The notes below the pieces were generated by a model. It was not told the DNA's origin. It did not search any database and saw only the letters and a list, made by a program, of their open reading frames with translations. From a virus, in IMG/VR virus record IMGVR_UViG_3300042509_002530, positions 1 to 29,431 of that record: DNA of 29,431 nt. One strand, 5' to 3'. This document shows positions 1 through 29,431 of the stretch, one piece after another; positions within the stretch are counted from its first letter, which is position 1; each line of letters begins with the position of its first letter. Both the position numbers and the translations under genes were made by a program.

Positions 1-152
1 ATATAGACGCAGGTTAGGACACCAGCAATAATACTGATTATCCCGCCTGCTACCCTAATAGACGCTTCTATTTCTGGCAGCATACTTACTATAAATCCTG
101 TAGTCGAAATAATCGTTCCAAATATTCCGTGACTGGTAGCGTTGTCGTTCAT
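1..152 (-). CDS. Holin-like small membrane protein (3' part beyond window)
   Basis: The reading frame starts at an ATG at 152, inside an ATGA overlap with the stop of the preceding gene, and runs open to the window edge, giving about 50 visible residues. After a short polar start (MNDNATSHG) there are two hydrophobic stretches, roughly residues 10-25 and 33-49, separated by a short segment with Pro-Glu and Glu residues. Two short membrane segments at the end of a tail-fibre cluster is the usual layout and place of a phage holin, which forms the membrane hole for lysis. The rest of the protein is not visible and no endolysin can be seen, so holin is an inference from topology and position; another small membrane protein is possible. 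Confidence 0.5.
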   Translation of the reverse strand, partial: MNDNATSHGIFGTIISTTGFIVSMLPEIEASIRVAGGIISIIAGVLTCVY

Positions 153-571
153 CCGTTTAGAATGTTAAATGCCTCTGTAACTGTTTCCGAAAAAGAAAAT
201 GGTGGGATGCCCCAATCTTCTTTTGGTTGATTATTCTGAACGTATTCAGCAAGAATCATATTAGTCCACAATCTTACAGCATCAAGTTTTGGACTTACTT
301 TTCCTGCCGCTTGAAGTTGCGCCGTAAGGTCAAGTAGCGTTACTAATTGCGTTGGCCCGTAACCTTCTTTCTCCAGCCAAGCGTTTGCTGTATAAGTCGC
401 GGGTGGTGGAATGATCCAATATCCCGGCCCCCATATTGCGTCTGGCGTAGGTTGTGGAGGAGTTAGCTCATACTCTCCAAGTTTGGGATTGCTTGTCTCT
501 ACCCAAAGATCAATAGTTTCTTGCGCGATGTCTTTGCGTTCAAATGTTGTTTTGTTGAAATAGTTAGGCAT
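149..571 (-). CDS. Hypothetical protein of the tail-fibre end of the cluster
   Basis: A 140-residue protein I do not recognise. It is soluble-looking, with a proline- and tryptophan-rich middle (around residues 35-62, with PPQPTPDAIWGPGYW) and no signal peptide or membrane segment. It overlaps the LamG-protein gene before it by 8 bases and the holin-like gene after it by an ATGA, so it is translated within the same unit. Its DNA is clearly richer in A and T than the capsid and tape-measure genes, a trait shared with other genes of the distal-tail region and suggesting recent exchange. Its place between a lectin-like protein and a holin-like protein would fit a fibre accessory or chaperone role, but nothing in the sequence shows this. 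Confidence 0.75.
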   Translation of the reverse strand: MPNYFNKTTFERKDIAQETIDLWVETSNPKLGEYELTPPQPTPDAIWGPGYWIIPPPATYTANAWLEKEGYGPTQLVTLLDLTAQLQAAGKVSPKLDAVRLWTNMILAEYVQNNQPKEDWGIPPFSFSETVTEAFNILNG

Positions 572-1202
572 AGACTCTTGGATGGGTTGCTACTGTGGCG
601 GAATTGTTGTTGGTAATTGTCAAGCCTCCTTTGGCGTCGATGAGGTCGCGGATTAACGGGGCGTAAAAGACAAGGCTCTGCGGGCGCACCTTGTCGCAGG
701 TCATTCCTTTGGCGAGGGATGCTACTTCGGCGGCGGTGAGGGCTGCGTTCCAGATGCCGACTTCGGCGATCAATCCATTCATTCTATTAGTTGCAGCCAC
801 TGCATTTGCGCCAATTTGAGATCGAGTTAAAATAATATTATTTTGAGTGCTTGTATTTGTTGAGCTATTTCCACCATTGATATATGCAGTTCTATTATTT
901 AAACCTGTCCATACTCCTGCCGCGTGGTTCCATGTGTTTGCGGTATATCCTGCGGTAGTATATGCAATATGTAATAACCCAGGCCCTCCAAAATCAAACG
1001 CTCCAACAGGATCTCCTGCATTTGCACCAAAAATGGCAAGTGCAAAATAATTAGCTGCTGCGGCGGAGACAGAGACCAAATAGTCGCTTGTAGTAGTCTG
1101 GCTTGCGTTAAACCAGCAAGCCATGGTTAGTGGAGGCCCACTTACCGGAGAACTTGTCATGCTCAAATACTGACTGCTCGCCGATGTGAAATTGTAAGCC
1201 AT
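564..1202 (-). CDS. LamG/concanavalin A-like lectin domain protein, probable receptor-binding tail protein
   Basis: The 212-residue protein begins with the usual opening of a laminin-G-like jelly-roll domain (YNFTSASSQYLSM, then LTMACWFNAS at 26-34). It continues with WNHAAGVWTGLNNRTAYINGG (91-111, written here in part) and closes with IGAN...NRMNGLIAEVGIWNAALTAAEVASLAKG (130-166), the standard end of LamG_3 domains. Such domains bind sugars or surface proteins, and in phage tails they usually serve host recognition. A short tail of about 45 residues follows. The gene lies 1 base downstream of the previous gene. The GC content drops in the middle of the gene, consistent with domain exchange. 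The domain call is strong; the receptor-binding role is inferred from the tail context. Confidence 0.85.
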   Translation of the reverse strand: MAYNFTSASSQYLSMTSSPVSGPPLTMACWFNASQTTTSDYLVSVSAAAANYFALAIFGANAGDPVGAFDFGGPGLLHIAYTTAGYTANTWNHAAGVWTGLNNRTAYINGGNSSTNTSTQNNIILTRSQIGANAVAATNRMNGLIAEVGIWNAALTAAEVASLAKGMTCDKVRPQSLVFYAPLIRDLIDAKGGLTITNNNSATVATHPRVYA

Positions 1203-1203
1203 A

Positions 1204-1716
1204 TCAAGCCATGCTCCTTACTTCGACGGCGATGAGTTCGGCATCACCTGTCATGGTGTCGTTGGTGGCATCGCTGCCGACGCGAGAAATTCTGATGCGG
1301 TAAGGCTCACCAACCGCCACGCTGTCGATTGTGGAGAGTGAGATGCTGGTGGTGCTGGGAATGCCGCTTGTGCCGTTTGCCGTTCCATTTCCTTCGGCTG
1401 CGGTGTCGAAGCTGTCGGCATCGAGGTCGGTGTTGCCGCGCTCCAATGCTACGCGCCAGCGCACATTGCCGGTGGTAGCGGTGGTCGCCATCCATGCGAT
1501 TCGCACGCTCAAGCCGCTGGCGAGGTCTGCCGCTTCGGGGATGATTGACGGGAAGATCGCGCTCTCGATGGTGGCATCGTCAAAATCGAGGACGGCAACC
1601 GAGTTGCGCGTGTCGAGCGTGGCAAACAGAGTCGCTGGCGGCGAGCTATGGCGCGGGGTGAATACGGCGAGGGTCTTTGTGCCGGATGCACCGGAGAGGA
1701 TGGGTGTGGCGATCAT
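1204..1716 (-). CDS. Putative tail protein, beta-rich
   Basis: A 170-residue protein without membrane segments, rich in Ala, Thr, Ser and short beta-prone stretches. The pattern VRIAWMATTATTGNVRWRVALERG (residues about 71-94, given in part) followed by a closing EPYRIRISRVGSDATNDTMTGDAEL resembles phage virion proteins that hold an Ig-like or jelly-roll sandwich. It starts with an ATG at 1716, three bases after the stop of the preceding fibre-module gene and one base before the LamG gene, so the three are translated together. I do not recognise a named family. A structural role in the tail tip or fibre is inferred from neighbours. Confidence 0.7.
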   Translation of the reverse strand: MIATPILSGASGTKTLAVFTPRHSSPPATLFATLDTRNSVAVLDFDDATIESAIFPSIIPEAADLASGLSVRIAWMATTATTGNVRWRVALERGNTDLDADSFDTAAEGNGTANGTSGIPSTTSISLSTIDSVAVGEPYRIRISRVGSDATNDTMTGDAELIAVEVRSMA

Positions 1717-1719
1717 GGT

Positions 1720-2094
1720 TTAGCTGTAAGAAAGTGAGGTTCTGGAAGACCACGCGCCGGTGGCGCTGGATTCGGTGCTGGTGGTCCCTGCGGCGTTGAA
1801 GATGGTTCGGGAGATTTCCCAGTTGGCGCTGTCGTAGACGCTGCCGGTGTTGGGGAATTCCGAGTAAAGGAGAAAGCCGAGGTAGGTAGTGGTGCCGTCG
1901 CTTGAGAGGTCGAAGGCCCAGACGCGGTCGGGGGCGTCTTTGGTGCCGGCAAGTTTGTATATTTCGCCTGTCGCAGGATTGCGGCTGTAAAGACGGCGGT
2001 CGGCGTGGTTGATGGCGATCTCGCCGAGGGCGAGAGTTGGCGGAATTGCTCCGCTCTGGACCGACTTTTTCGGAATGATGGTTGGATTTGGCAT
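1720..2094 (-). CDS. Short tail-fibre module protein
   Basis: A 124-residue protein with two recognisable parts. The N-terminal half has LALGEIAINHADRRLYSRN (about residues 21-39), the GEIA(I/V)N...LY.R signature found in many phage fibre and hyaluronidase-like proteins where the fibre meets the virion. The C-terminal 65 residues (AFDLSSDGTTTYLGF ... AAGTTST ... WSSRTSLSYS) are clearly similar to the last 65 residues of the long fibre protein at 3353-5002, so the module was duplicated inside this cluster. It follows a large GC-rich hairpin and starts with ATG at 2094. A role as fibre tip or attachment piece is likely but inferred. Confidence 0.75.
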   Translation of the reverse strand: MPNPTIIPKKSVQSGAIPPTLALGEIAINHADRRLYSRNPATGEIYKLAGTKDAPDRVWAFDLSSDGTTTYLGFLLYSEFPNTGSVYDSANWEISRTIFNAAGTTSTESSATGAWSSRTSLSYS

Positions 2095-2125
2095 GGGCCT
2101 TTTTTTATTCAGCGGAAATTTTAAA

Positions 2126-2168
2126 CTCCCCCGCTTGGCGAGGCGGCATAGGCCGCCCCGCCGGGGAG
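2126..2168 (-). terminator. Large GC-rich hairpin, possible terminator
   Basis: Three paired segments nest around an ATAG loop: 2126-2131 with 2163-2168, 2137-2140 with 2159-2162, and 2142-2147 with 2152-2157, giving 16 base pairs with one mismatch and a five-base bulge. On the minus strand it follows the stop of the fibre gene at 2178 and is followed by TTTAAAATTT, which is only a weak T tract. It may end or attenuate transcription between two fibre genes, or be a mobile palindromic repeat. Confidence 0.5.
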
Positions 2169-2177
2169 TGGTTGCGG

Positions 2178-3071
2178 TTAGTAGGTGCCGCCGTCGATGC
2201 TGGCCTCGAGGCTGTCTAGGCGAGCGTCGAGCGCGTCGTCTGCACTGGCGCGGGCGGTTGCCTCGCTAGTGATGTTCGTCTGCAAGCTGGTGTCGGCGCT
2301 GGCGCGGGTTGTCGCTTCAGCGGTGATGTTGGACTGAAGAGTCGTGTCAGCGCTGGAGCGTGTGCTTGCTTCGGCGGTGATGTTCGACTGCAGAGTCGTG
2401 TCGGCGGCTGCGCGTGCGGACTCTTCGGCGTTGATGTCGGCCTCTGCTGCGGTGACGCGGGTGGCGAGGGCTGTCGCGGCGGACTCAACGGTGTCGATGC
2501 GGCCACCGAGGGCGGTGTCGGCATTCGTGCGGCTCGTCACTTCGGCTGCGAGCGCGGCGTTGTTCGATGTGACATAACCTGCGAATGCGGAATCGTTGGT
2601 CGTGTCGACCGAATTGATCAATGTGACGATCTCGGCGAAGCTGTCTTTGTCGGCATCAGCGGCGGAGAGGATCGCATCGATGCGGCCTTTTTCAGTCGTG
2701 ATCTTGCCGTCGAGGGTCGTGTCTGCCGAGCTACGAGCGGAAGCTTCTGAGCTGATCGCGGCGGCGCGGTCGATGATCTCTTGAGCGAGGTTTGCGGCTA
2801 CAACGCCTTCGGCTGCGGTGGCGCGGCTGATCTCGTTATTGAGGTTTGTCGTGAGGGTCGAATCCGCTGCGGAGCGAAGCGAGGCCTCGGCTGCTACGGC
2901 GTCAGAAACGAAGGTCTTCTTAGCGAAGACATGCTCGCCGCCGATTGGCAGGACGCCTTCGGCTGTGCCGATGAAAAATGACTTATTTGTGGAGTCGAAG
3001 GCTACTTCCCCGACTTGAAGCGAGACCGGCGTGCCGGAACCGCGTTTGATGCGAATGATAGGATTAGGCAT
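2178..3071 (-). CDS. Tail fibre protein with coiled-coil repeats
   Basis: A 297-residue protein. The start (MPNPIIRIKRGSGTP, then LQVGEVAFDSTNKSFFIGT at about 18-36) is the GEVAF-type virion-attachment module also seen, more weakly, in the 124-residue gene that follows. The rest is almost free of Pro, Gly and aromatic residues and is made of EASARSSADTTL-like units. Near the C-terminus (225-278) three units of 18 residues are almost identical. Regular Ala/Leu/Ile positions indicate a long trimeric coiled coil, as in phage fibre shafts. There is no visible globular tip, so receptor contact may come from the following LamG or module proteins. The upstream leader carries TTTGACA and an A/C-rich stretch instead of a Shine-Dalgarno site. 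Confidence 0.85.
   Translation of the reverse strand: MPNPIIRIKRGSGTPVSLQVGEVAFDSTNKSFFIGTAEGVLPIGGEHVFAKKTFVSDAVAAEASLRSAADSTLTTNLNNEISRATAAEGVVAANLAQEIIDRAAAISSEASARSSADTTLDGKITTEKGRIDAILSAADADKDSFAEIVTLINSVDTTNDSAFAGYVTSNNAALAAEVTSRTNADTALGGRIDTVESAATALATRVTAAEADINAEESARAAADTTLQSNITAEASTRSSADTTLQSNITAEATTRASADTSLQTNITSEATARASADDALDARLDSLEASIDGGTY
2238..2399 (-). repeat. Three tandem 54-bp units coding 18-residue shaft repeats
   Basis: Residues 225-278 of the fibre protein read as three consecutive units of the form TTLQSNITAEASTRSSAD, differing at few positions. More degenerate copies lie upstream in the same gene (around ADTTLDGKITTEK and ADSTLTTNLNNE). The units code a coiled-coil shaft, and their number could change by slippage or recombination, altering fibre length. 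Confidence 0.8.
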
Positions 3072-3128
3072 GACTAATTAGGTGGTGTTGGTGGTTTTGG
3101 TTTTGGCTGTTCGTGGTGGGGTGAGTTG

Positions 3129-3356
3129 TCAAAAATTGCCAGCGTCGATGACGGGGATCATGAGTGCGTAGGCGGCTGCGGTGGTGCTCCAGCGGTAGGG
3201 CATCCCCTCGTCAAGGGCCATGTAGAGGCGGTCCGGCTTTCCGCTGCTCGGAAAGCTCGAGCGGCTCGGGTATTCGACGATGACGGCGGGGAGTGTGAGG
3301 TCGAACGATGAGAGATCGAGCGTCTGCCGGATGTTGGATTCGCTGATCGTTGTCAT
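3129..3356 (-). CDS. Small fibre-associated protein
   Basis: A 75-residue protein beginning MTTISESNIRQTLDLSSF. Its second half has GKPDRLYMALDEGMPYRW (about residues 39-56) followed by STTAAAY, resembling the G.iY.a.d....YRW...aY module that many phage fibre proteins use as a short beta repeat. It starts inside an ATGA overlap with the long fibre gene and ends just before the TTTGACA-bearing leader of the coiled-coil fibre gene. It may be a free-standing piece of a once larger fibre or a small connector. No enzymatic motif is visible. Confidence 0.65.
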   Translation of the reverse strand: MTTISESNIRQTLDLSSFDLTLPAVIVEYPSRSSFPSSGKPDRLYMALDEGMPYRWSTTAAAYALMIPVIDAGNF

Positions 3357-5002
3357 GAGTAGGCGAGCGATGTGCGGTTAGCCCACGAGCCGACGGCGGT
3401 GGTGGTGGCGAGGATTTGGCCGGCGGCGTTGAGGGTGCTGCGGCGGATGGTCCAGGTGGTGGCGGTCTCGGGCAGGGCTGGCGCGGCGGGGCGGTTGGCG
3501 TTGAGGAGGCGGCCGCTGTAGGTGGTGAGGCCGTTGGCGCTGATGTCGAAGGCGTAGAGGTAGAGGGTGGGATCGATCGGCGGCTGGACGGTGCGGAGGC
3601 CGAGCGCGGTGCAACTGATCTGCATTCCGCTGGCGGGCGGCGCGTCGAATGTGATGGTGCCGGTGGCTTCGCTGACGAGGTAGTCGGTGGTGGGGGTTTG
3701 CGCGACGCCGTTGAGGGCGACGAGGACATGCTCGGGATCGCTGCTGACTAGGCCGTCGATCGGGAAGGTGGTCGAGACGCCGTCGCCGATGCGGACCGTG
3801 GTGTTGATCGAGAGTCCGGGGGCAGCGGCGATGATGTAGGACGAAAGGCCGGTTATCTCGGTGGCGGCGTGGGTGTGGACCGTGTCGGCTTTGCTGGCGA
3901 ACTCGGCGGAAACCCAGAGGTCATAAGCAGGCGAACCAAGCTCAGGGCGGAAGAGCGCCCAGGAAAAGTGACCGGGGGGATAACCGGGGTTATTCGGGTT
4001 CGAAACTCTTTTGTAGAGGAGGCCGTCGGTGTAAGTGACGACATCGCCGTATGTGTAGTCGAGGCCGTTGTTATAATCTCCGCGATAGGTGACAGGCTCA
4101 GGCTGGAGGGCGGTGTCGGCGAGAGCGCCTTGGGCGGCGGTGGCTTTGCCGTCGAGTTGGGTCTGGAGCGATCCGATGCTGGCGGCTGCCTCGGCGATGG
4201 AGTCGAGAGAGGCAGGGTCCAGATTCGCGGCGAGGTAGTCGATCCTCTGGCCGAGGGCGGTGTCTTCGGTGGCAAGGGCGGCGAGGTCGGCATCGAGGCC
4301 GGTGATCTCGCTCTTGAGGTGCGTGTGGGCGGAAGGTGCGAAGGTGCTCGGCTTGCCGGTCAGGGATGACCAATCGACGGGCGGGGAGACGGCGACGACG
4401 GCAGAGGCGAAATCGGTGATCTGCGACGCGGTGTGCGTGTGAGCGGTCGCCGGGAAGGTGGCGGGCTTGTTGAGGACGCTGTCCCAAGTGGGCGGCGGGG
4501 CGAGTTCGGCGATGGCCTGCGCGGTGCGCAGGGGCGTCATCCACTTTTCGTTGTCGGTGCCTGCGGTGGCTTCGGCTTGGGTGGCTTTGCCGTCTGGCAG
4601 CGCGGCGGGGGTAGCTTCGTCGCCGAGGATGACGGAGTTTTGAACTTCGACTTGGAGCGTGGCGGTGCGCAATGCCTGGCTCGGAGCTGTCCAGCGGATT
4701 TCGAGATAGGCGCTGATGCTGGCAGGATCGGAAGAAAATGCGGCCTCGACCGGGACAGTATTCAGATCGAGGATGGTTTGGCCGGGGGCCGCCAGAGCGA
4801 GAAAGTTGGAGTCAGAAAAAGAGGTCTTGAGTGCGACGGTGGTCTGCGTGCCTGCGACGGGCGATACGGCCACGCCGTTCTCCACGAAGATGACTTCAAT
4901 GGGAACTTGGTCGCGGCGTTTTAAGACGAGCGATTGCAACGCGACATTCGACGCGGCGGACTTCACGAAGCGCCGGTTTTTTTGGTCGAGGAAGAGTTTC
5001 AT
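3353..5002 (-). CDS. Long tail fibre protein
   Basis: A modular fibre of 549 residues if the ATG at 5002 is used (MKLFLDQKNRRF); a TTG at 5029 would add nine residues. The N-terminal ~130 residues look like a virion-binding beta domain. Then three AHTH/VHTH...(S/T)(Q/E)IT motifs occur (AHTHTASQITDF, AHTHLKSEITGL, VHTHAATEITGL), typical of trimeric phage fibres in which HxH pairs can bind a metal ion along the axis. A segment beginning IGDGVSTTFPIDGL forms a common fibre domain (the GDG..TTF...V.LNGV.Q.P..DY pattern). The last 65 residues repeat in the short protein at 1720-2094. The leader holds TTTGACA 21 bases before the ATG. Fibre identity is firm; the receptor is unknown. Confidence 0.88.
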   Translation of the reverse strand: MKLFLDQKNRRFVKSAASNVALQSLVLKRRDQVPIEVIFVENGVAVSPVAGTQTTVALKTSFSDSNFLALAAPGQTILDLNTVPVEAAFSSDPASISAYLEIRWTAPSQALRTATLQVEVQNSVILGDEATPAALPDGKATQAEATAGTDNEKWMTPLRTAQAIAELAPPPTWDSVLNKPATFPATAHTHTASQITDFASAVVAVSPPVDWSSLTGKPSTFAPSAHTHLKSEITGLDADLAALATEDTALGQRIDYLAANLDPASLDSIAEAAASIGSLQTQLDGKATAAQGALADTALQPEPVTYRGDYNNGLDYTYGDVVTYTDGLLYKRVSNPNNPGYPPGHFSWALFRPELGSPAYDLWVSAEFASKADTVHTHAATEITGLSSYIIAAAPGLSINTTVRIGDGVSTTFPIDGLVSSDPEHVLVALNGVAQTPTTDYLVSEATGTITFDAPPASGMQISCTALGLRTVQPPIDPTLYLYAFDISANGLTTYSGRLLNANRPAAPALPETATTWTIRRSTLNAAGQILATTTAVGSWANRTSLAYS

Positions 5003-5047
5003 GCCGCTTGACCGAGCGGCGGGTGTCAAATCGGGAGGACTTCCGAG

Positions 5048-5350
5048 CTATTGCTGGAGCGGTTCGGAGACTGGTTCCCATTTACCGAGGGGGCATCGCT
5101 CGGTTGCCATGCGGAGCTTGGCCCAGGTCGAGCAACCGCACTTGCGGCAACGGCCCGTGGCGTTGAGTGCGGTGGCGTCCCATTCGGGACAGGCGCGGCA
5201 GGTTGCTTCGCGGCTGGCGAGTGCTTCGGGTGAGGTGGTCGCGAAGCCTGATGATGCGAAGCGGTGGCCTGCCTGCATAGCGGAGCGCATTTGGCGGTGC
5301 GTATCGCGTAACGATTCTGGCATTTTGGCTAAAAAGTCCTCGTAGGTCAT
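5048..5350 (-). CDS. Small zinc-ribbon-like tail-region protein
   Basis: Starting at the ATG at 5350, which lies in an ATGA overlap with the preceding stop, the protein has 100 residues; upstream starts exist in the frame but would overlap that gene more. The C-terminal half has six cysteines arranged C51-x2-C54, C68-x2-C71-x-C73 and C86 followed by PLGKW. This C-x2-C...CxKCGC...CP.GKW pattern is common in small phage proteins of tail clusters and suggests one bound zinc ion. The N-terminal half (MTYEDFLAKMPESLRDTHRQ) looks helical. The role is unknown; a tail-assembly or regulatory function would both fit. Confidence 0.75.
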   Translation of the reverse strand: MTYEDFLAKMPESLRDTHRQMRSAMQAGHRFASSGFATTSPEALASREATCRACPEWDATALNATGRCRKCGCSTWAKLRMATERCPLGKWEPVSEPLQQ

Positions 5351-5916
5351 GACACGGTGACGGTGAAATTGAACTCCGTTGGGCCGCCCATGAATGGCGG
5401 CACGCATTGCACGGAGATGGTCATGGGATACACGCCTCGAGGATCGAGACTTGTGATGATTTGAATTGCCTCATCATTCACCCCACACAAATCAGGGTAT
5501 CCCTCGAACTCAAATTCAAATATCCCAGAAACAAACAGGTGCAAAGTCCAGCAACACGGATGCAAAGGAGGAGCGCCAAAAAAGCCATATCCAGCTCTAT
5601 AAAGGTTTATTAAGTATAATCGCTGGTTTATTGGTCCCGGCCCAAACCCATCCCAAGAATCGGAGCAAGTGCGCGGCGGAATGTTTGGAAATGGAACAAG
5701 ATTGCAATTGTCTGAAGGGCAAATTATCGGAGGATATTGAAATTCTTCTGTGATATCGACTTGATCCCCAGTAAGTGAAAATGTGAAATTTCCAGAAAAT
5801 GGCGCGCAATCACGGCACGGCTGGAAGTCCTGTGACCCACAACACGCGCAATTCACAGCGCGGAGGCCGTCGGTTTTGATTTTGATGGCTCCGGATGATG
5901 TGCGGCCGAGGGTCAT
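5347..5916 (-). CDS. Cysteine-rich protein of the distal tail region
   Basis: A 189-residue protein I do not recognise. It opens MTLGRTSSGAIKIKTDGLRAV (first 21 residues, partly quoted) and then has a dense cysteine cluster NCACCGSQDFQPCRDC, with further pairs later (ICPSDNC, HPCCW). The middle is rich in aromatic residues and Pro, with beta-prone segments, so several disulfides or a metal cluster are plausible. There is no signal peptide. Its AT content is clearly higher than that of the neighbouring tape measure gene. It sits between distal tail proteins and fibre genes, immediately downstream of a host-type repeat, which suggests an accessory or recently acquired virion protein. Confidence 0.75.
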   Translation of the reverse strand: MTLGRTSSGAIKIKTDGLRAVNCACCGSQDFQPCRDCAPFSGNFTFSLTGDQVDITEEFQYPPIICPSDNCNLVPFPNIPPRTCSDSWDGFGPGPINQRLYLINLYRAGYGFFGAPPLHPCCWTLHLFVSGIFEFEFEGYPDLCGVNDEAIQIITSLDPRGVYPMTISVQCVPPFMGGPTEFNFTVTVS

Positions 5917-5921
5917 GGGAA

Positions 5922-6025
5922 TTTAACCACAGAGGACACAGAGGACACAGAGAGGAAGGCACATAGCTGGGCTGGGATCATTTCAAATCCTCCGTGATCT
6001 CCGTGCTCTCCGTGGTGAAAAATTT
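5922..6025 (+). repeat. Imperfect inverted repeat of the ACAGAGGACACAGAGG type
   Basis: The left arm reads TTTAACCACAGAGGACACAG and continues with the same 9-base unit. The right arm near 5988-6025 reads as its inverted, C/G-shifted counterpart (CTCCGTGATCTCCGTG, then CTCTCCGTGGTGAAAAATTT). A second one-armed copy lies at 16946-16980. Such units are, to my knowledge, frequent between genes in Verrucomicrobiota and some other phyla, where they create spurious TTESTEITE-like peptides. The element fills the 120-base gap between two tail genes and can fold into a long hairpin. Confidence 0.75.
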
Positions 6026-6039
6026 CTTACCGACTCTCA

Positions 6040-6297
6040 TCAGCATTCCTCCGTTGAGATCCAAGTCAGCGAGCCATTCACCGCGCCGAGGACATGGGTT
6101 CCGCTGCCTGGAACGGCGGGGAGATTCAGGGTTCGTTGGCCGTTTGCGCCTCCTGATACCCATGAGGTGGGAATATCGATGGCGACGGCGTTGAAATTCT
6201 TGTCGAGGTCGGCGCCCTTTAATGAATACGGATAAGCACCACTGGCCGAGGTGTTCGCGGCTTTTGCCAAATCCGCAAAGCTCACTGGTAAATTCAT
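6040..6297 (-). CDS. Small distal tail protein
   Basis: An 85-residue protein beginning MNLPVSFADLAKAANTSASG. It has no cysteine cluster, membrane segment or enzyme motif that I can recognise; the second half (NLPAVPGSGTHVLGAVNGSLTWI) has the short G-N-G-x-L-x-W ending common in phage fibre and baseplate modules. It overlaps the preceding gene by an ATGA, so the two are translationally coupled and likely act together at the tail tip. Only the host-type repeat lies downstream. Confidence 0.7.
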   Translation of the reverse strand: MNLPVSFADLAKAANTSASGAYPYSLKGADLDKNFNAVAIDIPTSWVSGGANGQRTLNLPAVPGSGTHVLGAVNGSLTWISTEEC

Positions 6298-7031
6298 GGC
6301 GTTTGCGGAACTTGAAATTCTCCGAAATCTATGGGATTCGGCATAATTGAAAATGTTGCGCTTGACTCAATAATATCGCCAAAGTTTCGGTATTCATAGG
6401 AATTCCCCTGCGCAAACGCAATCGTTGGAGTCAAAGGAAGGGGGGCATGGTTTCCAGACCACTCTGGAGTTATTCCTGGGAATATTTGGCTGACCGTGAA
6501 GGTGGCACCTTTTAGAGAGGCGCCGGCGGCTATTGTGCCGATACTTCCGATCCCTAAAATTTTAAATTCATCATCATCCGCCGGAGTGGAAATAGTTGAC
6601 GGAGAACTTTTCAGAAAAGGCTTTACGAATTTTTTGTTGGTTATTAAGACAGAAAAAGTTTTTCCGTCGTCTACATAATTAAATGGAGGATTAGCGTCGG
6701 GGTATCTCTTTGTGACTCGAAAAAGTAAGGTCGTTACAGAAAAATTGAGCTCTGTCAGAGTCTGGACCCCCGCTTTGCCAGGCACAATGCCATAAGCCGA
6801 AACGACGGCGGATTGCAGGCCGTTGCCGAGGTCGCGGTATTCTGGCACGCCGTAAACTTTGGCTCCGGTGTCTGCGTCGTCGCCAGGGAACGGGTCGCCC
6901 TCGGTGGCCACCAAGCCATTTTCGGAAATGCTGCCGATAAATTCCTGCTGGATCAAAACGAGCCCGCTGCTCCATGAACGCGTGATGCGGCCGGGCTGCG
7001 GGATCCAATCGTTGATGGCGCTGTAAATCAT
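6294..7031 (-). CDS. Putative distal tail protein
   Basis: A 245-residue protein directly downstream of the tape measure gene with an ATGA overlap, the place normally taken by distal tail or tail-tip proteins of siphophages. The sequence is beta-rich with no enzyme motif: it opens MIYSAINDWIPQPGRITRSW, has a central VLITNKKFVKPFLKSSPSTI and ends in a Phe/Pro-rich tail. The second half of the gene is much richer in A and T than the tape measure. I do not recognise a family. Position supports a hub or adaptor joining tape measure and fibres. Confidence 0.7.
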   Translation of the reverse strand: MIYSAINDWIPQPGRITRSWSSGLVLIQQEFIGSISENGLVATEGDPFPGDDADTGAKVYGVPEYRDLGNGLQSAVVSAYGIVPGKAGVQTLTELNFSVTTLLFRVTKRYPDANPPFNYVDDGKTFSVLITNKKFVKPFLKSSPSTISTPADDDEFKILGIGSIGTIAAGASLKGATFTVSQIFPGITPEWSGNHAPLPLTPTIAFAQGNSYEYRNFGDIIESSATFSIMPNPIDFGEFQVPQTP

Positions 7032-9775
7032 GTCAGGACAGGGCTGGGGAGCTTGTTGCTCAGGGTGGTGAGGAGGGTTTTGATGTCGGTGACGAGGCCG
7101 GTGAGGCCGCCTTGGGCGTTGCCGCCACCGCCGGAGGTGGCGCCGGAGAGGTCGAGTTTGATGGGCTTCTCGAGTTCGGCGCGGATGTTTTTGATTGCGT
7201 CGCTGGCATCGAGGGTGAGCTTTTGGGCGGTGCTGGTGAATCGATCGAGGGAGGTTTTGAGCGGGGCGGTGTCGGCGTCGAGGGGGACTTTGGCGGTCTT
7301 GGTGGAGAGGTCGGCGATCTTTTTCTCGGCGGTGGTCGTGTCGGCGTCGGCGGTGATGGTGGCTTTTTTGCCGTTCGCGTTGAGGATAGCGGTGAGGGCG
7401 TCTTTGGCGGTTTCGGCGTCTTTTAGATTTAAGGTTTCCAGAATGAGGTTGGTGCGCTTTTCGCCGACGAGGCCGTCAAGTTGGTTTTGGAACGCATCCA
7501 TGGACTCAAATCCCTGGGATTTCAGGAGGAGCTTAGTCTCTTTTGTTAGGCCGACAGAATCGAGTTTGCGGACGGCGCGATCGAAATCCTCCTCGCCGGT
7601 GATCTGCATGGCGAGTTGGCGCTGCGACTCGGTGGGAATGCCTTGGAGGTTAGCTAAAACTTCTTCGATGCTACTCGCGCCGATCGCCGTAAAAGCGGCC
7701 TGATAATTTTTGTTAATTTGCTCCATGTTCTGGAGCGTGGCAAAGGCATCTTTGAGGTTGTCCTTGCCGGTGACTTCGAGGGCGACGGCGATGGCTTTCG
7801 GGTTGGAGTTTGCGGAGATTTCGGCGAGGAGGTCTTTCCACCGGGTGTCGTCCACCGTGGTGGTGACCGTAACGACGACATTCTTGTTGCCGATCGCTTC
7901 GGCGGCGTTTTTGGCGTTGACGAAATTGGTGGCGAGGCGGGCGGCTTCGTCGGCATTCACGCCGAGCTTGGTCTTGTATTCCTCGGTGAGCTTGGCGATT
8001 TCCTGCTGGCCTTCGAGTTGTTGCTTTTCGCTTTCGAGCGTTTTGACCAATTCCTCGTTCCCGGCGGCTTTGGCTTCGTTGATGGCGGTCTCGAGTTCGA
8101 CCAGCGCGGCGGCGTTGGCTCTCTCGGTGGCGGCGGCGGCTTCGGCTTCGGCGCGGATTTCGGCGCGCTTGGCGAGTTCGGCTTCGGTTTGAGCGGTGGT
8201 GGCGGCGCGTTGTTCGTTTGTGGCGGCGACTCGCGTAGCGATTTCGGCCTCAATGTCGGCGACCTTTTGGGCCTGTTCTCCGGTATTGAAAAACTCGGTG
8301 TTTGCTTCGGAGAGGTTTTCTTTAAAACGATCGACGCTCCCCGCGAGATTGGTGCCGATGTCTTCGGCAGCGAGTTCGGCGGCGATGGGGATGCGTTGGA
8401 GGGCGAGTTCGGCGGAGGTGGCTCCGGCCTCGGCGCTCTGTTTTAGGCTCTCGGCCATGCCGGAAAACATTGGCCCCATGCCTGCAAAAGTGTCGGCGAG
8501 AGACCCAGCGACTTTTTCTTTCACATATCCGGCGACGAAATCGAAAGCCGACTTGATGACCATGAGCGTGGGGCCATCAGAGCGGAAAACATTGGCGATG
8601 ATTTCGGCGACGGTATCAAAGGCGGCAGAGAAAATGTTGATGATCGAGTTGCCGGTCTGCATGACCTGGAGCTTTGCGGACTCGAAGAAGGCTTTGAAGG
8701 CGAGGCTGATTTCGCCGACCGAGATGGCATCCACGGCGGACTGAAAGCCTTTCATGGCTTGCTGACCGCCGAGGAAGGAATTGGCGAGGTCTTGGCCGAT
8801 CTTGGCGGCGTCGATACGGGAGAGGGCCGAGGTGATGGCGTCGATCGCGGGGAGGGCTTTGTCGAGGATACCTGCGGCGAAGTCTCGGACTTTTTCTCCG
8901 ATGGTTTTGAAGCGGTCGCCGACGGCGTCGAAGACCGAGGAGCGGCGGTCCATGATCTCGGCCATGGAGCCGACGGTGTCGCGGGCTTCGCCGAGTTCGC
9001 CGTCGAGATTGGTGAGGAGGGGCAGGAGTTCGGCGCCGCTCTTGCCAAAGACTCCCATGGCGGCGGCTGCGCGCTGGGTGGGGTCGTCGATCGATTGGAT
9101 GCCGGAGGAGAGGATTTTGAACTGCTCGGTGGGGAGCTTGCCTTCGAGTTCTTCGACCCTCACGCCCATCATGGCGAAGGCGCTGGCAGCCGTGCCGGAG
9201 CCATCGCGGGCGTCCTCGATGTTCTTCTGCATTTTTGCAATCGAGCTGCCGACTTTGTCCGCGCCGATGCCGGAATTGTCGAACGCACGCTCGAGGACGA
9301 GGAGCTTGCCTGCGGTCTCGCCGGTGGAGGCGGAGAGGTCGGAGAGGCGGCCGCCGAGGTCGAGGGCGTCAGTGAAGCCTTGGATCGTGCCACGCACGGC
9401 GGCGAAGGCGGAATCGAGGACGGCGGTGAAGGCTTTGGCGGCGATTTGGCCGAGGCCAACGGCGGCGACGAGCTTTCCAAATCCCATGCCGCTCTGCTCG
9501 CCCATTTTCTCGCTCTTGTTTCCGGCGTCTTGGATGTCCTTGCCAAGTTCGCCGACTTTGGGGGCCGCGCCTGCGGACTCATTGCCGATCGCTTGGAGTT
9601 GCTTCTCGAGGCGCTCGACTTGGCCGAGGCGCTTCATGGTGGATTCCAATTCCTCGAAGGAGAGTTCGCCGCTTTTTACCTTCCCCTCGAGGGTCTGCAT
9701 CTCGCTTTGGATTTTCTTCAGGCTGTCTTGCAGCCCGACATCCTTGGCGCCGAATTCTACTGAGACATCGGCCAT
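7028..9775 (-). CDS. Tape measure protein
   Basis: At 915 residues this is the longest protein of the window and has the typical build of a phage tail length determinant. The helical start (FEELESTMKRLGQVERLEKQ, residues 40-59) is followed by a hydrophobic segment at about 98-135. Next comes a core typical of the family (LGGRLSDLSASTGETAGKLL, then SGAELLPLL), more hydrophobic helices, and a long charged coiled coil (about 505-610) rich in Ala, Glu and Arg. The C-terminus is Gly-rich and then helical. It lies downstream of the G/GT chaperone genes, as in lambda-like phages. At the usual 1.5 angstrom per residue it predicts a tail of roughly 137 nm. No lysozyme or peptidase domain is apparent. 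Confidence 0.92.
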   Translation of the reverse strand: MADVSVEFGAKDVGLQDSLKKIQSEMQTLEGKVKSGELSFEELESTMKRLGQVERLEKQLQAIGNESAGAAPKVGELGKDIQDAGNKSEKMGEQSGMGFGKLVAAVGLGQIAAKAFTAVLDSAFAAVRGTIQGFTDALDLGGRLSDLSASTGETAGKLLVLERAFDNSGIGADKVGSSIAKMQKNIEDARDGSGTAASAFAMMGVRVEELEGKLPTEQFKILSSGIQSIDDPTQRAAAAMGVFGKSGAELLPLLTNLDGELGEARDTVGSMAEIMDRRSSVFDAVGDRFKTIGEKVRDFAAGILDKALPAIDAITSALSRIDAAKIGQDLANSFLGGQQAMKGFQSAVDAISVGEISLAFKAFFESAKLQVMQTGNSIINIFSAAFDTVAEIIANVFRSDGPTLMVIKSAFDFVAGYVKEKVAGSLADTFAGMGPMFSGMAESLKQSAEAGATSAELALQRIPIAAELAAEDIGTNLAGSVDRFKENLSEANTEFFNTGEQAQKVADIEAEIATRVAATNEQRAATTAQTEAELAKRAEIRAEAEAAAATERANAAALVELETAINEAKAAGNEELVKTLESEKQQLEGQQEIAKLTEEYKTKLGVNADEAARLATNFVNAKNAAEAIGNKNVVVTVTTTVDDTRWKDLLAEISANSNPKAIAVALEVTGKDNLKDAFATLQNMEQINKNYQAAFTAIGASSIEEVLANLQGIPTESQRQLAMQITGEEDFDRAVRKLDSVGLTKETKLLLKSQGFESMDAFQNQLDGLVGEKRTNLILETLNLKDAETAKDALTAILNANGKKATITADADTTTAEKKIADLSTKTAKVPLDADTAPLKTSLDRFTSTAQKLTLDASDAIKNIRAELEKPIKLDLSGATSGGGGNAQGGLTGLVTDIKTLLTTLSNKLPSPVLT

Positions 9776-9778
9776 GGC

Positions 9779-10576
9779 TTACGCGGCCTCCTGGAGTTTG
9801 AGTTTTCTCTTTTTCAAAATCGTCTCCATTTGCTTTTTCATTTTCTGCGCGACGAAAGCCATGCCGTTGAGTTGCTCAGTGAGGCGGAGGACGCTGTCGG
9901 CCCATGGAAGGGAGTTGGTGAGCGTGACGGTGGGGGCGAAGATGTTGCTGGTGTTGTCCTGCACGGAGCCGGTGCCGGGCTTGTTGCGGAGCCACCACTT
10001 CTCGAAATCGTAGGTCTGTGAGCGCGAAATGACTTTCTTGAGCTTCAACGCGCACTCAGCCCAGCCTGCTTTGGCGAGGCCGACTTTTTGCTGGCGCTCT
10101 TTGATGTAGTTAAAGAGCGAGGTGGAATCAGCCCCGAGGTAGAATTTCTGCGGGCGCTTGAATGTGCGGCCGGTCCGAGGATTTCGGTTGTCTCGGTGGA
10201 TGCCTGCGTAGTCGCCGGACTCCACCACCGTGAATGCCTCGGACCCCATGCCGACTGCGGCGAGGGTGGATTTGAGCCCAGTCCAATTCCTGGCTTGGAA
10301 ATTCTTGGTGAGGCTTTTTTTCAAACGCTCGCTCTGCGTTTTCCCGAGGAATTGCAGAAAGTAGACCGGCGGCTTGATGATGTTCGAGATGTCCTTCCGC
10401 ACGCGCTCGGTGCCGACTTTTTCATCTTTACCGAAAGCCTGCGTGCGGCGGGCAAATTCGACACACAGGAGACGAGCATTCAAGTGGACTGCGTCGGGAA
10501 TGGTTTTCCCTTGGATCTCGGCGTAGTCTTTCATGATCTGCTCGAACTTGAGGTTTTCTAATTTGATTTTGGGCAT
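9779..10576 (-). CDS. Hypothetical tail-assembly protein between chaperone and tape measure
   Basis: A 265-residue, strongly basic protein (MPKIKLENLKFEQIMKDYAE start; the C-terminus ends in KKRKLKLQE). It contains helical stretches, an aromatic central region (RTFKRPQKFYLGADSTSLFNYIKERQ), and KVISRSQTYDFEKWWLRNKPG further on. I do not recognise the family. It starts one base after the stop of the frameshifted chaperone extension and ends three bases before the tape measure start. This is an unusual position, since in lambda-type tails the tape measure follows directly. Its coupling to both suggests a tail-assembly or minor tail role. Confidence 0.75.
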   Translation of the reverse strand: MPKIKLENLKFEQIMKDYAEIQGKTIPDAVHLNARLLCVEFARRTQAFGKDEKVGTERVRKDISNIIKPPVYFLQFLGKTQSERLKKSLTKNFQARNWTGLKSTLAAVGMGSEAFTVVESGDYAGIHRDNRNPRTGRTFKRPQKFYLGADSTSLFNYIKERQQKVGLAKAGWAECALKLKKVISRSQTYDFEKWWLRNKPGTGSVQDNTSNIFAPTVTLTNSLPWADSVLRLTEQLNGMAFVAQKMKKQMETILKKRKLKLQEAA

Positions 10577-10577
10577 C

Positions 10578-11212
10578 TCAGGTCAGGTTCTCGAAAGCTG
10601 CTTCTATCGCAGCGAGGGAGTCAAAATCGGTCGCTCGGTTGTTGCGGCCCCAGACTCGTTTGCGCCCGTGCGCGAAGTCGTCGGCGTGGAGTATTTGAAG
10701 GCCCGCCGCGAACGGCAGGTCTTCGAGGATTTCGCGGAAGCCCCAGCCGGTGGTCTTGGCGATGCGGTAGACATAGCTCGCGAGCCAGCCGGGGCTGTTT
10801 AGTTTCCCGACGAATCCTTCGCGCCGGGTTGGCTGGAGTAGCTGGCGAAGTATTCGTTGGTGCGCTCAAGGCAAAGGCTTTGGAGGTCGGCGATCTCTTG
10901 GGCGCTCGGAGATTGTTTTTCCATCCAGTCATCGACGGCAGCGGCGAAGCGGGGGAAGTCGTTCACGACGGCGCGGACGCTGGCTTTGGGCGCTCCGTGG
11001 ATGAAGCCGAAGCCGGAGGCGCGCCACATGATGTCCATGTCGGTCGTGAGGATTTTGTTGCGCTGCATCCAGGAGATTTCCAGAGCGGCGGTGGGGCGGA
11101 GTTCCCAGCGCGAGAGCTTCTGCGGGCCGCCGGTCATGGCTTGCTCGCGGAGGACTTCGTCGTCGGTGAGGAGGTCGGTGTCGGTGGTGGTGGGTTGGGT
11201 TTGTTTTTTCAT
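10578..11212 (-). CDS. Tail assembly chaperone, -1 frameshift fusion (lambda gpGT-like)
   Basis: If ribosomes slip back one base on GGGAAAC at 10808-10802, the reading frame continues past the TAA for 74 more codons to a TGA at 10580-10578, giving about 211 residues. The added part reads LNSPGWLASYVYRIAKTTGW and on through EILEDLPFAAGLQILHADDF to AAFENLT. It looks like genuine protein, has no start codon of its own near the junction, and fills the gap of 222 bases left between two genes. The next gene starts one base after this stop. In lambda the same arrangement yields gpG and gpGT, the T part recruiting tail tube protein. The frame and stops were read directly; slippage itself is inferred. 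Confidence 0.82.
10799..11212 (-). CDS. Tail assembly chaperone, short form (lambda gpG-like)
   Basis: A 137-residue soluble, acidic and helical protein (MKKQTQPTTTDTDLLTDDEV start). Similarity to lambda gpG is not visible by eye; the call rests on gene order, size and the frameshift signal at its end. The last codons are GGA-AAC-TAA, preceded by G, forming the slippery heptamer GGGAAAC right at the stop. The gene lies between the tube proteins and the tape measure, exactly where siphophages carry the chaperone that coats the tape measure protein before tube assembly. The start has an A-rich leader without a Shine-Dalgarno site. Confidence 0.8.
   Translation of the reverse strand: MKKQTQPTTTDTDLLTDDEVLREQAMTGGPQKLSRWELRPTAALEISWMQRNKILTTDMDIMWRASGFGFIHGAPKASVRAVVNDFPRFAAAVDDWMEKQSPSAQEIADLQSLCLERTNEYFASYSSQPGAKDSSGN
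10802..10808 (-). promoter_or_regulatory. Slippery heptamer GGGAAAC for -1 frameshifting
   Basis: In the zero frame it reads G-GGA-AAC followed at once by the TAA stop. It is an X-XXY-YYZ heptamer and differs from the lambda G/GT site GGGAAAG only at the last base. A GC-rich stretch with the palindrome GCTCGCGAGC follows shortly after and could pause the ribosome. Confidence 0.82.
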
Positions 11213-11224
11213 GGTTTTTTGTTT

Positions 11225-11614
11225 CTAGAAAAGTTTGGAGAATTTGCGTCGGGTCTCTTCGTCGGCGTTCTCAGAGAGGTAGAGGATTTTGCCGTTGCGC
11301 TTGAGCTCGAGGACGCGGGGGGTGCTTTTGTGGACATCGATCCAGGTCTCGCGGTTCACGAATCCGGCGCGGATGTAATTCACCGGATGCTCGGGGTCGG
11401 ACTCTTCGAGTTCGGCGTGGCCTTTGGTCATCCAAAAAATGACTTTCGAGGCGCGGAGGCCGTTCGGGCCGTTCTCTTCAAACCAGAAGGAGGATGTCTC
11501 CTTGCCGTCTTCGCGGTGGACTCGCACGCATGGCGAGGATTCTTTGTGCTTGAAGCCGAGCGTGGTGAGGGCCGCAGCGGCTTTGATGTTTTGCGTGTAG
11601 GTGTATTTTTCCAT
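11225..11614 (-). CDS. Hypothetical protein in the tail module
   Basis: A 129-residue charged protein (MEKYTYTQNIKAAAALTTLG start; EETRRKFSKLF end). The centre (FWFEENGPNGLRASKVIFWM) has aromatic-rich beta-like strands. It has no membrane segment and no recognised motif. It follows a rho-independent terminator placed after the tube gene, so it needs readthrough or its own promoter, and it precedes the chaperone gene by 12 bases. The position would suit a tail protein or regulatory protein. The start ATG at 11614 is preceded by ACAATAAA rather than a Shine-Dalgarno site. Confidence 0.7.
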   Translation of the reverse strand: MEKYTYTQNIKAAAALTTLGFKHKESSPCVRVHREDGKETSSFWFEENGPNGLRASKVIFWMTKGHAELEESDPEHPVNYIRAGFVNRETWIDVHKSTPRVLELKRNGKILYLSENADEETRRKFSKLF

Positions 11615-11627
11615 TTTATTGTCTCGT

Positions 11628-11659
11628 AAAAAATCGGCTCCCTATTGTGCCGGGGAGCC
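11628..11659 (-). terminator. Rho-independent terminator after the second tube-like gene
   Basis: On the minus strand GGCTCCC pairs perfectly with GGGAGCC around a ten-base loop and is followed by GATTTTTT. It lies 20 bases downstream of the stop at 11679 and 14 bases before the start at 11614. It should reduce transcription of chaperone and tape measure genes relative to tube protein. Confidence 0.85.
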
Positions 11660-11678
11660 TGTCGGCGGGCGTGGTGGG

Positions 11679-12041
11679 CTAGGACAAAACGGTGTCGTAT
11701 TGCGTCATGGAAATATCCACGGAAGCGAATCCTTCGGAGGTGAGGTTTTGGGTCACGCTGTCTACGAGGATCGTGCCAGAGAGAGCGCCTGCGCCGGTAT
11801 TTACAAGCGAGCTGATCTTGTCGCCGACATCAGGGACGGCGGTGCCGATGCCGTTGATCGAAATCGTGGCTTTTTTCCCGTAGCGGTGTGAGTGCTCGAG
11901 TTCGCCGTCGGTGTTGAAAATCTCGGCTTTGTCGCTGGTGACATCGTAGCTGTAGGACTGGATCAAAATATTGAGAGCGGACTCGTCTTGGATTCCGAAA
12001 TCAGCAGTGATTCCGCTGGCGGCGTAGAATTGTGCGGGCAT
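11679..12041 (-). CDS. Tail tube-like protein 2
   Basis: A 120-residue beta-rich protein (MPAQFYAASGITADFGIQDE start). It aligns by eye with the product of the gene just upstream: both have an SD.SDKAE/SDTSAKQE segment, a following DGE or NGE turn, a central aromatic residue with KK or KR and a (T/V)(I)SI(N/S)G(I/V)G strand. Both end with a (VD/ID)...S.(EG/DG)FA strand and a final TQ-containing strand. Tandem genes of this size between the head-tail joining genes and the chaperone are expected to code tail tube subunits. The following strong terminator fits a highly expressed structural gene. Which of the two copies is the main tube protein cannot be told. Confidence 0.72.
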   Translation of the reverse strand: MPAQFYAASGITADFGIQDESALNILIQSYSYDVTSDKAEIFNTDGELEHSHRYGKKATISINGIGTAVPDVGDKISSLVNTGAGALSGTILVDSVTQNLTSEGFASVDISMTQYDTVLS

Positions 12042-12046
12042 AAAAA

Positions 12047-12358
12047 TTAGTCTTGGGTTGCTGTGATTTGGAATTCCGCGAATCCGTCGATGGATCGGGA
12101 GGTGGAGATTTGGTCGATCGTAAAGGATCCAGATACACCGGGCATGCTGCCGAGGGCACCGCCGACAGCGAGAGAGCCTGCATCGCCGACGCCGGAAATG
12201 GAGACCTCGCGTTTGAATTTGTTGTAGCCGACAGCGGCGTATTCGCCGTTCGCGCCACGGAGTTCTTGTTTTGCGGAGGTGTCGGAGATCGTGACCGCAT
12301 TAACGATCATCGATCCTGCGTTCCCGCCTGTGATTCCGAAGGTGTAGGTTGCTGGCAT
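12047..12358 (-). CDS. Tail tube-like protein 1
   Basis: From the ATG at 12358 the protein has 103 residues (MPATYTFGITGGNAGSMIVN); the open frame extends further upstream but that part is out of frame with the preceding gene and has the low-complexity look of non-coding translation. The protein is beta-rich and similar to the 120-residue neighbour (shared KREVSISGVGDAG / KKATISINGIGTA strand and closing IDGFAEFQITATQ / SEGFASVDISMTQ). It is short for a tube protein (lambda gpV is 246 residues), so both copies may contribute to the tube, or one may form the tail-terminator-proximal ring. The leader contains TTTGACA 27 bases before the ATG. Confidence 0.75.
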   Translation of the reverse strand: MPATYTFGITGGNAGSMIVNAVTISDTSAKQELRGANGEYAAVGYNKFKREVSISGVGDAGSLAVGGALGSMPGVSGSFTIDQISTSRSIDGFAEFQITATQD

Positions 12359-12387
12359 AGGTGGTGGATTTCTTTGAGGTGGGGCTG

Positions 12388-12780
12388 TCAAATTTCGGCG
12401 ATGCCGAGGACGAGGGTGGCGCTGCAAACCCAGCGCGAATCGGACTGCGATTCCGTGAGTCCGGTCAAAACCGCGCCGGCAAATGCGATGCCCTCGAAGT
12501 GCGTGGCGAGGGATGAGAGATTGCGGAGTGCCGTGCGGAGTGCGGAAGTGAGCTGCTGGTGCTGATCGATCTCCAGGTGCGACGGAGTAGCGAGGACGAT
12601 GGAGGCCGTGGCGCGTGAGAGCGTGCCGCCGATGATCTCGACATTCTCGCACCCGGCAAAAAGGACCGAGCAGTCGGCTGGGATCGTCTCGGCGCTCTGG
12701 CCGGTGTGGACGGGGATGCCGTCAAAGGCTGGCTGGCTGCGGAGCCATGCGGCGAGGGAGGACTCGACGGGGATGTTCAC
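12388..12780 (-). CDS. Putative tail terminator or tail completion protein
   Basis: A 130-residue protein starting at a GTG (12780) within a GTGA overlap. It opens MNIPVESSLAAWLRSQPAFD, then has a beta-strand and helix mix (CSVLFAGCENVEIIGGTLSR; LTSALRTALRNLSSLATHFE) and a final strand WVCSATLVLGIAEI. This size, the opening helix and the alternating alpha/beta pattern match tail completion proteins of the lambda gpU / HK97 gp10 type, and the gene lies between a head-tail joining gene and the tube genes, where such proteins are coded. No direct family recognition was possible; the call is by position and shape. Confidence 0.6.
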   Translation of the reverse strand: MNIPVESSLAAWLRSQPAFDGIPVHTGQSAETIPADCSVLFAGCENVEIIGGTLSRATASIVLATPSHLEIDQHQQLTSALRTALRNLSSLATHFEGIAFAGAVLTGLTESQSDSRWVCSATLVLGIAEI

Positions 12781-13097
12781 GCGGCACCTCCTGGGGACAT
12801 CGTTGCGAGGTATTCGCCGGGGGCGTGGGTCTCGCTGACTTGGCTGATGAAGTAGGTCTTGGCGCTGAAGGTGACGGCTTCGCCTCGGCGGGGTGGGCTT
12901 TGCAGGTCGGCGGCGAGAAAGCGGATCGAGAACTCGCCGCCTTGGCGGAGGCCGCCGGTTTCGAGATCCAAGCCGATAGAAACGGGGGCGAGGCAGACGC
13001 GGATCTCAGCCTGGCGAAATTTGACCGTGGTGCCGTGGGCGCTTTGGCGCAGTTGCGCGGAGCGGATGGCGAGGGCGTTGCGGGATGCGGGCGACAC
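12777..13097 (-). CDS. Putative head-tail joining protein
   Basis: A 106-residue basic protein starting at a GTG (13097), 13 bases after a TTTGACA motif. After a short helix (NALAIRSAQLRQSAHGTTVK) it is beta-rich, with a segment RRGEAVTFSAKTYFISQVSE (about 74-93). That reads like the closing strands of phage head-tail adaptor proteins (the pattern P..GD.v...G..Y.V..v). It overlaps the tail-completion gene by a GTGA and follows the terminator behind the capsid gene. The position supports an adaptor or stopper of the lambda gpFII kind. Confidence 0.6.
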   Translation of the reverse strand: MSPASRNALAIRSAQLRQSAHGTTVKFRQAEIRVCLAPVSIGLDLETGGLRQGGEFSIRFLAADLQSPPRRGEAVTFSAKTYFISQVSETHAPGEYLATMSPGGAA

Positions 13098-13114
13098 GAC
13101 ACTGGGGCCGTGTC

Positions 13115-13155
13115 AAAAGAAAAGCCCCCGCCGGAGTGAGACGGCGAGGGCTTTT
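13115..13155 (-). terminator. Rho-independent terminator behind the capsid gene
   Basis: A 14-pair stem with one mismatch (13120-13133 with 13142-13155) and an eight-base loop, read on the minus strand as AAAAGCCCTCGCCG...CGGCGGGGGCTTTT followed by CTTTT. It lies 36 bases after the capsid stop. The plus strand also has a T run after the stem, so it may work in both directions. Confidence 0.9.
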
Positions 13156-13190
13156 GCGGGCGAGGAGCGCGGTGCGGGCGCTTTGCGGGA

Positions 13191-14039
13191 TTAGTCTGGG
13201 ATAATGAGTGCCATCGTGCCGTCGGTGAGGCCGGCGGATGCGCCGAACATCACTTCGAGCGAGGCGATGAGCGAGCGGGTGCTCTTGTCCGAATACACAT
13301 TGTAGCTGATCGTGAGGCCGATCTGATCGAGCGTGACGCTGTCGCTGACGAGGTAGTCGTTGTCCGCAAGAGCGGGAACGCCTGCGGCCATGACGAGCGC
13401 CTCGGGGGAGCATGCGAAGCCCTTGAGGCCTGCTTGTCCGCCGAACGCAGTGGCGTAGTGGACGCCGTTCTCGAAGCCGTAAGCGCCTTCACCGAGGTTG
13501 AGCGCGGTGGTCGAGGTCGGGATGAGGTTCGAGTAGATGACGGGCGAAACGACGAGGCCTTTGCGGACGCTCTTGTGGACGCCTGCCCAGAGTTTGGGAA
13601 GGTCGCCGGAGGTCGCGGTGATCGCGCTCTCAGCGGATTCCACGACAGCCGCGCCGAAGTTGGCAACGGTCACGGGCGCTGTGGCGAGGGTCCAGATTTT
13701 GTCGGCGATGGCGTCGACATTGATCTGGATGAGGCGCTCCAAGCGGTGCGCGCTTTGGAGGTCGCTGTAAGCGAGGCCGAAGGGCTGGTAGATGTGGTCG
13801 AGGACGACGCTGGCTTTGCCGAGGGTCGTGCCGCCGATCGAGTTGAAGGTGGTGGGGTTCACCGATGTGGACGCAGTCGCGGAGGCGATTGGCACATGGA
13901 TGGTGTCCTTTGGCTTCTTAACTTCCGAGCTGAAATCGGAGGCGAAGAGGTTCAAAGCGGAGAGGCGCTTGCTGAGGACGGTTTTTGTCTGGGCGGCGAT
14001 GGAGTCCGCAACCAGGGCTGAATCGATTGTATTGGGCAT
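13191..14039 (-). CDS. Major capsid protein
   Basis: A 282-residue protein (MPNTIDSALVADSIAAQTKT start), the shell subunit by sequence character and place: downstream of portal and protease, followed by a strong terminator. The order of segments fits the HK97-like fold: an N-terminal arm with FASDFSSEVKKPKDTIHVPI, an extended loop and spine helix (QSAHRLERLIQINVDAIADK), and an A-domain region with KGLVVSPVIYSNLIP, FACSPEALVMAAG and a C-terminal YSDKSTRSLIASLEVMFGAS. No separate decoration protein gene is present between protease and capsid. The leader is G-poor and A/C-rich just before the ATG, with an AAGGAG lying too far upstream (about 26 bases) to be a standard ribosome site. Confidence 0.9.
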   Translation of the reverse strand: MPNTIDSALVADSIAAQTKTVLSKRLSALNLFASDFSSEVKKPKDTIHVPIASATASTSVNPTTFNSIGGTTLGKASVVLDHIYQPFGLAYSDLQSAHRLERLIQINVDAIADKIWTLATAPVTVANFGAAVVESAESAITATSGDLPKLWAGVHKSVRKGLVVSPVIYSNLIPTSTTALNLGEGAYGFENGVHYATAFGGQAGLKGFACSPEALVMAAGVPALADNDYLVSDSVTLDQIGLTISYNVYSDKSTRSLIASLEVMFGASAGLTDGTMALIIPD

Positions 14040-14075
14040 TTTGGTGGTGGTGGTTTGGTTGGTTTCTCCTTGGCC

Positions 14076-15176
14076 TTATGCCTTGGAAATTTTGGAACGG
14101 TGCTGCCAGATGGCGGCTTTGTGTTTCTCGAAGAGGGCCGAGGCGGTTTTGCGGTCTCCGGCTTCCACGGCGGCGATGTATTCGGCGACGGGGTCGGAGG
14201 CTTCGGGGCTGGCGTTGTCGATGACTGGGACGACGCGGGCGGCGGAGAGGCCGAGGCTGCGCTCGAGGCGTTGCAGGGCTTCGCGCTCGGTGTCGAGTTG
14301 GGCCTTGTAGCTGCGGGCTTCGGCGAGGGCGCCGTCGCGCTCGGCGAGGGCGGCGTTGTATTTGGCGAGGATCTGGTCGGCGGCGGCGATTTTGGCGACA
14401 GGGCTTTCGATCGGCTCGATGACTTCGGGCTCGGGTGTAGGCTCGGCTTCGAGGACGGTCTCGACGGCGGGCTCGGCGGCCGGGGCTTCGACAACTTCGG
14501 GGGCGTTTTCGCTGACGACGGTGTCGAGGATTTCGACCTCGGGCTCGGCGACGGGTTGGGTTTCGGCTTGGCTCTGCATAAGTTTTGCTTTGGCGAAGGT
14601 GTCAAATCGGGCGCGGAGTTGGGCGGGGGTCGCAGTGGCTGCGGCAGCCACGCCTTCCTCGATGGCATCGGCGAATCCGAGGGCCACGGCTTCGACGGCA
14701 TCCAGCCAGGTTTCTTCGTCCATCATTTGGGCGATGCGGTCGGCCTCCATGCCGGTCTTGCGGACATACGCGTTTCGGAGGGAGTCTTTGAGTTTGTCGA
14801 GGAGATCGGCTTCGCGGCGGAGCTGGTCCGAGTCGCCTGCACTGACGGTCCACGGGTTGTGGATCATCATCAGCGCGTTGTCGGCGATGTAGACGGGCGC
14901 GCCTGCCATGGCGATGACCGAGGCCATGCTGGCTGCGAGCGCGTCGATGTGGACGGTCAGACCGCCTTTGTGTCGGCGGAGGGCGTTATAAATGGCCGTT
15001 CCCTCAACCACGGACCCACCGGGCGAGTTGATGCGAAGGTGGATGTGCTGGCCGTCGAGCTTGCCGAGGTCGGCGAGGAACTCTTTTGACCCTGCGCCAA
15101 AAGCACCGACTTCATCGTAGAGGTGAATCGTTGCCGTGCCGTCGTTGGATTTTTCCAATGCATAGAATTTGATCAT
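14076..15176 (-). CDS. ClpP-type head maturation protease with acidic C-terminal (scaffold-like) extension
   Basis: Starting at the ATG at 15176, in an ATGA overlap with the portal stop, the protein has 366 residues. Residues 1-175 form a ClpP-like serine protease: INSPGGSVVEGTAIYNAL (50-67), the nucleophile Ser83 in ALAASMASVIAMAG, His106 in MMIHNPW and an acidic residue in DEETWLDAVEAVALGFAD (153-170; Glu155 at the catalytic Asp position). About 190 further residues follow, first low-complexity Ala/Glu/Pro/Val (around 215-270), then a helical coiled-coil-like part (AALAERDGALAEARSYKAQL). Phages often fuse or nest scaffold and protease, so this tail is a likely scaffolding domain; no separate scaffold gene exists here. 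Confidence 0.88.
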   Translation of the reverse strand: MIKFYALEKSNDGTATIHLYDEVGAFGAGSKEFLADLGKLDGQHIHLRINSPGGSVVEGTAIYNALRRHKGGLTVHIDALAASMASVIAMAGAPVYIADNALMMIHNPWTVSAGDSDQLRREADLLDKLKDSLRNAYVRKTGMEADRIAQMMDEETWLDAVEAVALGFADAIEEGVAAAATATPAQLRARFDTFAKAKLMQSQAETQPVAEPEVEILDTVVSENAPEVVEAPAAEPAVETVLEAEPTPEPEVIEPIESPVAKIAAADQILAKYNAALAERDGALAEARSYKAQLDTEREALQRLERSLGLSAARVVPVIDNASPEASDPVAEYIAAVEAGDRKTASALFEKHKAAIWQHRSKISKA

Positions 15177-16627
15177 GGTGTGGGTTGGGTTGGTTGGGTG
15201 AGTGCTTCGGCTTGCGCGGGGAAGACATCGCCGAGGTTGAGGCCGAGGGATTCGCATTTTTCTTTGCGGCGAATGTAGGCGCTGAGGATGTCGTCCTCTT
15301 CGGCTTCGGCATCGAGGCCGTGCAGGTTGCAGTAGCGCTCCCAAGACATGTAGCCGGAGTCGAGAAGCTGGGCGTAGAGGCGGCCGTCGCGGCCGTTGTC
15401 CACGGTAATTTTTCGCGGGGCGACGAACTCACAGCGCCACCAATCATCTCCAGGGTAGGGCAAACGCCCGGCTTGGATTTCTTGATAGATCCAGAATTTC
15501 CAGAGCGGCCGGCAGAATTGATCGATCAGCATTTGCTGGAGCCGCTCGAGGAAGTTTTGGGCGACTTCCAGGAGGCCGCGAAATTCGGTGCCTGCGCTGC
15601 CGACGAAGATCATGAGTGCCTCGGGCGGAAGGCCCATGCCTCGGGCGATCTCGCCCATGATGGTGCGGATGAATGGCTCGAAGGCTCCGGCGGGGTGTTC
15701 GTTTTTGAAAGATTGGATGGACTCGCCGGGCTTGAGGCGCGGGATGAGCGTGCCGTTGTAGAGGGCTTCGGTGCTGATCTCTTCACCGTTGGGGCCGGTG
15801 ATCATCTTGCCTGCGCCGAGGCCGATCTTTTGGGCTTCGTTGCTGGTGACGACAAATCCGATCTGCGCGCCTGCTTTGGCGGATCCTTTTTCGTAGGCGA
15901 GATATTCGACAAGGTCGTGGCAGTTGGTGATGGCGTTATGCAGCCACGAGACTCCACGGGGGTATCCTGCCCGGCGGATGTGCCGGAAATGGAGCATGTC
16001 GGCGGCTGGGACATCTTGAAATTTTCCAGAGGCCCGGTCGGTAATGACGCGATAGCTGACGGGGGCGTTGAAGCGGTCGAGAAGAACGCCGTCGAAAGCG
16101 CGCTCGTTGCTGTTGGCCGTGGATCCGACCGCCTCGGCGCCGATGAATCGGACGCGGGTGCCGCCTGCTTGGGTGGAAAGAAATTGCGCGAAGAAATCGC
16201 CGTCGCAGGCGACTTGGCGGAGGATGAGAGATTGCGCACCGTAGAAATTCACTTGGGCGCTGGCATCGAATGCCCACGCATCACCACAAGCGCGGTCTTC
16301 GAAGGCGCGCTCGGCTTGGCGGTTCCATGCGGTGTCGGAGGTGCGGGCCTTGGGGACAATGCCGGTTCCCACGGCGCGCTGGGCGAGGTGCTCGATGAGG
16401 TAGGAGGCGGTGCCGAAATTGTTGTAGAGCCAGCGGGCGCGCTGCATGAGCTCCATGCGAGTCCGTGGCGCGAGTTCGCGCTTGGGCTCGTAGGTATTCA
16501 TGACAATCAAGGAGCGCTCGCGGGAGTGCTCCGCTCCTTCAAAGGCCGCTGCTTGTGGGTCTCTGCGAGGACGGCCGGCACCGGGGCGCGGTCCACCCCA
16601 ACTTGATTTCTTGATTTTCGGAGCCAT
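15173..16627 (-). CDS. Portal protein, lambda gpB-like family
   Basis: The ATG at 16627 gives 484 residues (MAPKIKKSSWGG); a TTG at 16648 would add seven. The N-terminus is rich in Gly, Arg and Pro, then RTRMELMQRARWLYNNFGTA and AVGTGIVPKART begin the lambda-type portal domain. Further typical pieces are QVACDGDFFAQFL, VGSTANSNERAFDGVLLDRF, PAADMLHFRHIRRAGYPRGV and MIFVGSAGTEFRGLLEVAQNF. The portal forms the dodecameric gate at one vertex, through which terminase pumps DNA and to which the head-tail adaptors bind. It lies between a gpW-like gene and the protease. The leader carries TTTGACA 15 bases before the ATG. Confidence 0.92.
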   Translation of the reverse strand: MAPKIKKSSWGGPRPGAGRPRRDPQAAAFEGAEHSRERSLIVMNTYEPKRELAPRTRMELMQRARWLYNNFGTASYLIEHLAQRAVGTGIVPKARTSDTAWNRQAERAFEDRACGDAWAFDASAQVNFYGAQSLILRQVACDGDFFAQFLSTQAGGTRVRFIGAEAVGSTANSNERAFDGVLLDRFNAPVSYRVITDRASGKFQDVPAADMLHFRHIRRAGYPRGVSWLHNAITNCHDLVEYLAYEKGSAKAGAQIGFVVTSNEAQKIGLGAGKMITGPNGEEISTEALYNGTLIPRLKPGESIQSFKNEHPAGAFEPFIRTIMGEIARGMGLPPEALMIFVGSAGTEFRGLLEVAQNFLERLQQMLIDQFCRPLWKFWIYQEIQAGRLPYPGDDWWRCEFVAPRKITVDNGRDGRLYAQLLDSGYMSWERYCNLHGLDAEAEEDDILSAYIRRKEKCESLGLNLGDVFPAQAEALTQPTQPTP

Positions 16628-16644
16628 TGACTCCGAGGGCCGTG

Positions 16645-16917
16645 TCAAACGGGGGTCGTGAAAAACGAGCGGTCGAGGACCGTGCAGAGTTGCCGGCCGT
16701 TTGGCTCAGCGAGGATTTCTTCGAGGGCTTGCAGGAGGAGCCATTTTGGGAAACTGACCTGTCCGCTCGATGCGGTGCCGTCGCCGCTGATGGATGTGAT
16801 GACGACTTCTTCGGAGGCGGAGAGGAATGCGGCGTCGGCGAGGGCTTGGAGTTCGGCGGTGGTCTTGGTGCGGCGGAGGTAGGATTTTACGCCGCTGATT
16901 TTGTCGAGGTCGGTCAC
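16645..16917 (-). CDS. Small head protein, possibly gpW-like connector
   Basis: A 90-residue protein starting with GTG at 16917 (MTDLDKISGVKSYLRRTKTT), 13 bases after TTTGACA. Two helices flank a short beta segment (EEVVITSISGDGTASSGQVS) followed by FPKWLLLQALEEILAE. This helix-strand-helix outline and the position directly before the portal gene fit the lambda gpW-type connector, a small protein sealing the portal. Sequence similarity is too weak for a firm call. Confidence 0.55.
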   Translation of the reverse strand: MTDLDKISGVKSYLRRTKTTAELQALADAAFLSASEEVVITSISGDGTASSGQVSFPKWLLLQALEEILAEPNGRQLCTVLDRSFFTTPV

Positions 16918-16945
16918 GCCTCGGCGGGCGTGTCAAAGACTAGGA

Positions 16946-16980
16946 TTTAACCACAGAGAGCACAGAGGACACAGAGGGGG
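16946..16980 (+). repeat. Second copy of the ACAGAGGACACAGAGG-type repeat
   Basis: The stretch starts TTTAACCACAGAGAGCACAG and continues with two more 9-base units. It matches the left arm of the element at 5922-6025 with few changes, and fills most of the 70-base gap between two head-region genes. The inverted second arm is missing. Confidence 0.8.
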
Positions 16981-16987
16981 AGGGAAT

Positions 16988-17179
16988 TTAAAGGCGGGAC
17001 TCGATGTATTTCCCGCGTGATTGATCGCCTCGGGCGCGGTCGAGCTTGTCCCAACTTTCCGGCTGCATGGACACGGATCGCGTGACGGCGGTGCGGCCTT
17101 TGGCGTTCTTGCTCTTCGCTCCTTTGGGGCGGCCCGATCCTTTGCGCGGGCCGCCGTGGGTGGTGGGCTTTTTGCTCAT
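16988..17179 (-). CDS. Small basic ribbon-helix-helix-like protein
   Basis: Starting at the ATG at 17179 (ATGA overlap) the protein has 63 residues. The first half is a basic, Gly-rich tail (KPTTHGGPRKGSGRPKGAKS), the second half TRSVSMQPESWDKLDRARGD followed by QSRGKYIESRL fits a ribbon-helix-helix fold: a short strand, then two helices with a turn containing SRG. Such proteins bind DNA as dimers and usually repress their own unit. An upstream ATG at 17197 exists but would overlap more. It is the last of four small genes behind the promoter at 18027-18054. Confidence 0.75.
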   Translation of the reverse strand: MSKKPTTHGGPRKGSGRPKGAKSKNAKGRTAVTRSVSMQPESWDKLDRARGDQSRGKYIESRL

Positions 17180-17511
17180 GGCAAGCTGATCGTGCATGTG
17201 TAGTCGCTGGAGTTCAAAGCATCGATGAGGTCGCCGACGGTTTCGGAGAATTCTTCGGCGATGGTTCCTTGCTCGGGGTCGTATTCGACTCCTGTGCGCT
17301 CAAGGCGCACTTGATCGAGGCGATCACTCTCGCTGTCGGTCATGCCGGCGCGCATAACGCGGACGGCTTGGCGTAGGTCGGTGATTTCGTTGGCGATCTC
17401 CTGCTTCCCGTAGCCCATGTTTCGAACCAGGCAGAATCCGACTTGGATTTGCTCGCTGGCTTTGCTGTCGGCGGCGTTGAGTGTGATGTTGTAGATTTCT
17501 TGGATTTTCAT
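17176..17511 (-). CDS. Hypothetical protein
   Basis: A 111-residue acidic, mainly helical protein (MKIQEIYNITLNAADSKASE start). The centre (GYGKQEIANEITDLRQAVRV) and the end (AEEFSETVGDLIDALNSSDY) look like amphipathic helices. I do not recognise a family. It is coupled by ATGA overlaps on both sides to a 53-residue gene upstream and the ribbon-helix-helix gene downstream, so its product may belong to the same regulatory group. Confidence 0.7.
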   Translation of the reverse strand: MKIQEIYNITLNAADSKASEQIQVGFCLVRNMGYGKQEIANEITDLRQAVRVMRAGMTDSESDRLDQVRLERTGVEYDPEQGTIAEEFSETVGDLIDALNSSDYTCTISLP

Positions 17512-17669
17512 TTTTTCAAGCGGGTGGAGGTTTTAAGGTTGTGGGCGATGAGGAGGCTCTCGGATTTTTCGATGGCGAAGGTCAGTTCCTCAAGCGTGTT
17601 TTTCAACTGCTTGCCGAACAGGACAAGGTAAGCCAGGGCGTTGTAGAGTTGTTTTTCTGAGGTTTTCAT
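17508..17669 (-). CDS. Hypothetical small helical protein
   Basis: The likely product is 53 residues from the ATG at 17669 (MKTSEKQLYNALAYLVLFGK). The open frame continues upstream through an intergenic hairpin and out of frame over another gene, so the longer form is rejected. The protein is helical and charged, with a hydrophobic stretch NALAYLVLFG followed by KQLKNTLEELTFAIEKSESL; one short membrane-associated or amphipathic helix is possible. The start has ACAAAAATG rather than a Shine-Dalgarno site. Function unknown. Confidence 0.6.
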   Translation of the reverse strand: MKTSEKQLYNALAYLVLFGKQLKNTLEELTFAIEKSESLLIAHNLKTSTRLKK

Positions 17670-17680
17670 TTTTGTCGTGT

Positions 17681-17711
17681 TGGGTGGTGGCGCGGGGATC
17701 GAACCCGCGCC
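17681..17711 (-). other. tRNA 3'-end-like hairpin, possible attachment-site remnant
   Basis: On the minus strand GGCGCGGG-TTCGATC-CCCGCGCC forms a perfect 8-pair stem around a canonical T-loop sequence and is followed by ACCACCCA, ending like a tRNA with CCA. A matching acceptor 5' strand, D arm or anticodon arm is not present in the ~70 bases upstream, which code a protein. It is therefore either the 3' part of a host tRNA gene captured at integration (an att core) or a chance hairpin. Confidence 0.4.
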
Positions 17712-17721
17712 GGGTGGGGTG

Positions 17722-17970
17722 TTAGGCGGCGCGCTGGCGATCAGCGCTAAAAATTGGGGCCATGCTGTAACGCTCCGGGCAGATTTGTTCGACTCCTTGC
17801 CATTCATAAATTTTGGCTTTGCGGACTTTGCCGTCATATTCGATTTGTGCTGTCTTAGGGGTGCGGGAAATTATCCGCATGGTGTAGATGCACTCGTGAT
17901 TGCATGTTGAGCGTGTGGCGAGAATTTGGCCGGCTTTAATTTTGGTGTCTTGTGTTGTGGTGATGTTCAT
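17722..17970 (-). CDS. Small conserved hypothetical protein
   Basis: From the ATG at 17970 the protein has 82 residues (MNITTTQDTKIKAGQILATR). It reads as one small beta-rich domain: GQILATRSTCNHECIYTMRI, then TAQIEYDGKVRKAKIYEWQG and the ending RYSMAPIFSA. I recall proteins of this pattern as short hypothetical genes in phages and plasmids, without known function. The two cysteines (C-x3-C) could be redox or metal linked. It is the first gene behind a good promoter and starts with ACAAAATG, no Shine-Dalgarno. It ends 52 bases before the next gene, in a gap that holds the tRNA-like hairpin. Confidence 0.75.
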   Translation of the reverse strand: MNITTTQDTKIKAGQILATRSTCNHECIYTMRIISRTPKTAQIEYDGKVRKAKIYEWQGVEQICPERYSMAPIFSADRQRAA

Positions 17971-18026
17971 TTTGTCGTTTTGGTTTTTGGTTTTTGTCTC
18001 TGCCGTGGTGGCTTCGATCTGTGGAC

Positions 18027-18054
18027 ACTCTAAGCCATCTTGATTTCTCGTCAA
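18027..18054 (-). promoter_or_regulatory. Sigma70-like promoter for the small-gene unit
   Basis: On the minus strand TTGACG (18054-18049) and TAGAGT (18032-18027) are separated by 16 bases. Directly upstream is a run of A and T tracts (AAAATTTTTTTC and GAAAAAAAG) that resembles an UP element. The first downstream start is the ATG at 17970, giving a leader of about 50 bases without G-rich sites. Confidence 0.65.
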
Positions 18055-18130
18055 CAACTTTTTTTCAAGAAAATGAAAAAAATTTTGGAGGCCCGCAGAG
18101 CCGCTTAAAACCTAGCTCGGCGGGCGGGGG

Positions 18131-18156
18131 TCATTTCGGTGAGCGCACCGAGATGA
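18131..18156 (-). terminator. Hairpin directly behind the large terminase stop
   Basis: Eleven pairs (18131-18141 with 18146-18156, one G-T pair) enclose a four-base loop, beginning at the base after the terminase TGA. No T tract follows on the minus strand, so it may be a weak terminator or an mRNA 3'-end stabiliser that separates terminase expression from the following promoter unit. Confidence 0.5.
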
Positions 18157-19860
18157 TCAGTTTTTCAAGATGTGCCAGGCGACATGGCAGAGTTTCACGG
18201 CGTCCATGTAGTGATCTTGCGCGACGGATTTCCAGACGAACTCTTGCCCGGTGGCGGTCTTGCGGGGGACGAGGCGCTGGCCGCTCATGCCGCGAAGGAA
18301 GTCTTCGCCTGCGTCGCGCGGGATGGCGAGCGGGGGCTTGCCGTTGCGGATGCGGTCGATGAAGAGTTCCGTCTTTATGGCGTGGTCCACGAAGGTGTAG
18401 AGCACGACGCCGGGAAAGTCGTCGATGACGGTGCGCCCGATGCGGCTGCCGAAGGTTGCGCCGGAGCCTTTGGCGGCGTGCCAGAATCCGGCGCTGGTTT
18501 GGCACGCGGTGTAAACGCGGAATGTGGCGAAGCCGGAATCCATCAAGCCACACTCGGGGCGGACTTCCTGCCCGCTGGGCGTGCGGTAGATGCGGCGGGG
18601 TGAGTCGGCGAGGAGGTCTTCGATGGTGAGCGTGGTGCCGTAGTCGAGGACATAGCTCTGGCCGTTGGCGTCGAAGGCGACCGTGGTCCAGTGCTGTTTG
18701 TCCTGGCCGATGTCGGCGCAGGTGACGATGTGCGCGGGTTCGATCGGGCAGGTGCCGCGCGTGTAGTCGCCGCGGAGGCTGAGAATGTTGGCGTCGCCGA
18801 TTGATGTCTCGACCTGTTCCCACGGCATGGCCATCGTGCTGTTCGTGAAATCTTGGAGGCCGTTGAGCGTGTCCTTGTCGCGTAGGAATTTCACGGCGAG
18901 CGCGCCGAAGGTGCAGGAGCGCCACGGCGCGTAGAGGGAGTTGAGGTGGAAGCTGCGGAAGCCGCGCTGTGCGCTGGGGTTTGTGGCCTGCCATTTGCCG
19001 TCTTGCAGGGCTTCGATCTTCTGGCCGTCGTTCCACTCGCCTCCGCACCGCTGGCAAATGTAGCGCGCGGACTCTTCGACTCGGGCCATGTTCCACTTGT
19101 CGGCCACTTTCGCGTCGGTGTCCCACTTGACCTGTTCCCAAAGTAGCTCGATGCGTTCGTGGCAGTGCGGGCACTCGAGCATGAATTTCTCCTGCGTGCC
19201 TTTTTGGTATTCCTGCCATATCGCGCCGTCCGGCGTGGTTGGCGTGCTGGTCTTGACGCGAAGCGCGCCGACGAAGGACTTGGTGCGGTTCTCCGCGAGG
19301 AAAAGCGCGGAGGTTTCTTGGTCGGTCTCGCGGGCGAATTTGTCCACCTCGTCCATCAGCAGGAGACCGGCGGGGCGGCTGGCGAGGTTTGCCGGGGAGT
19401 TGCTGCCGACGAAGACGAGCGAGCACCGCGAAAAATGCTGCTCGAGGTTTTTGAAGCGATGCCGGTCCGCAGGCTTCTGAGCGGCGAGCGTGGCGCTGTC
19501 ATCGAAGAGCGGTAGCCAGCGCGTCTCGGAGAAGGATCGGGCGAGGCCTTCGGTGGGCATGACCCACACGACCGGCTGCGGCTTGTTGACGATACGCCAT
19601 GCCGTGCCTGCTTGCACCATCGTCGTCTTGCCGGTCTGCGTTCCAAAGACCAGCACGAGGTCGGAAACATCGACATCGCCAAAGCACTCGAGCGGCTCGC
19701 GGAGGTAGGGCGTGAGGCGTGTCGAAAATGCTCCGGGCATTTGCGTCTGCCGCTCGCTCAATATCACTTCGTCAGCGCACCACTCGGTGACGGTGCGCCG
19801 GTCAATCGGTGCGTAGATTGAGCGCAGGTGTTCGCGTAGGGCTTCGGCGGCGGGGGTCAT
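18157..19860 (-). CDS. Terminase large subunit, lambda GpA type
   Basis: A 567-residue packaging motor. The N-terminal ATPase has a Walker-A-like GTQTGKTT (73-80), [10 protein letters not shown] (101-110) and a Walker [11 protein letters not shown] (166-175). A zinc-ribbon-like pair follows ([13 protein letters not shown]230/C233; CQRCGGEW, C269/C272), typical of the GpA family. The C-terminal nuclease domain has [19 protein letters not shown], with an acidic residue in the conserved VDVQ-like strand, and GLMDSGF. The enzyme cuts concatemers at cos and pumps DNA through the portal. It starts in an ATGA overlap with the mom-like gene and ends in AHWHILKN-like helical residues before a hairpin. 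Length and motif order are normal for the family. Confidence 0.93.
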
Positions 19861-20567
19861 GCCGTGGGAAGATGGAGCGCCGGGGTCGGTATCGAGCCGC
19901 CCTCTGCACCTTGGAAAGGTGCCGTGTCCGTAGTATCACTTCCGGCGCGTTTGGGTTTTCCGAGATACATTCCTGCACCGCGTTTTTGTATCTCGGAGAA
20001 CGGTAAAATCGGGACTGTCAAACGGCTTCGGGCCGCTGGATTGAGAAAATAGATGTAACGGAGTTGGAAGCCGGAAAGCGGTTTTCCGCCAGTGTGCTTT
20101 CCTCCGGTTAGCTCACTTCCAATAGTTCCATCAGGCCGCTGAACAATAGATGTGTTTTCACGAATCCCCGTAAGAACAAACCCACTTGCCCGGTAAATCG
20201 TGCCATCGCCGCATTGCGTGCCATCGGCGAAGGAAACGACCCATTCAATGTGGGGGTAGGATTTGCGAATCAACTTCATGGCGACGCTGATGGCGCGGCT
20301 TTCGGAATTGCGAGGAAGCCAATCGGAGAAGGCCATGCGATTGAGCTCGATGAAATTGTTCCAGCCGGTGCATTCGACGAGGCCTTGGATTTTTCGTTTG
20401 TCGAGGGACGGGCCGAATTGCATCGCGCCGCCGCATTTGCCGTTGAGAAAAACGCCGAAATGTAGCTGGGAGTTTTGAACGACCTTGCCGGAGTAGTGGC
20501 AGGATTTCACGATTCGGTCGGCATCGGAGCGGCTGATTGGCTTGACGCCAATATCCTTGGCGCTCAT
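19857..20567 (-). CDS. mom: Mom-like DNA adenine modification enzyme
   Basis: A 236-residue protein of the Mom family, whose phage Mu member changes adenine in DNA to a methylcarbamoylated form and shields it from restriction enzymes. Recognised segments are [20 protein letters not shown] (23-42), [13 protein letters not shown] (47-59), [19 protein letters not shown] (74-92) and [19 protein letters not shown] (112-130), a GNAT-like core. The last ~33 residues (about from KRAGSDTT to the end) are coded by a tRNA-like gene on the same strand, so that tail is probably not functional sequence. ATGA overlaps join it to the ParB-like gene and the large terminase, an arrangement that ties expression to packaging. 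The symbol rests on family resemblance; activity is not shown. Confidence 0.8.
19873..19948 (-). tRNA. tRNA-Gly(UCC)-like gene overlapping the mom-like 3' end
   Basis: Seventy-six bases on the minus strand fold as a cloverleaf. The acceptor stem GCGCCGG/CCGGCGC pairs perfectly, followed by discriminator T and an encoded CCA. The D arm is GTG...CAC with A, then GG and A in the loop. The anticodon arm is GCACC-TTTCCAA-GGTGC with anticodon TCC, and the T arm has loop CTCGATA with one stem mismatch. G1-C72, C2-G71, U73 and C35/C36 are the known glycine identity elements. Weak points are A at position 8, C at 54 and one extra base near the T stem. It may be a phage tRNA or one in decay. It lies inside the last codons of the mom-like gene. 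Confidence 0.7.
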
Positions 20568-21169
20568 GCGTGGGCGCGGTTGAAAGATTGGCAGATGAAA
20601 GCGAGGGCGTTGCCGTTGCTGTTTTCGTTCACGGCGGATTGAGCGTGTCCCATTTCTTTCGCTTTGGAGATGGCGGCTTCGACTTCCTCGGCTTGCTCGT
20701 CGTGGAGGGTAAAAGTTTTTTGCTGGAAGGGTTGCTTGTCTCCGTCGGCGAGCGTGGGCATTTCGGCTTCGGAAATATCAAAGACCCCGGCGTCGGAATC
20801 GGTGAATCCAAGCTCCGCGACATCCAAGTCAGCGGCCGCGAGATCCGCCAGCTCGAGCTTGAGCATTTCCTCATCCCACCCGCCGCCGATCTCCGCGAGG
20901 CGGTTGTCGGCGAGGATGTAGGCGCGGCGCTGCGTGTCGGTGAGGTGGCCGAGGCGGATGCAGGGGACGGAATCGAGGGCGAGGGATTGGGCGGCGAGCA
21001 CGCGCCCGTGACCGGCGATGATGCCGTTGTCCTTGTCGATGAGGACGGGGTTGGTGAAGCCGAACTCGCGGATGCTCCCGGCGAGCTTGGCGACTTGGCT
21101 GGCGTCGTGCTTTTTCGCGTTGCGCGCGTAGGGGATGAGGTCGGAGGTTTTGAGGTGTTCGATGGTCAT
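20564..21169 (-). CDS. ParB/sulfiredoxin-like N-terminal domain protein
   Basis: Starting at the ATG at 21169 (ATGA overlap) the protein has 201 residues. Residues 1-95 are a ParB-like domain: [36 protein letters not shown], the motif [11 protein letters not shown] (53-63) and the closing ILADNRLAE (85-93). In ParB this fold binds CTP; in phages related proteins are often fused to DNA methyltransferases. No methyltransferase domain follows here: the C-terminal half is acidic ([20 protein letters not shown]) and then short helical. Its neighbours, small terminase upstream and the mom-like gene downstream, suggest a role in guiding modification or packaging to DNA. Function is inferred. Confidence 0.8.
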
Positions 21170-21828
21170 ATGGCTTTTCGGATGATGGTCGTGAGGTTGT
21201 CGGCCCACTCGGCAAGGGTGGCTTCGATGGTTTTCTGCGGTTGGCCGTGCAGCCGGGTGGCGAGGGTCTTGGGCATGACTTCGAGGAGCTGCTTGGCGGT
21301 GATGTGCGGGCGGCTCGTGATGTCGCGCGCTTCGTCGTAGAAGAGGGTGATGGCTTCCTGGCGTTGCCAGTCCTTGAAATCCTTCTCGGCCTTGATGCGG
21401 TTGTTCCGGCTGGCGATGTAGATTTGGTTTGCCTTGCGGATGTCTTCGACCGATCCGCCGTTGCGCTTGCAGATGACGAGTTCGTTGTAGCCGACCTTCT
21501 CGGCAAGGCGGGCGCGGCGTAGGGATTGGCGCGGCGTGTTGTCTTCGTCGTCCGGCTCGGGTGCGCTGTCGTGAACCGGCGGCGGGGGAGGAACTGGCAG
21601 AGGCTCGGCAGGCTCTGACACTCTCGGAGGTTCGGCGACCTTTGAGAGTTTCGGCGCCGGTGGCGGTGTGCCGCGTTGCCCACGCTTGGCGCGCGGCGGT
21701 GCGTTCGATTCGCGCCACGCTTGGGCGGCGTCCACGCTGGTCGTGGGCATGCCTTTCTTGACGAGACGGGAGACGACCGACTTGTCGATGCCTAAGGCGT
21801 TGCTTAATTCCGTGATTCCCACGGACAA
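21166..21828 (-). CDS. Terminase small subunit, Nu1-like
   Basis: A 220-residue protein if started at the TTG at 21828; a GTG two codons later (21822) would place TTTGACA at the usual distance. The N-terminal ~45 residues form a winged helix-turn-helix (ITELSNALGIDKSVVSRLVK), typical of terminase small subunits that bind cos or pac. A Pro-rich linker (about residues 45-95) leads to a helical part with QSLRRARLAEKVGYNELVIC and KANQIYIASRN and a final TIEATLAEWADNLTTIIRKA. It recognises phage DNA and recruits the large subunit coded two genes downstream. Direct repeats and a palindrome lie just upstream and may be its DNA target. Confidence 0.85.
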   Translation of the reverse strand: MSVGITELSNALGIDKSVVSRLVKKGMPTTSVDAAQAWRESNAPPRAKRGQRGTPPPAPKLSKVAEPPRVSEPAEPLPVPPPPPVHDSAPEPDDEDNTPRQSLRRARLAEKVGYNELVICKRNGGSVEDIRKANQIYIASRNNRIKAEKDFKDWQRQEAITLFYDEARDITSRPHITAKQLLEVMPKTLATRLHGQPQKTIEATLAEWADNLTTIIRKAI

Positions 21829-21853
21829 TGCAACGATGTCAAATTATGCAACG
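21828..21853. repeat. Two direct repeats ATGCAACG before the small terminase gene
   Basis: ATGCAACG occurs at 21828-21835 and 21846-21853 with an 18-base period, flanking a TTTGACA motif. In lambda the small terminase binds repeated sites next to its own gene (cosB), so this pair is a candidate binding site. No cohesive-end sequence can be recognised by eye. Confidence 0.45.
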
Positions 21854-21886
21854 CTCAAAAGAATGACGAGCGACTGGCAAACTGCG

Positions 21887-21899
21887 ATGGTTGAACCAT
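21887..21899. promoter_or_regulatory. 13-bp perfect inverted repeat, possible operator
   Basis: ATGGTTGAACCAT is a perfect palindrome around a central base, 60 bases before the small terminase start in the 98-base gap between the zinc-ribbon gene and the terminase gene. The size fits a dimeric repressor site. I see no convincing -35/-10 pair beside it; only a CATAAT without a good -35 lies downstream. Confidence 0.4.
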
Positions 21900-21926
21900 T
21901 TCGGTAGGGTTCCCATGCCGCCCCCC

Positions 21927-22157
21927 TCATTCGGAGTCGGCCAGCTTCGCGTTGATGCGCTCGATCCATTTGTCGTCTTGCTTTGGTTTCATTTTCTTCT
22001 TCAATGGCTTGCGCTTGGGTTTGGATAGCCATGGGAATTTTGTTTCGTGCGCCTGTTCGATGGTGACGAACCGATGCCCGGCTTTGCATAGTCTGCGCCT
22101 GTATCCGTCGCGGGTTGCGATGACTCGGGTGTTGGTGCCGCAGGTCGGGCAGGTCAC
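21927..22157 (-). CDS. NrdR-type zinc-ribbon small protein
   Basis: A 76-residue protein from a GTG at 22157 (GTGA overlap). The start MTCPTCGTNTRVIATRDGYR followed by RRLCKAGHRFVTIEQ resembles the zinc-ribbon of the NrdR regulator (C-x2-C, RRR.C..C..RFTT.E), with C3, C6 and then C24 and H28 as likely ligands in place of the second C-x2-C. The remaining half is a basic tail (KPKRKPLKKKMKPK), so the protein may bind nucleic acid. The ATP-cone that makes NrdR a nucleotide sensor is absent. It might regulate late genes; another possibility is a counterpart of Mu Com, the small zinc protein that turns on Mom, but it is not adjacent to mom. Confidence 0.75.
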   Translation of the reverse strand: MTCPTCGTNTRVIATRDGYRRRLCKAGHRFVTIEQAHETKFPWLSKPKRKPLKKKMKPKQDDKWIERINAKLADSE

Positions 22158-22483
22158 TGGGATTGGTTGAGCATTAGTGCTCTGTCGGCTATGTCGCGGA
22201 GTTTGGCGTTGCGCTCGAGCAACTCGTCGCGCTCTCGCTTGGCTTCGCTCAAGTCCCCCAGAGCAACTTCAAGCGACTGTCTTGCGTCTTCCAACTTGTA
22301 TTGAGCCTCGTCGCGCTCGCGCCTTGCGTCTTGTGTGAAGTTGTAGTTCACGCATGAGCCATGAATGGCCTCATCCCGCTCGCGCTCCATGCGTCGGCTA
22401 TGCTCCCACAAAATCGGATGTGAGTGCATTGCCGCTTGCGCTAATTGAACTTCAAGGTGATCCGTCTCGGGCGTGTCGCTCAT
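22154..22483 (-). CDS. Coiled-coil protein
   Basis: Starting from the ATG at 22483 (ATGA overlap) the protein has 109 residues. After a short N-terminal part (MSDTPETDHLEVQLAQAAMH) it is one long charged helix with RRMERERDEAIHG, DARRERDEAQYKLEDARQSL and SEAKRERDELLERNAKLRDI, heptad-like and rich in Glu, Arg and Leu. Comparable short coiled-coil proteins are common in phage early regions and have no known function. The larger open frame upstream of this start overlaps another gene in a different frame and is not supported. Confidence 0.75.
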   Translation of the reverse strand: MSDTPETDHLEVQLAQAAMHSHPILWEHSRRMERERDEAIHGSCVNYNFTQDARRERDEAQYKLEDARQSLEVALGDLSEAKRERDELLERNAKLRDIADRALMLNQSQ

Positions 22484-22908
22484 GCCAGTAGCCCCCGGAT
22501 CCGTGCCGCTGTTGCCTCCATAGGCGTGAGGAGTTCGAGTGCGCGCTCGAGCCGTGCCTTGTCCCACTTGCCGATGTCGTCGGACATCTTGCGCTCCCAG
22601 AGTTGGAACTTCTGACTCAGCCCCTCGATGGTGACGATCGCTGTGGTTTTGTCCGTAGGATTCAGCGTGGGCTTTTCGGCCGGCAATGCCAGCCCGAGGT
22701 CCAGCTCGAGTTGGAGTTCCGTGTCCGCCATAAACTCCGCGCCCCACCGCTTGGTCGCATAGTCTCGGGATTGAGCCAGCCACTTGGATGCGGCGTGCTT
22801 GCAGGTCAGGATGTCCTTATGGATCGCCATCCACTCCTCGCGGGTGGCGTCTGGGTTGATGGTCACGCCGCTGAGGGTGTATGTCTTTTGGTCGATGAGT
22901 TGTGTCAT
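22480..22908 (-). CDS. Hypothetical early protein
   Basis: A 142-residue helical protein (MTQLIDQKTYTLSGVTINPD start). It contains ATREEWMAIHKDILTCKHAA and SKWLAQSRDYATKRWGAEFM, and a closing ARLERALELLTPMEATAARI. The W-rich first half resembles helical DNA-associated phage proteins but I do not recognise a family. It sits between the HTH protein gene (ATGA overlap) and the coiled-coil gene (ATGA overlap). The leader before it is A/C-rich (ACCACAACACC). Confidence 0.7.
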   Translation of the reverse strand: MTQLIDQKTYTLSGVTINPDATREEWMAIHKDILTCKHAASKWLAQSRDYATKRWGAEFMADTELQLELDLGLALPAEKPTLNPTDKTTAIVTIEGLSQKFQLWERKMSDDIGKWDKARLERALELLTPMEATAARIRGLLA

Positions 22909-23408
22909 GGTGTTGTGGTTTTGAGTGATGCTCTGTATCTGGCAATGGCTGCCGACTTGGCAGCCGTGTGTGGATCCGTGGCTTTCGCCCGGAAAGTTTC
23001 TCTGGAGGAGTTTCGTTTGCGGAACTTCGTGCAGTCGAATGTGTCGCGCTTGCCGCTGAGGACATCGCGCACGCCGACCGTGTAATGGCTCACGAGCGCC
23101 CTGGTGACGCCCAGCTCCCGCGCCACCTGCGCCTGGGACATTTTGCCGTTGAGCTGGTCGAGGCCAGCCGCGAACGCGATCGCGTTGGCCATGACCGGCA
23201 GGTTGTTGGTCTCGAGCAATAGCCCGACCACTTTGCCAAGGGTCAGCGCCTGCTGACGAACCTCGGCGGCTTGGAGCATCGAAATGACTTTGCGAGCCAC
23301 GGCGGGCGTCGTGCCGAGTTCATCGGCGAGCGTGTCTTCGGGTGTGTCGAGGTCGTAGTCTGGCATATAGGCAGGCTCCCCGTTTCTTGCGGTGAATGAG
23401 TTATTCAT
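22905..23408 (-). CDS. Helix-turn-helix regulator or DNA-binding protein
   Basis: From the ATG at 23408 the protein has 167 residues (MNNSFTARNGEPAYMPDYDL). A classic helix-turn-helix is at about 90-111, MSQAQVARELGVTRALVSHY, with conserved A, G and V positions. The preceding segment (TPAVARKVISMLQAAEVRQQ, LTLGKVVGLLLETNNLPVMA) is helical and could serve oligomerisation. The C-terminal ~45 residues are basic. It overlaps the preceding gene by 8 bases. It may control early or late transcription, or act in replication; a related HTH is found in phage replication and sigma-like proteins. Confidence 0.75.
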   Translation of the reverse strand: MNNSFTARNGEPAYMPDYDLDTPEDTLADELGTTPAVARKVISMLQAAEVRQQALTLGKVVGLLLETNNLPVMANAIAFAAGLDQLNGKMSQAQVARELGVTRALVSHYTVGVRDVLSGKRDTFDCTKFRKRNSSRETFRAKATDPHTAAKSAAIARYRASLKTTTP

Positions 23409-23613
23409 GTGAGTGTCCAAAATTAAAACCCGACCGCAGGCGTGCGGCCTCGATCTTCCGTCGTTCGGGCGTCTTGCTCCAAAATCGATCGCAGGCGGCG
23501 GACATTTCATCGAGCATGTTGGCCAGCCAGGCTTCTCGGAACTCCCGGAAGCCGGCCACCTCTTGGATGATCTTCCCTCGCCCTCCGAATTTGGGTTTTT
23601 TGCGTTTGCTCAT
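23401..23613 (-). CDS. Hypothetical small basic protein
   Basis: A 70-residue protein (MSKRKKPKFGGRGKIIQEVA start) with a basic first third and then a helix with REFREAWLANMLDEMSAACD and FWSKTPERRKIEAARLRSGF. It is coupled to the RuvC-like gene by an ATGA overlap and to the HTH gene by an 8-base overlap. No family is recognised. A DNA-associated helper of the resolvase would fit the place and charge but is speculative. Confidence 0.65.
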   Translation of the reverse strand: MSKRKKPKFGGRGKIIQEVAGFREFREAWLANMLDEMSAACDRFWSKTPERRKIEAARLRSGFNFGHSHE

Positions 23614-24044
23614 GGCCGTGCCGTCCTCCGGTTAAACTCGGCGATGAGCAAAGCGTCCGCCGTGGCGTGCGTGACCTTGAGGGTCGGGAAAAGCTCCTGC
23701 GCCCGGCGCTTGCTGACATTCTTGTCGCCCTTGGTCAAACACCCCATTGCCTTCTGCCACGCTTGAGGCCGCACACGCTCGTAAGGCACCCGCAGCGCGG
23801 TCAGAACCGCTTGAAGGCGCCCATACCCCTCCCCGAATGTGAAAGCCGATTTAACGCCCATCTGCGGCGAGGAGTGAACCAACTCCAGCACCGCCCGAGG
23901 CTCTGCCAGCGAAATGGAGTCGCTGAGAAGGTCGATAAGGTCTCGGTCAGTCTCGGGCATTTTGTGCGCCCATGGGTCGCCGAGGGTTGGGATGAATGCG
24001 ATACCGCCGGACAAGCCGGGGTCTATTCCTATGTAGAGTTTCAT
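23610..24044 (-). CDS. RuvC-like Holliday junction resolvase
   Basis: A 144-residue nuclease of the RNase H fold. The opening MKLYIGIDPGLSGGIAF has the first catalytic Asp8 (GIDPG). Further motifs are ELVHSSPQMGVKSAFTFGEG with Glu54, VRPQAWQKAMG (90-100), and a final THATADALLIAEF with Asp129. These are the acidic residues of the RuvC active site as arranged in phage versions. The enzyme cuts branched DNA arising in replication and packaging. It starts in an A-rich leader (TACAAAATG) and overlaps the DnaB gene stop region by four bases. All motifs for activity are present. Confidence 0.9.
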   Translation of the reverse strand: MKLYIGIDPGLSGGIAFIPTLGDPWAHKMPETDRDLIDLLSDSISLAEPRAVLELVHSSPQMGVKSAFTFGEGYGRLQAVLTALRVPYERVRPQAWQKAMGCLTKGDKNVSKRRAQELFPTLKVTHATADALLIAEFNRRTARP

Positions 24045-25339
24045 TTTGTATTGGTTTGATTGTCAGAGATTCGTTCGGAAAATGTCGCCGTGGCGCCGTT
24101 CATTTGGACCGGCACGGCCCCGCCTCGCTCGCCATCGCGGTTCTTCATGATGGTCAGGAATTGCTCCTCGGGCTGGCCTCCCACGAACCACACATGATCC
24201 GAGTGGTGACCGATGGCGCGGGACTCGCGGAGCTTCGGCGGGTTGTCGTCGTTGAGCTGGGAAGCCGTCGCCACCGCGACATTGAGGTGGAGGGCCAGAG
24301 ACTTGAGCCGCTTCGAGACCTCCGAGACATGTTGCTCGCGGGTCTCGTTGGACCCGAGCGCCCGCAGGTGAATGAGTTGGATGTAATCCACCACGATCAG
24401 GTCGGCCTTGTCCTTCGCCACCAACTCCCTCGCCGCCCCATCGATCGCCTCCCACTCCGTCAAGTTGCTCTCGACCTCGAGCGGGTAGTGCGCCAGCTCC
24501 TGCGCGTAAGCCGTGAACTTGTCCGACATCCCACGCGACTTCTCCCCTTCCCTGTTGCTCATGCGAAGGATGCCCACCGGAAACCCACACATGGCCGAGA
24601 GCATCCGCCCCACGACCTGAGTCGCCGGCATCTCGAGCGAGAAGACCGCCACGCGCTTCCCAGCCCGGAGAGCATGGAGCGCCATTTGCAAGAGCATGAT
24701 CGACTTGCCGCCCGAGGTCGGCGCGGCCACGGTCAGGAGTTCCCCGCGCTTCAGGTGCGCCACGCCGTCCAGCGCGCCGATCCCCGAGCCGAAGGTCTCC
24801 ACCGGCTCGGTCTTCTCCAGGTCGGCGATCAACCCGTCGATGAGTTGCTTCATGCCCACGCGGGGCGTCTCCTGCATGGCCGCCGCGCCGTTGAGCGCCT
24901 CCGCCACGGCAGCGATGTCGCCCTCCTGCCGGAGAAACCCCTCTTCCGCCTTGCGGATTGCGGCCAGCGCCGTGCGGTAACGCCTCGCATCCATGAGCGC
25001 CCCGCGATGCCAAGCCGCCGTCCCCGAGTCGCCTGTGGGCATGACATCGTGGAGGTCATTGAGTTCGTGAACCCCGCCCGCCGCGTCGAGTTGACCCGTG
25101 GCCTCGAGTTGCGCCAGGACCGCCATGAAATCCGTCTTCACGCCGTCCTCGTGCAGTTTGCGGATCGTGCCGAGGATCAGTTTGTGCTTCTCGTAAAAAA
25201 ACAGGTCGTCCGGCCAGCTCATCGCGTCCAGATTGGCAAAGTTCTGCATCAGGCACGAAATCGCCGCCCGTTCTGCCGGTTCGTTGAGAGGGATCGCCGC
25301 CTTCGGCATGGGGACAATCTTTTCCATGATTGCGTTCAT
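24041..25339 (-). CDS. dnaB: Replicative DNA helicase, DnaB family
   Basis: A 432-residue helicase. The N-terminal domain (about 15-110) begins IPLNEPAERAAISCLMQNF, typical of DnaB. The C-terminal RecA-like ATPase has Walker A APTSGGKS (206-213), the H1a-region VFSLEMPATQVVGRML (232-247), Walker B DLIVVDYIQLI (313-323) and an H4-like ending with TIMKNRDGERGG near 400. It unwinds the phage replication fork. The upstream gene at 25336-25794 likely codes an initiator or loader partner and overlaps by an ATGA. Length is close to that of phage-encoded DnaB proteins. The residues needed for ATP hydrolysis are visible. Confidence 0.93.
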   Translation of the reverse strand: MNAIMEKIVPMPKAAIPLNEPAERAAISCLMQNFANLDAMSWPDDLFFYEKHKLILGTIRKLHEDGVKTDFMAVLAQLEATGQLDAAGGVHELNDLHDVMPTGDSGTAAWHRGALMDARRYRTALAAIRKAEEGFLRQEGDIAAVAEALNGAAAMQETPRVGMKQLIDGLIADLEKTEPVETFGSGIGALDGVAHLKRGELLTVAAPTSGGKSIMLLQMALHALRAGKRVAVFSLEMPATQVVGRMLSAMCGFPVGILRMSNREGEKSRGMSDKFTAYAQELAHYPLEVESNLTEWEAIDGAARELVAKDKADLIVVDYIQLIHLRALGSNETREQHVSEVSKRLKSLALHLNVAVATASQLNDDNPPKLRESRAIGHHSDHVWFVGGQPEEQFLTIMKNRDGERGGAVPVQMNGATATFSERISDNQTNTK

Positions 25340-25794
25340 AGGGACATGGGGGCTGGCGTGCTGCCGTAGGCAGACGCCTTATTTATCTTCTCTTCTCTGG
25401 TAACGCTTTTGTAACGCTGTGAGCGTTTCTCTTCCGTTACATCACCGTTACCGCGATGCTTGTTGACTCGACGCCCTACAAGTGCTCGCTCCTTAGCGGT
25501 TTGAGTGTTGTGGCGGTCAAAGTTCACAAAGGTGATTTTCGCATCTTTCACGCGCAACCACCCCGCTTCGACGAGGCTTTCCGCGAAGCACTCATTGCCC
25601 GCCATTTTGTTCAAATGTGAGAAAGCCGCGATTGTTGTAACGCCGTCAGCGTTACAATTCCGTGACGCCCAACCCCACACCTGGATCAACGCCCCGACCA
25701 CCGCATTCGGTGCCATCTTCGTCGCCTCGGCGATCTGTAAGACCTCGGGTTTTTCGGGTAAGTGGAGTTCCACCTTAATCCATTCTCCGGCCAT
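25336..25794 (-). CDS. Phage replication initiation-like protein
   Basis: A 152-residue protein with the pattern of winged-helix phage replication proteins: MAGEWIKVELHLPEKPEVLQ at the start, AEATKMAPNAVVGALIQVWG, VEAGWLRVKDAKITFVNFDR in the second half, then HNTQTAKERALVGRR and a basic, flexible end. In related phages this type of protein stands immediately before a DnaB-type helicase or loader and probably binds the origin. Here the same order is seen, with a four-base overlap. It starts one base after the stop of the methyltransferase. No origin repeats could be picked out by eye. Confidence 0.8.
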   Translation of the reverse strand: MAGEWIKVELHLPEKPEVLQIAEATKMAPNAVVGALIQVWGWASRNCNADGVTTIAAFSHLNKMAGNECFAESLVEAGWLRVKDAKITFVNFDRHNTQTAKERALVGRRVNKHRGNGDVTEEKRSQRYKSVTREEKINKASAYGSTPAPMSL

Positions 25795-25795
25795 G

Positions 25796-27166
25796 TTATT
25801 CTTGTCCTTCCATTGTAAAAAGTTCCTCTATCAAAATTCGAAAAGCTCTCTCGGCTGTGGCAGGCACGACTCCGTTGCCGAGGAGTCGCAGTTCGTCGGT
25901 TCGATTGTCACAGGTGACGCACAGCTCGGCATAACCCATCCAATCGGCAGGCCCATCAGCGTCTCCACCCAGCGCGGATTGAGCTTCCCCGTTTGCGTCC
26001 TCTCCACCATCGGAGTCAATTCCTTGTATTCCCGCTCCTCGTTGCCCCTGCCGCTCTTGTGGTCGCGGGCTGTTGGTGTTCCCCAGCAAGCCTGCTCGTT
26101 CAGATTCTTCACGCCATGGCCCTTGGCCCTCATCGCTTCGATCTGCTCCGGTGTCTTCGGGCCTTGGGCATCGTGGGCTTGAGGCGTTGCCCAGTTGCCC
26201 CCCTTCACCTGCTCCTCCAGCACCTTCCCGCCAGTCCCTGGCGCTCGACTGCCTGGGCATCCCGCCCTCGGTGTTGCCCACGACTCTTGGCGGCTCCCAT
26301 CCGTGCTGGGGTTCGCCGGGGCGGCTTGGCCATGCTTGACGGCATCCGAAAGTTTTGCTCCGTAAGCTACCGGATTCTCCTCTTTGTGGTTGTGATAACT
26401 GACCGCCCTTCCATCTATCCATTCCGTCTTGTAGCTGCCGCCCGTTGTGTCCATGACGGCTGGCGTCGGCCAATTCGCCGCATCCTTCACCCTCGCAGTT
26501 TGGGCATCCGTATTTTCCAAGCAATTCGTGGTCGAATTCGTAGCCACAAAACTGGCATGGCCTTCTGCAATCATCATCGCCATCGTTCCAAGCGGAATCG
26601 AATTGCGATGCTCCTGCGATTTGCCAACCGAGTTCTTTGACTCGTTGACGCTGATCGTAGGCCAAGATAAAGACGCGCTTTCTCTGGTGCGGTGCGCCGA
26701 CTTCAGCCGCGCTGAATATTCCCCACGCCGTTGAATAACCAATTTGTTCCAACTCTCCAACGACCTCTCGGAGTCCGAGGGAGATGTGTCCTTCGACATT
26801 CTCGAAATAGCAGAGTCGGGGGCGAAGAAGTCGAATTCCGTCTGCGATGAAAGGCCAGAGGTGCCGAGGGTCTTCTGTGCCGAGCCGCTTTCCGGCTGCG
26901 CTGAATGGCTGGCAGGGATAGCCCCCAGTGAGGATGTCCACGCGGTCACGAAACTCTGCCCATGGGAAGGATTTAAGATTCGTCCAGATAGGTGCTGCGT
27001 CCATGAGTCCCGCTTCCATTTTGCTGACCAAGTTCGCGCAGGCGAAGGCTTCGATCTCACAAAGAGCGACCGTGCGCAGATTTCGGATAACTCGGTGGAG
27101 TCCAAGCTCAATGCCGCCGTATCCGGCACAAAGGCCGAGGTGTGTAATTGTTTTGGGAGTATCCAC
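25796..27166 (-). CDS. DNA cytosine-5 methyltransferase
   Basis: A 456-residue C5 methyltransferase that must start at the GTG at 27166, since motif I lies only ten residues in. Motifs appear in order: I LGLCAGYGGIELGL (10-23), IV GGYPCQPFS with the catalytic Cys85, VI FENVEGH (121-127), VIII QRKRVFILAY (161-170) and X LLGNGVVPATAERAF (428-442). Between VIII and X lies a target-recognition region with a zinc-ribbon-like CQFCGYEFD...GCPNC (Cys204, 207, 221, 224) and three LADA/LGN(T/A) units. The enzyme probably methylates the phage genome against host restriction. A second long frame runs over nearly the whole gene (see the overlapping entry). The first codons overlap an ATG of that frame. 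Confidence 0.92.
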   Translation of the reverse strand: MDTPKTITHLGLCAGYGGIELGLHRVIRNLRTVALCEIEAFACANLVSKMEAGLMDAAPIWTNLKSFPWAEFRDRVDILTGGYPCQPFSAAGKRLGTEDPRHLWPFIADGIRLLRPRLCYFENVEGHISLGLREVVGELEQIGYSTAWGIFSAAEVGAPHQRKRVFILAYDQRQRVKELGWQIAGASQFDSAWNDGDDDCRRPCQFCGYEFDHELLGKYGCPNCEGEGCGELADASRHGHNGRQLQDGMDRWKGGQLSQPQRGESGSLRSKTFGCRQAWPSRPGEPQHGWEPPRVVGNTEGGMPRQSSARDWREGAGGAGEGGQLGNASSPRCPRPEDTGADRSDEGQGPWREESERAGLLGNTNSPRPQERQGQRGAGIQGIDSDGGEDANGEAQSALGGDADGPADWMGYAELCVTCDNRTDELRLLGNGVVPATAERAFRILIEELFTMEGQE

Positions 27167-27168
27167 AT
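25831..27168 (-). CDS. Second long frame overprinting the methyltransferase gene
   Basis: In the +1 frame relative to the methyltransferase an ATG at 27168, placed TAATG-wise on the preceding stop, opens 445 codons (MWILPKQLHTSAFVPDTAAL). The product has repeated WPTP/WATP/WGTP units, e.g. NWPTPAVMDTTGG, NWATPQAHD and CWGTPTARDHKSGRG, and ends with NPRWVETLMGLPIGWVMPSC. From memory, phage proteins starting MW.LPK and carrying WPTP.A.D repeats with WVE.LMG.P.GW are common database entries and resemble target-recognition parts of methyltransferases. This could be true dual coding, or those entries could be the shadow of such methyltransferase genes, since the LADA/LGNT units of the other frame produce WPTP. 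Confidence 0.4.
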   Translation of the reverse strand: MWILPKQLHTSAFVPDTAALSLDSTELSEICARSLFVRSKPSPARTWSAKWKRDSWTQHLSGRILNPSHGQSFVTAWTSSLGAIPASHSAQPESGSAQKTLGTSGLSSQTEFDFFAPDSAISRMSKDTSPSDSERSLESWNKLVIQRRGEYSARLKSAHRTRESASLSWPTISVNESKNSVGKSQEHRNSIPLGTMAMMIAEGHASFVATNSTTNCLENTDAQTARVKDAANWPTPAVMDTTGGSYKTEWIDGRAVSYHNHKEENPVAYGAKLSDAVKHGQAAPANPSTDGSRQESWATPRAGCPGSRAPGTGGKVLEEQVKGGNWATPQAHDAQGPKTPEQIEAMRAKGHGVKNLNEQACWGTPTARDHKSGRGNEEREYKELTPMVERTQTGKLNPRWVETLMGLPIGWVMPSCASPVTIEPTNCDSSATESCLPQPRELFEF

Positions 27169-27365
27169 TATTTCTTTCCCTTCATAGTGTTTGCATTGCG
27201 CTCGATGTATTTCCGCACGCGCTCCATGTCCGCCTCCGCCACCGCCTGCTCGGCTAGCGAGTAAGTGTGCCGGTAGTTCGGCAGCGGCTCCGCCCGTTGA
27301 ATGCGCGGCCCGATCGGGCAGTCGTTCAGACAAATGGAGATGCGGAGGGAGAGGTCTTGGGTCAT
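27168..27365 (-). CDS. Hypothetical small protein
   Basis: A 65-residue protein (MTQDLSLRISICLNDCPIGP start), starting in an ATGA overlap with the HTH gene upstream and ending in a TAATG junction with the overlapping methyltransferase frames. The second half (YSLAEQAVAEADMERVRKYI, then ERNANTMKGKK) is a charged helix. Two cysteines lie close together near the start (C-x3-C). No family is recognised. Confidence 0.65.
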   Translation of the reverse strand: MTQDLSLRISICLNDCPIGPRIQRAEPLPNYRHTYSLAEQAVAEADMERVRKYIERNANTMKGKK

Positions 27366-27553
27366 TTAGATGGAGATGACTTCACAACCGCTTTCGAGCT
27401 TGCTGGCAGGCTTAATAGGTCTGCTTCACGAAAGAGGAATTTCCTACCAAGTTGGACATAGGTTATTTTTCCTTCTTTAATGTAACGGCGAACAGACCTT
27501 GGGTTAGAACGAAGAATCTGAGCTGCCTCTTTAAGTGTTTTATATGTTGTCAT
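27362..27553 (-). CDS. Excisionase-type helix-turn-helix protein
   Basis: A 63-residue protein with the MerR-like helix-turn-helix of phage excisionases and other small DNA-binding proteins: YKTLKEAAQILRSNPRSVRR (4-23), YIKEGKITYVQLGRKFLFRE (24-43). The first helix pair recognises DNA and the following strand-turn forms the wing. It starts from an ATG at 27553, 45 bases after the DUF669-like gene, and overlaps the next gene by ATGA. In temperate phages such proteins direct excision, but they also act as plain regulators; no integrase is present in the window to support an excision role. Confidence 0.85.
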   Translation of the reverse strand: MTTYKTLKEAAQILRSNPRSVRRYIKEGKITYVQLGRKFLFREADLLSLPASSKAVVKSSPSK

Positions 27554-27598
27554 GGGTTAAATCCTGCGCGTATCCACGCCGCGCCCCGGAAGGTTGAA

Positions 27599-28033
27599 TC
27601 AGAATGGGATGTCGTCGGTCTCTTTGGCGGGTTTGGCCTTCGTCGCGGGGGCCGAGGATTTGGGTGACATCCAGCGTTCGAGGGTGTTGAAGCGATGGCC
27701 GGAGTCGGCTCCCTCTTCCTCGCCAAGAACGACCGTGGCCGTCTTGCCGATGAAATCCTCGGGCTGCACATCGATGTCCTCCCCTGGGACCACGGCGAAC
27801 CCGCAGGCTTCGCGCACTTGGTCAATCTTCCACCCCGCTTTTTCGGTGAATGTCAGGTGCTCATGGACTTCCGGCCCCTTGGCACCCTCGCCGATCTCGA
27901 CGCGGCAGATGAGTTTGATCATCGGGTTTCCGGCCTTGGAGAGCTTCTCCATGGCGTTGACGATTTCGACTTTGTAGGTTCCCGGCTCCACGAAATAGAC
28001 GGGTTTCGGTTCGGATTGTTTGTAGGTAGGCAT
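27599..28033 (-). CDS. DUF669-like protein with SSB-like acidic tail
   Basis: A 144-residue protein (MPTYKQSEPKPVYFVEPGTY start). The body reads VEPGTYKVEIVNAMEKLSKA, GNPMIKLICRVEIGEG and HEHLTFTEKAGWKIDQVREA, with GEDIDVQPEDFIGKTATVVL, an OB-like beta pattern seen in the DUF669 family of phage recombination and replication genes. The C-terminus is a Pro/Lys/Ala-rich linker ending in TDDIPF, like the acidic tip of bacterial single-stranded DNA-binding proteins (DDDIPF) that recruits partner enzymes. It lies between a Cas4/RecB-like nuclease and an HTH gene. A single-strand binding or recombination-helper role is likely; direct evidence is lacking. Confidence 0.75.
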   Translation of the reverse strand: MPTYKQSEPKPVYFVEPGTYKVEIVNAMEKLSKAGNPMIKLICRVEIGEGAKGPEVHEHLTFTEKAGWKIDQVREACGFAVVPGEDIDVQPEDFIGKTATVVLGEEEGADSGHRFNTLERWMSPKSSAPATKAKPAKETDDIPF

Positions 28034-28034
28034 G

Positions 28035-29042
28035 TTATTTTTTGGTTTTGATTTGGCGCAGGGTGTTTATGGGTGACCCTGCTCGCACCGCTGACTCGTC
28101 CATCTCCACGCCGGCGTCGGCGCAGAACTGGCGAAATTTGTCGGCGCCCATCTTCCCGCCGAGGGCGAGGATGAGCGTCTCTTTTGAAACATTGGCGGAG
28201 GCCCGAGCGATGGCATCGGCCTCGACGAACTGACGGCCTGCGCCGGTCGTGACTTTCCAGCCCGGAATGTCCTCACCAGCGGCGAGGCGTTCCTTCAAAG
28301 CATCGATGACTGGCTCGGCGATCTGCTTTTCCGCCAGCTTCCAGTTCGCGGCGAAGGCCGAAAGCTCGACCGGATTGGCGAGGATTTGGTCGCGGATGTC
28401 GGAGAGTGCGAGGTCGGACTTGACTAATGCCAGCGCCTCGGAGGATTGACGCACCAAGGCTCGGCACCCGTTTTGATGAGCGCACCAGCCGCAATACTCA
28501 TTCGGCGTCGGCTCCGCCAACCGGCTGCTGGCGTTTGCGATTACCGCCGAAACGGTCGCCTCGGCTTGCTCCCTCGTGAAGGTGTAAGTCCGCCTAACTC
28601 TCTGATCGACATAAACGACATGAGCCGTCCACGAGTCGGCGAAATGCTCGTGCATGCAGGCCAAACAATAGGCCGCAAGTTGCTCCCTATAATTTCTGAC
28701 TTGGCCCGTTTTTACATCTGCCACCCACTGAGCCCGAACGCATACCGCATCAGCCGTTCCCGGCTTCGAAAGGCCAGGCACCTCCATGCCGAGATATTCT
28801 TCGCGGGTCTCGACATGGTAGCCGCCCGACAGGGTGCGGAGTTCGTCCACGCCCCACCGCGCCACTGCCTGATCCTCGGCGGCAAGGCCGTCGTAGGTGG
28901 TCGGATCGTCAACCAAAAGCTCGCGGATGGCTTTGTCTAATAGAGTCCCACGCTCGGCTGCTGGGCTGGTGCCAGGTGCGCCCGTAAACAGGGCGCACTC
29001 GGCGAGCTTCGGCAAGGAGGAAGGGGAGATTTCCTTGATCAT
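28035..29042 (-). CDS. Cas4/RecB-like PD-(D/E)XK nuclease
   Basis: A 335-residue nuclease. The first ~200 residues hold PSSLPKLAECALFTGAPG (7-24; Cys16), GTLLDKAIRELL (32-43), PGTADAVCVRAQWVADVKTG (94-113; Asp98 and the D-x-K at 109-111) and the QLAAY motif (121-125). NEYCGWCAHQNGCRAL follows with Cys184, 187 and 193. One cysteine near the start and three later is the Cas4/AddB pattern that holds a 4Fe-4S cluster. It likely trims DNA ends in phage recombination. The C-terminal 130 residues are helical, with LEKQIAEPVIDALKERLAAG-like and KETLILALGGKMGADKFRQF stretches, and may contact DNA or the partner protein. It overlaps the upstream partial gene by an ATGA. Confidence 0.85.
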   Translation of the reverse strand: MIKEISPSSLPKLAECALFTGAPGTSPAAERGTLLDKAIRELLVDDPTTYDGLAAEDQAVARWGVDELRTLSGGYHVETREEYLGMEVPGLSKPGTADAVCVRAQWVADVKTGQVRNYREQLAAYCLACMHEHFADSWTAHVVYVDQRVRRTYTFTREQAEATVSAVIANASSRLAEPTPNEYCGWCAHQNGCRALVRQSSEALALVKSDLALSDIRDQILANPVELSAFAANWKLAEKQIAEPVIDALKERLAAGEDIPGWKVTTGAGRQFVEADAIARASANVSKETLILALGGKMGADKFRQFCADAGVEMDESAVRAGSPINTLRQIKTKK

Positions 29043-29431
29043 GCCGCCACCTCCATTTGAGCCTTGGCTTTAGCCACTAGGGCGGCAGGCCGCGCTACGA
29101 TCTGCTGGCGAAGTTTCTCACTGGCATCTCGCCATGTCTGGCCCTCTTGGATGGATCCGTTGCTAACGAGGAAGAGGTTGACGACTTCCTCGTTGTCCTC
29201 GAGGACGGCCACCGACTCCCGGCCAATGATCTCCACGGCAGGCGCCGAGGTTTTGGGTGCAGGTTTCCCAAAAACATGCGCCACGGATTCCCATTCCATC
29301 GGCAGCTCCTCGGCGAGGCCCGAGCGGGTCTTCGCGTCGTAGGCCGCCGAGTGGGTGGTCAGGATAATGCGCTCCTTGCCCCCGATGCCCTTGGCCTTGC
29401 CGTTCTCCTGAGAAACGGCCTTCGTTTTGAA
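29039..29431 (-). CDS. Hypothetical early protein (5' part outside window)
   Basis: The frame is open from the window edge (first visible codons read FKTKAVSQENGKAKGIGGKE) to the stop at 29039, 130 residues. There is an internal ATG at 29299, but the coding character continues in frame upstream (RIILTTHSAAYDAKTRSGLA, EELPMEWESVAHVFG), so the true start lies outside. The C-terminal part (NLFLVSNGSIQEGQTWRDAS, EKLRQQIVARPAALVAKAKA) is helical. No motif is recognised. Its place directly before the nuclease, with an ATGA overlap, suggests a recombination or replication helper. Confidence 0.7.
   Translation of the reverse strand, partial: FKTKAVSQENGKAKGIGGKERIILTTHSAAYDAKTRSGLAEELPMEWESVAHVFGKPAPKTSAPAVEIIGRESVAVLEDNEEVVNLFLVSNGSIQEGQTWRDASEKLRQQIVARPAALVAKAKAQMEVAA

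Follow-up and report, generated by a model that had tools for sequence, protein, structure and literature searches.

A probable G/GT-type programmed -1 frameshift in a phage protein family without Pfam or PHROG match

The sequence analyzed here, referred to as the window, comprises all 29,431 nucleotides of positions 1 to 29,431 of the IMG/VR virus record IMGVR_UViG_3300042509_002530. The feature under study lies entirely on the minus strand, as read directly from the window; the initial annotation of this DNA had not given the strand. A zero-frame ORF (10799..11212), a candidate G-like tail assembly chaperone gene with homologous zero-frame ORFs in related sequences, encodes 137 amino acids and ends in ...KDSSGN (GAT TCG TCG GGA AAC TAA). 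Its end contains the slippery heptamer G_GGA_AAC (10802..10808), an X_XXY_YYZ motif in zero-frame register, and the TAA stop codon (10799..10801) follows immediately 3' of it. The T-like -1 frame, counted from the AAA of the heptamer to a TGA codon (10578..10805), provides 74 sense codons past the heptamer. Its open stretch starts at 10865 and closes with the TGA at 10580..10578; a single base separates that codon from the ATG (at 10576) of a gene encoding 265 amino acids (9779..10576, minus strand), a neighbor outside the signal itself. Beyond it lies the tape measure protein gene (7028..9775, minus strand), which matches PHROG tape measure families (best E 4.6e-12). No ATG, GTG, TTG, CTG or ATT codon occurs in the -1 frame of the window from the upstream stop to 60 nt beyond the heptamer. 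Direct reading and this start-codon scan confirmed the layout that had been reported initially, namely a 137-codon gene ending in G-GGA-AAC-TAA and a second frame of 74 sense codons, with no start nearby, that fills the gap to one base short of the next ATG.

An open -1 frame by itself is weak evidence, because 12% of mononucleotide shuffles of the same stretch are also stop-free. The evidence that argues for frameshifting comes from relatives, in the form of a conserved heptamer, a protein-like substitution pattern and a covarying stem. Relatives were collected by IMG/VR searches that used three profiles as well as the short protein and the -1 peptide as queries, together with one scan of GTDB genomes, and the loci were collapsed to 126 distinct sequences around the site, two of which are contigs of MAGs labelled Verrucomicrobia (L170 and L171). 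All 126 carry a shift-prone heptamer immediately 5' of the zero-frame stop, which may be TAA, TGA or TAG and is displaced in none of them, and their -1 frame is open and conserved throughout. The two observations that had been proposed as refuting the frameshift, relatives without the heptamer and relatives with stops in the second frame, were each made in 0 of 126 sequences. The heptamers comprise GGGAAAC (74), CCCAAAC (15), GGGGGAG (15), GGGAAAG (14) and AAAAAAC (8). The strict X_XXY_YYZ pattern is thus found in 111 relatives, the other 15 having the non-canonical GGGGGAG with its misfit at the second codon, and AAC is the second heptamer codon in 97 of 126. Among the 74 sequences with GGGAAAC, the stop is TAA in 63, TGA in 8 and TAG in 3. 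The -1 peptides share 53-83% identity with that of the window (21 relatives, alignment A5), and the zero-frame proteins, which have an S/G/A/T-rich tail ahead of the junction, are more divergent (28-76%, alignment A4). When one relative (L189) is compared with window positions 10799-11212, the first 26 residues are identical and a different middle follows, which makes the zero-frame gene a mosaic.

When stem and heptamer were left out of the data for a parsimony tree, at least 12 heptamer changes were placed on it, each landing on another shift-prone heptamer, and seven of them are GGG/CCC exchanges that take three substitutions each; the stop changed among TAA, TAG and TGA at least nine times. 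These counts are approximate, given a tree drawn from 111 nt and visible recombination. More distant relatives were matched in 8 of 388 Verrucomicrobiota genomes searched. In two of them CCCAAAC is not directly followed by the stop: L329 has one codon and then TAG, and in L331 the stop lies five codons on. Zero distance between heptamer and stop is therefore a property of the subfamily to which the window belongs. Three other distant loci in Verrucomicrobiota genomes (L333, L334 and L335) have A runs at the junction of the two frames, possibly reflecting polymerase slippage or another shift mode, and the frame relation in L335 looks like +1/-2 rather than -1. One Verrucomicrobia MAG (G001, the genome of L170) contains two divergent G/T modules, on contigs C79 and C46 (L327 and L329).

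The substitution pattern was followed in five reference groups of 8-29 distinct sequences each, some of them overlapping. In all five, variation peaks at zero-frame third bases as far as the heptamer and, right after it, at -1-frame third bases, a pattern that spans the whole 200 nt downstream. The reading frame in which the protein sequence is selected therefore switches at the heptamer. In none of the 126 relatives does the -1 frame contain an ATG, GTG or TTG codon within 30 nt upstream of the heptamer or from there up to a conserved Trp, and 86 of the 126 lack these codons anywhere in the open -1 stretch. The window thus has the second frame under protein-level selection, lacking a start of its own, that is expected of a G/GT-type gene.

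Folding of the RNA downstream of the heptamer, a check suggested in the initial annotation, produced a strong stem-loop that covaries in the relatives. It occupies 10739..10796 on the minus strand (5' arm 10796..10785, 3' arm 10750..10739), with 12 bp and a 34-nt loop, and begins 5 nt after the heptamer, with 6 nt to the first G-C pair, within the 5-9 nt range at which downstream structures of -1 frameshift signals are placed. The 70 nt after the stop fold with an MFE of -30.2 kcal/mol (z -2.65), and z ranges from -2.3 to -6.3 in the relatives. Pairing is kept in 94% of cells across 106 distinct sequences; in a 30-sequence subset 94.2% of cells are paired, versus 25-60% with slid partners. The covariation score of this subset was reached by 0 of 500 shuffles, a comparison in which kinship alone can beat the shuffles without any structure. 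Because related sequences can do so, the synonymous evidence matters more than the shuffle score. Where a Gly codon GGC in the 5' arm has become Asn AAC, its Gly partner in the 3' arm has changed synonymously from GGC to GGT in 39 of 66 sequences, versus 1 of 40 otherwise, although GGT makes up 6% of Gly codons in the genome of the window; another 26 of these 66 retain an A-C mismatch at this position. At another synonymous third position, C13 occurs together with G68 in 14 of 18 cases, and full GC/CG swaps occur at two further stem pairs. A search of Rfam gave no match. Upstream of the heptamer, anti-SD pairing peaks at about 15 nt and is no higher than in synonymous shuffles, and the Shine-Dalgarno-like purine tract found there, a possible stimulator, cannot be told apart from an effect of amino-acid composition.

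Gene order in the relatives consists of two small genes, a gene of about 129 amino acids, G/T, a gene of about 200-280 amino acids and the tape measure gene. The two small upstream genes are presumed, from position only, to encode the tail tube, which would place G/T between tail tube genes and the tape measure. In the window, the minus-strand region 11225-12352 includes the adjacent small genes 11679-12041 and the 3' part of 12047-12652, which are tail-tube-like by position; neither 11679-12041 nor the conserved 129-amino-acid gene (11225-11614) matched any Pfam or PHROG family. Many relatives have, between T and the tape measure, a homologue of the 265-amino-acid gene of the window; it is swapped for dissimilar genes of about 200 amino acids in L012, L026 and L229, and is missing in L233, where the tape measure gene follows T almost directly. 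An intervening gene of about 200-280 amino acids, considered unusual at first, is consequently the rule in this phage group, L233 excepted. The end of T coincides with a module boundary. Synteny with tail genes and the tape measure supports a tail-chaperone role, and the position and two-product design fit a G/GT tail assembly chaperone, a function assigned from context because the searches found no sequence or structural match to a known chaperone.

Elsewhere in the window, two long ORFs on the minus strand (25796-27166 and 25831-27333) overlap by 1.3 kb in different frames. The former matches the methyltransferase families PF00145 (3.5e-31) and phrog_363 (2.9e-53), and the latter the methyltransferase family phrog_1008 (1.7e-21). 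One possibility is dual coding, another a PHROG family derived in part from an alternate frame.

Searches of Pfam and PHROG with both products and 22 relatives of each returned chance-level matches only, and tblastn of the two products against 50,697 phage records gave either nothing or one match at E = 10. Comparison with the lambda gpG and gpT families by hhalign yielded E values of 0.4 and 0.35, at which homology is not detected. The description "lambda-style" therefore holds for the mechanism and is not backed as a statement of homology; neither protein is detectably related by sequence to lambda gpG or gpT, and neither is assigned to those families. AlphaFold modelled the short form with a confident core (mean pLDDT 79), for which Foldseek found nothing in the PDB and no annotated match; its sole find was an uncharacterised phage protein (A0A6J5S158, TM 0.62, E 0.022). 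The model of the T domain was poor (pLDDT 64, pTM 0.25). Verrucomicrobia phage P8625 gp18, considered as an in-frame fusion of G and T, was rejected for want of significant similarity. We take the locus to be a programmed -1 frameshift of the G/GT type whose protein family neither Pfam nor PHROG recognizes.

The shift site itself is well precedented. GGGAAAC is a published g-t shift site (PMC5009743; PMC3556154), and the tail assembly chaperone genes gp116/gp117 of Caulobacter phage CcrColossus are annotated with a programmed frameshift at this heptamer (PMC3556154). CcrColossus resembles the window in having the stop directly after the heptamer (GGGAAAC-TGA), predicted stem-loops downstream and a location just upstream of the tape measure. 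It differs in its short protein, which has no detectable similarity to that of the window, in its predicted stems, and in the tape measure coming directly next, with no intervening gene. The adjacency of slippery site and stop, regarded initially as unusual, accordingly has a precedent there. PRFect gives mean heptamer-stop distances of 26 nt for SEA-PHAGES genomes and 36 nt for the Xu phages (PMC10885494). In lambda gpG/gpGT, too, the -1 shift occurs close to the end of a gene some 140 codons long, flanked by the major tail gene on one side and the tape measure on the other. Comparison with the lambda sequence bore out that its heptamer, GGGAAAG, is one base from that of the window, and 14 relatives have exactly GGGAAAG. 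In contrast to the window, lambda has 15 nt between the heptamer and the G stop, no sequence similarity in gpG or gpT, and no gene between T and the tape measure gene, which overlap directly. The g-t genes of the haloarchaeal viruses HCTV-1, HCTV-2 and HCTV-5, whose hosts are archaea, are also among the closest known systems. Given CcrColossus and the other published g-t sites, the heptamer, its position and its role are all precedented; long-tailed phages ordinarily use this mechanism.

Several other routes to the second product, or to its absence, were weighed. Termination at TAA followed by re-initiation would account for a stop and a second ORF lying side by side, as in translationally coupled genes; it is nevertheless very unlikely, as the start codons it would use are missing near the junction in all 126 relatives and from the entire open stretch in 86, and it leaves the conserved heptamer and stem unexplained. 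Slightly less probable still is an untranslated -1 stretch, be it the remnant of a gene, the result of a sequencing error that shifts the frame, or a frame left open by chance. The shuffles show that a frame of this length stays open by chance in 12% of cases, and the -1 peptide has no Pfam or PHROG family match, but the same junction is common to 126 distinct sequences, none of which has an in-frame stop, and substitutions track -1 codon positions throughout.

Two further explanations accept the longer product and assign it another origin. RNA polymerase slippage, which would create indels in the transcript, draws on the long A runs at the matching place in the distant Verrucomicrobiota loci L333, L334 and L335, yet the heptamer of the window contains no homopolymer longer than three, GGGAAAC, CCCAAAC and GGGAAAG are kept in codon register, and a spaced, covarying stem fits ribosomal frameshifting; we give this explanation as little credence as an untranslated stretch. 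Readthrough of the zero-frame stop, stimulated by the stem, is the least probable of all: the zero frame does remain open for about 65 codons past the stop in some relatives, but in others (the CCCAAAC group) it meets stops 13-25 codons on, and selection tracks the -1 frame, not the zero frame.

The preferred reading, with a probability of about 0.92, is that a single tail assembly chaperone gene of the G/GT type, expressed by frameshifting, consists of the ORF 11212..10799 together with the open -1 frame that runs to 10578, and the 126 relatives, covarying stem and synteny support the programmed -1 frameshift put forward in the initial annotation. Sequence data show the heptamer and its conservation, selection acting on the -1 frame, a covarying stem and the synteny, whereas the occurrence and rate of slippage, a stimulating effect of the stem and the role as a chaperone are inferred. 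Most ribosomes would terminate at TAA and release the 137-amino-acid short protein. A fraction would slip back one base on G_GGA_AAC, with tRNA-Gly moving from GGA to GGG and tRNA-Asn from AAC to AAA, probably aided by the 12-bp stem-loop 5-6 nt downstream. Slipped ribosomes would then read CTA-AAC-AGC-CCC... and produce a predicted fusion of about 211 amino acids, with the 74-residue -1 product as its second domain. Tail assembly requires the short and long forms of G/GT-type chaperones in a set ratio. If lambda gpG/gpGT is a guide, the short form may coat the tape measure protein and the fusion may recruit tail-tube subunits.

Points against this reading are the AAC second codon, the 15 relatives with GGGGGAG and the lack of similarity to any known tail chaperone. 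With regard to the first, slippage in E. coli is lower on second codons that mix purine and pyrimidine, AAC among them, than on AAR (PMC4066793). A speculative and rather unlikely extension holds that the stop locked to the heptamer is part of the signal: with the stop in the A site, release factors would compete with slippage, and the short-to-long ratio would depend on host termination, offsetting the poorly slipping AAC. Zero distance is found in all 126 family members and in CcrColossus, but not in L329 and L331. In HIV-1 experiments with a stop placed right after the slippery site, the release factor was able to decode this stop before slippage (PMC4373837).

The locus offers a solid instance of G/GT-type recoding in Verrucomicrobia-linked phages. 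The protein family is missed by current libraries, so that both halves of the gene would be left unannotated or split. Five heptamers and a covarying stem within one gene family, mostly with AAC as the second codon, constitute a natural panel with which the contributions of heptamer, stem and adjacent stop to the rate of frameshifting could usefully be tested. As the mechanism is already known, the general interest is moderate, and the prevalence of a second codon on which E. coli ribosomes slip less readily adds a modest point of interest.
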